This document shows positions 1-64,000 of a stretch of 64,000 nt of DNA, piece by piece. The stretch is from NCBI RefSeq assembly GCF_016820515.1, contig NZ_JADHDV010000004.1, forward strand, positions 124,001-188,000, read 5' to 3'. The first letter of the stretch is position 1. Each line of letters opens with the position of its first letter. The notes below the pieces were generated by a model, which was not told the DNA's origin, ran no database searches, and saw nothing but the letters and a program-made list of their open reading frames with translations. Made by a program: the position numbers and the translations under genes. This DNA is from Pseudoxanthomonas beigongshangi. Its GTDB lineage: Bacteria; Pseudomonadota; Gammaproteobacteria; Xanthomonadales; Xanthomonadaceae.

Positions 1-542
1 GCACCGTGTTCGTGCGCGGCAATGTGGGCCAGGCGGTGCGCGCCTCCAGCAGCATCCCCGGCGTGTTCGAGCCGGTGGTGATCGGCAAGTCGACCTACGT
101 CGACGGCGGCGTGGTCAGTCCGGTGCCGGTGGATGCCGCGCGCCAACTGGGCGCGGACTTCGTGATCGCCGTGGACATCTCCACCAAGGCGCCTGGCACG
201 CGGCCGGGCAGCATGCTCGGCATCGTCAACCAGTCGATCACGATCATGGGCCAGAAACTCGGCGAGCAGGAGTTGGCGCGCGCGGACATCGTCATCCGGC
301 CACGGGTCAACGAGATTGGTCCTGCGGATTTCGAGCAGAAGAACAACGCGATCCTGGAAGGCGAGCGCGCGGCGATGGCGGTGATGCCGCAGATCCGCGA
401 AAAGCTGCAACGCGTGCAGCGCGAGCGCCTGGCCGCGCACACGGCGAAGACCGCGCCGGTCGTTCCGCCCAAGCCCGCGGACTGCGACGACGAGGGATTC
501 CGCCTCGGCAAGCTGTGGGGCGGCAAGAAGAAATGCGAGTAG
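1..542 (+). CDS. Patatin-like phospholipase, C-terminal part (5' end outside window)
   Basis: This is the C-terminal half of a bacterial patatin-like phospholipase of the RssA/YchK type. The frame is already open at base 1, so the nucleophile GxSxG motif lies upstream of the window. The visible part has the conserved ASSSIPGVFEP stretch and the DGG motif followed by VVSPVP, whose Asp completes the Ser-Asp catalytic dyad in this family. The last 40 or so residues are basic and low in complexity, ending in KKKCE. The TAG stop (540-542) lies inside the GTAG start of a REP palindrome, so the extreme C-terminus may be set by that element. Substrate and location cannot be read from this fragment. 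Confidence 0.85.
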   Translation, partial: TVFVRGNVGQAVRASSSIPGVFEPVVIGKSTYVDGGVVSPVPVDAARQLGADFVIAVDISTKAPGTRPGSMLGIVNQSITIMGQKLGEQELARADIVIRPRVNEIGPADFEQKNNAILEGERAAMAVMPQIREKLQRVQRERLAAHTAKTAPVVPPKPADCDDEGFRLGKLWGGKKKCE

Positions 543-606
543 AGCGGAGCTTGCTCCGCTGAGCGTTTCCGGACCGGCGCCAATGCCGGGCAAGCTCGGC
601 ATCTAC
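539..606. repeat. REP pair, AGCGGAGC family
   Basis: Two inverted REP units face each other. The left unit is GTAG followed by a perfect hairpin (AGCGGAGC, TT, GCTCCGCT). The right unit, read on the minus strand, is GTAG followed by ATGCCGAGCTTGCCCGGCAT. The GTAG of the left unit contains the stop codon of the patatin gene. The same family recurs at 53694-53766 and 53775-53849. GTAG-headed REPs are the substrate class of RAYT (TnpA-REP) transposases in Stenotrophomonas and relatives; no RAYT gene is in this window. Confidence 0.8.
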
Positions 607-626
607 ATGATGCCGCGTACCCGCCG

Positions 627-1241
627 CTAAGCCACCGCGCGTGCCAGGTTTTCCCTTGCGCGGGTTTCCAGCCGGTCGTGGAAATATGGCGTCGTGTACA
701 GCCGTGGCCGCTCCAGGAATCCCTGCAGGATGGCGCGCCGCTTGCGCCGGAACAGCCAGCCGGGCACGAAGGCGTATTCCCGCCGGATCTGCGCTTCGTA
801 TTCGGCGAAGCGCGCCGTGTCCGCACCGAGGATGCCCAGATCGATATCCACCAGCAGCTGCGCGTCGGCATCGGCGGGAACCGCATCGTGCCGGGTGGCC
901 ATGATCAGCGCATGCACGCGATCGGCGACCGCGCGTTCCACCTCCGCGTCCAGCAGCGCCTCACGCGCCCAGTCCGCGCTGCGAGCCTCGTTGTCGGATC
1001 GCTTCACGTCGTAGATGGCGTCGTGGAACCACAAGGCCAGCGCGATCTCATCGGGATGTGGCGCCAGCGCGCGCGCCTGGTCGAAGGCCGCCAGGCATTC
1101 GCCGAGGTGTTGCAGCGTGTGGTAGTGGCGATGCGGTTCCTGGTAGCAGGCCAGCAGCCGCTCGCACCACGCCAGGCCATCACCGATCGCGCCGACGCCG
1201 CGCCATGCGCGCTGCCAGGACGATTGCAGATGCTGTTTCAT
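627..1241 (-). CDS. HD-superfamily metal-dependent hydrolase
   Basis: The 204-residue protein resembles the predicted metal-dependent HD phosphohydrolases of the COG4339 type. It shows an HYHTLQHL segment near residue 38, the paired histidine-aspartate motif WFHDAIYD near residue 70, and a later DIDLGILG segment that supplies a further acidic residue. These are the usual metal ligands of the fold. The ATG at 1241 was preferred over an in-frame start 27 bases upstream because family members begin near the MKQHL segment. It stands alone on the minus strand, divergent from the next small gene. The natural substrate of this family is not known. Confidence 0.75.
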   Translation of the reverse strand: MKQHLQSSWQRAWRGVGAIGDGLAWCERLLACYQEPHRHYHTLQHLGECLAAFDQARALAPHPDEIALALWFHDAIYDVKRSDNEARSADWAREALLDAEVERAVADRVHALIMATRHDAVPADADAQLLVDIDLGILGADTARFAEYEAQIRREYAFVPGWLFRRKRRAILQGFLERPRLYTTPYFHDRLETRARENLARAVA

Positions 1242-1321
1242 CGTGCGAAGTCTACGCCTCTTGCCCACGCGTGATCCGCCCGCATCTCTGCCATCGAATC
1301 CCCCGCCGGAGTTCCCGCCGC

Positions 1322-1657
1322 ATGTCCGTTTCCTCCCCTGCCGACCTGGCCGCCATCAACCACAAGATCGTCGCCGCGGGCGAAGTCCTGCCCGCGGTCA
1401 CCCTGAAGGACGGCAGCCGCGTGCAGACCGGTACCGTGGCCACGCTGCTGCACAACATCACCCTGTACAACGCGGGCGAACGCGGCCGGGTGGAAACCGA
1501 ACTGGCCGCCGCCATCCCGACCCTGTTCAAGGTCGGCCTGTTCGATCTGTTCCCGCCGGCCGAATGGATCGCCGGCGACAATCCCGGTCGGCGCCACGTG
1601 GGCGAACTGGCATTGGCGCACCGGGACGGCGCGCGCGTGGAAAGCGGCGACGCTTGA
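1322..1657 (+). CDS. Conserved-looking small protein of unknown function
   Basis: A 111-residue soluble protein beginning MSVSSPADLAAINHKIV. I do not recognise a characterised family. It has no signal peptide, membrane segment or cysteine pair. The middle carries a VTLKDGSRVQTGTVATLLHNI stretch that reads like a small beta-alpha domain, and the composition and third-position G+C match the neighbouring genes, which supports real coding. The open frame extends upstream to 1058, but that part is antisense to the HD hydrolase gene, so the ATG at 1322 is used. It is convergent with the DUF1801 gene. Confidence 0.6.
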   Translation: MSVSSPADLAAINHKIVAAGEVLPAVTLKDGSRVQTGTVATLLHNITLYNAGERGRVETELAAAIPTLFKVGLFDLFPPAEWIAGDNPGRRHVGELALAHRDGARVESGDA

Positions 1658-1679
1658 CCGCGCTGGAGACGCCATCCGT

Positions 1680-2075
1680 CTAGAGCAGGCGGATCCATTG
1701 CCGCAGCACGGCTTCGAACGCGGCCTGGCGACGGCGCAGATCCGCCATGTCGGCGAAGACCACCCGCGCGCGATCCGGTCCCAGCCATTCCAGCAAGCCG
1801 TCGGGATCATCAATCGCGGGTTTTCGCTCCGGCGCCCGCGTCTTCGCGCCCAGATGCAGGATCACGCCCATGCCCTGTTTCGCACGCAGGTGGGTGGTGG
1901 CGAAGTATTCGTCCAGGCGCCAGCTCGGCGCATTCCATTTGACGCCTTCGGCGATACGCGCGTCCACGCCGGTGATGATCCGGCGCAGCGCTTCCAATTC
2001 CGCCTTGCAGGGATGATCCAGCGCGGCCATGTAGGCATCGACGGCGTCCGTGGTGTCGGTGGTCTTGCGGTGCAT
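1680..2075 (-). CDS. DUF1801 domain protein (YdhG-like)
   Basis: This 131-residue protein matches the DUF1801/YdhG fold: an N-terminal helix with a YMAALDHPCKAELEALRRII pattern, then the typical EGVKWNAPSWRLDEYFAT core, a strand with GVILHLG, and a C-terminal LRQWIRL helix. Members are small cytoplasmic proteins of unknown biochemical role, some linked to iron or stress responses. It lies in the same orientation as the HxlR regulator 39 bases upstream and may be transcribed with it. The whole expected domain length is present. Confidence 0.8.
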   Translation of the reverse strand: MHRKTTDTTDAVDAYMAALDHPCKAELEALRRIITGVDARIAEGVKWNAPSWRLDEYFATTHLRAKQGMGVILHLGAKTRAPERKPAIDDPDGLLEWLGPDRARVVFADMADLRRRQAAFEAVLRQWIRLL

Positions 2076-2114
2076 GGCGGCGACGCTCCTGTCACCCGGG
2101 ATCGGGCCCGCGGA

Positions 2115-2516
2115 TTATTCCGGTTCCACCCGGCCCAGGTCATGCTGCGCCCGCGCTTCGGCCAGTGCGGCGTGGTGGCGCTCCGCCCAACGGTCCAGCC
2201 CGACCAGCGTGCGGTCCAGCGAACGCCCCAGGTCGGTCAGGCGATATTCCACGCTCGGCGGCACCGTGCCATGGTCGATGCGTTCGATCAGGCCGCTGCG
2301 CTCCAGTTCGCGCAGGTTCTGGGTCAGTACCTTCTGCGACACGCCGTCGATGCGCCGAAGCAACGCGTTGTTGCGCACCGCGCCGCGCGCCAGTTCGGTG
2401 AGGATCGGCAGTGCCCACTTGCCCGCGAGCAGGGTCATCACCGCCTGCGACGGGCAGGCGCCGCTTGCGGTTTCCGGCTGTTCCGGCAGGGCTGGCTGAG
2501 CGCTGTCCACAGGCAC
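2115..2516 (-). CDS. HxlR-family winged-helix transcriptional regulator
   Basis: A 133-residue HxlR-type regulator. After a variable N-terminus comes CPSQAVMTLLAGKWALPIL, whose cysteine followed by GKW is the family signature; in several HxlR proteins this cysteine senses electrophiles or oxidants. The winged helix continues with RRIDGVSQKVLTQNLRELERSGLIER and the wing PPSVEYRLTDLGRSL. The start is a GTG at 2516; a second GTG two codons downstream has the better-placed GAGG and may be the true start. It is divergent from an SMR exporter, and the gap between them holds a perfect palindrome that is a likely operator. Confidence 0.85.
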   Translation of the reverse strand: MPVDSAQPALPEQPETASGACPSQAVMTLLAGKWALPILTELARGAVRNNALLRRIDGVSQKVLTQNLRELERSGLIERIDHGTVPPSVEYRLTDLGRSLDRTLVGLDRWAERHHAALAEARAQHDLGRVEPE

Positions 2517-2525
2517 CTCGAAGTG

Positions 2526-2537
2526 CGTACTTGTACG
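2526..2537. promoter_or_regulatory. Candidate HxlR operator between divergent genes
   Basis: The sequence CGTAC-TT-GTACG is a perfect inverted repeat in the 73-base gap between the HxlR gene and the SMR exporter. HxlR/YodB-type regulators are known to bind GTAC-containing inverted repeats near their own promoters. It begins 10 bases upstream of the regulator start used here, so binding would be expected to block its own expression. Confidence 0.5.
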
Positions 2538-2589
2538 GTAGCCAGTGTGTGGTCAGGCTGGGCGCCCTTCAAGTGAACCGGAGTCCGCG

Positions 2590-2907
2590 ATGGCGTGGTG
2601 GCTGCTGATCCTTGCCGGCCTGATGGAAATCGTCATGGCCGGCGCGCTCAAATCCGCGCAGGGATGGACGCGTCCCCTGCCCGGCGTCATCGGCATCGTC
2701 GCGGCGCTGGTCAGCATCTTCCTGCTGACCCACGCCATCCGCGATCTGCCCACCGGCACCGCCTACGCGGTGTGGACCGGGATCGGCGCGATCGGCGTCG
2801 CCGCGCTGGGCATCTTCGCCTACGGCGACAGCCCGTCGCCGGCGCGGCTGGGCTGCATGGCGCTGATCCTGCTCGGCATCATCGGCCTGCGCTGGCTGGA
2901 AGCGTAG
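2590..2907 (+). CDS. SMR-family exporter, Gdx/SugE type
   Basis: A 105-residue inner-membrane protein with four predicted transmembrane helices. The conserved membrane glutamate of small multidrug resistance proteins is at residue 13 (AGLMEIVMAGALK). The segment LPTGTAYAVWTGIGAIGVA is almost the same as in the guanidinium exporters SugE/Gdx, and the C-terminus ILLGIIGLRWLEA also matches. This places it nearer Gdx than the EmrE drug exporters. No guanidine riboswitch is visible in the short leader; instead a palindromic site for the divergent HxlR regulator lies upstream. The ATG at 2590 fits the family N-terminus; the frame upstream is not conserved. Confidence 0.85.
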   Translation: MAWWLLILAGLMEIVMAGALKSAQGWTRPLPGVIGIVAALVSIFLLTHAIRDLPTGTAYAVWTGIGAIGVAALGIFAYGDSPSPARLGCMALILLGIIGLRWLEA

Positions 2908-2916
2908 GACGCGCGC

Positions 2917-3565
2917 CTACGCTTCGTAGTCGTCCAGGTACACCGGCGGCAGCGCTTCGGCCTCATGCAGCCATTCGCGCACGGTGGGCCGGGACAACAG
3001 GCGTTCGCTCCAGTCGATGGCATGCGGCCAGGCGCTGGCGTCGACATCGTGCGCGAACAATCGCCACAGCACCGGCACGAACGCCAGATCCGCCAGTGAC
3101 AGCGCGCCACACAGATAGGGCCCGCCGCTGTGCATCAGCGCCTGCTGGCAGGCGGCCAGGATGCGCCCGGCCTCGGCCTGTTCCTGCGTGGTCATGCGCC
3201 GCCGTTGCGGATAGAAAGCGCTTTCGAACGACAGCCGGCCACATAGTCCGGACAACCCAGGCGAGCAACGCTCGCGCCCGTGCGCGAGCGAGGATGTCGG
3301 CGGGCAGCAGTGGCGAAGCACCCAGTTCACTGGCGTATTCCATGATCGCGAGCGAGTCGTAGATGACGGTCTCGCCGTCCACCAGCACCGGCACGGCGGC
3401 CGGCGGCGAGAACACCGCGATGCGGGCGAGGTTCTCGAACCGCTGCGGCTTGCGGATGTCGACGATGCGTTCCTCGAACGCGATGTCCTGTTCGCGCAGC
3501 GCCAGCCACGCGCGGAACGCCCAGCTGGAGGCGTTGCGGGTGCCACTGTAGAGGATGCGGCTCAT
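2917..3565 (-). pseudogene. Glutathione S-transferase with a frameshift
   Basis: The N-terminal thioredoxin-fold half reads MSRILYSGTRNASSWAFRAWLALR through YDSLAIMEYASELGASPLLPA in one frame. The C-terminal helical half (SFESAFYPQRRRMT through LSLADLAFVPVLWRLFAHDVD to DDYEA) is in the next frame. The switch falls near 3230-3260 and corresponds to one extra base or two missing bases. Together the halves make a full GST of about 216 codons. The gene starts within the end of the VOC gene (4-base ATGA overlap), as in an intact operon, so the lesion is recent or is a sequencing error. As written, neither half should give an active enzyme. Confidence 0.75.
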
Positions 3566-3948
3566 GCGCCGAGGTCGCCGTAGGGTCCGGCCACGACCAC
3601 GACATAGCCATCCGGATCACGCAGCCAGATCTCGCGATGCTGCGCGTTCGGATTGACCTTCGGTCCTTCCAGCACCTCCGCACCGGCCTGTTCCACGCGC
3701 CGGATCGCGGCATCGAAGTCTTCGGCCAGGAACCACAGCAGCACACCATTGCCGGGCGCGATATCCGGCTGGCCCAGATGCGGGTGCGCATGCGCTTCCC
3801 AGCGGTGCAGTTGCAGGATCATCTCGCCGTCGGCCATCAGCTGTTCGTACTCGTCGCCGCCGTGACCGCTGTCCAGGCCAAGCGCGGCCTGGTACCAGCG
3901 CCGGCTGGTCGCAACATCCCGCACCGCGATCAGTGGCTGCGGTTTCAT
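3562..3948 (-). CDS. VOC-family (glyoxalase/bleomycin-resistance fold) protein
   Basis: A 128-residue single VOC module. It begins MKPQPLIAVRDVATSRRWYQAALGL, the usual first strand and helix, and ends with HREIWLRDPDGYVVVVAGP, the typical C-terminal strand whose neighbouring residues bind metal in active members. The WEAHAHPHLGQPD insertion may carry further ligands. Its function may be as a small-molecule isomerase, dioxygenase or resistance protein; the sequence does not decide. It overlaps the ABM gene upstream and the GST gene downstream by four bases each (ATGA), so the three are translationally coupled. Confidence 0.8.
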   Translation of the reverse strand: MKPQPLIAVRDVATSRRWYQAALGLDSGHGGDEYEQLMADGEMILQLHRWEAHAHPHLGQPDIAPGNGVLLWFLAEDFDAAIRRVEQAGAEVLEGPKVNPNAQHREIWLRDPDGYVVVVAGPYGDLGA

Positions 3949-4340
3949 GCCGTCGCCTGTGCCAGACCATGGCCGCCGACGGGCGCGGTCTCGAAATGTT
4001 CGCCGAAGCCGGCGATCAGCGGCTTGGCGCGGGCGATCACCTGTTGCACCGCCGGCAACGACAGGGAGGCCTTGTGGCTGGCGGCGCTGTCCCAGACCTC
4101 GGTGATCCAGATGCCATCGGCGTCGGCCGGGTCGCGCGCGACGATGTAGCTCAGGCAACCGGGCATGGCGCCGACTTCCTCCAGCATCAAGGCGATCAGC
4201 GCTTCGCGCTGGCCGCCCACCGCTTTCATCTTGCCAATCAATCCATACATCGGGGGTTCTCCATGGATATGGGCCGGCAGTCGTGCGGATACGAGCATCA
4301 GTGCCGCGCCGGTCCCGGCCAACAGATCGCGGCGTTTCAT
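3945..4340 (-). CDS. ABM-domain (YgiN-like) monooxygenase with export signal
   Basis: This 131-residue protein starts with a twin-arginine-like signal (KRRDLLAG, then a hydrophobic run to about residue 22). The rest is an antibiotic-biosynthesis-monooxygenase domain of the YgiN/quinol monooxygenase type: YGLIGKMKAVGGQREALIALM, the MPGCLSYIVARDPADADGIWITEVW core, and HKASLSLPAVQQVIARAKPLI. ABM proteins are usually cytoplasmic, so the signal suggests a periplasmic version. A cytoplasmic form starting at the internal MYGLIGKM is an alternative. It is first in a coupled trio with VOC and GST genes. Confidence 0.75.
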   Translation of the reverse strand: MKRRDLLAGTGAALMLVSARLPAHIHGEPPMYGLIGKMKAVGGQREALIALMLEEVGAMPGCLSYIVARDPADADGIWITEVWDSAASHKASLSLPAVQQVIARAKPLIAGFGEHFETAPVGGHGLAQATA

Positions 4341-4341
4341 T

Positions 4342-4752
4342 TCACGGCTCCGAAGGCTTTCGATCGGAGGGATGGTTCACGCCATCCTCGACCGGCACTT
4401 CGCCCAGTGCGAACGGGTTGACGCCATCCAGGCAACCGACGTTGTAGCCGTATTCGTTGGGATCGGAGCGGCGCTGGTGGTGCGTGTAGATGCCGCAACG
4501 CGAACAGAAGTAGTGCCGCGCGACCTTCGTGTTGAACTGGTACAGGGTCAACACGTCCCCGCCCTGCACCACCCGCAGGCCGGACAGTGGCACCGAAGCG
4601 ACGATGGCACCCTTGCGTCGGCACAGCGAGCAGTCGCAGCGGCGCGGTTTGACGATGCCGTCTGGCAGATCCAGCTCCAGCACCACCGCGCCGCAATGGC
4701 AGCGCGCGCGATGCGTGGCCTGGATGGGTACACGGCCGACTTCCCGGATCAT
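4342..4752 (-). CDS. GFA/CENP-V-type zinc protein
   Basis: A 136-residue protein with the Mss4-like fold of glutathione-dependent formaldehyde-activating enzymes. The zinc ligands are visible as CHCG near residue 18, CDCSLC near residue 39 and CSRCG near residue 84, in the normal order and spacing. Other hallmarks are the segments ALGEVPVEDGVN and NEYGYNVGCLDG. The name GFA is historical: many members do not act on formaldehyde, and the substrate here is unknown. Its stop is one base before the ABM start, so it probably leads that operon. Confidence 0.85.
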   Translation of the reverse strand: MIREVGRVPIQATHRARCHCGAVVLELDLPDGIVKPRRCDCSLCRRKGAIVASVPLSGLRVVQGGDVLTLYQFNTKVARHYFCSRCGIYTHHQRRSDPNEYGYNVGCLDGVNPFALGEVPVEDGVNHPSDRKPSEP

Positions 4753-4834
4753 GCCGTGCCTGCCTCTCGTTCCGACGCGCCGCGCCGCGGGGACGCCAGT
4801 TTATTACGATCGTGATGAGCGACGTGGTGGCGCA

Positions 4835-5227
4835 TCAGGTATGGGTCAACATCAACCGATAGCCATCCGGATCGGCCAGCGGGAACTCGCCCCGCGGGCA
4901 ATAGAACGGATGGCTCATCGGACCGACCGGCCACCCCTCGGCGCCCAGTCGCGCATGCACCACCGCGATATCGTCAAAGTACAGATAGAACAGGATTCCC
5001 TGCTTGCCCGCATCGACCGACTCACTGGCCTTCGTCAGCATCAGCTGCCCTGCCCCGCCCTCCAGCCAGGCCCACACCGGCGCGCCATCGTCGTCGGCAC
5101 CGCCCGGTGCATGAGTGTTGCGTAGCTCGAAACCCAGCCGCGAATAGAACGCCAATGAACGCGCCATATCGGCGACCTGGAGCATCGCGACCAGGTTGCG
5201 GGGCGGAACCGGAGGTGGAGCGCTCAT
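4835..5227 (-). CDS. VOC-family protein (bleomycin-resistance type)
   Basis: A 130-residue VOC module: NLVAMLQVADMARSLAFYSRLGFEL at the start, GGAGQLMLTKASE and LFYLYFDDI in the middle, and a final FPLADPDGYRLMLTH strand. An alternative ATG 21 bases upstream exists, but the chosen ATG at 5227 has a GGGAG ribosome-binding site seven bases before it. The lone domain normally forms a dimer. It is not closely similar to the other two VOC genes in this window, so these are separate subfamilies and not recent copies. Confidence 0.8.
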   Translation of the reverse strand: MSAPPPVPPRNLVAMLQVADMARSLAFYSRLGFELRNTHAPGGADDDGAPVWAWLEGGAGQLMLTKASESVDAGKQGILFYLYFDDIAVVHARLGAEGWPVGPMSHPFYCPRGEFPLADPDGYRLMLTHT

Positions 5228-5254
5228 CTCGGACTCCCTGCCGCGCATGCGGCG

Positions 5255-5509
5255 TCAACGCTTGAAGTCGGTCGGACGCTCGAGCTGGTAGATGGCGTCC
5301 TGGATATCGTCCAGCTTCGCCACAAGCGCGGCCTGCGCGTCGTACAGGCCGCGATTGTAGTAATAGGCGCCGACCTCCCGGGAGAAGAAATCGAGCAGGA
5401 ATTCGGCGTCGAACCGGCCGATGGCCTGTTTCAGCTCTTCACTGAAGTACAGCTGGATCCGATTGACGATCAACGCCTTTTCTTCCGTGGAAAACTGGAT
5501 TTCGCTCAT
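5255..5509 (-). CDS. DUF2164 family protein
   Basis: An 84-residue cytoplasmic protein that matches DUF2164: MSEIQFSTEEKALIVNRIQLYF, then LKQAIGRFDAEFLLDFFSREVGAYYYNRGLYDAQAAL, which is the family's most conserved block. Function is unknown. The ATG at 5509 was chosen because the family starts at this point; the open frame continues upstream with arginine-rich sequence that looks non-coding. It precedes the VOC gene by 27 bases on the same strand. Confidence 0.8.
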   Translation of the reverse strand: MSEIQFSTEEKALIVNRIQLYFSEELKQAIGRFDAEFLLDFFSREVGAYYYNRGLYDAQAALVAKLDDIQDAIYQLERPTDFKR

Positions 5510-5670
5510 GGTGTCCGCATCACTCTTCGAGGCGCGCGACCCGCGCCGGCAACGGAAAGGAGATCGCCTGCGGCATGCGTCAGGGCTGCACCGGCAGGAT
5601 CGACTCACACCACCATCATCACGCAACCGATCTCACCCAATGCGATCGGCATGCCCGCGCGGTTCCCGCG

Positions 5671-6186
5671 TCATGCCTTTGCATCGGCTTCCGGCGGCTC
5701 CAGTCCCCGGAACATCACGTACGCATCCACCCAGCCCAACCGCTCGTGGCGGAACGCGCCGGGCAGTGTCCCGACGATGTCGAAACCGAGCCGGCGATAG
5801 AGTTCCACCGCGCCCCCGTTGGTACTGACCACGTAGTTGAACTGGATGCCGCGGAACCCGGCGGCGCGTGCACGGGCCAGGCTGTGCTCGACCAGTCGCC
5901 TGCCCACGCCCCGGCCCTGCATGGCGGGCGCGACCGCGTAGGTGGCGCTGGCGACATGCGCACCCCGCCCGGCGTGGTTGGCCCCCAGCTTGTACATGCC
6001 GATCACCTCGCCGCCCTGCTCCGCCACCGAGGCGGCATGGGCGCCGAACCAGTGCTCGCGAAAGGTGTCGCGATCGAAACCCTCGTCGAACGGCAGTGCG
6101 TCGCCCGGCGCGATCACCGCGCGGAAAATCGTCCACATGGCGTCGAGGTCGCCGGTCGTGGCGGGCCGGATGTGCAATGTGTCCAT
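5671..6186 (-). CDS. GNAT-family N-acetyltransferase
   Basis: A 171-residue single-domain acetyltransferase. It begins LHIRPATTGDLDAMWTIFRAV, and the acetyl-CoA pyrophosphate loop is VAPAMQGRGVGRRLVEHSLARA near residue 87, matching the Q/RxxGxG/A signature. The C-terminal NGGAVELYRRLGFDIVGTLPGAF is also typical. A GGGAGA ribosome-binding site lies five bases before the ATG. The acceptor substrate cannot be told from sequence. It stands downstream of the Lrp gene on the same strand, 20 bases away, and could share its transcript. Confidence 0.85.
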   Translation of the reverse strand: MDTLHIRPATTGDLDAMWTIFRAVIAPGDALPFDEGFDRDTFREHWFGAHAASVAEQGGEVIGMYKLGANHAGRGAHVASATYAVAPAMQGRGVGRRLVEHSLARARAAGFRGIQFNYVVSTNGGAVELYRRLGFDIVGTLPGAFRHERLGWVDAYVMFRGLEPPEADAKA

Positions 6187-6206
6187 TCAATCTCCCGGGA
6201 GCGTTC

Positions 6207-6686
6207 TCATGCCTTCGGCAGCGGCCAGCCACCGAAGGCTTTCACGGTGCGCAGCACGAAACTGGAATTCACGTCGGCGACGCCGCTGGCGTCGAGCAGC
6301 TTGTCCAGCAGGAAACGCGAGAAGTGTTCCAGATCCTGCACCACGACGTGCAGCAGGTAGTCCATGTCGCCGGTCAGGGCGTGGCAGGTGACCACTTCAT
6401 CCCAATGCTGCACGTTGTCGGCGAACAGGGCGATGCCGCTCTGGCCATGCTTCTCCAGCTGCACGCGCACGAACGCCTGCAAGCCCAGGCCGACGCTCTG
6501 CGGTTCCACCCGCGCGGCGTAGCCGGTGATGACCCCGGCCGCTTCCAGCCGCTGGATCCGGCGCAGGCAGGCCGAGGCCGACAGGTTCACCTGGGTGGCG
6601 ATGTCGGAGTTGGGGGCCCGGCCCTGCTGCTGCAGCAGGGCCAGCAGGCGCAGGTCGGTCCGGTCCAGGGTTACGGATTCGGCCAT
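6207..6686 (-). CDS. Lrp/AsnC-family regulator, probably of phenylalanine catabolism
   Basis: A 159-residue Lrp/AsnC protein. The N-terminal helix-turn-helix runs through LDRTDLRLLALLQQQGRAPNSDIATQVNLSASACLRRIQRLEAAGVI, and the C-terminal RAM ligand-binding domain includes VTCHALTGDMDYLLHVVVQDLEHF. It is divergent from phhA, as in Xanthomonas, where a regulator of this kind sits next to phenylalanine hydroxylase. The likely effector is an aromatic amino acid; this is inferred from context. Its ribosome-binding site (GAGG) lies inside a palindrome, which suggests autoregulation. Confidence 0.88.
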   Translation of the reverse strand: MAESVTLDRTDLRLLALLQQQGRAPNSDIATQVNLSASACLRRIQRLEAAGVITGYAARVEPQSVGLGLQAFVRVQLEKHGQSGIALFADNVQHWDEVVTCHALTGDMDYLLHVVVQDLEHFSRFLLDKLLDASGVADVNSSFVLRTVKAFGGWPLPKA

Positions 6687-6687
6687 T

Positions 6688-6747
6688 TGTTGCCTCGCAA
6701 CATGATTCTACGCAACAAGATTGCGCCAATGACCCCTATGTGCGCAA
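6688..6747. promoter_or_regulatory. Candidate Lrp operators between the Lrp gene and phhA
   Basis: Two inverted repeats made of TTGC/GCAA half-sites lie in the gap. The first, TGTTGC-CTC-GCAACA at 6688-6702, is perfect and overlaps the ribosome-binding site of the Lrp gene. The second, TTGCGC at 6721-6726 and GCGCAA at 6742-6747 with 15 bases between, points to phhA control. A further GCAACAAGATTGC lies between them. Several half-sites one to two turns apart fit the octameric binding of Lrp proteins. Confidence 0.55.
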
Positions 6748-6817
6748 CTTTGCAAGCCCATTGCGCGGTCCCGGCGCTAGCATGCGATCGCAGGACTTGC
6801 CCTGCCAGGAGCCCACC

Positions 6818-7702
6818 ATGAACGAACCCCGCCGCGTCGAGCACCAGCAGACCGACAAGGGCTATGTGCCGGTCTACACGACCGCCGTAGTGGAGCAGCC
6901 GGCCGACTATCCGGCCGCCGACCACGACACCTGGGGCAAGCTGTACGAACGCCAGCGCGCGCTGCTGATCGGCCGCGCCTGCGACGAATTCCTGCGGGCG
7001 CAGGACGCGATGGGCATGAGCCCGGACCGCATCCCGCGCTTTGACGAACTCAACCGGGTGCTGAAGGCGACTACCGGCTGGACCCTGATCGGCGTCGAGG
7101 GCCTGCTGCCGGAACTGGACTTCTTCGATCACCTGGCCAACCGGCGTTTCCCGGTCACCTGGTGGATTCGCCGCCCCGACCAGATCGACTACATCGCCGA
7201 ACCGGATCTGTTCCACGATCTGTTCGGCCACGTGCCGCTGCTGATGAATCCGGTGTTCGCCGACTACATGGAGGCGTACGGCAAGGGCGGGGTGAAGGCG
7301 CACGGCATCGATCCGGAGGCGCTGGTCCACCTGACCCGGCTGTACTGGTACACGGTGGAATTCGGCCTGATCAACACGCCCGGCGGACTGCGCATCTACG
7401 GTGCCGGCATCGTCTCGTCGAAGGGCGAATCGCTGTACTCGCTGGAATCGCCGGCGCCCAACCGGATCGGTTTCGATCTGGAGCGGCTGATGCGCACCCG
7501 CTACCGCATCGATACCTACCAGAAGACCTACTTCGTCATCGACAGCTTCGATCAGCTGATGAACGCCACCGCGCCGGACTTCACCCCGATCTACGCGCGC
7601 CTGGCCGACCAGGAGGCCATTCCGGCCGGCGACGTGCGCGAGGGCGACCGGGTGTTCACCCGTGGCACCGGCGAAGGCTGGCTGGCCGACGGCGACGTCT
7701 GA
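6818..7702 (+). CDS. phhA: Phenylalanine 4-monooxygenase
   Basis: This 294-residue enzyme converts phenylalanine to tyrosine with tetrahydrobiopterin and O2 in the cytoplasm. The iron site is visible: the two histidines of DLFHDLFGHVPLL (about residues 134-139) and the glutamate in YWYTVEFGL (about residue 180). The segment PTTGW-like ATTGWTLIGVEGLLPELDFFDHLANRRFPVTWWIR is the pterin-side region typical of bacterial monomers. Length matches the bacterial form without the eukaryotic regulatory domain. The ATG at 6818 follows CCAGGAGCCC, a good ribosome-binding site. It is divergent from the Lrp gene with operator-like repeats between. No phhB (pterin dehydratase) is adjacent. Confidence 0.95.
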   Translation: MNEPRRVEHQQTDKGYVPVYTTAVVEQPADYPAADHDTWGKLYERQRALLIGRACDEFLRAQDAMGMSPDRIPRFDELNRVLKATTGWTLIGVEGLLPELDFFDHLANRRFPVTWWIRRPDQIDYIAEPDLFHDLFGHVPLLMNPVFADYMEAYGKGGVKAHGIDPEALVHLTRLYWYTVEFGLINTPGGLRIYGAGIVSSKGESLYSLESPAPNRIGFDLERLMRTRYRIDTYQKTYFVIDSFDQLMNATAPDFTPIYARLADQEAIPAGDVREGDRVFTRGTGEGWLADGDV

Positions 7703-7722
7703 CCCGGCCGTCCGATTCCCCT

Positions 7723-7850
7723 GTAGGAGCGACGTCAGTCGCGACCGCACCATCAGGCCCGCCGTCTGTTTCCAACAGCGGGCTGGCTTCATGGTCTTCC
7801 AGGGATGCAGGTGGTCCGGAGACTCCGGTCGCGACTGACGTCGCTCCTAC
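7723..7850. repeat. REP pair, GAGCGACGTCAGTCGC family
   Basis: Two inverted units, each GTAG followed by GAGCGACGTCAGTCGCGACC, face each other across about 80 bases of unrelated sequence. Each unit can fold as GCGAC-GTCA-GTCGC. This family also occurs at 14400, 16845, 21181 and 53143. It fills most of the gap between phhA and the TonB receptor, and its outer end comes within 30 bases of the receptor start, so it could affect mRNA stability there. Confidence 0.85.
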
Positions 7851-7879
7851 AGGGTACGGCGGGACTCTAGAATGCACGC

Positions 7880-9991
7880 ATGACGCATCTACCTCGTGCC
7901 ACGCTGGCGCTGGCCCTTCTCGTCGCCTTGCCGGCGGCCGCGCAGGACACCGCGCGCACCCTGGACCGTGTCACCGTGCAGGCCGCTCGCCTGGAGGGTG
8001 TCTCGGCGTTCGACACGCCTGCCTCGCTCGATCTGATCGATCTGCGCGAGGATGCCGCCACCGCCGGGGTAAACCTGTCCGAGCGCCTGGGCGGCGTGCC
8101 CGGACTGCTCGCGCGTGACCGGCAGAACTACGCGCAGGACACCCAGTTGTCGATCCGCGGTTTCGGCGCGCGCGCGACCTTCGGGGTACGCGGGGTGCGG
8201 CTGTATGCCGACGGCATTCCGGCCACGCTGCCGGACGGGCAAGGCCAGCTGTCGCATTTCAACCTGATGGGTGCCGAACGGGTGGAAGTGCTGCGCGGTC
8301 CGTTCTCGGCGCTGTACGGCAATTCCTCCGGCGGAGTGATGCAGTTGTCCAGCGCGCGCGGCGAAGCGCCGGGCGAACTGCGGGTGCGGGGCTCGGTGGG
8401 CAGCCATGCGACCCGCACGCTGGGCGCGCAATGGTCAGGCGCGCAGGACGGAGTGCACTACAACCTCGCGGCCAGCATTTTCGACACCGACGGCTACCGG
8501 GACCACAGCGCGGCGCGGCGCGAGTCGTTCAACGGCAAGCTGGGTTTCGATCTGCCAGGCGAGGGCACGCTGGATCTGGTGTTCAACCATTTCGATTCGC
8601 CGCGCGCGCAGGATCCGCTCGGCCTGACCCGGGCACAGTGGCGCGCGGACCCGGCGCAGGCGATCGCCGCCGCGCACCAGTTCAACACCCGCAAGTCGGT
8701 GCGCCAGGATCAGCTCGGGCTGGTACTGGATCAGCCGCTGGCCGCCGGTCATCGCCTGCGCGCGACGGCCTATGCCGGCAGCCGCGATGTCGAACAGTTC
8801 CTGCCGCTTCCCGTCGGTGCGCAGGGCAATCCGCTCAACAGCGGCGGCGTCATCGATCTGGGCAATGACCAGGCCGGCATCGACGCGCGCTGGTCATGGC
8901 AGGGCGAACTGGCCGCACGGCCGTTCGAGGCCACCGTGGGCGTGAATGCGGACCGCCAGCGCCAGCACCGGCGCGGTTACGAGAATTTCATCGATGCGGA
9001 GTGGGGCGTGCGGGGCCGGCCGCGTCGCGACGAACGCAACCGGGTGGAGAACGTGGACCAGTATGCGCAGGCGTGGTGGCGCTTCGCCGATCGCTGGTCG
9101 CTGCTCGCCGGCGCGCGCCACAGCGCCTTGCGGTTCGCCTCGCGCGATCATTACGTCACCGCCACCAACCCCGATGACAGCGGTCGCGTGCGCTATGCCG
9201 AGACCACTCCGGTCGCGGGCGTGATGTTCGATGCCGGCGCCGACTGGCGCCTGTACCTGTCGAGCGGACGTGGTTTCGAGACCCCGACCTTCAACGAACT
9301 CGGCTATCGCGCCGATGGCGGTGCCGGGTTGGCGCTGGACCTGCGTCCGGCGATCAGCCGGCACTGGGAACTGGGCAGCAAATGGCGCTGGTCCGCCGGC
9401 GACCTGGCGTTCGCGCTGTTCCGCGCCGACACCGACGACGAGTTGTCGGTCGCCAGCAACCTGGGCGGGCGCAGCACCTACCGCAACGTGGGGCGTGCGC
9501 GACGGCAAGGCGCGGAGGCGAGCATGCGCGCGTCGTTCGGCGAACACTGGCAATGGCAGGCCGCCTGGACCTTGCTGGATGCCGAGTTCCGCGACGGCTT
9601 CCTGACCTGCGCACGCAGCGGTTGCGCCGTGCCGGACATGCCGGTGAAGGCGGGCGCCACGATTCCCGGTATCGCGCGCCAGCAGTTCTTCGGCCGGCTT
9701 GAATGGCGTTCGGAGACCTGGAGCGCGGCCGCCGAAGCCGTCGCCCAGGATCGGGTGGGCGTGAACGATATCGGCAGCGAGCAGGCCCCGGGCTACGCAT
9801 TGCTGCACCTGGAAGCCGCGCGCCGCTGGCGATTCGGCGACGATACGCTGCGCGCGTTCCTGCGCGTGGACAACGCGCTGGACCAGCGTTACGCCGGCTC
9901 GGTGATCGTCAACGAAGGCAACAGCCGTTACTACGAGCCCGGACCCGACCGTGGATTCCTGCTGGGCCTGGAGTGGCGCAAGATGCCCTGA
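7880..9991 (+). CDS. TonB-dependent outer-membrane receptor
   Basis: A 703-residue receptor with a cleavable signal peptide (cut near AAAQ, residue 22). The plug domain follows: NLSERLGGVPGLLARDRQNYAQDTQLSIRGFGARATFGVRGVRLYADGIPATLPDGQ, then VEVLRGPFSALYGNSSGGV. The rest is a 22-strand barrel with repeated aromatic-ending strands and a C-terminal GFLLGLEWRKMP. The class matches iron-complex (FecA/PfeA-like) receptors, but the ligand cannot be read from the sequence; no siderophore or Fur gene is adjacent. It depends on the TonB-ExbB-ExbD complex, for which a full set lies 14 kb away. Confidence 0.9.
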   Translation: MTHLPRATLALALLVALPAAAQDTARTLDRVTVQAARLEGVSAFDTPASLDLIDLREDAATAGVNLSERLGGVPGLLARDRQNYAQDTQLSIRGFGARATFGVRGVRLYADGIPATLPDGQGQLSHFNLMGAERVEVLRGPFSALYGNSSGGVMQLSSARGEAPGELRVRGSVGSHATRTLGAQWSGAQDGVHYNLAASIFDTDGYRDHSAARRESFNGKLGFDLPGEGTLDLVFNHFDSPRAQDPLGLTRAQWRADPAQAIAAAHQFNTRKSVRQDQLGLVLDQPLAAGHRLRATAYAGSRDVEQFLPLPVGAQGNPLNSGGVIDLGNDQAGIDARWSWQGELAARPFEATVGVNADRQRQHRRGYENFIDAEWGVRGRPRRDERNRVENVDQYAQAWWRFADRWSLLAGARHSALRFASRDHYVTATNPDDSGRVRYAETTPVAGVMFDAGADWRLYLSSGRGFETPTFNELGYRADGGAGLALDLRPAISRHWELGSKWRWSAGDLAFALFRADTDDELSVASNLGGRSTYRNVGRARRQGAEASMRASFGEHWQWQAAWTLLDAEFRDGFLTCARSGCAVPDMPVKAGATIPGIARQQFFGRLEWRSETWSAAAEAVAQDRVGVNDIGSEQAPGYALLHLEAARRWRFGDDTLRAFLRVDNALDQRYAGSVIVNEGNSRYYEPGPDRGFLLGLEWRKMP

Positions 9992-9997
9992 CGCCCC

Positions 9998-10693
9998 TCA
10001 GGCATCCGAAGGCGGCGGGCCGACCCGGCGGAAGTACGCCTCCAGGCCATGCTCGGGATCGTCGGCGAAGATCTCGCCGGTCTCATCCAGTTGAAGGATG
10101 CGGTCGGGACGGAAGTTGCGGAAATCGCGGCGGAAACGGCACCAGGCCCCGAGCGTCCAGCTGCCGCCCCAGAACGCCAGGCACAGCGGCTCGATGTCGC
10201 GCCCGGTTTCCTCGCCGGAATGATCGGCGTAGCGGAACCGCAGCACCCGGCGCTGCTCGATGGCTTCGTGCAGGCGATCCAGCAGGCCGGTGGATTCGAA
10301 GCGATCCTTCAGTTCCGGCGCGTAGATGCGGGTGCGCTGCGCACGCGCCTGCAGATCCGGCGGCAACACCGCCTGTATTTTCAGCAGTGCCGAGCGCGCG
10401 CCGACGGACAGGCGCTTGCCGCCGAAGGCACGGACGAAGCGCGTGCCGACCACCAGGGCTTCGAGTTCGTCGGCGTTGAACATCAACGGAGGAATGTCCG
10501 CGCCCTTGCGCAGCAGATAACCGATGCCGGCCTCGCCTTCGATCGGCACGCCGGACAATTGCAGGTCGGCGACATCGCGATAGACCGTTCGCAGCGAGAC
10601 CGCCAGGGTCTCGGCGAGGGTACGGGCGGGCAGGGCGGTGCGGCGTCCACGCAGGGCATGGATGATCAGGAACAGGCGGTCGGCGCGGCGCAT
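9998..10693 (-). CDS. YafY-type regulator (HTH_11 plus WYL domain)
   Basis: A 231-residue transcriptional regulator: an N-terminal winged helix (RADRLFLIIHALRGRRTALPARTLAETLAVSLRTVYRDVADLQ) and a WYL domain that normally senses a ligand (VLRFRYADHSGEETGRDIEPLCLAFWGGSWTLGAWCRFRRDFRNFRPDRI). The WYL triad appears as W-T-L at this position. The start at 10693 gives the family N-terminus MRRADRLF. It lies 51 bases downstream of a NIPSNAP operon on the same strand and probably controls it; this is inferred from the position only. Confidence 0.85.
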   Translation of the reverse strand: MRRADRLFLIIHALRGRRTALPARTLAETLAVSLRTVYRDVADLQLSGVPIEGEAGIGYLLRKGADIPPLMFNADELEALVVGTRFVRAFGGKRLSVGARSALLKIQAVLPPDLQARAQRTRIYAPELKDRFESTGLLDRLHEAIEQRRVLRFRYADHSGEETGRDIEPLCLAFWGGSWTLGAWCRFRRDFRNFRPDRILQLDETGEIFADDPEHGLEAYFRRVGPPPSDA

Positions 10694-10744
10694 GTCGGCA
10701 TCATCCCTTGCCGGCGCCGGGGGACGCAAAGGGACGCACGCATC

Positions 10745-11536
10745 TCACGCCTCCCCGCCGGGACGCGAGTCGCGCCCCATCCGCGAACGCGCGGTGGGCG
10801 CCAGCCGCAGCAACTCGGTGCGATGCGGCTGCGCGCCGATCCGCCAGGCGGCCTGGAGCTGGCGATCGCAGCGTTCGTGGGTGGCTTCGTCGGCGAACTG
10901 CAGGAGACAGGCGAACACGTGCTCGCCCTCGCGCACCGGCAGGGCGGCGTAGTCGTTCGGCGCGGCGCTGCTCACCAGCGTGCCAAGCACGCGCGCCTGC
11001 ATGTCCTCCAGCCATGGCCGTTGTATCTGTTCGAAATGATCCCGCCACTCCTGGCTCACCGGCGCATCGAAATGGTGCAGGCAGATGACGACGCGGGCCT
11101 GCTCCGGCGCGGCCGCGTCCATCGGCGGCGGCGGCGTCGACACCCGCAACGCCGGGCCCGGATGCGCGGGCTGCAGCAGCAGCACGTTGTCCGAATCGAT
11201 CATCGTCGCGTTGGCGGCATCGCGATTCGCGCGCCAGGCCTGTCCCTGGTAGAACCGCGCCAGTGCCTCCCGCCGCGTCGCCATGTCGGCGAATCCGCGC
11301 AACCAGACGAAGCGATCCGGATCGTCCAGATCGCGGAACTGGCCCAGCAGGTGCATCCCGGCCGCTTCCTGGGTTTCGATGAACTCGCGTTCGAACAGGG
11401 TGATCAGTTCGTCGCGCCGGCCCGGGTGCAGGGTGTACTGGCGCAGTTCGATCACGCCTGGAACCGCGGTGGCGACCGGCGGGACAGCGAGGGGACGGGA
11501 AGGGCGGGCCGTCGTGGGGGAGAGGGTATCCAGCAT
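10745..11536 (-). CDS. NIPSNAP family protein, two-domain form
   Basis: A 263-residue protein with two ferredoxin-like NIPSNAP modules. The first begins VIELRQYTLHPGRRDELITLFEREFIE and includes FVWLRGFADMATRREALARFY; the second begins RVVICLHHFDAPVSQEWRDHFEQ. The start at 11536 is favoured because the sequence upstream overlaps the preceding gene. NIPSNAP domains occur in dimeric alpha-beta barrel proteins of largely unknown bacterial role, some acting as monooxygenase-like enzymes. It is the third gene of a compact operon. Confidence 0.8.
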   Translation of the reverse strand: MLDTLSPTTARPSRPLAVPPVATAVPGVIELRQYTLHPGRRDELITLFEREFIETQEAAGMHLLGQFRDLDDPDRFVWLRGFADMATRREALARFYQGQAWRANRDAANATMIDSDNVLLLQPAHPGPALRVSTPPPPMDAAAPEQARVVICLHHFDAPVSQEWRDHFEQIQRPWLEDMQARVLGTLVSSAAPNDYAALPVREGEHVFACLLQFADEATHERCDRQLQAAWRIGAQPHRTELLRLAPTARSRMGRDSRPGGEA

Positions 11537-11540
11537 CACG

Positions 11541-11888
11541 TCACTCCTGGCGCAGGGCATCGACAACGGTGGTGTCCATCTCGATCACCACCGACAGGTA
11601 TTCCTCGATCAGATCGAGCACGGCCTGGCGCGGTCCATCGCGCCATTGATCGCTGCCGTAGAAGGCGTCCTGCTCGCGCTGGCGCGCGTCCAGATCCGCG
11701 TAGGCACGGATCAATAGGTAGGACGTGCGGTCGTGCGGGGACGGCCCGTGCCGGACCACGTCCATCGGCCAGCCGCGCAGCATCGGCATGACCGTGGCGG
11801 TGATCAGCCGGTGGAAGTCTTCGCGCGTGCCGGGGCGCAGGCGATAGCTGCGGAACTCGACGGCCCGGGTGGAAACCGACGCGCTCAT
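11541..11888 (-). CDS. NIPSNAP family protein, single-domain form
   Basis: A 115-residue NIPSNAP domain: AVEFRSYRLRPGTREDFHRLITATVMPMLRGWPMDVV, then SYLLIRAYADLDARQREQDAFYGSDQW. The segment order and the YGSDQW ending resemble the first module of its downstream neighbour, which suggests a duplication. It overlaps the upstream gene by four bases (ATGA) and lies four bases before the next start, so the three are translated together. The molecular function is unknown; it may pair with its neighbour as a heterodimer. Confidence 0.8.
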   Translation of the reverse strand: MSASVSTRAVEFRSYRLRPGTREDFHRLITATVMPMLRGWPMDVVRHGPSPHDRTSYLLIRAYADLDARQREQDAFYGSDQWRDGPRQAVLDLIEEYLSVVIEMDTTVVDALRQE

Positions 11889-12490
11889 GCGGCCTCCCGG
11901 CTCAGGTACATGTGCCAGTTGGTTTCCCAGTGGCCGCCACGATCCGGCGAGAACGCCTGCTCCCAGTGCGCGCTGTCCGGCTGGATCTCGTGCCAGCGGA
12001 ACCGCACCCACACCTCGCGGCCCTTGTGGCGATCGCGGCCATGGAAGGTGCCGACGCCGTTCTCGAATCGGCCGATCACCGGCGGTTCGAGCAGGCCCTG
12101 GAGGTTGTTGGCCCAGTACAGGCTCCACTGCCGCTGGAGCGGGTCGTACAGGCGCAGGGTCATGCCGCGATAGCCACCCGACCAGTCGGTGACGAACTCG
12201 TCCATGTTGCCGACGCCGCCCAGCACCGGACCGCATTGCTGGCGCGCCTCGAAGTGTTCCCATTCCTCGCACCCGGCCAACCGCTCCTTCAGCCGCACGT
12301 TGCGCACCCGCCAGCGGCCGTGCAGGAAATCGAAGTCGTGCCGGCCTTCCGCGGGCAATGGGTGGCCGGGCGACGCCGGATAGACAAGCTGGTCGCCGCT
12401 CACCAGGCTACGTCCCAGGCCGGCAACGTAGGCGTGGAAGGCGCGCGGCAGCAGGTCCTGGGCGCGCGCGGTCAGACTCCGGGGGCTCAT
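11885..12490 (-). CDS. Lipocalin-like conserved protein, first gene of NIPSNAP operon
   Basis: A 201-residue soluble protein with HDFDFLHGRWRVRNVRLKERLAGCEEWEHFEA, GVGNMDEFVTDWSGGYRGMTLRLYDP and WSLYWANN segments. This F-LxGxW pattern with repeated short strands is typical of DUF1579-like, lipocalin-type beta barrels. No signal peptide is present. The start at 12490 is preceded by an AGGAGGAAA-type ribosome-binding site. It leads the operon with the two NIPSNAP genes. A role in binding a small hydrophobic molecule is plausible but inferred. Confidence 0.65.
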   Translation of the reverse strand: MSPRSLTARAQDLLPRAFHAYVAGLGRSLVSGDQLVYPASPGHPLPAEGRHDFDFLHGRWRVRNVRLKERLAGCEEWEHFEARQQCGPVLGGVGNMDEFVTDWSGGYRGMTLRLYDPLQRQWSLYWANNLQGLLEPPVIGRFENGVGTFHGRDRHKGREVWVRFRWHEIQPDSAHWEQAFSPDRGGHWETNWHMYLSREAA

Positions 12491-12633
12491 GCGTATTTCC
12501 TCCTGAAAATGGCAGGGGTCCATCCTGATGCGGGGCTGCTGACAACGTGGTGTCAGCAGCCATCGACCTGCCGGAAGTCACGACTTGCGCGATGCCCGTG
12601 GCGTCCGCCAGCGGCGGCAGGCAGCATGTCCGC

Positions 12634-13740
12634 ATGCGCGAACGCCTGAAGCTGCTGCTGCAACCCCTCAATCTGTCCGGCGTCCTGACCTGGGCGGCGG
12701 TGATGCTGGCGATGCGCGGTGAGACCGGCGGCCTCGACGGCCCGCGCCTGGGTACGCTGCTGGCGTTCCTGGCCGCCTTCCTGCTGCTGGATCAGCCCGG
12801 CGTCGGCCGGCGCCTGCGCGATGCGCTGTTGTGGCTGCAACTGCTGCTCGCCTTGCTCATGATCGAACTGGCGCCACGCACCGGAACCGCGCCGGTCCTG
12901 CTGGTGGTGGTGGCCGCGCAACTGGCGATGACCTGGCGCCCGCTGCATGCGCTGCTGGTGATGCTGGCGGCGAACCTGGTGTTCGGCCTGCTGATGGTCC
13001 GTGCCGGGCACGACGCGGCCTGGTTCATGGTCGCCATCTACGGTGGCTTCCAGGCCTTCGCCGCGCTGATCGGCCACTACGCGCGCAGCGCCGAGAACGC
13101 CCGCGATCGCCTGGCGCTGGTCAACGCCGATCTGCTCGCCACCCGCGCGTTGCTCGCCGACAGCGCGCGCGACGCCGAGCGCCTGCGGGTGGCGCGCGAG
13201 CTGCATGATGTCGCCGGGCACAAATTGACCGCGATGAAGCTCAACCTGCGCGCGCTGGCTTCCGATCCCGCGCTGGCCGGACGTCCGCAGGTGCGCTTGA
13301 GCGAGCAGCTGGCCAGCGAACTGCTGGAGGACATCCGCAACGTGGTCCAGGCGCTGCGCGATTCGCGCGGGCTGGATCTGGAAACCGCGTTGCGCGCATT
13401 GGCCGCGCCGTTGCCGCAGCTTCGCATGCAGCTGAACATCGGCGAGGACGCGGTGATCCGGGATCCGCAGCTGGCCGAGACCGTGCTGCGGATCGTGCAG
13501 GAAGCCATGACCAATGCGGCGCGCCATGCCGGCGCGGCGACGTTGTGGGTCGAACTGCGGCGCGAGGGTTCGCGGCTGTGGCTGCGGATCGCCGATGATG
13601 GCCAGGCCCCGGCGCTGCTGCGCGAAGGCAATGGGCTGGCCGGCATCCGCGAACGGGTCGCCGCGGTCGGCGGGGATCTGCGCATCGGCCGCGGCCTGGC
13701 CGGCAACCTGGAACTGACCGTGGAGTTTTCTCATGAGTGA
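12634..13740 (+). CDS. Sensor histidine kinase, HisKA_3/DesK type
   Basis: A 368-residue kinase. The N-terminal half is membrane-embedded, with about six hydrophobic helices (residues 10-140) and no sizeable periplasmic domain, as in DesK. The phosphoacceptor histidine is in VARELHDVAGHKLTAMKLNLRAL near residue 190. The ATP-binding domain shows the N box QEAMTNAARHAGA and the G box IADDGQAPALLREGNGLAGIRERV. It overlaps the response-regulator gene by eight bases, so the two form one system. The signal is likely a membrane or envelope property, by analogy with DesK; no target is visible. The ATG at 12634 was chosen to match this topology. Confidence 0.85.
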   Translation: MRERLKLLLQPLNLSGVLTWAAVMLAMRGETGGLDGPRLGTLLAFLAAFLLLDQPGVGRRLRDALLWLQLLLALLMIELAPRTGTAPVLLVVVAAQLAMTWRPLHALLVMLAANLVFGLLMVRAGHDAAWFMVAIYGGFQAFAALIGHYARSAENARDRLALVNADLLATRALLADSARDAERLRVARELHDVAGHKLTAMKLNLRALASDPALAGRPQVRLSEQLASELLEDIRNVVQALRDSRGLDLETALRALAAPLPQLRMQLNIGEDAVIRDPQLAETVLRIVQEAMTNAARHAGAATLWVELRREGSRLWLRIADDGQAPALLREGNGLAGIRERVAAVGGDLRIGRGLAGNLELTVEFSHE

Positions 13741-14386
13741 TATGTCCGGATCCGCGATCGTGCGGGTCGCGCTGGCCGACGATCAGGCCCTGGTCCGCGC
13801 CGGCCTGCGCGCGTTGCTGGACGGCCCGGACGAAATCCGGGTGGCGTTCGAGGCCGAGGGCGGCGCGGAATTGCTCGAGCGGCTCGCCGACAGCCCGGTG
13901 GATGTGATCCTCAGCGACATCCGCATGCCCGGCGTAGACGGCATCGACGCGCTGCTGCGACTGCGCGCGCGCGGTGACCGGACACCGGTGCTGTTGCTGA
14001 CCACCTTCGATGACCGCGACCTGCTGCTGCGCGCGGCCGAAGCCGGCGCACAGGGATTCCTGCTCAAGGACGCGGCGCCGGAAGACCTGCGCGCCGCCAT
14101 CCGCCGGGTCGCCGCCGGCGACACCCTGCTGCAGCCGGTCGCCACCGATCCGGTGCGCGCGCGCTACCGGTTCCACGACGAGAGTCCGTCCAGCGATCGT
14201 TTCAGCGAGCGCGAAGTCGCGATCCTGCGCCTGCTCGCCGGTGGCTACTCCAACAAGGAAATCGCGCGCACGCTGTTCCTCGCCGAAGGCACGGTGAAGA
14301 ACTACGTCTCCAACATCCTCGACAAACTCGGCACCCGCGACCGCACCCGCGCCGTGCTCAAGGCGATCACCCTGCGGATCATCTGA
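13733..14386 (+). CDS. NarL/LuxR-type response regulator
   Basis: A 217-residue partner of the preceding kinase. The receiver domain has the acidic pair ADDQALVRAGLR, the phospho-accepting aspartate in VDVILSDIRMPGVDG (about residue 62) and the lysine in FLLKDAAPEDLR. The C-terminal LuxR helix-turn-helix is FSEREVAILRLLAGGYSNKEIARTLFLAEGTVKNYVSNIL. Phosphorylation normally drives dimerisation and promoter binding. Targets are unknown; the DUF4010 gene downstream is on the other strand. A REP pair follows 13 bases after the stop. Confidence 0.9.
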   Translation: MSDMSGSAIVRVALADDQALVRAGLRALLDGPDEIRVAFEAEGGAELLERLADSPVDVILSDIRMPGVDGIDALLRLRARGDRTPVLLLTTFDDRDLLLRAAEAGAQGFLLKDAAPEDLRAAIRRVAAGDTLLQPVATDPVRARYRFHDESPSSDRFSEREVAILRLLAGGYSNKEIARTLFLAEGTVKNYVSNILDKLGTRDRTRAVLKAITLRII

Positions 14387-14399
14387 TCGGACTCTCCTT

Positions 14400-14469
14400 G
14401 TGGGAGCGACGTGAGTCGCGACGATTCCGTGTCTGATTGGATGACGGTCGCGACTCACGTCGCTCCCAC
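14400..14469. repeat. REP pair, GAGCGACGTGAGTCGC variant
   Basis: Inverted units GTGGGAGCGACGTGAGTCGC and its mirror, about 30 bases apart, lie between the response regulator and the convergent DUF4010 gene. This variant has GTGG in place of GTAG and GTGA in the loop. Its place between two gene ends would suit a role in protecting 3' ends of both transcripts. Confidence 0.8.
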
Positions 14470-14487
14470 AAGTAAGGAATTCCCCGC

Positions 14488-15723
14488 TCAGGTCAACACC
14501 AGCACCGCCAACCCCGCCGCCAGCGCGGCCAGCAATCCAGCCGCGACACGCATGCCGTAGGCGGCGCCGCCACTGATCCAGGCGATCACCGATTTGGTCG
14601 CCAGGCTCGCGCCCAGCAGCGCCAGCATCAGCCAGCGCGCCTCGATGTCGCTCAGGCCGCCGCGGGCGAACTGGTTGGCCAGCGTCGCCACCGCCGCGTG
14701 CAATTCGGCGGTCGCCGAGATCACCGCCGCGGCCATCGCGCCACGCGGCCCGATCCATGCCGCGAGCGCGGCCGACACGAACGTCAGCACGGCCACCACC
14801 AGCGCGAATCCCAGCGCCTGTCCGAACCGGAACATCCGGCTTTCCGCGGTCGGCGGCGCGGCGGGATCGTCGCGTCCCGCGCGCAGGCCCAGCAGGCCGC
14901 CGGCCAGCAACACCGCGCCGATCGCGGCCAGCTCGGGCCACAGGTCGATGACCAGCGGCGGCGACACCGCCCACAGGATCGGCACGCACAGACTCAATGA
15001 CGCCAGGTTGGACAGCAGTGCCGCGGCCACCGTCGAGGACAGCAGCGCGGGGGTTTCCCGCGCCCGCTGGCCGAAACCGATCACCGCCGCGGTGGAGGAC
15101 ACATAGCCGGCGAAGAATCCCGCCGCGGCCAGGCCCCAGCGGTTGCCGATCAGGCGCAGCGCGACATGGCCGAGCGCACTGACTGCCATCACCAGCACCA
15201 CCAGCTTCCACAGGGTCGCCGGGTTGATGGCCTGGAACGGACCGATCGCCTCGTCCGGCAGGATCGGCAGGATCACCAGCGCCGAGGCCAACAGCAGCAG
15301 GCCGTCGAATACCTCGCGTTCGCTCAGCACCTGGCGGGTCAACCGGTGCAGAGGCTCCTTGGCGTACAGCAGCAGTGCCGCGACCACCGCCAGTCCGGTC
15401 GCCAGCGGCGGCGACTGCATCGCCAGCGCACCCAGCAGGGCGGTCAGGAGCAGGGCGACCTCGCTGGTCAGGCCGGCATCGTGGTCGCGCGTGCCCAGGT
15501 AGGCCAGGGCGGCCAGGACCACCACCCCGGCCAGCATCACCAGCAGCACCGGCAGGCCAAGCTGGGCGGCAACCGCCGCGCCCAGTGCGGTCAGGGCGTG
15601 GGTGCGCAGGCCGGCGATGGCGCGCGCCTCGCCCCCGGCGCGCTCGCGGACCAGGCCGATCAGCAGGCCCAGGCCCAGCGCCGAAGACAGGGAAAGCCAT
15701 ACCGCCGGGGGGGTCGGAATCAA
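14488..15723 (-). CDS. MgtC/SapB-DUF4010 family membrane protein
   Basis: A 411-residue integral membrane protein with about 11-12 hydrophobic segments. The N-terminal part is an MgtC-like domain: [37 protein letters not shown]. The C-terminal part is the DUF4010 region, with [15 protein letters not shown] [19 protein letters not shown] and [19 protein letters not shown]. MgtC domains are linked to magnesium limitation, but DUF4010 proteins lack a proven role. The start is taken as TTG at 15723 because GAGG lies nine bases upstream; longer forms would overlap the divergent fbp start. Confidence 0.75.
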
Positions 15724-15808
15724 GGTGTGCCCTCGGATCCATGAAATTGGTCTTGCATTGGTCCGCAATGTCCGGACAATGCGCGGTTCTTCCGCCCGCC
15801 ATCCTGCC

Positions 15809-16828
15809 ATGCCCACGCCCACCGCCCATACCGTCTCCCTCAGCCGCTACCTGATCGAGGAACAGCGCGCCGGCCGCATCGACGCCGAACTGCGCCAGCT
15901 GATCGCGGTGGTCGCGCGGGCCTGCACCAGCATCTCCATCGCGGTCAGCAAGGGCGCGCTGGGCGGGGTGCTGGGCGACGCCGGCACCGGCAACGTCCAG
16001 GGCGAGGCGCAGAAGAAGCTGGACGTGCTGAGCAACGACATCCTGCTGGAGGCCAATGCCTGGGGCGGCCACCTGGCGGCCTGCGCCTCGGAGGAAATGG
16101 AGCACAGCCAGCCGATCCCGGACGCCTATCCGCGCGGCGGCTTCCTGCTGCTGTTCGATCCGCTGGACGGCAGTTCCAACATCGACGTCAACGTCTCGGT
16201 CGGCACCATCTTCTCGGTCCTGCGCAGCCCCGAGGGCGTGAGCCGGCCGGGCGACGAGCATTTCCTCCAGCCGGGACGCCGGCAGGTCGCCGCCGGCTAC
16301 TGCATCTACGGGCCCAGCACGATGCTGGTGCTGACTACCGGCCACGGCACTCACGCCTTCACCCTGGACCGGGAACAGGGCGCGTTCGTCCTGACCCAGC
16401 GCGACATGCGCATCCCGGAGGACACCCGCGAGTTCGCCATCAACGTCTCCAACCAGCGTCACTGGGAGCCGGCGATGCAGGCTTACGTGACCGACCTCCT
16501 GGCCGGCAAGGAAGGCCCGCGCGGCAAGGATTTCAACATGCGCTGGATCGCCAGCATGGTCGCCGACGTGCATCGCATCCTGACCCGCGGCGGCATCTTC
16601 ATCTATCCCTGGGATCGCAAGGAACCCGGCAAGCCGGGCAAGCTGCGCCTGATGTACGAGGCCAATCCGATGGGCATGCTGGTCGAGCAGGCCGGCGGCG
16701 CGGCCAGCACCGGGCGCGAATCCATCCTCGATCTGCAACCCGACCACCTGCACCAGCGAGTGCCGGTGTTCCTGGGCTCGCGCAACGAGGTGGAAGCGGC
16801 CGCGCGGTATCACCTCGGAGCCCGCTGA
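15809..16828 (+). CDS. fbp: Class I fructose-1,6-bisphosphatase
   Basis: This 339-residue enzyme removes the 1-phosphate of fructose 1,6-bisphosphate in gluconeogenesis. The metal and substrate motif [25 protein letters not shown] is near residue 112; the acidic SEEMEH segment and the C-terminal [25 protein letters not shown] are also diagnostic. Its length is normal for class I. The ATG at 15809 gives [15 protein letters not shown], the expected N-terminus. It is divergent from the DUF4010 gene with 85 bases between, which should hold both promoters; no clear consensus was found. Confidence 0.95.
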
Positions 16829-16844
16829 TCCCCGCACCTGACCT

Positions 16845-16915
16845 GTGGGAGCGGCGTCAGTCGCGATACTTTCCGGAGACGGGATTGATACGGTCGCGAC
16901 TCACGTCGCTCCCAC
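16845..16915. repeat. REP pair between fbp and radical SAM gene
   Basis: Left unit GTGGGAGCGGCGTCAGTCGC, right unit the inverse of GTGGGAGCGACGTGAGTCGC, about 31 bases apart. The two arms differ at several positions, so this pair is older or mixed. It sits between two convergent genes. Confidence 0.8.
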
Positions 16916-16930
16916 AAATGCCTTGGCCAT

Positions 16931-18007
16931 TCAGAACAGCTCCCCCTGCGGCGAGGGCGGCCGCGGTGGCACGAACTTGCTCACATCCAGTCCCTGGTGC
17001 CTGCGCCGATCGAAACCCAGTCGCCGATAGGCCAAATCGAAGCGGCGCGCCAACAGCTCCGCATACACCCCGTCGCCGCTGAATCGCTTGCCGAAGCGGG
17101 CGTCGTAATCCTTGCCGCCGCGCAGTTGCTGGATGGTGCTCATCACGTGTTCGGCGCGCTGCGGCAGGTGGGTCTGCAACCAGTCACGGAACAGGGGCGA
17201 CACCTCGTGCGGCAGGCGCAGCAGCACGTAGCCGGCGGAATCGGCGCCCGCATCCCGCGCCGCCTCCAGCACCGCTTCCAGCTCCGCATCGTTCACCCAG
17301 GGGATCACCGGCGCGAACATCACCCCGACCGGAATGCCGGCCTCGCTCAGCCGGCGCACGGCGCGCAGGCGCGAATGCGGCGCCGACGCCCGTGGCTCCA
17401 GCCGCGCGGACAGGTGGTTGTCCAGGGTGGTGATCGAGAAATACACCTGCACCAGGTGTTCGCGCGCCATCGGCGCCAACAGATCCAGATCGCGCTCGAC
17501 CAGCGCATTCTTGGTGATCAGCGAGAACGGATGCCGGGTTTCGGCTAGCACCTCGATGATGCGCCGGGTCAGGCCCAGTTTCCGCTCGGTCGGCTGGTAG
17601 GCGTCGGTATTGATGCCCAGCGCGATCGGGCTGCACCGGTAGCCCGGCTTCGCCAGCTCCTTGCGCAGCAGTTCCGGCGCGTTGGTCTTGGCGAAGATCC
17701 GGGTCTCGAAGTCCAGGCCGGGCGACAGGTCCAGATAGGCGTGGCTCGGCCGGGCAAAGCAGTACGAGCAACCATGCTCGCAGCCCCGGTAGGGATTGAG
17801 CGATTGCTGGAACGGGATGTCCGGCGACTGGTTGCGGCTGATGATGCTGCGTGCGCGCTCCTCGGTCACCCGGGTCGCCGGCGAGGACGCGATCTCGTCC
17901 TCGCGGTCCCGCTCGTGCCAACCGTCGTCCTCGGCCTGCGCCGTGGTCACGGCGAACCGGCCGGGCAGGTGTCCCGTGGAACCGCGGCCTTTGATCATCT
18001 CGCCCAT
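16931..18007 (-). CDS. PA0069-family radical SAM protein
   Basis: A 358-residue radical S-adenosylmethionine protein. The [4Fe-4S] cysteines are in NPYRGCEHGCSYCFARPSH near residue 75 (CxxxCxxC pattern). It resembles the spore-photoproduct-lyase-like PA0069 group: GINTDAYQPTERKLGLTRRIIEVLAETRHPFSLITKNALVERDLDLL and VMFAPVIPWVNDAELE are typical. Non-spore-forming bacteria carry it without a proven substrate; a DNA or RNA repair role has been suggested but not shown. Its 5' end lies 71 bases from the divergent cls gene. Confidence 0.85.
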   Translation of the reverse strand: MGEMIKGRGSTGHLPGRFAVTTAQAEDDGWHERDREDEIASSPATRVTEERARSIISRNQSPDIPFQQSLNPYRGCEHGCSYCFARPSHAYLDLSPGLDFETRIFAKTNAPELLRKELAKPGYRCSPIALGINTDAYQPTERKLGLTRRIIEVLAETRHPFSLITKNALVERDLDLLAPMAREHLVQVYFSITTLDNHLSARLEPRASAPHSRLRAVRRLSEAGIPVGVMFAPVIPWVNDAELEAVLEAARDAGADSAGYVLLRLPHEVSPLFRDWLQTHLPQRAEHVMSTIQQLRGGKDYDARFGKRFSGDGVYAELLARRFDLAYRRLGFDRRRHQGLDVSKFVPPRPPSPQGELF

Positions 18008-18078
18008 CCATGCAGGTTACGCCGCCGGCGTCTCAGCGGCGGCGACACCGCATGGGCAACACCGCATAGAATCTCGCC

Positions 18079-19533
18079 ATGCTGGAAACCCTGCACGCCT
18101 GGTGGGATGCCTTCCTGTCCATCCCGCACCTGAACCGCTGGCTCACCGCCGCCTGGCTGCTCTACCTGATCCCGCTGTGCGGCTGGATCGTGCTGCAGAA
18201 GCGCGAGCCGGTCGCCACCCTCAGCTGGGTGCTGTCGCTGTCGCTGCTGCCCTACATCGGCTACCTGATCTACTTCCTGCTGGGGCCGCAGAAGATCAAG
18301 CGCCAGCAGCTGCGCCGGCACCAGTCACGCACGGGAATGGATACCTACGAGACGTTCTGCCCGGTCGATGAGGGCTGCACCGAACTGGCGATGCTGGCCC
18401 AGACCACCACCGGCCTGCCGCCGTCCACCGCCACCTCGGTGCAGTTGCTGGTGGACGGCTCGGCGACCTACGAAGCCATCCTGGACGCGGTCCGCCAGGC
18501 CACCAACCACATCCATCTGGAGTACTACATCTACAACCCGGATCGCTGCGGCCAGCGCCTGCTGGAAGCGTTGATCGCCAAGGCGCGGGAAGGGGTGAAG
18601 GTGCGGCTGCTGCTGGACGCGGTCGGCTCCTCGCAGGTGGGTCGGCGCTTCCTCCAGCCGCTGCACGAGGCCGGCGGCGAGAGCGCCTGGTTCCACCCGA
18701 CCCGGTTCCGGCCATTCACCCGTCCCTGGGTCAACCTGCGCACCCACCGCAAGATCGTGGTGGTCGACGGCCGCATCGCCTTCACCGGCGGCATCAACAT
18801 CACCGACGAGGAAGACGAATCGCTGCGCCCCGATGCCTACCGGGATCTGCACCTGCGGATGGAAGGCGACGTGGTGCGCAGCGTGCAGCAGGTGTTCGTC
18901 GAGGATTGGGTGTACGCCACCGGCCAGAAGCGCAAGGACTTCCAGGGCACGCGCCTGTGGCATGCGACCGACAACGGCATCGAGGGCGGCATCGCGGCGC
19001 AGACCCTGGTATCGGGACCGGATTCGTCCTGGGAGCCGATCCACCGCACCTACGTGTCCGCCATCCACGAAGCGAAGTCGCGGGTATGGCTGGTGACGCC
19101 CTATTTCGTCCCCGGCGAGGCGGCGCGGATGGCGTTGACCTCGGCGGCGCTGGGCGGACTGGACGTGCGCCTGCTGGTGCCGCGGATGAGCGACTCACGG
19201 CTGGTCACCTACGCCGCGCGTTCCTATTTCGATGAACTGCTGGCCGCCGGCGTGAAGGTCTACGAATACGGGCCGCGCATGATGCACAGCAAGGCGCTGC
19301 TGTGCGACGACAACCTGGCCCTGATCGGCAGCGCCAACTTCGATCACCGCAGCTTCCGGCTGAATTTCGAGATCTCGATGCTGTTCCGCGACCGCGGCCT
19401 GGCCGGCCAGTTGGCGCAGTTGCTGGAGGGTGAATTCGCATCCTCGAGGCCGGTCAGCCCGGAACGTCGGCGGTCATTGTGGCGGCACCGCCTGCCGGAG
19501 GCGCTGGCGCGACTGACCTCCCCGCTGTTGTGA
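18079..19533 (+). CDS. cls: Cardiolipin synthase
   Basis: A 484-residue inner-membrane enzyme that joins two phosphatidylglycerol molecules into cardiolipin. Two N-terminal membrane helices (about residues 15-80) are followed by two phospholipase D motifs: HRKIVVVDGRIAFTGG with H223, K225 and D230, and HSKALLCDDNLALIGSAN with H403, K405 and D410. Both HxKx4D motifs are intact. The layout matches ClsA of E. coli. It stands alone on the plus strand with a short leader. Confidence 0.93.
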   Translation: MLETLHAWWDAFLSIPHLNRWLTAAWLLYLIPLCGWIVLQKREPVATLSWVLSLSLLPYIGYLIYFLLGPQKIKRQQLRRHQSRTGMDTYETFCPVDEGCTELAMLAQTTTGLPPSTATSVQLLVDGSATYEAILDAVRQATNHIHLEYYIYNPDRCGQRLLEALIAKAREGVKVRLLLDAVGSSQVGRRFLQPLHEAGGESAWFHPTRFRPFTRPWVNLRTHRKIVVVDGRIAFTGGINITDEEDESLRPDAYRDLHLRMEGDVVRSVQQVFVEDWVYATGQKRKDFQGTRLWHATDNGIEGGIAAQTLVSGPDSSWEPIHRTYVSAIHEAKSRVWLVTPYFVPGEAARMALTSAALGGLDVRLLVPRMSDSRLVTYAARSYFDELLAAGVKVYEYGPRMMHSKALLCDDNLALIGSANFDHRSFRLNFEISMLFRDRGLAGQLAQLLEGEFASSRPVSPERRRSLWRHRLPEALARLTSPLL

Positions 19534-19596
19534 TCCGCAACGCTTCACGCCATCGCCGGGCGTTGTAAACTCCCGCCATCCAGGGGAGGGACGGTC

Positions 19597-19860
19597 ATGC
19601 ACTGGCTCTATCTATTGTTCGCCGCCGGCGCGCTGGTGCTGTCCATGCGCACCACGTCCACCGCATTGATGGTGGTCGGCCTGATCGCGTCGCTGGGCCT
19701 GTTCGTCGCATGGATCGTCGGCTGGTACGCCGCACGGATGGGCGACAGCCAGCGCGACGAATCGCACATGATCGACCCCACCGAACTGCGTCGCCTGCGC
19801 GAATTGGCCGAGGCGCGCAAGCAGGGCACGGTGCCGCCGCCAGGACCACCACCGCTGTGA
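19597..19860 (+). CDS. Small inner-membrane protein of unknown function
   Basis: An 87-residue protein with two hydrophobic helices (about residues 4-20 and 24-45) and a charged C-terminal tail ending in PPPGPPPL. I do not recognise a named family. A GGGGAGGGACGGTC ribosome-binding region precedes the ATG. It lies 31 bases before pdxJ on the same strand and is probably transcribed with it. Composition is normal for the region. Confidence 0.7.
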
Positions 19861-19891
19861 GAGGCGAACCTTGTTCCGCAGGGAAGCCGGC

Positions 19892-20665
19892 ATGAGCCTC
19901 CTGAGCGTCAACGTCAACAAGATCGCGGTGCTGCGCAATTCGCGCGGCGGCAGCGAGCCGGATGTCGTGCGCGCCGCCCGCGCCTGCCTGTATGCCGGCG
20001 CGCATGGCATCACCGTGCATCCGCGGCCCGACCAGCGCCACATCCGCGCCGATGATGTCCACGGACTGGCCGAGCTGACCCGCGAAAGCCAGGTGGAGCT
20101 CAACCTGGAAGGCAACCCGTTCGCGCCGCCGCGCGAGGGCTATCCGGGTTTCCTGGCCCTGTGCGAACAGGCGCGTCCGGCCCAGGCGACCCTGGTTCCC
20201 GACAGCGACGGCCAGATCACTTCCGACCACGGTTTCGATTTCGATCGTGACGGCGAGCGCCTGCGGCCGCTCGTCGCCGAGCTGAAATCCTACGGCTGCC
20301 GCGTGAGCGTGTTCGTCGACGCCGGTTGTTCTTCCCTGGAAAAGGCGGCCGCCATCGGCGCCGACCGCATCGAGATCTATACCGGACCGTTCGCCGAGGC
20401 GATGGCCGCCGGCGACGCGGAGGCGGAACTGGCGCACTGCATCCAGACGGCGCGCCTGGCGCGCTCGCTGGGCATGGGAGTCAATGCCGGCCACGATCTC
20501 AGCCAGGCCAACCTGCAGGAATTCCTGGAAGCCGTGCCCGGCGTCCTCGAAGTCTCCATCGGCCACGCCCTGATCGGCGAGGCGCTGTACGCGGGCCTGC
20601 ACCGCACGGTGCAGAACTACCTAGCCATCCTCGAATCGGTACGCGCGGCACAGGCGAAGCACTGA
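19892..20665 (+). CDS. pdxJ: Pyridoxine 5'-phosphate synthase
   Basis: A 257-residue TIM-barrel enzyme making pyridoxine 5'-phosphate from 3-amino-2-oxopropyl phosphate and deoxyxylulose phosphate, the last step of the DXP-dependent vitamin B6 pathway. Key motifs are [44 protein letters not shown], the glutamate in [11 protein letters not shown], and [13 protein letters not shown] with [12 protein letters not shown] at the phosphate site. The ATG at 19892 follows AGGGAAG; a TTG seven codons upstream is less likely. It is convergent with the exbD-like gene, as in Xanthomonas where pdxJ borders the tonB locus. Confidence 0.95.
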
Positions 20666-20701
20666 GGTTCGCCTGGCCGTTTCACGGCAACCGCCCGCGA
20701 A

Positions 20702-21103
20702 TCAGCGCTCCCCGCGCCAGGACACCTGCTCGATCCCGCTGGCACGGACTTCGGCCAGGGCGGTAACCACTTGCTGATAGTCCGCATCGGGCGAAGCGCT
20801 CAAGGTCAGCACCGTCTTCGGGTCGCTGCGCAGCGCATCGTCCAGGCGCACGCGCAGATCCCGCGCCGAAAGCGGACGATCGTCCAGCCGCAACGTGCCA
20901 TCGGCGGCGACATCCAGACTGAGGATGCTGGGTTTGTCGGGCGAGGGCGTATCCCTACCCTGTGGCAGGGACAGGTCCAGTGGCCGCGAGAGCAGCGGAG
21001 CCGTCACCATGAAGATGATCAGCAGGACCAGCATGACATCGACCAACGGGGTGACATTCATCTCCGCCAGGGCGGAGGGACGTGCGGTTGCGGAGAAAGC
21101 CAT
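20702..21103 (-). CDS. ExbD/TolR-family protein (third copy, separate from tonB operon)
   Basis: A 133-residue ExbD-type protein. Residues about 15-38 form the single membrane helix, including [22 protein letters not shown], with the proton-carrying aspartate in PLVDVML. The periplasmic domain (TLRLDDRPLSARDLRVRLDDAL and ALAEVRASGIEQVSW) is the usual ExbD/TolR fold. It is shorter and more diverged than the two exbD genes upstream and is cut off from them by a terminator and a REP pair. It could serve the same ExbB motor or act as a spare subunit. Confidence 0.88.
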   Translation of the reverse strand: MAFSATARPSALAEMNVTPLVDVMLVLLIIFMVTAPLLSRPLDLSLPQGRDTPSPDKPSILSLDVAADGTLRLDDRPLSARDLRVRLDDALRSDPKTVLTLSASPDADYQQVVTALAEVRASGIEQVSWRGER

Positions 21104-21180
21104 GGCGTACTCCTTTCGCGTCGGGTCGACTCCACGCTACGCCTGCCTGTTGCCTCCTGGCAAGAGGGTGGGAAAGCGCC

Positions 21181-21297
21181 GTGGAGCGACGTCAGTCGCG
21201 ACCGGGAAGCTTGGTTGGTTGTGGAGCCAACCCCATGCGGGCGAAAGGACGCCGTGAGCAGATGCTGGATTCCGGTCGCGACTGACGTCGCTCCTAC
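21181..21297. repeat. REP pair between exbD genes
   Basis: Left unit GTGGAGCGACGTCAGTCGCGACC, which lacks one G compared with the other copies, and right unit the inverse of GTAGGAGCGACGTCAGTCGC. The spacer is about 70 bases. With the terminator at 21325 it fills the gap between the main exbD genes and the third copy. Confidence 0.8.
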
Positions 21298-21324
21298 AAG
21301 GACTAGCTTCCGCGGAGAACGGCC

Positions 21325-21352
21325 AAAAAAAACGCCGCCCGAAGGCGGCGTT
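21325..21352 (-). terminator. Rho-independent terminator of the tonB-exb operon
   Basis: Read on the minus strand, AACGCCGCC pairs with GGCGGCGTT across a TTCG loop and is followed by eight T. It lies 24 bases after the stop of the last operon exbD, and it separates that operon from the third exbD gene. Confidence 0.9.
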
Positions 21353-21375
21353 CAACAGGTTTGCGTCTATGCGTA

Positions 21376-21786
21376 CTACTGCACGAAACCGATTTTCTGC
21401 ATCTGAGCGTTCTTGGCCGCGGCCAGTACTTTCGCCATCACGTCGTACTGGGCGTCCGGGTTCGCGTCGATGCGCAGTTCCGGCTGGTTGGTCGGATCAC
21501 GCTGGATCTCCTGCTCCATGCGCTGCTGCAGATCGCGCACGTTGACAGGCGAGTTGTTCCAGTAAACCGAGCCACCCGCATCGATGCGCAGATCGATCGG
21601 CGGCGGCGGTTCCTTCAACTGCGGCGGCGGGTTGATCACGCGCTGCGGCAGGGCCACGTCGATCGGGTAGGTCATGATCGGCGCGGTCACGATGAAGATG
21701 ATCAACAGCACCAGCATCACGTCCACGAGGGGCGTGACGTTGATGTCGGCCATGGGGCCCTTGCTTCCACCACTACTGAATGCCAT
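21376..21786 (-). CDS. exbD2: Biopolymer transport protein ExbD (second of operon)
   Basis: A 136-residue ExbD. The N-terminal [36 protein letters not shown] region has the membrane helix with its essential aspartate. The periplasmic part contains [27 protein letters not shown] and ends MQKIGFVQ. It lies three bases after the first exbD, with which it shares an almost identical N-terminus. In Xanthomonas campestris a second ExbD of this kind is not needed for iron uptake but affects pathogenicity; whether that holds here is unknown. Terminated by the hairpin at 21325-21352. Confidence 0.93.
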
Positions 21787-21789
21787 GGC

Positions 21790-22218
21790 TTACTGACCCT
21801 TCTCTTTGGTGGCAACGTAGCCGATGTCCAGCATGCCCTGGCCCTGCGCGATCTTCGTCACCTCGGTGATCGTGCGCATCTTGGTGGTGCGATCACCACG
21901 CAGATTGAGCTTGGGCTGCGGCTGCAGCTGCGCCGTACTGGACAGACGCGACTCAAGGATTTCCTTGCCGATCTTCTCGTCGTTCCAATACAGCGAACCG
22001 TCTTCCTTCACCGAGATGGTGATCGGCGGAACCGGCGGAGCCTTCTTGTCCTCTTCGTTCTGCACGAGGTTGGCCTCGGGCAGTTCGATCTTCACCTTAT
22101 GCGACATCAGCGGCGCGGTGATGATGAAGATGATCAGCAGCACCAACATCACGTCCACGAGGGGCGTGACGTTGATCTCGGCCATCGGGCCACTGCTATT
22201 ACCACTACTGAAAGCCAT
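21790..22218 (-). CDS. exbD1: Biopolymer transport protein ExbD (first of operon)
   Basis: A 142-residue subunit of the proton-driven ExbB-ExbD motor that energises TonB. The helix with [25 protein letters not shown] carries the aspartate needed for proton flow. The periplasmic domain includes LPEANLVQNEEDKKAPPVPPITISVKEDGSLYWND. It lies 54 bases downstream of exbB and three bases upstream of exbD2. Length is normal for the family. Confidence 0.93.
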   Translation of the reverse strand: MAFSSGNSSGPMAEINVTPLVDVMLVLLIIFIITAPLMSHKVKIELPEANLVQNEEDKKAPPVPPITISVKEDGSLYWNDEKIGKEILESRLSSTAQLQPQPKLNLRGDRTTKMRTITEVTKIAQGQGMLDIGYVATKEKGQ

Positions 22219-22272
22219 TTTCGGGCTCCGTCAATGCTAGTCGATGTGCGTGGGACTGCTGTTGCCTGCGGC

Positions 22273-23034
22273 TTAGCGGACGCGCGAGCCGGTGGCGAAG
22301 AAGTCGTGCAGATCGTGGGCGAACGTATCGAACTTGGAGATGGTCGAGCTGTTCGTCTTGCTGAAGAAGTTGTAGGCGAACACGGCCGGGATGGCGACGA
22401 ACAGACCGATGGCGGTCATGATCAGCGCTTCACCCACCGGGCCGGCAACGGCGTCGATCGAAGCCTGGCCGGTGGCGCCGATGCGGATCAGGGCGCCGTA
22501 GATGCCCCACACCGTACCCAGCAGACCCACGAACGGGGCGGTCGCACCGACGGTGGCGAGCAGGGTCATGCCGCTCTGGAGCTTGGCGCTTTCGCGGGTG
22601 ACGGCCTGGCGCAGGGCGCGGTCGACGAACTCGGAACGGCTCAGGGCTTCACCCAGACCGGCGCTGGAACCTTCGGCGCGCTGGTGGTGGGCGGCGGCCT
22701 GGGCGGCGTCCAGGGCGATCTTGGAGAACGGCTCGTTCTTCGGCTGTTCTTCCATCAGGCGGATGGCGTCCTGCGCGTTCGGGGTTTCCCAGAAGGTGCT
22801 GACGACGCGGTCGGCCTGGCCCTTCAGGCGCACGCTCTTGAGCGAGTTGATGACGGTCCAGTACCAGGACATGGCCGACATCGCGACCAGGATGAGCAGC
22901 ACTGCCCAGGAGACGGCGTACTCGCCGGGCTTTTGCACCATTTCGGTGATCAGGTGCTCGAAGCCCATGTTGGTGAGGGCACTCGCGGCGTTGTTGCCCC
23001 CGGCTGCGGCGGCGATGATGGTTTCCTGCAGCAT
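22273..23034 (-). CDS. exbB: MotA/TolQ/ExbB proton channel protein
   Basis: A 253-residue inner-membrane protein with three transmembrane helices: about residues 40-62 (AVLLILVAMSAMSWYW), 160-182 (LLATVGATAPFVGLLGTVWGIYGAL) and 205-225 (ALIMTAIGLFVAIPAVFAYNFF). The TVGATAPFVGLLGTVWGI and GPVGEALIMTAIGLFVAIPAV blocks are the family's signatures. With ExbD it uses the proton gradient to drive TonB. Located between tonB and exbD1, with about 80 bases between tonB and exbB. Confidence 0.95.
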   Translation of the reverse strand: MLQETIIAAAAGGNNAASALTNMGFEHLITEMVQKPGEYAVSWAVLLILVAMSAMSWYWTVINSLKSVRLKGQADRVVSTFWETPNAQDAIRLMEEQPKNEPFSKIALDAAQAAAHHQRAEGSSAGLGEALSRSEFVDRALRQAVTRESAKLQSGMTLLATVGATAPFVGLLGTVWGIYGALIRIGATGQASIDAVAGPVGEALIMTAIGLFVAIPAVFAYNFFSKTNSSTISKFDTFAHDLHDFFATGSRVR

Positions 23035-23116
23035 GACGCTTACCTTTATTTAAGAGTGTTGATTGAGGGTGTTGCGGGTGACGAAACGGATGGAGTAACT
23101 CGCGAGGGGCGGCCGA

Positions 23117-23791
23117 TCAGCCGCCCATCTTGAAGTCGACCGGGACGCGGACGCGGCCGGCGGCCTTCTGGCCGTTGACGACGGACGGATTGAAGCGCCA
23201 CTTGCGGGCGGCTTCCATCGCCGCGCGGTCCAGGTCGCGGTTGCGGCTGGACTTCTCGACGGAGACGTTGGTGACGTTGCCACTGGCGTCCACGTCGATG
23301 ATCAGGATGACCGTGCCTTCGATACCGGCGCGGGCGGCCGACGGTGGGTAGCGCGGCGGGTTCATGTTCTTGGACGAGATGTCCACGCTGGCGCCGATGT
23401 CGGCGACCGGAGCCGGCGGCGCCGGGGGAGCCGGCGGCTGGTAGACGTCGGTCGGACGCGGCTCGGACACTTCGACCGGCGGCGCTTCCGGCGGCGGCGG
23501 CAGCGGAGTCTGCTTCGGCGGCGCCAGGTTCTTGACCGGCGGCGGCGGCGTGTCCTGCTTGGGCGGCGGCGGCGGCGGCGGCGGCGGGGGAGGCGGTGCG
23601 TCAACGATCACCACGGAGGTACGTTGCGTTTCTTCCTTTTCCGCCGGCGGAGCCACAGCCGGAATGAGGAGCAGCAGCAGCGCGGCCGCGTGCAACGCGA
23701 TCACGAAGGCAATGCCGATGATCCGGGGCCAGTTGAGGCTCTTGTCCTCTTCCTCTTCCCGATACCTATTGATGACCAGTTGTTCAGCCAT
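23117..23791 (-). CDS. tonB: Energy transducer TonB
   Basis: A 224-residue TonB. An N-terminal cytoplasmic stretch and membrane anchor (IIGIAFVIALHAAALLLLLIPAV, with the SxxxH-like histidine) precede a long proline-rich periplasmic arm, and the C-terminal domain PPRYPPSAARAGIEGTVILIIDVDASGNVTNVSVEKSS to ARKWRFNPSVVNGQK binds the TonB boxes of receptors. A run of 12 prolines is encoded by a GGC repeat tract. It leads the tonB-exbB-exbD1-exbD2 group and would serve the receptor at 7880. Confidence 0.95.
   Translation of the reverse strand: MAEQLVINRYREEEEDKSLNWPRIIGIAFVIALHAAALLLLLIPAVAPPAEKEETQRTSVVIVDAPPPPPPPPPPPPKQDTPPPPVKNLAPPKQTPLPPPPEAPPVEVSEPRPTDVYQPPAPPAPPAPVADIGASVDISSKNMNPPRYPPSAARAGIEGTVILIIDVDASGNVTNVSVEKSSRNRDLDRAAMEAARKWRFNPSVVNGQKAAGRVRVPVDFKMGG
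23562..23585. repeat. GGC trinucleotide tract inside tonB
   Basis: Eight exact GGC units (plus-strand reading) encode part of a 12-proline run. Because the unit is a codon, slippage would lengthen or shorten the TonB arm without shifting the frame. Confidence 0.8.
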
Positions 23792-23953
23792 GCGCCAATG
23801 AACTCAAGGTTGGTGCGGGACGCCGCAACGTCCGCGTCGTATTGGTTTCCCCCACCTGACTTTTGGCAGGGGGAACTCTCAGCTTATACCATTCCGTGGT
23901 GCCAAAACCATCGTTTTTTCGATGTTTCTGGCCGTCGGTTTATTGGTTTCCCG
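23792..23953. promoter_or_regulatory. tonB upstream region
   Basis: This 162-base gap should hold the tonB promoter and the end of the TPR transcript. It has an imperfect stem of CCCCC and GGGGG arms near 23849-23875, a small CATCG/CGATG hairpin near 23908, and a 12-base direct repeat TATTGGTTTCCC at 23840 and 23941. No clear Fur box or standard promoter was recognised. Confidence 0.35.
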
Positions 23954-25147
23954 TTAGGGCAGGGCCAGGATTTTCTTGGCGTCCTCGGGCTTCTTCAGAC
24001 CCTTGTCCAGTGCGGACTTGGCGGCCTGCTTGGCCTCCGGGATCCGGTTTTCCTGCCACAGCACGCGCGCCAGGTTCAGGTAGGTTTCGCCGTTGGGCGA
24101 CTGCGGCGCGGCCTTCTTCCAGGCCTCGATGGCCTGCGGGATCTGCTCGGAGTAGTAGTAGGACTGGGCCAGCGCCAACTGGGTCTGGTAGTCGTCCTTC
24201 AGGACGCCTTTCTGCAGGCCTTCGTTGATGACGGCGATGACGTCCTTTTCGCGGCCGTCCATGTTCGCGTACATGCTGTACAGCTGGCGATACTCGCGAT
24301 CGTCGGTGAGCTGGCCGGAAGCGCGCAGCTTCTCCAGCACGCCGGCGGCCTGGTCGGTCTTGTCGGCCTGCAGGTAGACCGAGGCCAGGTTCATCTGCGC
24401 CTTCTTGTCGGTCGGGCTCTTGGCGGCCAGCTGTTCGGCGAGCTTGACGGCGGCGTCGTTCTGGCCGGCTTCGGCATAGCTGGCCATCAGGATCTGCAGC
24501 CATTCGTTCTTCGGTTCCGGCGAGCCTTCCACGGCCTGCTTCAGGAACGGAATCGCGTCGGCGTAGCGCTCGGCGCGATACAGGATGTTGCCCTTGACCA
24601 CCAGTTCCTCGGGCTTCTGCGACTTGGTCTCGGCGAAGAACTTGTCCATCGTCGCCAGCGCTTCGTTGAACTGGTCGTCCTGCATCTGCAGTTGGGCCAG
24701 GAAGAACATCGTCTGGTAGTGGTTGTTGTTGTCCAGGCCGTTGAACTCCAGGACCTTGTTCGCATAGTCCTTGGCCAGCTTGGCATCATCCTTGCCGTAG
24801 GCGGCCTGCGCACCGATCTGCGCGGCGACCGACTTGTCGTAGGCGTTGGCCTTGTCGCTGGCGATGATCTCGTTGACGAGCGTCATCGTCTCGTCTTCGT
24901 TGTTTTCCTTCTCGTAGGCCTTGAACAGCTTGTTGAGCTGGTTCTGCATCTTGGCCGACGCCTTTTCCTTCGGCTCCTGGCGGGTCGCTTCGGGATACCT
25001 GATTTCGACCTTTTCCTTCTTCTGCCGGCGCATCGAACTGCTGTCATCGCGGTTCATCTGGGCAACGGCATCGGCGGCAACCCCTGCGCCCAGCAGGCCG
25101 ATGATGGCGAAGGAAAGCAGGGCGTGTCTGGACTTGCGATGCAGCAT
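23954..25147 (-). CDS. Exported tetratricopeptide-repeat protein
   Basis: A 397-residue protein with a signal peptide (cut near AVAQ, about residue 30) and then helical TPR repeats through most of its length, for example YANKVLEFNGLDNNNHYQTMFFLAQLQMQDDQFNEAL and NILYRAERYADAIPFLKQAVEGSP. It ends GLKKPEDAKKILALP. It is probably a periplasmic scaffold. The ATG at 25147 follows GAGGTGA by five bases; a GTG three codons upstream is inside that ribosome-binding site and so is rejected. In Xanthomonads such a TPR gene is often found by the tonB locus, though no shared role is proven. Confidence 0.8.
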   Translation of the reverse strand: MLHRKSRHALLSFAIIGLLGAGVAADAVAQMNRDDSSSMRRQKKEKVEIRYPEATRQEPKEKASAKMQNQLNKLFKAYEKENNEDETMTLVNEIIASDKANAYDKSVAAQIGAQAAYGKDDAKLAKDYANKVLEFNGLDNNNHYQTMFFLAQLQMQDDQFNEALATMDKFFAETKSQKPEELVVKGNILYRAERYADAIPFLKQAVEGSPEPKNEWLQILMASYAEAGQNDAAVKLAEQLAAKSPTDKKAQMNLASVYLQADKTDQAAGVLEKLRASGQLTDDREYRQLYSMYANMDGREKDVIAVINEGLQKGVLKDDYQTQLALAQSYYYSEQIPQAIEAWKKAAPQSPNGETYLNLARVLWQENRIPEAKQAAKSALDKGLKKPEDAKKILALP

Positions 25148-25281
25148 GGGGGTCACCTCAAAGCGGACGGCAGAAGTCTATCGGGGGCGGTCGGATCCTT
25201 CCGGGGCCGGAAAAGCTATCAGAAACTTCGGTGAAACAGGTAAGGTTTTTGTTGCTGCAGGGCAGCAATACCCTGGCGTTC

Positions 25282-26088
25282 TCAGCCGCAGCGGGGGATG
25301 TTTCCGGCCTTGCGGGCGGCTTCATAGGTGGGGACCAGCGCCGGGGCATCGCGCTGGAGTTCGCGGATGCGGTTGGTCGGGTCCGGGTGGGTGGAGAGCC
25401 ACTGCGGCGGCCTTCCGCCGCCAGCGGCCATCATGTTTTCCCACAGATTGACCGCCTGGCGGGGGTCGAAGCCGGCCTGGGCCATCAGCCGCTGGCCGAC
25501 CACGTCCGCCTCGCTTTCCTGGGTGCGGGAATTGGGCAGCAGGATCAGGCCCTGCGCGCCCAGGCTGCCGAACTGGCTGACCGCATCCATGCCGGTCTGG
25601 CCGTATTTGGCGCCGGCCAGCGCGCCAAGGATGCTCAGGCCCGTCTGCGTGCCCATCTGGCGCGTGATGCGCTCCTCGTGGTGGCGACTGATGACATGGC
25701 CGATTTCATGCCCCAGCACCGCGGCGAGCTGGTCCTGGTTCCTGGCGACCGTGAAGATGCCGGTGTTCACCCCGACCTTGCCGCCCGGCAGGGCGAAGGC
25801 ATTGGGTTCCTTGTCGACGAATACCGCCGTTTCCCACGCAACCGAGCGCTGCGCGGGCGGCAGCTGGCGCACCAGCGCGTTGACCACGCAGGTGACATAG
25901 GCGTTCTGCTTCGCGTCGCGGTTGGCGGGTTCCTTGGCCTTGGTCTCGGCGAAGGCCTGGGCGCCCAGCTGATCCAGCTGCTGCTGCGAAATGCCGCCCA
26001 CCACCTGGGTGCGGCCGGTGGGCGAGGTGGTGGTGGCGCAGGCGACCAGCAAAGTCGCGACGGCGGCGGCGAGCAACCAGGGTTTCAT
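25282..26088 (-). CDS. M48-family metallopeptidase, lipoprotein
   Basis: A 268-residue zinc protease of the LoiP/BepA kind. The signal peptide ends in a lipobox (LLVACAT, cysteine 17), so it is anchored to a membrane lipid. The zinc site is HEIGH in LAAVLGHEIGHVISRHHEER (about residues 126-130), with the third ligand in the ESEAD of RTQESEADVVGQRLM. The region FALPGGKVGVNTGIF is typical. Such enzymes degrade or help to assemble misfolded outer-membrane proteins. It is 77 bases downstream of the CPBP protease gene on the same strand. Confidence 0.9.
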   Translation of the reverse strand: MKPWLLAAAVATLLVACATTTSPTGRTQVVGGISQQQLDQLGAQAFAETKAKEPANRDAKQNAYVTCVVNALVRQLPPAQRSVAWETAVFVDKEPNAFALPGGKVGVNTGIFTVARNQDQLAAVLGHEIGHVISRHHEERITRQMGTQTGLSILGALAGAKYGQTGMDAVSQFGSLGAQGLILLPNSRTQESEADVVGQRLMAQAGFDPRQAVNLWENMMAAGGGRPPQWLSTHPDPTNRIRELQRDAPALVPTYEAARKAGNIPRCG

Positions 26089-26164
26089 GGCAGTGCACTC
26101 CAGTGCGGAACCGCGTTTAGTGTCGGCAAGGCCGTCTTAACATTCCGTCAACCGGGCGCGGCGG

Positions 26165-26974
26165 TCAGCCACCGGCCAGCTGCATGGCCCCCAGGGCCAG
26201 GGCGTTGTTCAGCGCATGGGCGGCGATGGGCGCCCAGAGCGTGCCCGTGCGCCGATACAGCCAGGCGAAGGCCACGCCCATGCCGGCATAAACGACCAGC
26301 AGCAGTGTCGTGGCCGCCGCGCCGTTGCCGTTGAGTCCGGGCGCTTCGTGCGCGAGCGCGAAGGCGCAGCCACTGAGGATCATGCCCAGCACCGGATATC
26401 CGGCCTGCCACATGCCGCCGAACAGCACGCGCCGGAACAGCAGTTCCTCGTACAGCGGCGCCAGCAGCACCGCGAACGCCATCATGAAATAGGGATGGTG
26501 TTGGGAGAGGTCCTGGATCGGCGCCAGGTTGCTGGGATTCGGCGGCACCCCCATCCGTTCTCCCAGCCAGCTCGCCAGGCTGCTGGACAGGAACGTCAGC
26601 ACCGCCACGCCGACCACCGCGACCCAGGTGCCGGTCCGGCGCGCCGCCCATTGCGAATGCCGGCGTTCCTGCGCGCTGGCGGGACGTCGCCAGAAGTACA
26701 GCAGCAAGGCGGCGCTGCCCATCGAGAACAGCGCGATCAGGATCTGCACGACCGCGTCGGGCCTTTCGAGCGCGGCCGTGATTTCAGCTTGCTCGGCGCC
26801 CGCGGCAGCCAACTGGATGGCACGCGCGACGCCCCAGAGAACGCCGGCGCCCAGCATCAGCACGACGGTGATGACGAGCGCCAGCGCGGTGTCGGCGCAG
26901 AAGCCGGCAAGGGCCGAACGCAGCGGCCGCAATGGCGGCGGCGAAGACAGCCCTGTTTCCGGCGCGTCCGGCAT
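26165..26974 (-). CDS. CPBP-family intramembrane metalloprotease
   Basis: A 269-residue integral membrane protein with about seven hydrophobic segments. The CPBP (ABI/Rce1-like) motifs are present: APLYEELLFRRVLFGGM with the paired catalytic glutamates, SGCAFALAHE with its histidine, and PIAAHALNNALALG near the C-terminus. These proteins cleave peptides within membranes. It starts four bases after the gyrB stop and so is probably in the gyrB transcript. Substrate is unknown. Confidence 0.85.
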   Translation of the reverse strand: MPDAPETGLSSPPPLRPLRSALAGFCADTALALVITVVLMLGAGVLWGVARAIQLAAAGAEQAEITAALERPDAVVQILIALFSMGSAALLLYFWRRPASAQERRHSQWAARRTGTWVAVVGVAVLTFLSSSLASWLGERMGVPPNPSNLAPIQDLSQHHPYFMMAFAVLLAPLYEELLFRRVLFGGMWQAGYPVLGMILSGCAFALAHEAPGLNGNGAAATTLLLVVYAGMGVAFAWLYRRTGTLWAPIAAHALNNALALGAMQLAGG

Positions 26975-26978
26975 CGGA

Positions 26979-29480
<2,502 letters not shown>

Positions 29481-29500
29481 CTATAGGGATACGAAGCGAA

Positions 29501-29506
29501 ATTATA
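29501..29506 (-). promoter_or_regulatory. gyrB: gyrB promoter -10 element
   Basis: The minus-strand sequence TATAAT is exact and lies about 84 bases before the gyrB start, in the recF-gyrB gap. No good -35 hexamer is at the expected distance, so the promoter may depend on supercoiling or an activator. This suits the known behaviour of gyrase promoters, but that is inferred. Confidence 0.55.
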
Positions 29507-29542
29507 GCACCCCGGCGGACCCGGCCCCGCCGCGCGGCGGCG

Positions 29543-30628
29543 TCAGACAGGGGACAGCCGGCCGTGTTCCACGTGGAACCGGGTTGGGTTGACGCCTATT
29601 TCCTCCAACGCGGCTGGAGGCTCGGTGCCGGTGATGAAGATCTGGGCACCACTGCCCAGCAGGCGTTCCAGCACGCGGCGTTGGTGTCCGCGGTCCAGTT
29701 CGGAAGCCAGGTCGTCCAGGGCGATCACCGGCCACTCGCCGCGCCGCGCCGCATAGTCCTCGGCCTGGGTGAGCAGGCAGGCCAGCGCGGTGAGCTTGGC
29801 CTGGCCGCGCGAAAGCGCTTCCCTGGCGGGGCAGGCGGCATAGTCCACCCGCCAGTCGGCGCGATGCGGCCCCACGGAGGTATGGCCGGCCGCGCGATCC
29901 CGGTCCCTGGCCAGCAGCAGGGCATCGGCCAGGGACAGTTCGTGTCGGCGCCAGCCGGGTTGGAACTCCAGGGTGGCCCGGCCCAGCCCGGGGACCAATT
30001 CGGCCGCCACCCGGCTCAGGCGAGGTTGCAGCTGCTCCAGATATCCGAGCCGCCGCTGGGTCAGCGGTTCACCGGATTCGGCCAGCTCATGGTCCCAGGC
30101 GTCCAGCTGGGCGCCGCCGATTCCGGATTTGAGCAGGGCATTGCGCTGCTTCAGGGCGCGGGCATAGCGGCGCCACAGTCCCAGGAAGTCCTGTTCCACG
30201 TGGAACAAGCCCCAATCGACGAAGCGCCGGCGGGGCTCCCCGCCCCCGGTGACCAGGGCATGGCTGCCAGGTTCGAAGCTCACCACGGCCAATGCCGCGC
30301 AAAGCTCGCCCAGCTGGCCGACCGTCTCGCCATCCAGCCGGCCGGTCCAGACCTGGCCGCTGTGGCGCAGGCCGGCGCGGCGCGGCCGGACGGCCGTGGC
30401 TTCCTCCCACTCCACGAAAATCTCGACCGCCTCGCTTCCCGTCCGTACCAACCCGTCCCGGACCCGGCCGCGAAAGCTCCGGCCATAGGCCATCACGTGC
30501 AACGCCTCCAGCAGGCTGGTCTTGCCCGCACCGTTGTCCCCGGTCACCAGGTTCAGGCCCGGGCCCGGCTGCAGGCTGGCCTGCTCGAACCGACGCAGCC
30601 CTGCCACCGTCAATCGGGTCACATGCAC
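29543..30628 (-). CDS. recF: DNA replication and repair protein RecF
   Basis: A 361-residue SMC-like ATPase that loads RecA at gaps with RecO and RecR. Walker A is LVTGDNGAGKTSLLEALHVM (near residue 30), the signature region is ALSRGQAKLTALACLL, and Walker B is WPVIALDDLASELD. The start is a GTG at 30628, because the Xanthomonas protein begins MHVxRL and this one VHVTRL. Two parS-like palindromes are written within the frame, at residues about 141-146 and 350-355; both encode FHVE. Confidence 0.95.
   Translation of the reverse strand: MHVTRLTVAGLRRFEQASLQPGPGLNLVTGDNGAGKTSLLEALHVMAYGRSFRGRVRDGLVRTGSEAVEIFVEWEEATAVRPRRAGLRHSGQVWTGRLDGETVGQLGELCAALAVVSFEPGSHALVTGGGEPRRRFVDWGLFHVEQDFLGLWRRYARALKQRNALLKSGIGGAQLDAWDHELAESGEPLTQRRLGYLEQLQPRLSRVAAELVPGLGRATLEFQPGWRRHELSLADALLLARDRDRAAGHTSVGPHRADWRVDYAACPAREALSRGQAKLTALACLLTQAEDYAARRGEWPVIALDDLASELDRGHQRRVLERLLGSGAQIFITGTEPPAALEEIGVNPTRFHVEHGRLSPV
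29565..29580. promoter_or_regulatory. parS-like site 1 (3' end of recF)
   Basis: TGTTCCACGTGGAACC: a 14-base palindrome of the parS class recognised by chromosomal ParB (consensus TGTTNCACGTGNAACA), with one end base changed. It lies inside recF, 22 bases before the stop. Confidence 0.8.
30192..30207. promoter_or_regulatory. parS-like site 2 (inside recF)
   Basis: TGTTCCACGTGGAACA: a perfect 16-base palindrome equal to the parS form used by Pseudomonas relatives. It lies in the middle of recF and encodes LFHVEQ. Confidence 0.85.
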
Positions 30629-30782
30629 AGGGACACCGCTCCGGCCGGACGGGGGCTGGAAACAGGGAACGAAAACCAGGAAGCCGCCGGTGTTGGCGGA
30701 AAGGTGCGGGAGGGCATGCAGGGATCTTACCGGGATCCGGCGCCCCCGATTCCGGGCGGATGCGCAATGGGCGGCCATCGCA

Positions 30783-31154
30783 TCAGGGCCAGACATGCGC
30801 GCTCCGGTTGAATCCACCTCGGTAGGGCTTGCCCACGCAGAAGCGGTGCCCACTGGGCGCCTGCATGACCACCCATTCGGCCTGCCGGCTGACCAGGACC
30901 GCCCCCAACTGTCCCAGCCGACGGACTTCCAGCGGGATCGAATCCGTCTCCAGGTCCAGATGGACGCGGGGGGCATGGCGGACCTGCTGGAGAATGACCC
31001 GCACGTCGTCCGCCGGCGTCCGCAGCCGGATGAAACGGCCTTCCCAATCCCCCGGCAGAGCCAGGCCGAGCGTGGCACTCCAGAACTCCGCCGCAGCTGG
31101 GAGATCGTCTGTCCGGCAATCGATGACGAGATTGCCAAGCCTGCTCCGGTGCAT
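30783..31154 (-). CDS. VOC-family protein inserted between dnaN and recF
   Basis: A 123-residue single VOC module: RLGNLVIDCRTDDLPAAAEFWSATLGLALPG at the start, HAPRVHLDLETDSIPLEVRRLGQLGA in the middle (with the histidine used for metal in this group) and FCVGKPYRGG near the end. It lies in the place where dnaN and recF are usually adjacent, after the dnaN terminator. It has no strong ribosome-binding site but normal codon use. It may be a recent insertion into the origin operon. Function is unknown. Confidence 0.8.
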   Translation of the reverse strand: MHRSRLGNLVIDCRTDDLPAAAEFWSATLGLALPGDWEGRFIRLRTPADDVRVILQQVRHAPRVHLDLETDSIPLEVRRLGQLGAVLVSRQAEWVVMQAPSGHRFCVGKPYRGGFNRSAHVWP

Positions 31155-31231
31155 GGTGGCCTCCGCTGGACTCTGGAATCGACACCGTAGCGCCCTGGGC
31201 TCCCAGGGAATGTCGACGGGACTCCACAACG

Positions 31232-31256
31232 AAAACGCCCGGCATCAAGCCGGGCG
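31232..31256 (-). terminator. Terminator after dnaN
   Basis: On the minus strand, CGCCCGGC pairs with GCCGGGCG around a five-base loop and is followed by TTTTCGTT. The stem is strong but the T run is short, so termination is likely partial. It lies between the parS site downstream of dnaN and the inserted VOC gene. Confidence 0.65.
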
Positions 31257-31263
31257 CTGTTCG

Positions 31264-31279
31264 TGTTCCACGTGAAACA
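31264..31279. promoter_or_regulatory. parS-like site 3 (just after dnaN)
   Basis: TGTTCCACGTGAAACA: 15 of 16 bases match the general parS consensus TGTTTCACGTGAAACA. It lies between the dnaN stop (31285) and its terminator. It is the closest of the three sites to oriC, about 1.1 kb away. Confidence 0.85.
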
Positions 31280-31284
31280 AGATG

Positions 31285-32385
31285 TCAGAGGCGCAGCGGC
31301 ATGACCACGTGGCGGGACTTCTCGCTGCTGGCTTCACGCACCAGGGCGGAGGAATTGGCGTCTCGCAGCTGGATGACGACCTGCTCGTCGCGCAGCGCGC
31401 TGAGCGCATCCAGCAGATAGTTGACGTTGAAGCCGATGGCCAGTCCGTCCACCTTGGTGTCGGCTTCGATTTCTTCCTGGGCTTCTTCCTGTTCCGGGTT
31501 GTGCGCGCTGATCTTCAGCTGGCCGGGCGAAACTTCCACCCGCACGCCGCGGTACTTTTCGTTGGACAGGATCGCCGCGCGTTGCAGCGCCGCGCGCAGG
31601 ACTTCGCGATCCAGCAGAACCTCGCGATCCGCGCCAATCGGAATCACCGCGGCATAGTCCGGAAAACGGCCATCGATCAGCTTGGACGTGAAGGTGACAT
31701 CGTCCCGCTTGACCCGGATGTGGCTGCGACCGACTTCCAGTTCCAGCGCCCGATCACCGCCTTCCAGCAGGCGCTGCAGCTCGGTCACGCCCTTGCGCGG
31801 CACGATGATCTGGCGCTTGGACAGCGGCGAGCCTTCCAGTTGCGCTTCGCACAGGGCCAGGCGATGGCCGTCGGTGGCCACGCAGCGCAGGGTGCGGTCG
31901 GCCAGGTCGAACAGCAGGCCGTTGAGGTAATAGCGCACGTCCTGCTGCGCCATCGCGAACGCGGTGCGCTCGATCAGTTCCTTCAGGGTCGCCTCTGGCA
32001 CGTCCACGCGCTCGGTCGCCTCGACTTCATCCACCGACGGGAAGTCGTTGGCGGGCAGGGTGGCAAGGGTGAAACGGCTGCGCCCGGCTTGCACGGTGAC
32101 CTTGTCCGCCGATTGGCTGACGGTGACCTTGCTGCCATCGGGCAGGGCACGCACGATTTCAAACAACTTGCGCGCGGGGATCGTGGTTTCGCCGTCCTGC
32201 GCGTCCTCGACCGCGCTGCGCGCAATCATTTCCACTTCCAGATCGGTGCCGGTCAGCGACAGCTGCCCGTTCTGCACCTGCACCAGGAAGTTCGCCAGGA
32301 CCGGCAGGGTCTGCCGCCGTTCGACCACATTGACCACCTGGGCCAACGGCTTGAGGAATGCTTCGCGCTGAAGGCTGAAACGCAT
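31285..32385 (-). CDS. dnaN: DNA polymerase III beta sliding clamp
   Basis: A 366-residue clamp that holds polymerase III on DNA. The three-domain structure is seen from MRFSLQREAFLKPLAQVVNVVERRQTLPVLANFLVQV, through VDVPEATLKELIERTAFAMAQQDVRYYLNGLLFDL, to the C-terminal VNYLLDALSALRDEQVVIQL and the final HVVMPLRL, which forms the peptide-binding cleft. Length is standard. It follows dnaA on the same strand across the candidate oriC. Confidence 0.97.
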   Translation of the reverse strand: MRFSLQREAFLKPLAQVVNVVERRQTLPVLANFLVQVQNGQLSLTGTDLEVEMIARSAVEDAQDGETTIPARKLFEIVRALPDGSKVTVSQSADKVTVQAGRSRFTLATLPANDFPSVDEVEATERVDVPEATLKELIERTAFAMAQQDVRYYLNGLLFDLADRTLRCVATDGHRLALCEAQLEGSPLSKRQIIVPRKGVTELQRLLEGGDRALELEVGRSHIRVKRDDVTFTSKLIDGRFPDYAAVIPIGADREVLLDREVLRAALQRAAILSNEKYRGVRVEVSPGQLKISAHNPEQEEAQEEIEADTKVDGLAIGFNVNYLLDALSALRDEQVVIQLRDANSSALVREASSEKSRHVVMPLRL

Positions 32386-32615
32386 GTCGGTGGGTGCCCC
32401 TTGTGCCTTGTGCTTCTAAAAAGAAGGAAAGATCTTAAAAACTGGTGGTGATGGTTTCGCCGATTTCAGTGGGGAACCATCACAAACATTTGAATCACAA
32501 CGATTTTCCGACAGATCCAACCCCGTGGACAAGCCCCTCGGGAAGGGCACTGAAACCTGTGGATAAATTTTGGCGGAAATTCCAGCCACAGTTTGTCCAC
32601 AAGGGAGCAGGCCGC
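32386..32615. other. oriC: Candidate chromosomal replication origin (oriC)
   Basis: This 230-base gap between dnaN and dnaA is clearly richer in A+T than its surroundings. DnaA boxes: CGTGGACAA at 32524-32532, TGTGGATAA (perfect consensus on the minus strand) at 32558-32566, and TTGTCCACA at 32593-32601. Their starts are 34 and 35 bases apart, and the last is in the opposite orientation. AT-rich stretches at 32414-32442 and 32476-32518 could be the unwinding element. In Xanthomonas the origin is in this same gap. The dnaN promoter must also lie here. Confidence 0.8.
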
Positions 32616-33944
32616 TTACTCACTGAGTTTACGGATCAACTTATCCCAATCCTCGCGGAGTTTGCCATCGGTCTCCATCAGGCTCCGGATCTGGCGGCAG
32701 GCATGCAGCACGGTGGTGTGGTCGCGGCCGGCGAACGCGTCGCCGATTTCCGGCAGGCTGTGCTCGGTGAGTTCCTTGGCCAGCGCCATCGCGACCTGTC
32801 GCGGCCGCGCCAGCGAGCGCGTGCGGCGCTTGGACAGCAGATCCTTGATCTGCAGTCCGTAGTAGTCGGCGACCGTTTTCTGGATGTTGGGGATGCTGAT
32901 CGCCTGCTGCTGCGCGCGCAGCAGATCGCGCAGGGTTTCCTGGGCGAATTCTGGAGTGATCGCGCGCCCGGTGAAGTTGGCGCGCGCGGCCAGGGTGTTG
33001 AGCGCACCTTCCAGATCGCGCACGTTGCTGCGCATCTTCTTGGCCAGCAGGAACGCGACCTCGTCGGGAATCTCGGCGCCGCGATCGCGCGCCTTGGCCA
33101 GCACGATCGCCGCGCGCGTCTCGAAATCCGGCGGTTCGATCGCCACCGACAGGCCCCAGGCCAGGCGCGATTTCAATCGTGGCTCGAGCCCTTCCACTTC
33201 GCGCGGATAGCGATCGCAGGTCAGGATGATCTGCTGGCGGCTGTCGAACAGCGCGTTGAAGGTGTGGAAGAACTCTTCCTGGGTGCGGTCCTTGCCGGCG
33301 AAGAACTGGATGTCGTCAATCAACAGCGCGTCGACCTGCTGGAAGCGGCGCTTGAACTGATCCATCGATTTCTCGATCAGCGCCTTGGTCATCGCGCTGA
33401 AGAACTGTTCCGAGCGCAGGTAGAGCACGCGCGCGTTCGGGTTCTGCCGACGCATCTCGTTGCCGGCGGCGAACATCAGGTGGGTCTTGCCCAGGCCGGT
33501 GCCGCCGTACAGCAGCAACGGGTTGTGGGCGCGGTCACCCGGCTTCTGCGCCGCCTGCCAGGCCGCGGCGCGGCCCAGCTGGTTGCTGCGGCCTTCGACG
33601 AAATTGTCGAAGGTGTAATGGGTATCCAGGTTGCCGGCATAGGGCTCGGCCGAGGCCACGGCCGGCATTCCCTGGCCGGGGGCGGCCGGCCTGGCCGGTT
33701 CCGGCGCGCGGGCGCGCGAGCCGATCTCCAGCGAAACCTCGGCGTGGCCGGCGAAATAGTCCAGCAGCTCCCGGATCCGGTCCAGGTAACGCTCGCGCAC
33801 CTGTTCCACGATGAAGGCGTTCGGCGCGTACAGGACCACCGCATCGCTGCGCTGTTCGGCCTGCAGCGGCTTCAACCAGGTGTGTACATCCTCTGCCGGA
33901 AATTCGGCTTCCAGGCGTTCAAGGCAGCGGGGCCAGGCATCCAT
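32616..33944 (-). CDS. dnaA: Chromosomal replication initiator protein DnaA
   Basis: A 442-residue initiator. Domain I is [28 protein letters not shown]; a proline-rich linker (about residues 85-110) leads to the AAA+ domain with Walker [19 protein letters not shown], Walker [26 protein letters not shown], and the sensor II region. Domain IV binds DnaA boxes: [47 protein letters not shown]. The ATG at 33944 matches Xanthomonas DnaA, though the ribosome-binding site is weak. It is divergent from rpmH. Confidence 0.97.
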
Positions 33945-34161
33945 CGCGTGAAACAACTCGTTCTTGATAAGGTGTGGAAAACACGGCGTCCGCGCCACGC
34001 GATTGCATGGACGGGAGCCTGTAAAGAAGGGGTCGGCCAGACTACCACCGCCATCCGGCCGCGCCAATGGTTCCTGTGCATAAGATGTGGATGAATGGAC
34101 CGGCGGCGATCCCTTCCGGCGCGGGGCCTTGCGCAGCCCATTTCGATCTTCTTCGCCGGTG
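33945..34161. promoter_or_regulatory. dnaA upstream region with DnaA-box-like sites
   Basis: Between dnaA and the rpmH promoter are TGTGGAAAA at 33973-33981, TGTGCATAA at 34075-34083 (the reverse complement TTATGCACA fits TTATNCACA) and TGTGGATGA at 34086-34094. These probably let DnaA repress its own promoter. No strong -10 for dnaA was recognised. The region could also be a second origin module, as in bipartite oriC regions. Confidence 0.5.
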
Positions 34162-34189
34162 TTGACCGTAACCGGCGGATACCTATAGA
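34162..34189 (+). promoter_or_regulatory. rpmH: rpmH promoter
   Basis: TTGACC at 34162-34167 and TATAGA at 34184-34189 with a 16-base spacer make a good sigma-70 promoter, about 41 bases before the rpmH start. It drives the rpmH-rnpA-yidC group. Confidence 0.75.
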
Positions 34190-34230
34190 ATTTCCGGTTC
34201 TTTCCATCCGCAAACCCGCACGAGGGCCCC

Positions 34231-34371
34231 ATGGCCACCAAGCGCACTTACCAACCCAGCAATCTCAAGCGCAAGCGCGACCACGGTTTCCGTGCCCGCA
34301 TGAAGACCGCCGACGGCCGCAAGATCCTGTCGCGTCGCCGCGCCAAGGGCCGCAAGCGCCTGACCGCCTGA
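34231..34371 (+). CDS. rpmH: 50S ribosomal protein L34
   Basis: A 46-residue, strongly basic ribosomal protein: [20 protein letters not shown], then [26 protein letters not shown]. All conserved residues of L34 are present, and the length is standard. It is the first gene to the right of oriC, in its usual bacterial place, with a clear promoter upstream and rnpA downstream. Confidence 0.98.
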
Positions 34372-34426
34372 TGGCTTTGCCGCAATTCGCGGCCGAGACA
34401 TCAATCATGCGATGCCCTTGCCAGGA

Positions 34427-34448
34427 GCCCGCACTGAACGGTGCGGGC
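34427..34448 (+). terminator. Hairpin between rpmH and rnpA
   Basis: GCCCGCAC and GTGCGGGC pair exactly around a TGAACG loop, followed by TTCTTGCT. It is 55 bases after rpmH and ends 11 bases before rnpA. It looks like a partial terminator that would lower rnpA expression relative to the abundant L34 message; it could also hide the rnpA ribosome-binding site. Confidence 0.6.
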
Positions 34449-34459
34449 TTCTTGCTGTC

Positions 34460-34885
34460 ATGAGCGCAGCATTTCCACGCCACGCCCGGGTCCGCACGGG
34501 CGCGGAGTATGCGCGCGTGTTCGAGCAGTCACGCCGCACTTCGGATCCGTTGCTGAGCCTGCACTGGCTGGCCGGCGAGCAGCCGGCCCGGCTGGGCATG
34601 GCCGTTTCCCGCAAGGTCGATCGCCGCGCGGTGGGCCGCAACCGGATCAAGCGCCAGCTGCGCGAACAGTTCCGCAGCCTGCGTTCGCAGCTGCCCGGCG
34701 GCGACTATGTCGTGGTTGCGCGACCGCCGGCCGCCGCCGCCAGCAATGCGCAGCTGCGCGCGACCTTCCTCCGCGTGCTGACCCGCGCCGGCGCATTGCC
34801 GCCGCCAGCGACGGTAGGCACAATGCCGGCGGCCTTGAATTCCCCCTCTTCTCCCTCCACGACACCGGAACCCGACGCCGGTTGA
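34460..34885 (+). CDS. rnpA: Ribonuclease P protein component
   Basis: A 141-residue protein subunit of RNase P, which trims the 5' leader of tRNA precursors. The family's RNA-binding motif is [27 protein letters not shown] (the RNR signature), with [26 protein letters not shown] afterwards. The last 25 residues (proline- and serine-rich) are an extension not found in E. coli. The ATG at 34460 gives the expected N-terminus. It is 13 bases before yidC; no yidD gene is between them. Confidence 0.93.
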
Positions 34886-34898
34886 GATTGCCTGTCCG

Positions 34899-36617
34899 AT
34901 GAACCAGACCCGTGTTTTCCTGATTTTCGCCTGGCTGATGGTGGCGATCCTGTTGTGGATGGAGTGGGGCAAGTTCAATGCGCCCGCCGTCGCTGCGCCC
35001 ACCGTGGCGGCCACCGCCGCGACGCAGTCCGGCAGCACCGTGCCCGCCTCGGCGCCCGCTGCGCAACCCGGCAGTACGGTCCCGCAGGCGCCGACTGCGG
35101 TCGAGGCCCCGGCCGCCGTTGCCGCCGCGCCGTCGGCCGGCCAGCGCGTCACCATCAGCAGCGACGTGCTGAAGCTGACCCTGGATGGCGGCAGCGTGCT
35201 GGAAGCCGAACTGCTGCAATACCCGCAGGAAAAGCGCCCCGGCAGCCCGGCGGTGAAGCTGTTCAACCAGGATCCGGCGCACTACTACGTCGCCGAGAGC
35301 GGCTGGGTGCCCGCCGGCGGAACGCGCGCCGCGCCGAATCACGAGAAGGGTTTCGTGCCGGAAGCCGGCACCGCCTTCGCGCTGGCGGCGGGTGGCAATG
35401 ACATCTCCGCGCCCTTCATCTGGCGCGGTCCGGACGGCGTGACCATCCGCCGTGTCTACACGCTCAAGCGCGGCGAATACGCGCTGACCGTGCGCGACGA
35501 AGTGGTCAACGGTGGCAGCACGCCATGGCAGGGTGCGATCTATCGCCAGCTGACCCGGATCCCGCCGCTGGTCAAGCGCGGTATGACCAATCCGGAGTCC
35601 TTCAGCTTCAACGGCGCCACCTGGTATGACGGCGGCTACCAGCGTCGCAAGTTCGACGAGGACTACGTGGCCGATGGCCGCGTCGATTGGCGCGGCACCG
35701 GTGGCTGGATCGCGATGCTGCAGCACCACTTCTTCACCGCCTGGATTCCGCAGGCGGCCGATCACACCACCATCTCGCTGGACGAGCCCAAATACGCCAC
35801 TGGCCCGCGTCCGCTGATCCGCGACATGGCCGATCCGCTGAACGTCGCGCCGGGCCAGACCGTGGCCATCAGCGCGCGCCTGTGGGTGGGCCCGAAGCTG
35901 GTCAACAAGATCAAGGCCGAGAACGTGCCGGGCCTGCACCGCGCGGTCGACTACAGCCAGTTCAAGATCTTCGACCTGATCGGCCAGGGCCTGTTCTGGA
36001 TCCTGGCGCACCTGCATGCGCTGCTGGGCAACTGGGGCTGGTCGATCATCGGCCTGGTGGTGCTGGTGAAGCTGGCGCTGTATCCGCTGTCGGCGGCGCA
36101 GTACAAGAGCTTCGCCAAGATGCGCAAGTTCCAGCCGCGCATCCAGCAGCTGAAGGAACGCTACGGCGACGACAAGCAGAAGTTCCAGGTCGCCATGATG
36201 GAGCTGTACAAGAAGGAGAAGATCAACCCGATGGGCGGCTGCCTGCCGATCCTCGTGCAGATGCCGATCTTCCTGTCGCTGTACTGGGTGCTGGTGGAAT
36301 CGGTGGAACTGCGCCAGGCGCCGTGGTTCGCCTGGATCCAGGACCTGACCGCGCAGGATCCGTACTTCATCCTGCCGATTCTCAACATGCTGGTGATGTG
36401 GTTGACCCAGAAGCTGACGCCGGCGCCGGGCATGGATCCGATGCAGCAGAAGATGATGCAGTTCATGCCGCTGGTGTTCGGCGTCATGATGGCCTTCTTC
36501 CCGTCCGGTCTGGTCCTGTACTGGGTCACCAACGGCGCGCTGGGCCTGCTCCAGCAGTGGTGGATGACCAAGCGGCACGGCGAACCGGCCACCGCGACGG
36601 CCACCGCCAAGAAGTAA
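34899..36617 (+). CDS. yidC: Membrane protein insertase YidC
   Basis: A 572-residue insertase that helps proteins into the inner membrane, alone or with SecYEG. It has an N-terminal anchor ([18 protein letters not shown]), a Pro/Ala-rich linker, a large periplasmic beta-sandwich (about residues 80-345), and the core insertase domain with five helices: [41 protein letters not shown] and [23 protein letters not shown]. The conserved arginine of the hydrophilic groove is expected near the [15 protein letters not shown] region. Length and order are standard for a Gram-negative YidC. Confidence 0.97.
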
Positions 36618-36633
36618 GCCGCGCCATTCCGAG

Positions 36634-36659
36634 AAAAACCCGCCGCAAGGCGGGTTTTT
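36634..36659 (+). terminator. Terminator after yidC
   Basis: AAAAACCCGCC, a GCAA loop, then GGCGGGTTTTT: a perfect 11-base stem with U-tail, 17 bases after the yidC stop. It ends the rpmH-rnpA-yidC transcript. Its symmetric form could act in both directions. Confidence 0.92.
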
Positions 36660-36715
36660 CTTTGCCGGGGTAACATGCGCGACCACCTTTCCGCCGTTCC
36701 ACGGGGCGTGCCGCG

Positions 36716-36925
36716 ATGCCATTCCGCTGTTTCCTTGCTCCGGTGCCGGCGCCGCTGTCCGGCTTCACGCGGGTGGCGCGCGACAAGGACGACGTCACTT
36801 CGGCGGTCGGGATCGGAAAAGCAAAGATCGCGCCCCGGGCGGAGGCGATCAGCGCGTATCCGGCTCTGCAACCGGCCGGCGCCTCCGCCTACGCGGCGCG
36901 CGAACAGCTGAGGCAACTGCAATGA
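36716..36925 (+). CDS. Possible small leader ORF before mnmE
   Basis: A 69-codon frame that ends with TGA overlapping the mnmE ATG (ATGA at 36922-36925). Third positions are mostly G or C, in line with true genes here, but no strong ribosome-binding site precedes its ATG and no domain is recognised. It may be a leader ORF that couples translation to mnmE, a remnant of a gene, or chance. The rest of the 304-base yidC-mnmE gap holds the yidC terminator and presumably the mnmE promoter. Confidence 0.3.
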
Positions 36926-38271
36926 ATCCCGCGCCGGCTTCCGACACCATCGCCGCCGTCGCCACCGCGCCCGGTGCGGGCGGCGTGGGCATCGTGCGCC
37001 TGTCCGGCCCGCGTGCGCTGGCCATCGCGGCGGCGATGTGCGGACGCGCGCTGCATGCGCGGCGTGCCCACCACGTGCGTTTCGATGACGGCGAAGGCGG
37101 CATCCTGGACGACGGCATCGCGCTGGCGTTCCCGGGTCCGGCGAGTTTCACCGGCGAGGACGTGGCCGAACTGCAGGCCCACGGCAGTCCGGTGGTCCTG
37201 CAGGCACTGGTCGATCGCGCCTGCGCGCTGGGCGCCCGACGTGCCCGTCCCGGCGAGTTCAGCGAACGCGCCTTCCACAACGACAAGCTGGATCTCGCCC
37301 AGGCCGAAGCGGTGGCCGATCTGATCGCCGCGTCCGACACCCGCGCCGCGCGGGCCGCGCGGCGTTCGCTGGACGGTGTGTTCTCGCGCCGGGTGGACGC
37401 CATCGCCGCGCGCCTGCTGCGGCTGCGCGTGCATGTCGAGGCGGCGATCGATTTCGCCGACGAGTCGATTGAAACGCTCGGCGGCGGCGAGGTCCGGGCC
37501 GGGTTGCAGCAGGCGCAGGCCGAATTGCGGCAACTGCTGGCCGACGCCGAACGCGGGCGCAAACTGCGCGACGGTCTGCATACGGTCATCGTCGGCCCGC
37601 CCAACGCCGGCAAGAGCTCGCTGCTGAATGCGCTGGCCGGCAGTGATCGTGCCATCGTCACCGATGTCGCCGGCACCACCCGCGACACCCTGCACGAAAC
37701 CATCCGCCTGGATGGACTGGAATTGCATCTGGTCGACACCGCCGGCCTGCGCGAGGGCGGCGACGCAATCGAACGCGAAGGCATGCGCCGCGCCCGCGCC
37801 GAATTGCAGCGCGCGGACCTGGCCCTGATCGTGGTCGATGCCCGCGACGTGCAGGCTGGCGCGGCGGCGGTGGCCGACGTGGTTGCCGACGTGCCGCGCC
37901 GGTTGTGGATCCACAACAAGGTCGATTTGCTGCCGACGGCGCCGGAGGATCCCGATGCGGAGGTCGTGACGGTTTCAGCCGCGACCGGCCAGGGTTTGCC
38001 GGCACTGCATGCGCGCCTGCGGGAACTGGCCGGGCAGGGAGCGGGCGAGGGCAGCGAAGGGGAGTTCTCCGCCCGGGCCCGCCACGTCGATGCCCTGCGC
38101 CGCGCATCCGGGCATGCTGAACAGGCAAATGGTGAACTGAATCACGAAATGCTGGAGCTGGCCGCCGAGGAACTGCGGTTGGCGCACGACGCGCTGGGGG
38201 AGATTACCGGCAAGATTTCCGCCGACGAGATGCTGGGATACATCTTCTCGACCTTCTGCATCGGCAAATAA
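36922..38271 (+). CDS. mnmE: tRNA modification GTPase MnmE
   Basis: A 449-residue GTPase that with MnmG adds the 5-carboxymethylaminomethyl group to wobble uridine in certain tRNAs. The N-terminal folate-binding domain starts [22 protein letters not shown]; the G domain has [29 protein letters not shown] and NKVDL; the C-terminus ends FCIGK, the invariant CxGK motif whose cysteine is needed for function. GAGG lies nine bases before the ATG. Gene order yidC-mnmE is common near the origin. mnmG is not in this window. Confidence 0.97.
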
Positions 38272-38361
38272 GGTGACAAGATTGACAGACGGGGCGTGAT
38301 CCCGTGTGCTGGGCACGCGGGATCCATTGATTCACTTTCGTGTTTCTGGGGGAAACAACCG

Positions 38362-39381
38362 ATGCTGTCGAAGACGCACTACGCCAAGTCGCGCTTGGCG
38401 GTACCGCTATTGCTGGTACTGACCATCGCCGCATGCTCCAAGGACGAACCGGCCACGGCCCCTGCCACCGGACAGGCCGCCGCCGCGGGACAGGCCACGC
38501 CGCCGCCGCCGGCGGTTTCAGCCGAAGTCCAGGCCATGAACGTGGACCAGCTCCGCGACGCCGCCACCAACGCGTTGCGCGAGAACCGCATCTACGCGCC
38601 CGGCGGCAACAACGCCATGGAGTACTACCTGGCCCTGCGCGACAAGCTACCCAACGATCCGGGCGTAACGAGCGCCTTGACCGACCTGATGCCCTATACG
38701 CTGATCGCCGCCGAGCAGAGCATCGCGCGCGAGGAGTTCACCGAGGCGCAACGCCTGTCGGCGATCATCGAGAAGGCCGATCCCAAGGCGCCGGCACTGC
38801 CGCGCTTGAAGCAGAGCATCACCGCGGCGCAGGAAGCGGTCGCCCAGCGTGCGCAGGACAGCGAGGCCAAGACCAAGGCCGCGGAAGAGGCGAGGTTGAA
38901 GGACCAGCAGCGACTGGCGCAGCAGGCCGAACAGCAACGCGCGACCGAGGCCGCCGCCGCACAGCAGCTGGCCCAGCAGCAGGAAGCCGCCCGCCAGGAA
39001 GCCGAACGCCAGGCCGCGGCGCGGCGCGAGGCCGAACAGCGCGAGGCCGCCGCCCGCGCGGCGGCGCAGACACCGTCCGCACCCGCGTCGGCGCCAGCCA
39101 GCACCGCGGCGACTTCCAGCGGCAGCAACCAGTTGCGTCCGATCAGCACGCCGGCGCCGCGCTATCCGCCCGAAGCCCTGCGCGCCGGTACCGCCGGCGA
39201 GGTGCTGGTGGAATTCACGGTGGGCACCGACGGTTCGGTCACCTCCGCGCGGGTCGTGCGCGCCACTCCGGCCCGTGTATTCGATCGCGAAGCGGTCAAC
39301 GCGGCCAAGCGCTGGAAGTTCCAGCCGGTCAGCGAGCCGGTCACCACCCGCCGCACCATCGGGTTCAATCCGGGCGGTTGA
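38362..39381 (+). CDS. TonB-domain lipoprotein
   Basis: A 339-residue protein with a lipoprotein signal (LTIAACSK, cysteine near residue 25), a Q/P/A-rich part, a helical region (residues about 60-160), a long Ala/Glu/Gln coiled coil (about 165-235), then a TonB C-terminal domain: STPAPRYPPEALRAGTAGEVLVEFTVGTDGSVTSARVVRATP to AVNAAKRWKFQPV. It lacks the usual N-terminal membrane anchor of TonB that contacts ExbB, so it is not a normal energy transducer; it may tie the envelope layers together. GGGGGAAAC precedes the ATG. A strong terminator follows. Confidence 0.85.
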   Translation: MLSKTHYAKSRLAVPLLLVLTIAACSKDEPATAPATGQAAAAGQATPPPPAVSAEVQAMNVDQLRDAATNALRENRIYAPGGNNAMEYYLALRDKLPNDPGVTSALTDLMPYTLIAAEQSIAREEFTEAQRLSAIIEKADPKAPALPRLKQSITAAQEAVAQRAQDSEAKTKAAEEARLKDQQRLAQQAEQQRATEAAAAQQLAQQQEAARQEAERQAAARREAEQREAAARAAAQTPSAPASAPASTAATSSGSNQLRPISTPAPRYPPEALRAGTAGEVLVEFTVGTDGSVTSARVVRATPARVFDREAVNAAKRWKFQPVSEPVTTRRTIGFNPGG

Positions 39382-39396
39382 ACCGGAACACCAGGC

Positions 39397-39430
39397 AAAA
39401 AAAGGGGGCGGAATTTCCGCCCCCTTTTTT
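39397..39430. terminator. Bidirectional terminator after the TonB-domain lipoprotein
   Basis: Seven A, then a GGGGGCGGAA/TTCCGCCCCC stem, then six T. The symmetric form serves the plus-strand lipoprotein gene and, on the other strand, the ABC permease gene whose stop is at 39451. Confidence 0.93.
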
Positions 39431-39450
39431 CATTCCGGCATCGCGCCCCG

Positions 39451-40628
39451 TCAGCCCGAGATCGCCAACCGCTCCTGGTGGTAGCGGCGCACCGCGGCGA
39501 ACCACAGCAACGCCGCCAGGGCGAACGCGCTGGCCAGGTAGATGCCCCATATCTGCGGGGTGATGGCCTCGTTGCGGATGACCTTGAGGATCAGCTGGTT
39601 CTGCGCGAGGAACGGCACCGCGAACTGCCACAGCTGGCTCTTCACCGGGCTGGCCATCAGCGCGAAGGTCGGCACCATCGGCAACAGCAGCAACCAGGTC
39701 ATGTGGCTCTGCGCCTCCTTCATGCTCTTGGCGCTGGCGGCCAGCCAGGTCAGCAGCGACGTGCCGATGAACAGCATCGGCAGCAGCACCAGCAGCATCT
39801 GCGCCATCGCCGGGAACGACACGTTCAACTGGCGGCCGACACCGGAGGAAATCTGCGCGCTGAAACGGAACGCCAGCAAGGTCAGCACCAGCGTGCCCAT
39901 GCCGATCACGCAGGCCGCGGCGATCTTGCCGCTGACCACCGCGCCGCGCGAAGCCGGCGTGGCGAGCAAGGGTTCCAGCGACTGCCGTTCGCGCTCGCCG
40001 GCGGTGGCGTCCAGGATCAGGTAGGCGCCGCCGATGAACGAGGTCAGGATCAGCAGGTAGGGCAGCAGCACCGACAGCAGCACGCCACGCTTGGCTTCCG
40101 GCGTGGCCAGATCCTGCGCGCCGATGTTCACCGGCTTGGCGACCGAGGCATCCAGCCCCCGCGCCATCAGCCGCAGCGCGCCCGCCTGCTGGCTGTAGAT
40201 CGCCAGCGTGGTTTCCAGCCGTCGGCTGGGAATCTCGGCATCGCGACGGGTGCTGTCCTTGATGATTTCCACCAGCGCCGGCTTGCCGGCGCGCCAGTCC
40301 CGGGCGTAGTCGGGGCTGATGCGCAGGGCGACGTCGATGTCCTGGTTGCGGATCGCCGCGGCCAGATCCTTTGGCGGTTCCACCGCCTTCAGGCCGTAGC
40401 TGGCGAGGAAGGCCACCAGGTTGGGCGCGTTCTCCTTGCCGACCACGGGAATGTCGAGTTCCTTGTCGATCTGGGTGCGGGCGCGCTTCTCGGCCAGCGA
40501 ACCCATGCCCAGCATCAGTGCCGGGTACAGCAGCGGGCCGAGGAACAGGGCCAGGGCGAGCGTGCGGCGGTCGCGCGACAGGTCCTTGAGCTCCTTGCGC
40601 ATCACGGTGATGACGGTACCGAACAGGC

Positions 40629-40632
<4 letters not shown>
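39451..40632 (-). CDS. ABC-2 type permease, NatB-like
   Basis: A 393-residue membrane protein: one N-terminal helix, a long periplasmic domain (about residues 45-195), then five or more helices. It resembles NatB sodium-exporter permeases, as in the start MSLFGTVITVMRKELKDLSRDRRTLALALFLGPLLYP and the LILTSFIGGAYLILDATAGERERQSLEPLLATPASRGAVVSGKI block. It overlaps the ATPase gene by four bases (ATGA). The transported ion or molecule is not proven by sequence. Confidence 0.85.
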
Positions 40633-41375
<743 letters not shown>

Positions 41376-41427
41376 CGAATGTCTCCTGGAATCGCTGCTG
41401 CGGATGGGAAGGGAATGCGAAGGTCCA

Positions 41428-42939
41428 TCACGGCTCCCATCCGTTGAAGCTGGTGAAGGCGGGCGTGCCGTCGATCGCATCCAGGCACTTGGCGTCCAGC
41501 GCCTTGGCATCCGTCGATTCGATGAACTGGCTGACCAGCTTGGGCATGCAGCCCTGGCCGATCACGTTGTGGCCCTGGCCGCGCAGGACCAGGTGGCGGC
41601 CGTTGGACAATCCCTTGAGCACGGCTTCGCCGTAGCTGGGCGGAGTGACCGGATCCTGCTCACCGGACATCAGCAGCGCCGGCACCTTCGACACCAGCGG
41701 CTGGTTGAAGCCGGCCGGGCGTTCGCCCTTCGGCCAAACTGCGCAGGGACTGAAGAACAGCCGGGCCAGGTCGTCGCCCATCACCGTATCGGCGTCGGCC
41801 GGATCCGGCCGATAGCGATCGGCGTCCTCGGCGCAGATCACCGACAGCTGCATGCCGCGCGCCATCTGGCCGGACACCTGTCCGTCCATGAACTTGGCCA
41901 GCGACATCAGCGGGCCGTAGCGGCCTTGGTCGGCTTCGTCCAGCACCAGCGGCAGCAGCGAGGTGGTGGCCGGCATGTAGGAGAACGCATGGGTCAGGCC
42001 GGTGACCGTCGAGGCGGACAGCTTGTCCCGCTTCTCCTGTCCGTTGGACGGATCCCGGTAGGTCACCTCCACCGGCGCGGCGGACAGGCGCTGCTTGAGC
42101 GCCAGCAGGCGGGTGCGCAGGTCGGTCGGATAGCGCGCGCGGCAGGCGGCATCGGCGGCGCAGGCCTTGGATTGCAGCGCCAGCGCGTCATCGAAACGGC
42201 GGGCGAACTCACCGCCGACCACCAGCGCGTTCGGCGCCACGCCGTCCAATACGATCGCGCGGGTGTGCTGCGGATAGGTGCCGGCGTACTGCTGGGCGAC
42301 GCGGGTGCCGTAGGACACCCCGATCAGGTTGATCTGCGCGGCGCCGATTGCGGCGCGCACGGCGTCCAGGTCGCGGATGGCTTCGGTGGTGGTGTAGAAG
42401 CGCAAATCGGCGTGCTTGGACAGCGCGTCCACGCACTTGCGCGATATGGCCTGCAGGGCGGCCTCATCCAGCGAATCCATGTCGGCGACCGACGGACCGT
42501 CCTCGGGGCCATCGCATTCCAGCGGATTGGAGCGGCCGGTGCCGCGCTGGTCCACCAGCACCACGTGGCGCTGCTTGCGGACCTCGCGCAGGGCCGCGTC
42601 GACCAGGACCGCATGCTCGGTCGCGGCCTGGCCGGGACCACCGGCCAGGAAGAACACCGGATCCTCGAGGGCCGCGCCTTCGTCGGTGGCCGGCAGCCAG
42701 GCGAGGTTGAGGGCGATCTTGCGGCCCTGCGGCGCCTGCCGGTTCTCCGGCACCTCGAAGGTCGCGCATTGCGCTTCCACGTTCCCGCCGGTCCCGGCCT
42801 CGGCCAGGGTGCAGGGCTGGAAAGTGACGCGGCCATAGTGGCGGCCGGTGGCCGCCTTGTCCGGCGCGGGGGCGTTGCTGCAGGCGGTGAGCGCGAGCAG
42901 GCCGGCGCAGGCCAGCAGGGTCTTGCGGTGGTGTCGCAT
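41428..42939 (-). CDS. Alpha/beta-hydrolase lipoprotein (TAP-like peptidase)
   Basis: A 503-residue exported hydrolase with a lipobox (LLALTACSN, cysteine 20). The fold's oxyanion segment DPVFFLAGGPGQAA, the VVLVDQRGTGRSN loop, the nucleophile elbow INLIGVSYGTRVAQQY (serine near residue 205), and the C-terminal TAP-like domain with LLMSGEQDPVTPPSYGEAVL and the histidine in LRGQGHNVIGQGC are present. Such enzymes cut N-terminal amino acids or tripeptides, or act as proline iminopeptidases. It lies downstream of the NatAB-like genes in the opposite position and is likely independent. Confidence 0.85.
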   Translation of the reverse strand: MRHHRKTLLACAGLLALTACSNAPAPDKAATGRHYGRVTFQPCTLAEAGTGGNVEAQCATFEVPENRQAPQGRKIALNLAWLPATDEGAALEDPVFFLAGGPGQAATEHAVLVDAALREVRKQRHVVLVDQRGTGRSNPLECDGPEDGPSVADMDSLDEAALQAISRKCVDALSKHADLRFYTTTEAIRDLDAVRAAIGAAQINLIGVSYGTRVAQQYAGTYPQHTRAIVLDGVAPNALVVGGEFARRFDDALALQSKACAADAACRARYPTDLRTRLLALKQRLSAAPVEVTYRDPSNGQEKRDKLSASTVTGLTHAFSYMPATTSLLPLVLDEADQGRYGPLMSLAKFMDGQVSGQMARGMQLSVICAEDADRYRPDPADADTVMGDDLARLFFSPCAVWPKGERPAGFNQPLVSKVPALLMSGEQDPVTPPSYGEAVLKGLSNGRHLVLRGQGHNVIGQGCMPKLVSQFIESTDAKALDAKCLDAIDGTPAFTSFNGWEP

Positions 42940-43070
42940 GGGCGTTCGTCCTGGTTGCGATGCGTTTCAGGATGCCATGACGACGCCAACCGACGGATGT
43001 GACCAAAGTGCGGTGGCTTTTTTTCCGACCGCCTGCAGGCATCCCAAACCATCGGAATCACCGACCGGCG

Positions 43071-43179
43071 GTAGGAGCCGCGTCCCGCCGCGAGCCTTTT
43101 CACACAGCGGCCGCCAATGCCCGGTGAAGAGCTCGGCGAAGAGTCCGGCGAAGAGCTCGCGGCGGGACGCCGCTCCTAC
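43071..43179. repeat. REP pair, GAGCGGCGTCCCGCCGC family
   Basis: Inverted units GTAGGAGCCGCGTCCCGCCGCG and the inverse of GTAGGAGCGGCGTCCCGCCGC. Between the arms is a threefold 12-base repeat (GAAGAGCTCGGC and near copies, 43126-43161). This is a third REP family in the window. It fills most of the 245-base gap between the hydrolase gene and fpr; the rest shows no recognisable element. Confidence 0.8.
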
Positions 43180-43184
43180 CGGTT

Positions 43185-43937
43185 TTATTTGCTGCTGACG
43201 TATTTTTCGCGGCGGATCTGCGGAATCGGCAGGCCGGCGGCCTTCAGCGCCTCGAAGCAGGCATCGACCATGTCCGGATTGCCGCACAGGTAGGCGATGT
43301 CGGTATCCGCATTCGGGGCGAACTCGGCCAGATGCTGCTGCACGTAGCCCTGGCGGACATCCGGGTGCGGATGTTCCGGCAGTTCGCGGGAGAAGCAGGG
43401 CACGAAACGGAACTGCGGATGCTGGTCGGCGAAGGCGCGGAAATCCTCGCCGTACAGCAGTTCGGCGGGTGTACGCGCGCCGAACAGCAGCACCACCTCG
43501 ATGTCGCGGCCGGCGATCTGCTCGGCCAGCTGCGGCAGCATCGCCCGGTAGGGCGTGACGCCGGTGCCGGTGGCGATCAGCAGGTAGCGGCGGTTGCGGT
43601 CGTTGGGCATCAGGCAGAACCGGCCGTAGGGACCGCTGGCGTCGACGTGGCCACCTTCGGGCAGGCCCTCGAACAGGGCCGTGGCCGCGCCGCCGGGCAC
43701 GTAGCTGACCGCGATCTCCACCGCCTCGCCCGGTCCCAGCCGGTGATCGTGGATGGTCGCCAGCGAATAGCTGCGCTTGGCAGGGGTCCCGTCGGCGTAG
43801 CTGAAATGCACCTGGATGAACTGGCCCGGGATGAAGTCCAGGGGCTGGCCGTCGTCACGGACGAAGACATAGTGGCCGACGCTGGGGGCCAGCATGCGGC
43901 GCCCGACGAGCTTCAACGGAAAATGGACGATGGCCAA
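43185..43937 (-). CDS. fpr: Ferredoxin/flavodoxin-NADP+ reductase
   Basis: A 250-residue FAD enzyme that moves electrons between NADPH and ferredoxin or flavodoxin. The FAD-binding motif RSYSL is in GTPAKRSYSLATIHDH; the NADP-binding part has LLIATGTGVTPYRAMLPQL and DIAYLCGNPDMVDACFEALKAAG; the C-terminus is REKYVSSK. The start is taken as TTG at 43937, since no ATG is available near the family's N-terminus; this leaves 108 bases to the divergent ABC gene. The stop is close to a REP element. Confidence 0.9.
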   Translation of the reverse strand: MAIVHFPLKLVGRRMLAPSVGHYVFVRDDGQPLDFIPGQFIQVHFSYADGTPAKRSYSLATIHDHRLGPGEAVEIAVSYVPGGAATALFEGLPEGGHVDASGPYGRFCLMPNDRNRRYLLIATGTGVTPYRAMLPQLAEQIAGRDIEVVLLFGARTPAELLYGEDFRAFADQHPQFRFVPCFSRELPEHPHPDVRQGYVQQHLAEFAPNADTDIAYLCGNPDMVDACFEALKAAGLPIPQIRREKYVSSK

Positions 43938-43988
43938 GGTGCTGGGCGATGGAACGGTGTGGTGCCGGGACCGACCCGGCGGGGTGCC

Positions 43989-43994
43989 TATAAT
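43989..43994 (+). promoter_or_regulatory. Promoter -10 element of the YadGH-like ABC operon
   Basis: An exact TATAAT lies 51 bases before the GTG start of the ATPase gene, in the gap with divergent fpr. The -35 region at the best spacing is poor. Confidence 0.5.
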
Positions 43995-44045
43995 AAGCGT
44001 TCGTGTCCCCCCGGGCGCCCACGCTGGCGCCGCAAGGTCCCCTAC

Positions 44046-45002
44046 GTGTCCCAACCCGTGGTTCCCGCGAACGCGCCCGCGCTCGCCATTTCCGATCTCC
44101 GTAAGGTCTACGACAACGGCGTGCAGGCGCTCAAGGGCATCTCGCTGCAGGTCGCGCCCGGCGATTTCTTCGCCCTGCTCGGCCCCAATGGCGCCGGCAA
44201 GTCGACCCTGATCGGCATCGTCAGCTCGCTGGTGAACAAGAGCGGCGGCGAAGTCGAGGTGTTCGGCGTCAACCTGTCGCGCCACCGCGACGACGCCCTG
44301 CGGCTGATCGGCCTGGTGCCGCAGGAATTGAACTTCAACATGTTCGAGAAGCCGATCGACATCCTGGTCAACTACGCCGGTTTCTACGGGGTGCCCCGCG
44401 CCGAGGCGCTGGTGCTGGCCGAAGAGGAACTCAAGCGCGCCCAGCTGTGGGACAAGGCGCAGATGATGAGCCGCACGCTGTCCGGTGGCATGAAGCGGCG
44501 GCTGATGATCGCCCGCGCGATGATGACCCGGCCGAAGCTGCTGATCCTCGACGAACCGACCGCCGGCGTGGACATCGAAATCCGGCGTGGCATGTGGAAG
44601 ACCCTGAAGGACATCAACGCCGCCGGCACCACCATCATCCTGACCACCCATTACCTGGAGGAGGCCGAAAGCCTCTGCCGCAACCTGGCCATCATCGACC
44701 ACGGCACCATCGTCGAGCAGGGCCCGATGCGCGAGCTGCTGGCCAAGCTGGACGTGGAAGGCTTCCTGCTGGACATCGACGGCGAGCTGCCGGCGCAGCT
44801 GCCGCTCATCGAAGGCGCGACGCTGGTGGCGACCGATCCGCATACGCTGGATCTGGACATGCCGCGGGCGATGGATCTCAACCGCATCTTCGCCGCGCTC
44901 AACGAAGCCGGCATCCGGGTGCGCTCGATGCGCACCAAGAGCAACCGACTGGAGGAACTGTTCGTGCGCATGACCGGCAACGGCAAGGAGCAGGCGGCAT
45001 GA
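44046..45002 (+). CDS. ABC transporter ATPase, YadG-like
   Basis: A 318-residue ATPase. Walker A is FFALLGPNGAGKSTLIGIV, signature RTLSGGMKRRLMIARAMM, Walker B PKLLILDEPTAGVDIEIRRGMW, and the H-loop is ILTTHYLEEAESL. Its extra C-terminal domain (residues about 220-318) is typical of YadG. The start is a GTG at 44046; another GTG four codons downstream is possible. It overlaps the permease start by four bases. YadGH-type pairs are exporters of unknown substrate. Confidence 0.9.
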   Translation: MSQPVVPANAPALAISDLRKVYDNGVQALKGISLQVAPGDFFALLGPNGAGKSTLIGIVSSLVNKSGGEVEVFGVNLSRHRDDALRLIGLVPQELNFNMFEKPIDILVNYAGFYGVPRAEALVLAEEELKRAQLWDKAQMMSRTLSGGMKRRLMIARAMMTRPKLLILDEPTAGVDIEIRRGMWKTLKDINAAGTTIILTTHYLEEAESLCRNLAIIDHGTIVEQGPMRELLAKLDVEGFLLDIDGELPAQLPLIEGATLVATDPHTLDLDMPRAMDLNRIFAALNEAGIRVRSMRTKSNRLEELFVRMTGNGKEQAA

Positions 45003-45769
45003 GCAATCCCAACCTGATCGCCTTCGGCACCATCGTCCGCCGCGAAGTGGCGCGGATCCTGCGCATCTGGGGCCAGACCCTGGTGCCGCCGGCCATCACC
45101 ATGACCCTGTACTTCCTGATCTTCGGCGGCCTGATCGGCTCGCAGATCCGGGACATGGGCGGATACAGCTACATGGAGTTCATCGTGCCGGGTCTGGTGA
45201 TGATGAGCGTCATCCAGAACAGCTACGGCAACATCTCCTCCAGTTTCTTCGGCGCCAAGTTCGGACGCCACATCGAGGAGTTGCTGGTCAGCCCGATGCC
45301 GAACTGGGTGATCCTGTGGGGCTACGTGGCCGGCGCGGTGCTGCGTGGCCTGATGGTCGGCATCATCGTGCTGATCATCGCCACCTTCTTCACCCCCGTG
45401 CGCATGCCGCATCCGCTGGTCACCCTGAGCACGGTCCTGCTGGGCGCGACGATTTTCTCGCTGGCCGGTTTCATCAATGCGGTCTACGCCAAGAAGTTCG
45501 ACGACGTGGCGATCGTGCCCACCTTCATCCTGACCCCGCTGACCTACCTGGGCGGCGTGTTCTATTCGGTGAAACTGCTACCGTCCTGGGCCGAGGCGCT
45601 GACCCACGCCAACCCGATCTTCTACATGGTCAACGCGTTCCGCTACGGCCTGCTGGGCAGCAGCGACGTGCCGCTGTGGGTGGCCTACGCGCTGATGCTG
45701 GGATTCGTGCTGGCGCTCAGTTCGCTGGCGCTGTGGTTGCTCAAGCGCGGCGTCGGCCTGCGCAGTTGA
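44999..45769 (+). CDS. ABC-2 type permease, YadH-like
   Basis: A 256-residue membrane protein with six helices and the ABC-2 signature (FILTPLTYLGGVFYSVKLLPSWAEALTHANPIFYMVNAFRYGLLG). It matches YadH of E. coli along its whole length, including RREVARILRIWGQTLVPPAITMTLYFLIFG at the N-terminus. It pairs with the ATPase gene through an ATGA overlap. A role in export of an envelope component is likely but not shown. Confidence 0.9.
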   Translation: MSNPNLIAFGTIVRREVARILRIWGQTLVPPAITMTLYFLIFGGLIGSQIRDMGGYSYMEFIVPGLVMMSVIQNSYGNISSSFFGAKFGRHIEELLVSPMPNWVILWGYVAGAVLRGLMVGIIVLIIATFFTPVRMPHPLVTLSTVLLGATIFSLAGFINAVYAKKFDDVAIVPTFILTPLTYLGGVFYSVKLLPSWAEALTHANPIFYMVNAFRYGLLGSSDVPLWVAYALMLGFVLALSSLALWLLKRGVGLRS

Positions 45770-45812
45770 ACTTGCGCCGGCACGGTCCGGCGCGATGCAG
45801 GGAGTGGTGCGG

Positions 45813-46754
45813 ATGCGAATCCTGATCCTGGGCGCCGGTGGCACCGGCGGATATTTCGGCGGCCGCCTGGCGCAGTCCGGCGCCGACGTCACCTTCCTGG
45901 TCCGCGCGCCGCGCGCGGCGGATCTGGCGCGCGAGGGCCTGCGCATCCGCAGTCCGCTCGGCGACGCCGACCTGCCGGTGGCGACGGTGACCGCCGAAGC
46001 CCTGCCGGCACTGATTGCGTCGCGTCCCTTCGATCTGGTCCTGCTCAGCTGCAAGGCCTACGACCTGGACAGTTCGATCGAAGCGATCGCACCCGCGGTC
46101 GAGGCCGGCGCCGACGTACTGCCGGTGCTCAACGGCCTGCTGCACTACGCGCGGCTGGATGAGCGGTTCGGCCGCGATCACGTGGTCGGCGGCCTGTGCT
46201 TCATCAGCGCCACCAAGGGACCGCAGGGCGAAATCCTGCATCTGGGCAAGCCCGCTTCGGTCACCTTTGGAGAACGCGATGGCGCCGCGCCGCGCGCGCG
46301 CCTGTCGGCCTTCGCCGAGGCCTGCGCGCAGGCCGGCGTCGATCACCTGCTGTCGCCGGACATCGCCCGCGAACAGTGGATCAAGTACAGCTTCCTCACC
46401 GCGCTGGCCGCCGGTACCTGCCTGATGCGCGCGCCAATCGGGCGGATCGTGGCGGGCGAGGGCGGCGAGGCGTTCATGACCGCGCTGTACGCCGAATGCA
46501 TCGCGGTGGCCGCGGCATCCGGACAACCGATTCCGCAGGCTGCGCAGGACACCGCGCTGGCGACGCTGCGGCAATCGGGGTCGGACATCAAGGCCTCGAT
46601 GCTGCGCGACCTGGAAGCCGGCCAGCGCGTGGAGGGCCGGCAGATCGTCGGCGACATGGTGCATCGCGCGCAGGGCTTCGGACTGCCGGCGTCCCTGCTG
46701 TCCACCGCCTGGTGCCATCTGCAGGCCTACGAGGCGTCGCTGCCGGCACGTTGA
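45813..46754 (+). CDS. panE: 2-Dehydropantoate 2-reductase
   Basis: A 313-residue NADPH enzyme that makes pantoate for vitamin B5 and coenzyme A. The Rossmann motif is MRILILGAGGTGGYFGGRLAQSG. NGLLHYARLDERFG and the catalytic lysine region REQWIKYSFLTALAAGTCLMRAPIG are typical, although many ApbA/PanE-family members work on other keto acids. The start at 45813 has AGGGAG nine bases upstream and is preferred to the ATG six codons earlier. It follows the ABC permease by 43 bases. Confidence 0.85.
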   Translation: MRILILGAGGTGGYFGGRLAQSGADVTFLVRAPRAADLAREGLRIRSPLGDADLPVATVTAEALPALIASRPFDLVLLSCKAYDLDSSIEAIAPAVEAGADVLPVLNGLLHYARLDERFGRDHVVGGLCFISATKGPQGEILHLGKPASVTFGERDGAAPRARLSAFAEACAQAGVDHLLSPDIAREQWIKYSFLTALAAGTCLMRAPIGRIVAGEGGEAFMTALYAECIAVAAASGQPIPQAAQDTALATLRQSGSDIKASMLRDLEAGQRVEGRQIVGDMVHRAQGFGLPASLLSTAWCHLQAYEASLPAR

Positions 46755-46863
46755 TCGCGCGGAGCGGAGAATCGGCGCCATTCGGAATGCTCCGATGGCC
46801 GCCGGCGATCGCCGTTCGTACGGTGGGGACACCGCCATGAACCCTCCCGGAGTCCTTCAACTG

Positions 46864-47292
46864 ATGCATACACGCCATCTGCGACGCCTTTTGCCGCTGT
46901 CCGCGAGCCTGCTGCTGTTGACTGGCTGTTTCCCGCATGGGCAGCAGATCGTCCCGGCAATCGAAGGAATGCTGGTGCGAGGGCAGGTTCCCGTTGCGGG
47001 TGCGCGGATCCACGTGTTGCCGAGCATGTTCAAGGCCGACTGCGGACCCTCCCGGTATACGGCAGTCACCGACGCGACGGGCCGGTTCACGATCCGCGGC
47101 GCCAGCGAGATCGGGATGATGTTGCCGATGGGCGATCGCATCAACACGTGGGGCGTCTGCATCGAGGACGACGGACGCTGGGTCGAAGGATTCAAGGAAG
47201 GCGACATCGGATGGCCGCCCCGCCGTATCGACATGCACTGCGATCTGGCGCGGGTGCGGGACGTTTGCGAATGGAAGGCGCGGGATCGCTAG
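46864..47292 (+). CDS. Lipoprotein of unknown function
   Basis: A 142-residue protein with a lipoprotein signal (RLLPLSASLLLLTGCFPHG, cysteine 22). The mature part reads IEGMLVRGQVPVAGARIHVLPSMFKADCGPSRYTAVTDATGRFTIRGASEI, a carboxypeptidase-regulatory-like beta sandwich, then several cysteines that could form disulphides. The ATG at 46864 places the signal peptide at the start; an ATG nine codons upstream is possible. No operon partner is clear. Confidence 0.7.
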   Translation: MHTRHLRRLLPLSASLLLLTGCFPHGQQIVPAIEGMLVRGQVPVAGARIHVLPSMFKADCGPSRYTAVTDATGRFTIRGASEIGMMLPMGDRINTWGVCIEDDGRWVEGFKEGDIGWPPRRIDMHCDLARVRDVCEWKARDR

Positions 47293-47319
47293 AGAAGAGT
47301 CGCCTCCGCATCCACGGAT

Positions 47320-49242
47320 TCACTGGCACCGGTAACGGCGTGCGTCGCGCCGGCATTGCGCCGGCAGGCCATGCTTGTCCCAGTACGCGGCGATGCCGCT
47401 GCGGTGCAGGTAGTCCTGGAACGCCGGATCCTCGCGCAGATACGCCAGGTCGCGGGTCCACAGCAGCAGATCCCAGGATGAATACGAACGCCTTCGCACC
47501 TGATCCAGCCCGTCGATCACGGCGGCGGTGTCGCGTTGCGGATCCAGCACGCTGAGGAAGTTCATCAACCCGGTGCGCTGTTCGAACTCCTTCATCGCGA
47601 TGCGCGTCCGCGGCCAGGCGGAAGGATCCACCACGGCCCGGCTGGCCAGCAGGTAGGACTGGCGAAGCAGCGGGCCATACTGCCGGCTGCTGGTGTCCTC
47701 GGGTCCGCCGATGCCGGCGGCGATCACCGGCAAGGCCGCGTGATCGCCGCGCCACACCGCGTTGAACCAGCGGCCATAGCGCCCGAAGCGGCCGGCGCGC
47801 TGCAATTCGACCAGGGCCTCGCGGTGCCGGCCCAGGGTGTCGAGGATGCGGCCATGACCGAAATGCCAGCCCTGGTTGAGCGGATCGCGGCGGGCGCCGC
47901 GCCGCATCACCTGCTCGGCCTGGTCCAGGTAGCCCAGCGACGCCAGCGCCATGGCGTACTGGAACTGCGCGCGCATCTCGCTGGGCGCCAGGTCGGTGGC
48001 ATGGCGGTACAGCGAGAGGCATAGCTCCCATTGGTTGCCGCGACAGGCGGCGCTGGCCTGCACCAGGTAGGGCTCGGGCAAGGCGGGATCCAGACGCTGC
48101 GCCAATGCGGCGTGGTGCGCCGCATCCTGGCGCAGCTCGATGGCCAGTTCCGGCCGCAGGTAGGCGCGCCCGTCCAGCGCCGCGGCGAGGGCGGCGTGCG
48201 AAGGCGCGTGCCGGGGTTGTTCGGCGACCAGTTGGCGCAGGCGCGTTTCGGCCAGCTCGACCCGCTCGGGCGGTACCGGTGGCGGCGCACGCAGCAAGGC
48301 CTGCACCGCCAGGTAGCGACGGTAGAAATCCGCGTCGCCGCCGCGCGTTGCCGCGGCCGGATGTGCCAGCCCCAGGTTGAGCGCGAGTGCGCCGGCGACG
48401 GCCTGGGCGATGTCGCGTTCAAGCGCCAGCACGTCGGCCACGTCGCGATCGTAGTCCTGGGTCCACAAGGTGCGTCCGGTCGCCGCATCCACCAGCCGCA
48501 GGTGCACCCGCAGGCGCTCCCCGGCTTGGCGGGCGCTGCCTTCGAGCGCATGGCTGACGCCGAGCCGGCGGACCAGCCGCGACAGGTCGGCGCCGTCGGC
48601 CGTGGCCAGGCGGGTCGAATCGCGTGCGATCACACGCAGCCCCCGGATGCGCGAGAGCGTGCTGATCAGCTCCTCGCTGAGGCCGAAGGCGATGTCGCGA
48701 TCTCCTTCGCCCACCGCGACCAGCGGCATCACGATCAGGGTGCGCGGCTCGGCCCGGGCCGATGCCGGCGCCGTGTCGTAAGCACGCGGGACGAATACCG
48801 CGGCGGCCAGCAACAGCAGGCCCAGCAAGGAGGCGATGGCCCAGGCCGGCGCACGCGGAGGGCCTGGGTGCGCCGTGGCGACCAAAGGATCGGTTGCGGG
48901 AGCGGAGGCCGCACCGGGCGGTGCCGGTTCCTCGTTGAAGCGGTAGCCGATGCCGTGCAGGGTGTGCAGCCGGCGCGGATGATGGGCGTCCTCGCCCAGC
49001 GCCTGTCGCAGCAGGGTGATCACCCGGTTGAGCACGCCCGGGGTGACGTGGCGGTGGCCCCACACCGCGTCGAGGATCTCGTCGCGGCTGAACGCGCGGC
49101 CCGGTTCCGACGCCAGCAGCGCCAGCACGTCGAACGCCTTGGGCTCCAGCGGACGCACTTCGCCGTCGCGCAGCAACTGGCGTCCGGCTAGGTCGATGAC
49201 CACGCCGTCGAGCACGATGCGGGCGGAAGCGGATGACGGCAT
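47320..49242 (-). CDS. CadC-like membrane regulator with TPR domain
   Basis: A 640-residue protein. The N-terminal winged helix of the OmpR type (LLRDGEVRPLEPKAFDVLALLASEPGRAFSRDEILDAVWGHRHVTPGVLNRVITLLRQALGED) is followed by one membrane helix (WAIASLLGLLLLAAAVFVP, about residue 145), a TolB-like N-terminal domain (TLIVMPLVAVGEGDRDIAFGLSEELISTLSRI) and TPR repeats to the end. This is the one-component sensor design of CadC: the periplasmic part senses and the cytoplasmic part binds DNA. The start at 49242 was chosen over an ATG 13 codons earlier with a poor leader. Target genes are not known. Confidence 0.85.
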   Translation of the reverse strand: MPSSASARIVLDGVVIDLAGRQLLRDGEVRPLEPKAFDVLALLASEPGRAFSRDEILDAVWGHRHVTPGVLNRVITLLRQALGEDAHHPRRLHTLHGIGYRFNEEPAPPGAASAPATDPLVATAHPGPPRAPAWAIASLLGLLLLAAAVFVPRAYDTAPASARAEPRTLIVMPLVAVGEGDRDIAFGLSEELISTLSRIRGLRVIARDSTRLATADGADLSRLVRRLGVSHALEGSARQAGERLRVHLRLVDAATGRTLWTQDYDRDVADVLALERDIAQAVAGALALNLGLAHPAAATRGGDADFYRRYLAVQALLRAPPPVPPERVELAETRLRQLVAEQPRHAPSHAALAAALDGRAYLRPELAIELRQDAAHHAALAQRLDPALPEPYLVQASAACRGNQWELCLSLYRHATDLAPSEMRAQFQYAMALASLGYLDQAEQVMRRGARRDPLNQGWHFGHGRILDTLGRHREALVELQRAGRFGRYGRWFNAVWRGDHAALPVIAAGIGGPEDTSSRQYGPLLRQSYLLASRAVVDPSAWPRTRIAMKEFEQRTGLMNFLSVLDPQRDTAAVIDGLDQVRRRSYSSWDLLLWTRDLAYLREDPAFQDYLHRSGIAAYWDKHGLPAQCRRDARRYRCQ

Positions 49243-49430
49243 GGCGATCGGCGCAGGAAGGTTCCGGCGGAACACGTACATCCTAGGGATACGCGGAAGC
49301 GCGGCCGTGCCGGCCTAAGCATTTCCCAAGCTTCCCAAGCCGTCCATCGGGGTTTCCCGCCAGCCTCCTCAAGACCCGGACGCGGCGGCGGCGCGAGGCT
49401 GGCGACCCGGCCATCGAAGGAACAAACCCC

Positions 49431-49739
49431 ATGAACGCCATTCCCGCCACCGTGCTGTCCGCCCTGCTGCTGGCAGCGGTCCCGTCGCCGCCCGCCCGTG
49501 CCGGCGCCGCGACGCCGCCGACCGACCTGCGGGTGGATTGCGCGCAACCACGCCTGCCGTCCCAGTACGAGACCGGTCGCTGGCTGGGCCAGCCCAACGC
49601 CGGCCAGGCCTATGCCTCGCGCCAGCGGCTGATGGCCGAGATCCAGCGCGCCTGCCGGAAGCCCGGCATCCGCACGGTCGTGTTGCAGTTTCCGCGTCCG
49701 GCCGATGCGCCGGAGCGTGGGTTGGCCGGACGACCCTAG
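49431..49739 (+). CDS. Small exported protein of unknown function
   Basis: A 102-residue protein with a signal peptide (LSALLLAAVPSPPARAGA, cut near residue 25). The mature part has DLRVDCAQPRLPSQYETGRWLGQPNAGQAYASRQRLMAEIQRACRKPGIRTVVLQFP, with a cysteine pair that could form a disulphide. I do not recognise the family. It is divergent from the CadC-like gene and could be its target, which is inferred from the position. It ends seven bases before the convergent tatD stop. Confidence 0.6.
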   Translation: MNAIPATVLSALLLAAVPSPPARAGAATPPTDLRVDCAQPRLPSQYETGRWLGQPNAGQAYASRQRLMAEIQRACRKPGIRTVVLQFPRPADAPERGLAGRP

Positions 49740-49746
49740 GTACCTG

Positions 49747-50553
49747 CTAGGTACCCGGTTCGCGCGACGGCAGGCGGAAGAACGCGCGCGCGGTCGCGGT
49801 GGTCGCGGCGGCGGTGGCCTCCACCGATTCGCCGCGATCACGTGCCAGCTCGTCGACGATGTGGGCCAGGTACATCGGCTCGTTGCGGCGATGCGAGGGC
49901 TGCGGCCGGACGGTGCGGGGCAGCAGATAGGGCGAGTCGGTCTCGATCATCAGCCGTTCGGCGGGGATGTGCCGGACCAGTTCGCGCAGGTGCTGGCCGC
50001 GGCGTTCGTCGCACAACCAGCCGGTGATGCCGATGTGCCAGTCCTGGTCCAGGTAGTCGAACAATTCCTCGCGGTTGCCGGTGAAGCAGTGCACCACCGC
50101 CGGGCCCAGCCGGCCGTCGAAGTTCTTCATCATCGCCACGAAGTCCGCATGCGCGTCGCGCTGGTGCAGGAACAGCGGCTTGCCGTTCTCCGCCGCGATC
50201 TGCAGCTGGCGCTCGAAGGCGCGCCGCTGCGCCGGCCGTGGCGAGAAATCACGGAAGTAGTCCAGCCCGCATTCGCCCACCGCGACCACTTCCGGATGCG
50301 CGTGCAGCGCGCGCATCTCGGCGTCGCACTCGTCGGTGTACTCGACCGCGTGATGCGGATGCACGCCGGCGGTGGCGAACAGTTCACCCGGATGCGCCTG
50401 GGCCAGCGCGAGCGCCTGCGGCGAATGCTCGCGGCTGGCGCCGGTCACCACCATCTGCACCACGCCGTGCGCGCGGGCGCGTTGCATCACCGCGTCGAAA
50501 TCGTGGCCGAAGCTTTCGTGGGTCAGGTTGGCGCCGATGTCGATCAGGTGCAT
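49747..50553 (-). CDS. tatD: TatD-family metal-dependent deoxyribonuclease
   Basis: A 268-residue TIM-barrel hydrolase. Metal ligands are seen in IDIGANLTHE, the histidines of TAGVHPHHA, the glutamate of AVGECGLDYFRD, FLHQRDAH, and MIETDSPYLLPRT. These are all typical of TatD, a 3' to 5' exonuclease that takes part in repair of oxidised DNA and quality control. The start at 50553 gives MHLIDIGANL. It is divergent from hrpB by 74 bases. Confidence 0.9.
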   Translation of the reverse strand: MHLIDIGANLTHESFGHDFDAVMQRARAHGVVQMVVTGASREHSPQALALAQAHPGELFATAGVHPHHAVEYTDECDAEMRALHAHPEVVAVGECGLDYFRDFSPRPAQRRAFERQLQIAAENGKPLFLHQRDAHADFVAMMKNFDGRLGPAVVHCFTGNREELFDYLDQDWHIGITGWLCDERRGQHLRELVRHIPAERLMIETDSPYLLPRTVRPQPSHRRNEPMYLAHIVDELARDRGESVEATAAATTATARAFFRLPSREPGT

Positions 50554-50627
50554 GGAGCGGAAGTCGTGGAGCGGAGGGCGCGCCATTGTAGTCGGCCCGG
50601 CGCGCGGAGCCGGTATCCTAGCGGGCC

Positions 50628-53123
50628 ATGCCGTCGCCCGTGCCGTCACCGGAATTCCCCATCACCCCGCTGCTGCCGGAGATCCGGCGGAGCCTGTCGG
50701 CGCATCCGCGGCTGGTGCTGGAAGCGCCGCCCGGCGCGGGCAAGACCACCCAGGTGCCGCTGGCGCTGCTCGACGAGCCGTGGGTGCAGGGGCGCCGCAT
50801 CCTGATGCTGGAACCGCGCCGGGTGGCCGCGCGCGCGGCCGCCGGCTTCATGGCGAAGCAGCGCGGCGAGGCGGTCGGCGAAACCGTCGGCTACCGCATC
50901 CGCTTCGAGAACAAGGTGTCGGCGCGCACCCGCATCGAGGTCGTCACCGAGGGCATCCTGACCCGGATGATCCAGGACGATCCGATGCTTGAATCGGTCG
51001 CGGCGATCCTGTTCGACGAATTCCACGAACGCCATCTGTCGGCCGATCTCGGCCTGGCGCTGGCGCTCGATGTGCAGGCGCAGCTGCGCGAGGACCTGCG
51101 CATCGTGGCGATGTCGGCCACCCTGGATGGCGAACGCCTGGCGCGTTTCCTCGATGCCCCGCGCCTGGCCAGCGAAGGGCGGAGCTTCCCGGTGACGGTG
51201 GCGCATTTCCCCGCGCGCCGCGACGAACCCGCCGAGGTGCAGGCGCGCCGCGCGATCGAGCAGGCGCTGGCGTCGCATCCGGGCGACGTGCTGGTGTTCC
51301 TGCCCGGCCAGCGCGAAATCGCGCGGCTGCAATCGCTGCTCGATGGCTTGCCGCGCGATGTCGCGGTGCTGCCGCTGCACGGCGAGCTGCCCGTGGAGCG
51401 CCAGGCCGAAGTGCTGCAACCGGATCCGCACGGCCATCGCCGGGTGGTGCTGGCGACCAACGTGGCCGAATCCTCGGTGACCCTGCCGGGCGTGCGCGTG
51501 GTGATCGACGCCGGGCTGGCGCGCGAGCCGCGCTACGATCCCAACAGCGGTTTCGCGCGACTGGAAGTCGTTGCCATCTCGCAGGCTTCCGCCGACCAGC
51601 GCGCCGGTCGCGCCGGTCGCGTCGCCGAAGGATGGGCATACCGGTTGTGGCCGCAATCGCAGCGGCTGGAACCACAGCGCCGCCCGGAAATCGCCCAGGT
51701 CGAACTGGCCGCGCTGGCGCTGGAACTGGCGGCGTGGGGCAGCGACCAACTCCGCTTCGTGGATCCGCCGCCGGCCGGCGCCCTCGGCGCGGCGCGCGAG
51801 TTGTTGCAGCGGCTGGGCGCGCTCGGCGACAGCGGCGGCGTCACCGCGCTGGGCCAGCGGATGCTGGCGCTGGGCACGCATCCCAGGCTGGCGGCGATGC
51901 TGCTATCGGCGCCGGCGGGTGCGACCCGCGCATTGGCCTGCGATCTGGCGGCGCTGATCGAAGCGCGGGATCCGCTGCGTGGCGGCGGTGATGCCCTGGC
52001 CGCGCGTTGGCGCGCGCTGGCGGCATTCCGCCAGGGCAGGGCGCCGGCGGACGCGCATCGTTCCGCGCTCGCCGCCATCGACGCGGCGTCCAAGCAGTGG
52101 CGTCGGCGCCTGCGCGAAGACGCGCCGCCGCCATCGACCGTCGAGGCGCACCTGCTGGGTGATCGCCTGAGCCATGCCTATCCCGATCGCATCGGCTACC
52201 AGCATCCGCAGGACCCGCGCCGCTATGCGCTGGCGAACGGACGCATGGCGCGCCTGTTCGACGACAGCGCGCTGTTCGGCGAACCCTGGATTGTCGCCAG
52301 CGAACTGCGTTACGAAGCCAAGGACGCATTGATCCAGCGCGGTGCGCCGGTCGATGAAGGGTTTCTGCGCGCCGAGTTTCCGGACCGCTTCGTCACCGCG
52401 GACGCGCTGCGCTGGGATGCCGGCAAGCGCGCGCTGAGCGCGCAGCGCGAAACCCGCTTCGATCGCATCGTGCTGGAAGCGCGTTCAACCGGCCGTGTCG
52501 ATCCCGCATTGGCGGCGCAAGCGCTCACCGACGCGGTGCGCGAACTGGGCATCGATGCCTTGCCATGGACCGAATCACTGGGCCAATGGCGCGAACGCGT
52601 GCGCTGCCTGCGCGAATGGATGCCCGAGCTTGGCCTGCCGGATTTGTCCGACGAGGCCCTGCTGGCGGATCTGGATCGCTGGCTGCGGCCCGCCTTCGCC
52701 GGCAAGAGCCGGCTGGATGCGCTCGGCGAATCCGAACTGGCCGAGGCGCTCAAGTCGCCGCTGGACTGGTCGCTGCGCCAGCGTGTCGATGCGCTCGCCC
52801 CGACCCGCATCATCGTGCCGTCGGGCATGGAACGGCGCATCGAATACGCGCACGGGCAACCGCCGGTGCTGGCGGTGAAGCTGCAGGAACTGTTCGGCCT
52901 GGCCGAAACGCCGCGTATCGCCGACGGTCGCGTCCCGCTGACCCTGCACCTGCTTTCGCCGGGCGGACGCCCCTTGCAGGTGACCCAGGACCTGCGCGGC
53001 TTCTGGGAACGCACCTACCCGGAAGTGAAGAAGGAAATGAAGGGCCGCTACCCCAAGCACCCCTGGCCCGACGATCCCTGGACCGCCCAGGCCACCCACC
53101 GCGCCAAGCCGCGCGGGACCTGA
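50628..53123 (+). CDS. hrpB: ATP-dependent helicase HrpB
   Basis: An 831-residue DEAH-box helicase. Motif I is LEAPPGAGKTTQVPLALLD, motif II is LFDEFHERHLSADL (DEFH variant typical of HrpB), motif III MSATLDGERLARFL, and motif VI VAISQASADQRAGRAGRVAEG. The C-terminal HrpB domain is present to the end (FWERTYPEVKKEMKGRYPKHPWPDDPW). HrpB is a large RNA-helicase-like protein; in Xanthomonas relatives it has been connected with adhesion and pilus mRNA, but this is not shown here. Confidence 0.93.
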   Translation: MPSPVPSPEFPITPLLPEIRRSLSAHPRLVLEAPPGAGKTTQVPLALLDEPWVQGRRILMLEPRRVAARAAAGFMAKQRGEAVGETVGYRIRFENKVSARTRIEVVTEGILTRMIQDDPMLESVAAILFDEFHERHLSADLGLALALDVQAQLREDLRIVAMSATLDGERLARFLDAPRLASEGRSFPVTVAHFPARRDEPAEVQARRAIEQALASHPGDVLVFLPGQREIARLQSLLDGLPRDVAVLPLHGELPVERQAEVLQPDPHGHRRVVLATNVAESSVTLPGVRVVIDAGLAREPRYDPNSGFARLEVVAISQASADQRAGRAGRVAEGWAYRLWPQSQRLEPQRRPEIAQVELAALALELAAWGSDQLRFVDPPPAGALGAARELLQRLGALGDSGGVTALGQRMLALGTHPRLAAMLLSAPAGATRALACDLAALIEARDPLRGGGDALAARWRALAAFRQGRAPADAHRSALAAIDAASKQWRRRLREDAPPPSTVEAHLLGDRLSHAYPDRIGYQHPQDPRRYALANGRMARLFDDSALFGEPWIVASELRYEAKDALIQRGAPVDEGFLRAEFPDRFVTADALRWDAGKRALSAQRETRFDRIVLEARSTGRVDPALAAQALTDAVRELGIDALPWTESLGQWRERVRCLREWMPELGLPDLSDEALLADLDRWLRPAFAGKSRLDALGESELAEALKSPLDWSLRQRVDALAPTRIIVPSGMERRIEYAHGQPPVLAVKLQELFGLAETPRIADGRVPLTLHLLSPGGRPLQVTQDLRGFWERTYPEVKKEMKGRYPKHPWPDDPWTAQATHRAKPRGT

Positions 53124-53142
53124 GATCAGGTTTCTTCCCTTG

Positions 53143-53209
53143 TGGGAGCGACGTCAGTCGCGATGGACGCCTGCGGGAAAGCCCCTTCGCGACTGACGTC
53201 GCTCCCACA
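53143..53209. repeat. REP pair after hrpB
   Basis: GTGGGAGCGACGTCAGTCGCG and its inverse, about 23 bases apart, 19 bases after the hrpB stop. The arms are identical. The rest of the gap before the next gene (53210-53329) shows no other element. Confidence 0.85.
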
Positions 53210-53329
53210 GGGCCACAAGAACGGGGCCGCAGCCGTTCAGCCAACGGTCGGCGCGGGCGTGGTCCGCTAACGGGCCGTGAACATCCCCCGATGGACACTG
53301 GACCCGTCATCTCCCACAGGACAACGACG

Positions 53330-53692
53330 ATGAGCAAGCTCACCATCATTACCGACCGCGCATTGGAGCTGGTCAGCCAGGCCGGCAGCAACCTCAAGCA
53401 GGCGATGCCGAAGAACGCCGACAAGCTGCTGCAGACCGGCGTGGTGCTGGGCGCGGCGAAGACCGGCGCCAAGACCGCGGGCAAGTTCATCCGCCGCAAC
53501 CCGGTGGTGGCCGTCGCCGCGGCCGCCGGCATTGGCCTGCTGGCCTATGCGGCCTACCGCAAGCGCAAGCGCGACGCCGCCGACGCGCCGATCGAAGGCA
53601 AGTCGCGTCGCATCGAAGCGCGCAAGGTCAACGGCACCGGCCGCGCCGGCCGCCGCGCCGCGGCCTCCCGCTCCACCTCGCCCAACCCCTGA
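53330..53692 (+). CDS. Small protein with one hydrophobic helix
   Basis: A 120-residue protein with a helical N-terminus (IITDRALELVSQAGSNLKQAMPKNADKLLQTGVVLGAAK), one membrane-length stretch (PVVAVAAAAGIGLLAYAAYR, about residues 60-80) and a very basic C-terminus (KRKRDAADAPIEGKSRRIEARK). It resembles small YqjD/ElaB-like or DUF883-like helical proteins but is not assigned. AGGA is 11 bases before the ATG. It is bounded by REP pairs on both sides. Confidence 0.6.
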   Translation: MSKLTIITDRALELVSQAGSNLKQAMPKNADKLLQTGVVLGAAKTGAKTAGKFIRRNPVVAVAAAAGIGLLAYAAYRKRKRDAADAPIEGKSRRIEARKVNGTGRAGRRAAASRSTSPNP

Positions 53693-53693
53693 C

Positions 53694-53766
53694 GTAGAGC
53701 GGAGCTTGCTCCGCTTCATATGGCATTTCCGTCCCGATGACCCAAGCCGGGCAAGCCCGGCTCTAC
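53694..53766. repeat. REP pair, AGCGGAGC family (copy 2)
   Basis: GTAG plus AGCGGAGC-TT-GCTCCGCT on the left, and on the right the inverse of GTAG plus AGCCGGGCTTGCCCGGC. It starts one base after the stop of the small protein gene. It lies in tandem with the next REP pair. Confidence 0.85.
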
Positions 53767-53774
53767 ACAAAGCT

Positions 53775-53849
53775 GTAGAGCGGAGCTTGCTCCGCTGCGC
53801 GCGGTGTTTCCTTCCCGATGACCCCCAAGCCGGGCAAGCTCGGCTCTAC
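53775..53849. repeat. REP pair, AGCGGAGC family (copy 3)
   Basis: Same left unit as copy 2; the right unit is the inverse of GTAG plus AGCCGAGCTTGCCCGGC. The right GTAG (minus strand, 53849-53846) contains the TAG stop of the pseudouridine synthase gene. Copies 2 and 3 form a tandem array of four REP units. Confidence 0.85.
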
Positions 53850-54388
53850 GTGCGGATTTCCCGCCATTGGCCGGGAGCGAGCTCGCCCAGGGAGACTTCA
53901 CCCATCGCCACGCGCACCAGTCGCAGGGTCGGCAAGCCGACGGCGGCGGTCATCCGCCGCACCTGCCGGTTGCGGCCTTCGGTGATGCGCACTTCCAGCC
54001 AGGCGTCCGGTACGGTCTTGCGGAAGCGCACCGGCGGATCGCGCGGCCACAGCACCGGCGGCGGATCCAGCCGGCGCACCTCCGCCGGCCGGGTCGGTCC
54101 ATCGCTCAACACCACCCCGCGCCGCAACGCGTCCAGCTGCGCCTCGTCCGGCGCGCCTTCCACCTGCACCCGGTAGGTCTTGGCCTGCTTGTGGCGGGGA
54201 TCCGTCAGGCGATGCGCCAGTCCGCCGTCGTCGGTCAGCAACAGCAAGCCTTCGCTGTCGTGGTCCAGGCGGCCGGCCGCGTATACCCGCGGCGGCAGGC
54301 CGAATTCCGCCAGCGTCCGCCGGGGCGGAACGCTGCGGTCGGTGAACTGGCACAGCACGTTGAAGGGTTTGTTGAACGCGATCAGCAC
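53846..54388 (-). CDS. 23S rRNA pseudouridine synthase, RluE-like
   Basis: A 180-residue enzyme of the RsuA/RluB/RluE group, without an S4 domain. The catalytic aspartate is in VYAAGRLDHDSEGLLLLTDDGGLAHRL near residue 42. It also shows KTYRVQVEGAP and ITEGRNRQVRRMTAAVGLPTLRLVRVAMG. Short length and N-terminus (MLIAFNKPFNVLCQFTD) match RluE, which modifies U2457 of 23S rRNA in E. coli. The stop codon TAG is supplied by a REP element, so the last residues (GQWREIRT) may differ from relatives. Confidence 0.88.
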   Translation of the reverse strand: MLIAFNKPFNVLCQFTDRSVPPRRTLAEFGLPPRVYAAGRLDHDSEGLLLLTDDGGLAHRLTDPRHKQAKTYRVQVEGAPDEAQLDALRRGVVLSDGPTRPAEVRRLDPPPVLWPRDPPVRFRKTVPDAWLEVRITEGRNRQVRRMTAAVGLPTLRLVRVAMGEVSLGELAPGQWREIRT

Positions 54389-54404
54389 GGAACAACCGCT
54401 TGAA

Positions 54405-55244
54405 TCAGGGCTTCACGAAGCGCAGCGTCATCCGGTCGCTTTCGCCGATGGCCTGGTACTTCGCCGCATCCTTGGCATCGTGGTTGTTGGTCGGCGGCAG
54501 CGTCCACACGCCATTGGGATGGTCCTTGGTGTCGCGCGGATTGGCATTGACCTCGCTCTTGCCGTCCAGGCGGAATCCCGCCGCCTCGGCCAGCGCGATC
54601 ACCTGCGCCTCGCCGACATAGCCGCTGTTGTCGTCCGCCGGCACGTCGCGCTTGGCGCGATGCTCGACCACGCCCAGCACGCCGCCGGACTTGAGCACGT
54701 CGAAGAAGCCCTTGAACATGCCTTCGGCCTGGCCCGCCGAGCGCCAGTTGTGGACGTTGCGGAAGGTCAGCACCAGATCCGCCGAGCCCGGCGCGCCGAA
54801 CACCGGCGCCGACGGCGAATAGGCCGTCACCCGGACCTTGTCGTACTGGGCGGGGGAGGCGGCGAGCTTCTTTTCCAGTCCGTCCTTGCTGCGCTGCTGG
54901 TAATCGCGCCCGCGGCCTTCGGCCACCGCCATCGGATCCACCACCGCCGCCACGTACTGGCCGCGTTCGCGCAGGTACGGCGCCAGGATCTCGGAGTACC
55001 AGCCGCCACCGGGCGTGATCTCGACCACGGTCTGGTCCGGTTTCAGCCCGAAGAACGTCAGGGTTTCCAGCGGATGGCGGGCATCGTCGCGGGCCACGTT
55101 GGCTGGCGCGCGCCAGTTGCCCTTGAGCATCGTGTCGATGCCGGAAGCGGCGTCGGCGGCGGTTGCCGCGGCATCCTGCGCCTGCGCGATCACGGGTGCG
55201 CCCAGGGCCAGCAGCACGGCGAGGCAAATCGAATGCGACTTCAT
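54405..55244 (-). CDS. Exported SAM-dependent methyltransferase
   Basis: A 279-residue protein with a signal peptide (ICLAVLLALGAPVIAQAQ, cut near residue 22) ahead of a class I methyltransferase domain: VVEITPGGGWYSEILAPYLRERGQYVAAVV (SAM-binding glycine loop), GSADLVLTFRNVHNW, and GGVLGVVEHRAKRD. Methyltransferases with export signals are known in proteobacteria but their substrates and SAM supply in the periplasm are not explained. The start at 55244 puts the signal first. A palindrome lies upstream between this gene and the divergent AroQ-like pair. Confidence 0.8.
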   Translation of the reverse strand: MKSHSICLAVLLALGAPVIAQAQDAAATAADAASGIDTMLKGNWRAPANVARDDARHPLETLTFFGLKPDQTVVEITPGGGWYSEILAPYLRERGQYVAAVVDPMAVAEGRGRDYQQRSKDGLEKKLAASPAQYDKVRVTAYSPSAPVFGAPGSADLVLTFRNVHNWRSAGQAEGMFKGFFDVLKSGGVLGVVEHRAKRDVPADDNSGYVGEAQVIALAEAAGFRLDGKSEVNANPRDTKDHPNGVWTLPPTNNHDAKDAAKYQAIGESDRMTLRFVKP

Positions 55245-55296
55245 CGGGTGTCCTCCGGGGGAAAAGTGCCGCGAGCCTACCATGCGGTCGCGCTGC

Positions 55297-55316
55297 GGCA
55301 TGGCTGAATCCATGCC
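55297..55316. promoter_or_regulatory. Palindrome between divergent genes
   Basis: GGCATGG-CTGAAT-CCATGCC is a perfect 7-base inverted repeat with a 6-base spacer. It lies 53 bases upstream of the methyltransferase start and 119 bases before the first AroQ-like gene. It may be an operator for an unknown regulator. Confidence 0.4.
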
Positions 55317-55434
55317 ATCGGCGTCGGCGCGCTTATGTGGAATTTACGCAGGACGCCCGTGTCCGGAATGGCCCGTTTACGCCACCGCCGCCTAGGCTGA
55401 CCGGACTGCGCGCAAGCGCGTCCGGAAGCCAGGC

Positions 55435-55875
55435 ATGAACCTGCTGATCATCGAAGGCCCGCACGCATCATCGGCTGGCCACGCGCCGATGCTGGCGCCG
55501 CGGGCCGTGCGCGGCCTGCAATCCCAGGCGCGCGCCCGCGGCCACACCGTGTTCCATTGCCATTGCCCCAGCGTGGACGCGCTGCTGACCGGACTGCGTG
55601 CCGGCACCAGCCTGGACGCGCGCATGCTGTTGCTGGATTCCGGTGACATCGCCGCCAACGACCCCGGCCTGCCGGCGTTGCGCGAAACCCTGGATCACCT
55701 GTCGATGCCCTACATCGAGGTGCACGACGACAGCGCGCAGGTGCTGGAGACCTATCTGGATCTGCGACACGCACCGCTGGCGACGGTCGTGTTCAACCGG
55801 GATCGTCCCGGCGGTCACGCACTGGCGCTGTCCATCGCCCTGCGCCGGCTGGCCATGCCGGCGAGCGGCGTCTGA
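55435..55875 (+). CDS. AroQ-fold protein lacking catalytic residues (copy A)
   Basis: A 146-residue protein with the shape of type II 3-dehydroquinate dehydratase: N-terminal strand MNLLIIEGPH (compare ILVLHGPN), a central LLLDSGDIAANDPGLPALRETLDHLSMPYIEVHDD segment (compare IINPAAFTHTSVALRDAL and PFIEVHLSN) and a C-terminal helix [14 protein letters not shown]. The catalytic Arg-Tyr lid, the substrate Asn and the Ser after EVH are missing; the histidine of EVH remains. It is thus unlikely to act as a dehydratase. It is followed after 36 bases by a related copy. Confidence 0.6.
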   Translation: MNLLIIEGPHASSAGHAPMLAPRAVRGLQSQARARGHTVFHCHCPSVDALLTGLRAGTSLDARMLLLDSGDIAANDPGLPALRETLDHLSMPYIEVHDDSAQVLETYLDLRHAPLATVVFNRDRPGGHALALSIALRRLAMPASGV

Positions 55876-55911
55876 CCACTTTCCATTCCTCCCTCCCGAC
55901 GGAGTTCTCCC

Positions 55912-56358
55912 ATGTCGTTACTGCTCATCCGCGGCCCGGAGCGCCGCGCCCATCACAGCGAACCTCCGCCCCCGTTGCCGCCGCAGATCCTGCGCGGACT
56001 GGCCGAGCGCGCGGCCGTCGCCGGCAAGACCCTGGCGGTGCGCGTGTGCGCCAACGAAGCCGAGTACCTGCATGCACTGGACAGCGCGCGACGGGCGCAC
56101 ACCGAGCTGTTGCTGCTGGATCCCGGCAGCGCCGCCGGCAGCGCGCGCCTGCATGAGGCGGTGGACCACACCGGGATTCCCTACATCGAAGTGCACGACG
56201 ACGCCTGCGACGCGCCCGAACCGCGCTTGCCACCCTCGCCGGCCTGCCTCGCGGTCGCCCAGGGCTATCGCGCGCAGAGTTATACGCTGGCGCTGGAAAT
56301 GGCGCTGGAGCACCTGGGCTGCGCCGAATGCGAGTCCGAACGCCATGTCGGTACCTGA
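55912..56358 (+). CDS. AroQ-fold protein lacking catalytic residues (copy B)
   Basis: A 148-residue relative of copy A: MSLLLIRGPE, ELLLLDPGSAAGSARLHEAVDHTGIPYIEVHDD and GYRAQSYTLALEMALEHLG line up with the same AroQ strands and helices. PYIEVHDD is exact in both copies, while the catalytic lid and asparagine are again absent. The proline-rich loop HHSEPPPPLPPQ takes the place of the lid. A good TTCTCCC leader is not seen, but the gap is short, so the two are co-transcribed. Function is unknown; binding of a small acid or of a partner is possible. Confidence 0.6.
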   Translation: MSLLLIRGPERRAHHSEPPPPLPPQILRGLAERAAVAGKTLAVRVCANEAEYLHALDSARRAHTELLLLDPGSAAGSARLHEAVDHTGIPYIEVHDDACDAPEPRLPPSPACLAVAQGYRAQSYTLALEMALEHLGCAECESERHVGT

Positions 56359-56569
56359 GCGGGCAGCGGCCGGAAGCGGCTACTTCGCCGACTACGAGGT
56401 CTACGTGATGGGCGAAGCGGTCGCCTGGGGCCAGATCACCCTGGGCTGCGCCACCGAAGCCGCCAACCGCGACCCCGCGGGGTTGATCCGGCGGCTGCGC
56501 CAGGCGGCCGCCGACCAGCATGGCGTGGATCCGGGCGAGGTGCGCCTGCGCCAGGTCTTCCGGCTCTAG
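56345..56569 (+). CDS. Small protein after the AroQ-fold pair
   Basis: A 74-residue protein: MSVPERAAAGSGYFADYEVYVMGEAVAWGQITLGCATEAANRD, then GLIRRLRQAAADQHGVDPGEVRLRQVFRL. It starts inside the end of copy B (14-base overlap), which suggests coupling. I do not recognise a family; it reads like a small alpha/beta domain. Its TAG stop shares the bases CTAG with the stop of the convergent Pat-like gene, leaving no gap between the two. Confidence 0.55.
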   Translation: MSVPERAAAGSGYFADYEVYVMGEAVAWGQITLGCATEAANRDPAGLIRRLRQAAADQHGVDPGEVRLRQVFRL

Positions 56570-59289
56570 CCGGCGCCGTCCTCGGTGCGTCCGTCGATGG
56601 GCAGTTCCACGTCCATCAGGGTCGGCTCGTCGGGATCGGCGCGGATGCGGAAGCCCAGCTGCTCGCACATCGCCAGCATGGTGCGGTTGTCGCGCAGCAC
56701 CTGGCCTTCCACCAGCGCCAGCCCCAGCCAGCGCGCGTATTCGATCATGATCCGCATCAGCCGCCAGCCGATGCCGTGGCCCTTGAGATCCGAGCGCACC
56801 AGGATGCCGTACTCGCCACGTTCGTAATTGGCGTCGGCGTGCAGGCGCACCGCGCCCAGCATCTGTCCGCTGGCCGGATCCAGCGCCACCAGCGCCATCG
56901 AGCGCGCGTAGTCGATCTGGGTCAGGCGGGCGATGAACTCGTGGCTGAAATGGCGTACCGACTGGAAGAAGCGCAGGCGCAGGTCCTCGTCGGTGACGTG
57001 GGTGAAGAACTCGCGGAACATCGCGTCGTCCTCCGGCCGCACCGGCCGCACGAAGGCGTCGCTGCCGTCGGCCAGGGTGATCGTGCGCTCCCATTCCTTC
57101 GGATAGGGGAAGATCGCGAAGCGCGGATGGCCGCGGCCCTTGTGCAGCTTGCGGCCCGGCGCCACCGCGATGCGCGCATCCACCGCGATCACGCCGTCGC
57201 GATCGGCCAGCAGCGGATTGATGTCCAGCTGGCGGATTTCCGGGATGTCGGCGGCCAGCTGGGCGAGCTTGACCAGCACCAGCGCGATCGCGCGCTCGTC
57301 GGCGGCCGGCACGTCGCGATACGCCTTGAGCACCCGCGAGACCCGGGTGCGGCCGATCAGCTCGTGCGCCAGGCGCAGATCCAGCGGCGGCAGCGCCAGC
57401 GCCTTGTCGTCGATCACGTCCACCGCGGTGCCGCCGCGACCGAATACGATCACCGGGCCGAACACCTCGTCGTCGGCGATGCCGGCGATCAGCTCGCGTG
57501 CCTTCGGCCGCAACAGGGTCGGCTGCACCAGCACACCGCCGATGCGCGCGTCCGGGCGCGCCGCGCGCGCGCGCTGGAGGATGCCGGCGGCCGCCTCGCG
57601 CACCGCGTCGGCGCTGACCAGGTTCAGGCGCACGCCGTCGACATCGGATTTGTGCGGGATGTCCGGCGAAAGAATCTTCACCGCCACCGCCAGGCCCTGC
57701 GCGAGCAGCGGCTCGGCCACCCGCGCCGCGTCGTCCGGATCGCGCGCGCGCTGCAACGGCGCGACCGGAATGCCGTAGGCCGCCAGCACGTGCGCGGTCG
57801 CCAGCGGATCCAGCCAGTGCTGGCCATCCCTCAATGCCTGCTCCACCAGCGCGCGCGCCGCATCGGTGTCGACCACGAAATCCTCGGGCAGGCTGGGCGG
57901 CGTCTCCATCAGCGCCGCCTGCGCTTCGCGGTAGCGGACCAGGTGCATGAAGCCGCCGACCGCGTCGGACTCGGTCGGGTAGTTGGGAATGCGCGCCGCA
58001 TCGAGCACTTCGGCGGCGGCCGGATCGTGGCCCAGCCAGACCGCGAACACCGGCTTGTGCGGGCCGTGCGCGGGGCGCGCCCGCAGCAGGCGGGTCATCG
58101 CTTCGGCGGTCTCCACCGCCGAGGACAACACGGTGGGTACGTTGACCGCCAGCAGGGCGTCGTTCTCCGGATCGTCCAGCAGTGCGGCGATGGTGGCGGC
58201 GTAGCGTTCGGCGTCGATGTCGGTCAGCAGATCCACCGGATTGCTGCGCGACCAGCCCGCCGGCAGCATCGCGTCCAGGCGGTCGCGGGTGCCGTCGGAC
58301 AGCGCGGCCAGGGTGCCGCCCAGTTCGTGCAGGCGGTCCACCGACAGCGCGCCCACGCCGCCACCGTTGGTCAGGATCGCCAACCGCCGACCCGGAAACG
58401 CGCGCAGGCGTCCCAGGGTTTCGGCGGCGGAAAACAGTTCGTCCAGCGAACGCACCTGCAACAGGCCGGCGCGTCGGAACGCGGCGTCATACACCGCGCG
58501 CGGATGCGCCAGGTGCTGCACGTGGGTGCTGTCGGCGGCCGCGCGGCCGCCCGCTGCGGAGGGCAGGCCCGATTTCACCACCACCACCGGCTTGGTGCGC
58601 GCCGCCGCGCGCGCGGCCGACATGAACTTGCGCGCGTCTTTGATCGCCTCGACGTAGAGCAGGATGGCACGGGTGCGGTGATCGGTGGCGAAGTAGTCGA
58701 GCAGATCGGCGAAATCCACGTCCAGCGCATCGCCCAGCGACACCACCGCGGAGAATCCGACCGAGCGGCCGACGCTCCATTCCACCAGCCCGCCGGAAAT
58801 CGCGCCCGATTGCGAAATCAGCGCCAGATCGCCCGCGCTCGGCAGGCGCCCGGCGAGGCTGGCATTGAGGCGCACGTGCGGGGCGATCACGCCCAGGCAG
58901 TTCGGTCCCAGCACGCGCAGGCCCTTCTCGCGCGCGATGGCATCCAGTTGCGCCGCCGGTGAGTCCGGACCCGAACCCATCGCCGCGGTCAGCACCGCGA
59001 CCGCGCCGGCGCCGCACTCGGCCGCCTCGCGGGCGATGCCCGGCACCGTGGCCGGCGGGGTGGCGATCACCACCAGATCCGGCTTCCACGGCAGGTCCCG
59101 CAGGCGCCGGGCGGTGGTCACGCCGTCGATGGTGGCCGGATGCAGGTTGACCAGGCCGATCGGTCCGCCGAAACCGGCTTCCAGCAGGTTGTTGATCACC
59201 GCGCGTCCGACCGAACGCGGCCGCGACCGGCTGCCGACCACCGCCACCGAGGTGGGCCGGAAGATGGATTGCAGGCGGTAGGTGCTCAT
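56566..59289 (-). CDS. Pat-like protein: ADP-forming acyl-CoA synthetase domains plus GNAT
   Basis: A 907-residue protein with the domain order of bacterial protein lysine acetyltransferase Pat/YfiQ: CoA-binding domain (FRPTSVAVVGSRSRPRSVGRAVINNLLEAGF), succinyl-CoA-ligase-like domain, ATP-grasp domain (LAVAVKILSPDIPHKSDVDGVRLNL), and a C-terminal GNAT domain (YERGEYGILVRSDLKGHGIGWRLMRIMIEYAR). Pat acetylates acetyl-CoA synthetase and other enzymes. The region that carries the phosphohistidine in active ADP-forming synthetases reads STHVQHLAH and is diverged, in line with a regulatory and not a synthetase role. The start at 59289 gives MSTYRLQSIF. Confidence 0.88.
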   Translation of the reverse strand: MSTYRLQSIFRPTSVAVVGSRSRPRSVGRAVINNLLEAGFGGPIGLVNLHPATIDGVTTARRLRDLPWKPDLVVIATPPATVPGIAREAAECGAGAVAVLTAAMGSGPDSPAAQLDAIAREKGLRVLGPNCLGVIAPHVRLNASLAGRLPSAGDLALISQSGAISGGLVEWSVGRSVGFSAVVSLGDALDVDFADLLDYFATDHRTRAILLYVEAIKDARKFMSAARAAARTKPVVVVKSGLPSAAGGRAAADSTHVQHLAHPRAVYDAAFRRAGLLQVRSLDELFSAAETLGRLRAFPGRRLAILTNGGGVGALSVDRLHELGGTLAALSDGTRDRLDAMLPAGWSRSNPVDLLTDIDAERYAATIAALLDDPENDALLAVNVPTVLSSAVETAEAMTRLLRARPAHGPHKPVFAVWLGHDPAAAEVLDAARIPNYPTESDAVGGFMHLVRYREAQAALMETPPSLPEDFVVDTDAARALVEQALRDGQHWLDPLATAHVLAAYGIPVAPLQRARDPDDAARVAEPLLAQGLAVAVKILSPDIPHKSDVDGVRLNLVSADAVREAAAGILQRARAARPDARIGGVLVQPTLLRPKARELIAGIADDEVFGPVIVFGRGGTAVDVIDDKALALPPLDLRLAHELIGRTRVSRVLKAYRDVPAADERAIALVLVKLAQLAADIPEIRQLDINPLLADRDGVIAVDARIAVAPGRKLHKGRGHPRFAIFPYPKEWERTITLADGSDAFVRPVRPEDDAMFREFFTHVTDEDLRLRFFQSVRHFSHEFIARLTQIDYARSMALVALDPASGQMLGAVRLHADANYERGEYGILVRSDLKGHGIGWRLMRIMIEYARWLGLALVEGQVLRDNRTMLAMCEQLGFRIRADPDEPTLMDVELPIDGRTEDGAG

Positions 59290-59437
59290 CGCGGACCGGA
59301 AAGACGGGAGGCGCGACAAAGGTAACGCGCTGGCTGTCAGCGGGCCATGATCAGGTCGCTGGCGATCTTCGGAACTGGCGGGGACAATTGTCGCTTCGGG
59401 AAGCCCCGCCTCCCCGTGTCGATACCGTAACAAGGGG

Positions 59438-60376
59438 TCAGGGAGTGGCGAAGCACTCCGGTCCCCACTGGGTTTGGAGCAGCAGATGAAGCGTCTTGCA
59501 ATGGCGGGTCATGTCCCGGGCATCCCGGAATGCCGACATCTGCTCGAGTTCGTCCGCCATCTCCTCCACCACCGGCAGCGCGTCGGGGGCGCGCCGGGTC
59601 ATGCAGGCGCGATGCCGCGCGATCAGCACGTCGCAGATCGGGACGCCGGTGAGCGGTGGAACCTTCGCGACCTCGGTTTCCTCGTGCAGATCCGCGAACG
59701 GGACCATCGCCATCTGCAGCGCGTACAGGACGCTGATGAAATCGCGGTCAGGGTCGTACCAGGGACCATCGGCGGTCGCGGCGGATAGCGTGAAGGTGCC
59801 CTCGACCCGGCTGTTGCGAGGACCCTTCAGTGCGGCGATGTACGTATTGGCGAAGGCCTCCATCCGCTCCGGCGAGGGCTCGTTCATGGCGGCCTGGAAA
59901 GCTTCGTGCGTGCGGGAGACATCCGGAACAAGACAGGTGTAGGCGAAGGTCGCGACCTTTCCCTCGGCAGGCTCGCCGGGACTGGTGATGGTGACGTCCC
60001 CGACCGTGCAGGCCACGCTGGTGAAAGTATCGTACAGAGGGGCGGATATCAGCTGCATGGACTGCATGATCTTCTTTTCCACCGGATCCTCGCCGCTTCC
60101 CGCGACCTCGGCCTGGGTCGGGAATCCGGGTACGCCGCCGGAGCGAACCAGTGCCGCCATCGCGGCGACGTCTTCCGGTTTGGGGACGATACCGGCGCCA
60201 TACCGGGGTTCGATTGCGTCCTGGAGCGTTCTGGCGGCTTCCGTGTCGAAACGGAGGAAGGTGCGGATATAGAGCTGGAAGGTTTCCGCTGGCGATGGCG
60301 GTACCGCGTCCTCGGCCGCAAGCGGCCATGCGGCGACCATCAGAATGGAAAGCAGGATTCGGGGAATGAGTCGCAC
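59438..60376 (-). CDS. Exported protein of unknown function
   Basis: A 312-residue protein with a signal peptide (ILLSILMVAAWPLAAED, cut near residue 21). The mature protein is helical with acidic stretches and several cysteines (VACTVGD, YTCLVPD, PICDV, RACMTR, RHCKTL, PECFATP) that could form disulphides. I see no known domain. It is alone on the minus strand between the Pat-like gene and aceK; the gaps on both sides (59290-59437 and 60377-60518) show no recognisable element. Confidence 0.7.
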   Translation of the reverse strand: MRLIPRILLSILMVAAWPLAAEDAVPPSPAETFQLYIRTFLRFDTEAARTLQDAIEPRYGAGIVPKPEDVAAMAALVRSGGVPGFPTQAEVAGSGEDPVEKKIMQSMQLISAPLYDTFTSVACTVGDVTITSPGEPAEGKVATFAYTCLVPDVSRTHEAFQAAMNEPSPERMEAFANTYIAALKGPRNSRVEGTFTLSAATADGPWYDPDRDFISVLYALQMAMVPFADLHEETEVAKVPPLTGVPICDVLIARHRACMTRRAPDALPVVEEMADELEQMSAFRDARDMTRHCKTLHLLLQTQWGPECFATP

Positions 60377-60518
60377 GATGCCGTTACCGGTGAAGGAACC
60401 GGAGACGTTAGGCGGCCCGGGCGGGATCTCCCATAGGACGTGTCCGAATGTCGAGCCGCACCGCCGCAGGGAAATGGACGCGATCGTGGAAGCCCGCGCG
60501 TAGCGGCTCAGGCGAAGC

Positions 60519-62228
60519 TCAGGCCAGTTTCAACGCGTCCGGATACGGCGGCGTGTCCGGATAGTCGCCGGCGGCCAGCCGCGCCTGCAGATCGCGCCAC
60601 CAGCCGGCGCGGAACAGATCGCCATGCGCCGCGCGCAATGCGCTCGCCTGCGGCGCGGGCAGGCCGAGGAACTGCGGGAAGCGTTCCGGAAACACGTCGC
60701 CAGGACCAACGTAGAACCACGGCCCGTCGGCCATTTCCTCCTCATAACAGGTGGGTTGCGGCCAGTCGCGGAAGTGGCAGTCGGTGACCAGGCACAGCTC
60801 GTCGTAGTCGTAGAACACCGCGCGGCCGTGCCGCGACACGCCGAAATTCTTCAGCAGCATGTCGCCGGGGAAGATGTTGTTGCGCGCCATGTCCTTGACC
60901 GCCTGGCCGTAGTCGATGGCGGCGGCGAGCGCGGCCTCGGGCTTCTGCTCGCGCAGGTACAGGTTGAGCGGGCGCAACCGCCGTTGCACGTAGCACAGGT
61001 GGATGATCAGGTCGTCGCCGTCCTCGGTGATGCCGTGACCGCAGGTGGACCGCAGTTCCTCCAGCAGGGCAGGCGCGAAACGCGCGCGCGGGAAGCGCAG
61101 GAAACGGTAGGGCTGGGTGTCCAGCAGGCGACCGACGCGATCCAGGTGGAACACCAGGTTGTAGCGGTCCTCCACGTCCTTGCGGCTGACTTCCTTGGGA
61201 TAGGCGAAACGGTCGCGGATGATCTTGAACACCAGCGGATAGCTGGGCAGGGTGAACACCGCCATCACCATGCCCGGGGTGCCCTCGGCCTGCACCAGCT
61301 GCTCGCCGGCCTGGGTGTCGAAGTGATGGAAGAAGGTGCGGAAGCGTTCGGTCTTGCCCTGCTTGGCCCGGCCCAGCACCGTGTAGATCTCGTCGATCGG
61401 CTTGCCCGGCAGCAGCGAGCGCAGGAACACCACCGCGTCGCCGACGGTGGACAGGTCCGCATGGAAATAGCTGCGCGAGGTGCCGAACAGGTGCGCGACG
61501 TCGCCACGCCGGGTCAGCACCGCCTCGGCCTTCAGCTTGCCGCCGTCGTTGACCAGCGCGATCACGCAGGGCGAGAAGCGGTGCTCGCCGAACACCCGGC
61601 CGATCAGGTAGGCGCGGCGCTCGCGGTAGAACACCGTGTCCAGCAGTTCGATCCCGCGCACCGGGTTCTCGCCCCAGTGCGCCAGATCGTCCTGCAGGCG
61701 GATGGCAATCGAGGCCGCGCAGCGGGTGCGGTGTGCGTAGGGAATATCGAAGCGATAATCGCCCAGCACCCGCACGAAGGTGTCGGTGGGGCGCTGCTCG
61801 GACACCGCGTAGCTGTGCCGCGCGACCGGATGGGTGATGGCGTCGGTCGGTTCGACGTCCATCGCGATGAACTCGATCGACGGATCCACGCCGCGGGTCT
61901 TGAAGAAGCGCCGGGTCAGGGTGTTGTAGAAGGTCTTGTACAGCTCGCGGTCGATCAGATCCGCGATCAGCCGGTCGTAGCCGTCGCGCACCGCCGACCA
62001 CAGGGTACGGTCATGCGCGTGATCCAGCAGCGCCGCCTGCAGGCGCAGCGCGCATTCGGCGATGCATTCGTCGTACAGCTCGATGCGCTCGACCGCATCG
62101 GCGCGCGCGCCGGCCCAGTCCATGGTCTCGAACCGATGCCGCGCGCGCTGGGTGATCTCGGCGAAGCGCGCGTGATAGTCGGCGAACGCATCGTGGATGA
62201 GCGTGGCGATGACGGTCGGCTGGATCAT
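60519..62228 (-). CDS. aceK: Isocitrate dehydrogenase kinase/phosphatase
   Basis: A 569-residue bifunctional enzyme that phosphorylates isocitrate dehydrogenase to shut it down for the glyoxylate shunt and can reverse this. The kinase core shows [17 protein letters not shown] (ATP-site lysine), [46 protein letters not shown]. The N-terminal regulatory part starts [29 protein letters not shown]. aceA and aceB are not in this window. It overlaps the LysR gene by four bases (ATGA), so the two are translated together. Confidence 0.95.
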
Positions 62229-63097
62229 GCGTCCACCCGCGCCTGGTCCAGCACCCATTTGCGCACGGTCTGGAAATCCGGATGCGCCAGGCTGCGCTCC
62301 GGATAGACCAGGTAGTGGGCGAAATCGGCCTGCAGGCATTTGCCGGTCAGCGGTACCAGCCGGCCCGCCTTGATCAGCGGTTCGGCGAGGGTGAGCCGCG
62401 CCAATGCCACCCCCATGCCCTGCGCGGCGGCCTGGTGCAGGGTCTCGGTGTCGTCGAACTGGGCCACGAACCGGCGCGGCACCTCGCCGCCGAACTCGGC
62501 GAACCATTCCTTCCAGCGATCGGAGGGATCGCCCAGCAGCGGCAGGCTGCCGATGCGCGTGAGCGCGGGCTTGCCGTGGCGCTTGAGGAAGGCCGGGCTG
62601 GCGACCGGTTGGATCCATTCGTGGAACAGCAGTTCCGAGCGGACGCCGGGCCAGCGCCCGCCGCCCAGCCGCAGCGCCACGTCCACCGGTTCGCGATCGA
62701 AATCCACCACGTGGGTGCTCGATTGCAGGTTCAGGCCGAGCTCCGGATTGGCGGCCAGGAAATCGGGCAGGCGCGGCACCAGCCAGGCGGTGGCCATCGA
62801 CGGGATCAGGCTCAGGGTGATGACGTGGTCGTTGCGCGCCGACATCCGTTGCAGCGCGTGGCCGATCGCATCCAGCGGCGTGGCCACCGCGTCGAACAGG
62901 CGCTGGCCCTCCGGAGTCAGTTCGACCCCGCGCGGTCCGCGCGCCAGCAGCTTGTGGCCGACCCGCTCTTCCAGCAATCGCATACGGTGGCTGAGCGCGC
63001 TCACCGTCAGGTGCATGGCCTCGGCCGCGCGGGTCAGGTTCTTCAACCGCGCGGCGGTGACGAAGGCGTCGATCTGGTCCAGCGGCAAACGGCTCAT
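62225..63097 (-). CDS. LysR-family (GcvA-like) regulator coupled to aceK
   Basis: A 290-residue LysR protein. The helix-turn-helix is [49 protein letters not shown], close to GcvA/AmpR types. The effector domain begins [31 protein letters not shown] and covers the usual length. The start at 63097 gives MSRLPL; upstream residues are not conserved. Because its stop overlaps the aceK start, it likely works in central carbon metabolism, which is inferred from context. LysR genes are normally divergent from their target; here it leads the target operon. Confidence 0.9.
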
Positions 63098-63220
63098 GCG
63101 GATTGGTCCATGTTGAACCCGGCTCAAGGCTGGCTTGCGGAGGTTTCGCTTTTTCTGCAATCAGGATGAGCCTAGCTTGGCTCCTGTTCAAGCCGGACGT
63201 CCCGGCGGCAGGAGAATCCC

Positions 63221-63445
63221 ATGCGTACCGAAACGAAGCATTCGTGGTGGCGTGAACTGGGCGCCGTCAGCCAGGGCATGCTGTTCCTCGATGGTCACAT
63301 CGCCAGTACCGAAGCGCTCCGCGCGGGCGACGGCGAGCAGCGCCCGGCGCGGCGGCCGGTCCCGCCCGAACGCCACGAGCGTGCCCTGCGGGTACTGCAC
63401 GCACGTCGGCGACGCGAGATGACCGCGCTGTCGCTGTTCCGGTGA
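63221..63445 (+). CDS. Small basic protein of unknown function
   Basis: A 74-residue protein, [20 protein letters not shown] and onward, with a small hydrophobic core ([11 protein letters not shown]) and an arginine-rich C-terminal half. A GGAGA ribosome-binding site lies six bases before the ATG, which is better than for many genes here. Family is not recognised. It is divergent from the LysR gene with 123 bases between, and could be under its control. Confidence 0.55.
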
Positions 63446-63540
63446 GCCCGCGGCGTCGGCTCGGGAGCGCACTTCTCCACCTCCTGTTTGATCAGCCATT
63501 TGGCTGTTGAAAGCCAAAGGGGAACCAGGGCCGATTTGCC

Positions 63541-64000
63541 TTTGGCGCGAAGAGCCAATCCCCCGTCGCCTTCGGCGCCCGCCCCCTTTTTCAAAGGGGG
63601 CATACGAGCAACCCCGACGCTCGGAAACCGGCTTTGCCTCCCCCTTTGAAAAAGGGGGACCGAGGGGAATTTGCTTTTGGCGCGAAGAGCCAATCCCCCG
63701 TCGCCTTCGGCGCCCGCCCCCTTTTTCAAAGGGGGCATACGAGCAACCCCGACGCTCGGAAACCGGCTTTGCCTCCCCCTTTGAAAAAGGGGGACCGAGG
63801 GGAATTTGCTTTTGGCGCGAAGAGCCAATCCCCCGTCGCCTTCGGCGCCCGCCCCCTTTTTCAAAGGGGGCATACGAGCAACCCCGACGCTCGGAAACCG
63901 GCTTTGCCTCCCCCTTTGAAAAAGGGGGACCGAGGGGAATTTGCTTTTGGCGCGAAGAGCCAATCCCCCGTCGCCTTCGGCGCCCGCCCCCTTTTTCAAA
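63541..64000. repeat. Perfect 135-bp tandem repeat array (continues past window)
   Basis: Units begin at 63541, 63676, 63811 and 63946 (period exactly 135) with no differences seen among them; the last is cut by the window end. Each unit holds CCCCCTTTTTCAAAGGGGG and, about 40 bases on, its exact inverse CCCCCTTTGAAAAAGGGGG. A degraded piece of a unit lies just upstream (about 63519-63540). The stretch 63446-63540 otherwise shows nothing. Because 135 is a multiple of three, the minus strand stays open through the array, but I do not regard this as a gene. Confidence 0.92.

What the first reader, a model, noticed from the sequence alone, without database searches (positions are those of the whole stretch)
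29565..31279. Three parS-like sites at the origin, two written into the recF coding sequence
TGTTCCACGTGGAACC (29565), TGTTCCACGTGGAACA (30192) and TGTTCCACGTGAAACA (31264) match the chromosomal parS palindrome. The first two encode FHVEH and FHVEQ in RecF. As I remember the Xanthomonas RecF sequence, it also has FHVE at both places, while E. coli, which has no ParABS, has different residues there. This suggests that ParB binding constrains a recF protein segment: a dual-coded centromere. Site 3 lies between the dnaN stop and its terminator.
Basis: partly seen in the sequence, partly recalled or inferred. Interest (0 to 1): 0.72.

Follow-up and report, generated by a model that had tools for sequence, protein, structure and literature searches.

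The report
Centromere sites written inside recF gene
Two copies of the DNA sequence that marks the bacterial centromere sit inside a DNA-repair gene, and across a very large group of bacteria the gene's codons, and even some of its amino acids, appear to be dictated by that second job.

Summary
The three sites are real. They are the only parS-like sites with at most 1 mismatch in the 4.23 Mb assembly, which also encodes ParB and a ParA-like protein. Two lie in recF, on FHVE codons 140-143 and 349-352.

In 81 recF genes of the family, CAC, GTG and GAA are invariant at both sites wherever the residue is kept; background codon identity is 0.50. In 225 recF genes from 134 families of the class (mean RecF identity 33%), 193 of 219 ParB-positive genomes keep at least one exact core and 150 keep both. 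Seven site columns rank 1-7 of 234 for codon conservation.

DNA, not protein, is selected: 0 of 17 ParB-negative genomes in a second sample have a core; six genomes carry the same variant core at both sites, in one changing V to M at both; in two families the core sits in another frame, encoding STWN. In 150 of 195 genomes with a recF core, recF holds every core.

Known: P. aeruginosa parS1/parS2 lie in recF. I found no report of class-wide dual coding. ParB binding was not tested.

The parts
29565..29580 (.). parS-like site 1 (TGTTCCACGTGGAACC, 1 mismatch to the 16-mer, exact 14-bp core 29566-29579), in the 3' end of recF; on the minus strand it encodes FHVE, residues 349-352 of RecF (C-terminal beta strand in the predicted structure)
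30192..30207 (.). parS-like site 2 (TGTTCCACGTGGAACA, perfect palindrome, core 30193-30206), mid-recF; encodes FHVE, residues 140-143 (end of a helix and the following loop in the predicted structure)
31264..31279 (.). parS-like site 3 (TGTTCCACGTGAAACA), non-coding with respect to dnaN, between the dnaN stop and its terminator-like hairpin; a core (GTTYCACGTGRARC) lies within 3 kb 5' of recF in 80 of 80 loci of relatives
29543..30622 (-). recF, 359 aa from the GTG at 30622 (start codon not certain)
31285..32385 (-). dnaN, beta sliding clamp
31234..31258 (-). terminator-like hairpin downstream of dnaN
30783..31154 (-). small ORF with a Glyoxalase_6 (VOC-like) domain between dnaN and recF; not part of the centromere
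26979..29444 (-). gyrB, downstream neighbour of recF (named by eye from its translation, no family search)

Best explanation
The three sites are the chromosomal parS centromere of this bacterium: ParB loads at the palindromes (inferred), spreads on neighbouring DNA, and with ParA segregates the new origins. Two of the sites are dual-coded. The same 14 bp, GTTYCACGTGRAAC, must work as a ParB operator and be read as [codon ending in G]-TTY-CAC-GTG-RAA-[codon starting with C] in recF. Selection on ParB binding fixes the synonymous positions and also holds residues that RecF does not seem to need for itself (V142, H350, E/K143, E/K352, and the first base of the next codon). The arrangement is old: it is found in 118 of 134 sampled families of the class, appears to have been lost repeatedly, and is absent in all 17 ParB-negative genomes of one sampled order. 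Shown here: sequence, position, codon and residue constraint, link to ParB presence, concerted variants, frame-shifted relocations. Inferred: ParB binding and the role in segregation in this organism, by analogy with P. aeruginosa.
For: Only 3 sites with at most 1 mismatch in the assembly, all within 1.7 kb beside dnaN/recF; ParB and a ParA-like neighbour in the genome. 81 recF genes of the family: CAC 81/81 and 81/81, GTG 80/80 and 81/81, GAA 81/81 and 81/81 among genes with the residue. Class sample, 225 genomes: FHV[EK] at site 2 in 183, of which 178 use the three parS-compatible codons against 12.6 expected from own-gene codon use; site 1: 175, of which 168 against 12.5; preceding codon ends in G in 183/183 and 174/175 (81.1 and 106.0 expected given the residues), next codon starts with C in 183/183 and 175/175. 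E and K, opposite charges, alternate as the parS purine allows: 156/27 and 134/41. ParB-negative: 0 of 17 with a core against 60 of 83 ParB-positive in the order sample. Concerted variants: 7 genomes non-consensus at both sites, 6 of them with the same double-stranded core; G022, G162, G003 and G148 have no other match to the widened pattern, and these four plus G084 have no consensus core. Cores in another frame (STWN; f113, f101) or elsewhere in recF as FHVK or FHVE (f125, f164). 345 of 433 cores in the 225 genomes lie at the two recF sites. Literature, passages read: parS1/parS2 in P. aeruginosa recF, ParB binds them, silent mutation weakens binding, parS2 as the only intact site gives wild-type segregation (PMC5521831, PMC3909081, PMC4368675).
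Against: No binding data for this organism. 26 of 219 ParB-positive class genomes have no exact core at either site, and 23 of 83 in the order sample. Two of 6 ParB-negative class genomes with recF keep one core (G114, G200); ParB may be missed there, or decay may be recent. Seven genomes carry a variant at one site and consensus at the other, and G144 has a variant in recF but a consensus core elsewhere. FHVE persists at site 1 with a core broken by a silent change in ParB-positive genomes, e.g. all 6 of f176, so part of the motif can survive without an exact parS. Genomes are related; Fisher tests are not corrected for phylogeny. A ParB alignment showed no obvious specificity residue for the variants.
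Confidence: 0.93

Rival explanations
1. FHVE is a RecF protein motif conserved for RecF function; the palindrome is a by-product of a repeated amino-acid motif and codon bias.
For: F140, F349, G354 and an aliphatic residue at 351 tend to stay in genomes without the core; FHVE survives at site 1 with a silent mismatch in f176 and others.
Against: Synonymous codons are fixed far beyond own-gene codon use (178 against 12.6; 168 against 12.5); the base before the motif is fixed while its residue varies; the core occurs in another frame encoding STWN; V142 and H350 are among the least conserved positions once the core is lost; an intergenic copy of the same palindrome exists.
Confidence: 0.03
2. 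The palindromes are operators for another DNA-binding protein that regulates the dnaA-dnaN-recF-gyrB cluster, not centromere sites.
For: ParB excess lowers expression of genes of this cluster in P. aeruginosa (PMC5521831, passages), so an operator-like effect at these sites exists.
Against: Sequence equals the ParB consensus; absent in 17 of 17 ParB-negative genomes of the order sample; in P. aeruginosa the recF sites are bound by ParB, and one of four oriC-proximal sites, parS2 included, is enough for segregation (PMC4368675, passages).
Confidence: 0.03
3. parS function is real, but the recF address is a frozen accident: the sites were inherited in recF and are merely hard to move, so location carries no function.
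For: Phylogenetic spread looks like inheritance with repeated loss (rough). Cores sit just 3' of the recF ORF in several genomes, so the exact gene is not essential.
Against: Cores occur within recF at new positions or frames in f113, f101, f125 and f164, and genomes with one recF core more often have a core elsewhere (25 of 45) than those with two (20 of 150; not corrected for phylogeny), which suggests selection for a pair.
Confidence: 0.45

Closest known systems
parS1 and parS2 of Pseudomonas aeruginosa (within recF)
   Same: Same 16-mers (TGTTCCACGTGGAACC and TGTTCCACGTGGAACA), same gene, near oriC; bound by ParB; silent mutants were made without changing the protein (PMC3909081, PMC4368675, PMC5521831; passages read).
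   Different: P. aeruginosa has ten putative parS; here only three sites exist, and 150 of 195 sampled class genomes with a recF core have no core elsewhere. The passages read do not mention conservation across families or dual coding. I did not see the exact positions within P. aeruginosa recF in any call.
parS of Xanthomonas citri at the 3' end of dnaN
   Same: Corresponds in place to site 3: the paper gives TGTTCCACGTGGAACG at the 3' end of dnaN (PMC3937727, passages).
   Different: The passages name 'at least one' site and do not mention recF; the Xanthomonas recF genes fetched here carry both recF cores.
Chromosomal parS near oriC in general (survey by Livny et al. 2007, not held, not seen)
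   Same: Consensus, palindrome, oriC-proximal clustering, cognate ParAB.
   Different: Sites are placed at two fixed codon positions of one gene across families.

Membership tests
chromosomal parS site | 16-bp palindrome close to TGTTNCACGTGNAACA | tested here: met
   1, 0 and 0 mismatches
chromosomal parS site | clustered near oriC | tested here: met
   all three within 1.7 kb beside dnaN and recF, next to dnaA (named by eye); none elsewhere with at most 1 mismatch
chromosomal parS site | cognate ParA and ParB encoded in the genome | tested here: met
   ParB over the TIGR00180 cut-off; adjacent upstream ORF with a KGGVGKTT Walker motif read as ParA by eye, no family search
chromosomal parS site | site present with ParB, lost without it | tested here: met
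   order sample: 60 of 83 ParB-positive against 0 of 17 ParB-negative; class sample: 193 of 219 against 2 of 6. The association is strong, not perfect
chromosomal parS site | ParB binds and nucleates there | not testable with these tools
   no ChIP or binding data for this organism
orthologue of P. aeruginosa parS1/parS2 | same codon positions within recF | not tested
   papers place both in recF; exact positions not seen; FHVE in P. aeruginosa RecF is recalled only
dual-coding element (DNA site constraining a protein-coding sequence) | synonymous positions under constraint | tested here: met
dual-coding element (DNA site constraining a protein-coding sequence) | amino acids held beyond protein need | tested here: met
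   V142, H350 drift where the core is lost; E/K swap; V to M at both sites with a variant core in G022. The core-intact group is defined by the DNA, so only the lost group is informative
dual-coding element (DNA site constraining a protein-coding sequence) | DNA kept independent of reading frame | tested here: met
   STWN frame in f113 (2 genomes, one of them, G113, without a ParB hit) and f101 (1 genome)

The most novel reading that the evidence does not exclude
In most sampled genomes of this bacterial class the whole chromosomal centromere is a conserved pair of parS sites about 620 bp apart inside recF, and the address itself is selected: when one member is lost another tends to arise in or beside recF, so recF is a dedicated host of the centromere, perhaps coupling ParB loading to replication or expression of dnaA-dnaN-recF-gyrB.
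Probability: 0.3. Interest if true: 0.82.

Novelty: new variant of a known kind. Interest (0 to 1): 0.68.

Why it matters
parS in recF was known as a feature of P. aeruginosa. Here it appears as a class-wide, long-lived overlap of a centromere and a protein gene, with the DNA code dictating amino acids of a repair protein. It gives a clean natural experiment on dual coding (two sites, many losses, variants, frame shifts) and a warning: residues conserved in RecF alignments, such as parts of FHVE, need not be functional in RecF. It also raises a testable question: why the centromere stays in recF, and whether spacing or distance from oriC is selected.

Tried and rejected
Chance: rejected. Protein-only conservation: rejected. 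ParB specificity residues explaining the variant cores: ParB proteins of 24 genomes and of G000 were aligned; no obvious determinant by eye, left open. Phylogenetic counting used a FastTree tree with midpoint root; 27 losses and 9 gains of site 2, and 30 and 12 of site 1, are rough, and some gains may be tree error (shuffled labels: mean 97 and 83 steps against 36 and 42). Outgroups of the class were seen only as PDB chains: the RecF sequences aligned (entries 5z67 and 8a8j and their near-duplicates) have other residues at site 2. Ten literature searches gave no report of class-wide conservation or dual coding in the listings; the library lacks most subscription journals, so this is weak evidence of absence.

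Rows dropped: one search asked for 300 class genomes and searched 276; 240 matched. Of these, 14 had only weak matches (E above 1e-12, taken as not RecF; two of them, G093 and G178, searched again without a match at that limit) and one (G081, match at a contig end) was not fetched, leaving 225, G000 included. Order sample: 100 of 101 matched genomes (G122 is in the class sample instead); G222 is in both samples and counted once (324 genomes). The four unlisted ParB-negative genomes (G361, G369, G371, G377) were found by elimination. ParB status is a TIGR00180 hit at E at most 1e-20 and includes plasmid-type ParB: G350, G366 and G380 are counted as ParB-positive although their hits look plasmid-borne or weak, which works against my reading. 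In the family set one record is titled Bacillus subtilis and one Lysobacterales bacterium; both were kept. One search pattern (FVDWGLFH) overlaps site 2. In one search the best columns outside the sites are mostly serines, whose two codon families inflate the measure.

Full report
OBSERVATION. The three palindromes are at the stated coordinates. The exact 14-bp core GTTYCACGTGRAAC occurs three times in the window, 0.0004 expected from base composition. Genome-wide only these three have at most one mismatch to TGTTNCACGTGNAACA. The genome encodes ParB, with a ParA-like ORF directly upstream and an RsmG-like ORF before it (named by eye). Sites 1 and 2 lie in recF (29543-30622, minus strand) and encode FHVE at residues 349-352 and 140-143 of a 359-residue RecF. 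Site 3 lies between the dnaN stop and a terminator-like hairpin.

FAMILY LEVEL. Named relatives (80 loci, by title mostly Pseudoxanthomonas, Stenotrophomonas, Xanthomonas and Lysobacter) plus the window give 81 recF genes. The His, Val and Glu codons are CAC, GTG and GAA at both sites in every gene that has the residue (one gene has Gly for V142); mean pairwise codon identity of the other columns is 0.50, and these six codons are the only ones at 1.0 among 290 columns. The Phe codon, where parS tolerates C or T, does vary a little (TTT in 1 and 3 of 81). A core lies within 3 kb 5' of recF in 80 of 80 loci (pattern with one extra degenerate base; not checked to be between dnaN and recF in each). 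One search pattern covered part of site 2, a possible small bias; the class sample below does not depend on it.

CLASS LEVEL. A sample drawn evenly from the class gave 276 genomes; 225 recF genes from 134 families were read. Mean pairwise RecF identity is 33% over 3000 drawn pairs. Of 219 ParB-positive genomes, 150 have the exact core at both sites, 43 at one and 26 at none; 118 of 134 families have at least one core and 92 have both in some genome. Where the protein reads FHV[EK], the codons fit parS in 178 of 183 (site 2) and 168 of 175 (site 1) against 12.6 and 12.5 expected from each gene's own codon use. The codon before ends in G in 183 of 183 and 174 of 175 although its residue varies (81.1 and 106.0 expected), and the codon after always starts with C. 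In a scan of 234 RecF columns, seven site columns rank 1 to 7 for synonymous conservation, also with one genome per family; the next best columns are serines.

WHOLE CENTROMERE IN ONE GENE. The 225 genomes hold 433 exact cores; 345 are at the two recF sites. Of 195 genomes with at least one recF core, 150 have no other exact core. The two cores are a median 621 bp apart. Genomes with one recF core more often have a core elsewhere (25 of 45) than those with two (20 of 150), Fisher p 3e-8 without phylogenetic correction; several such extra cores sit 4 to 18 bases beyond the last sense codon of recF.

THE DNA IS WHAT IS SELECTED. (a) ParB: in a second sample, the order around a ParB-negative genome (100 recF genes), 0 of 17 ParB-negative and 60 of 83 ParB-positive genomes have a core. 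(b) Concerted variants: among 189 ParB-positive genomes of both samples with both sites recognisable, 175 are consensus at both, 7 at neither and 7 at only one; 6 of the 7 double variants share the same double-stranded core at both sites. G022 has CACATG at both sites, which turns V to M in RecF at both; G162 has the same element the other way round, silent in RecF; G084 has CATATG at both; G148 has CACGTA at both; G003 has one element in opposite orientations at its two sites. These five genomes have no consensus core anywhere. Mixed cases exist: G050 and G008 have one variant and one consensus site, and G144 a variant in recF and a consensus core elsewhere. (c) Frame and place: in two genomes of f113 a core lies eight codons further on than site 2 in another frame and encodes STWN (one of the two, G113, has no ParB hit); in f101 a core at the C-terminus is in that frame; in f125 and f164 cores occur elsewhere in recF as FHVK or FHVE.

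PROTEIN CONSEQUENCE. In the 106 and 73 genomes where site 2 or site 1 is lost (two or more mismatches), V142 and H350 are at the 9th and 8th percentile of column conservation, E143 and E352 at the 25th and 21st, while F140 stays at the 91st, F349 at the 75th, V351 (V, L or I) at the 59th and G354 at the 86th. Many one-mismatch cores (11 of 15, 20 of 24) still encode FHV[EK], as expected if decay starts at silent positions. In the structure prediction (61 sequences, mean pLDDT 95.8), site 2 covers the end of helix 128-142 and the next loop, and site 1 the C-terminal strand 347-352.

KNOWN WORK. Passages read: P. aeruginosa parS1/parS2 lie in recF (PMC5521831; PMC3909081); its parS mutants were made silently, binding fell, and a strain with parS2 as the only intact site had wild-type phenotypes (PMC4368675); X. 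citri parS at the 3' end of dnaN (PMC3937727). A term search of PMC7022226, a review, finds recF 0 times. PMC5815017 (one passage) reports that a hot spot for parS insertions in Caulobacter covers recF and gyrB. So the element is a parS by sequence, place and partner, its presence in recF has a precedent, and the class-wide dual coding is, as far as these searches show, unreported.

LIMITS. No binding experiment; genomes unnamed and partly draft; ParB calls include plasmid types; tests uncorrected for phylogeny; two of 6 ParB-negative class genomes keep one core, and 26 of 219 and 23 of 83 ParB-positive ones have no exact core at either site. Membership of the sampled group in Gammaproteobacteria (GTDB sense) is inferred from the named relatives.

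Noticed in passing
G071:C1:2783-2834, G274:C1:2776-2814, G139:C11:275342-275391, G237:C21:96316-96385, G126:C8:115423-115479: Five genomes without a convincing RecF match carry a tight pair of parS cores 25-56 bp apart; in G071 and G274, single-contig genomes, the pair is about 2.8 kb from the contig start, where recF begins in G115. Possibly the pair outlived the gene; not checked.
   Followed up: no
L245 (G037), L287 (G164), L175, L235, L301, L212, L244 just 3' of recF: parS cores lie 4 to 13 bases beyond the last sense codon of recF, in G037 and G164 with site 1 lost, as if the site had slipped out of the gene.
   Followed up: partly
window 30783-31154 (-): A small glyoxalase-like ORF (Glyoxalase_6) sits between dnaN and recF in this genome.
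   Followed up: no
G155 (L277) and G249 (L299), f25: Two about 1 Mb genomes without a ParB hit keep degraded cores (one or two mismatches), while G025 of the same family has ParB and intact cores: apparent decay after ParB loss.
   Followed up: partly
G100 (12 cores) and G241 (8 cores): Two genomes in the class sample have unusually many exact parS cores.
   Followed up: no
L061: A record titled Bacillus subtilis carries a Stenotrophomonas-like recF locus, probably contamination or mislabelling.
   Followed up: no
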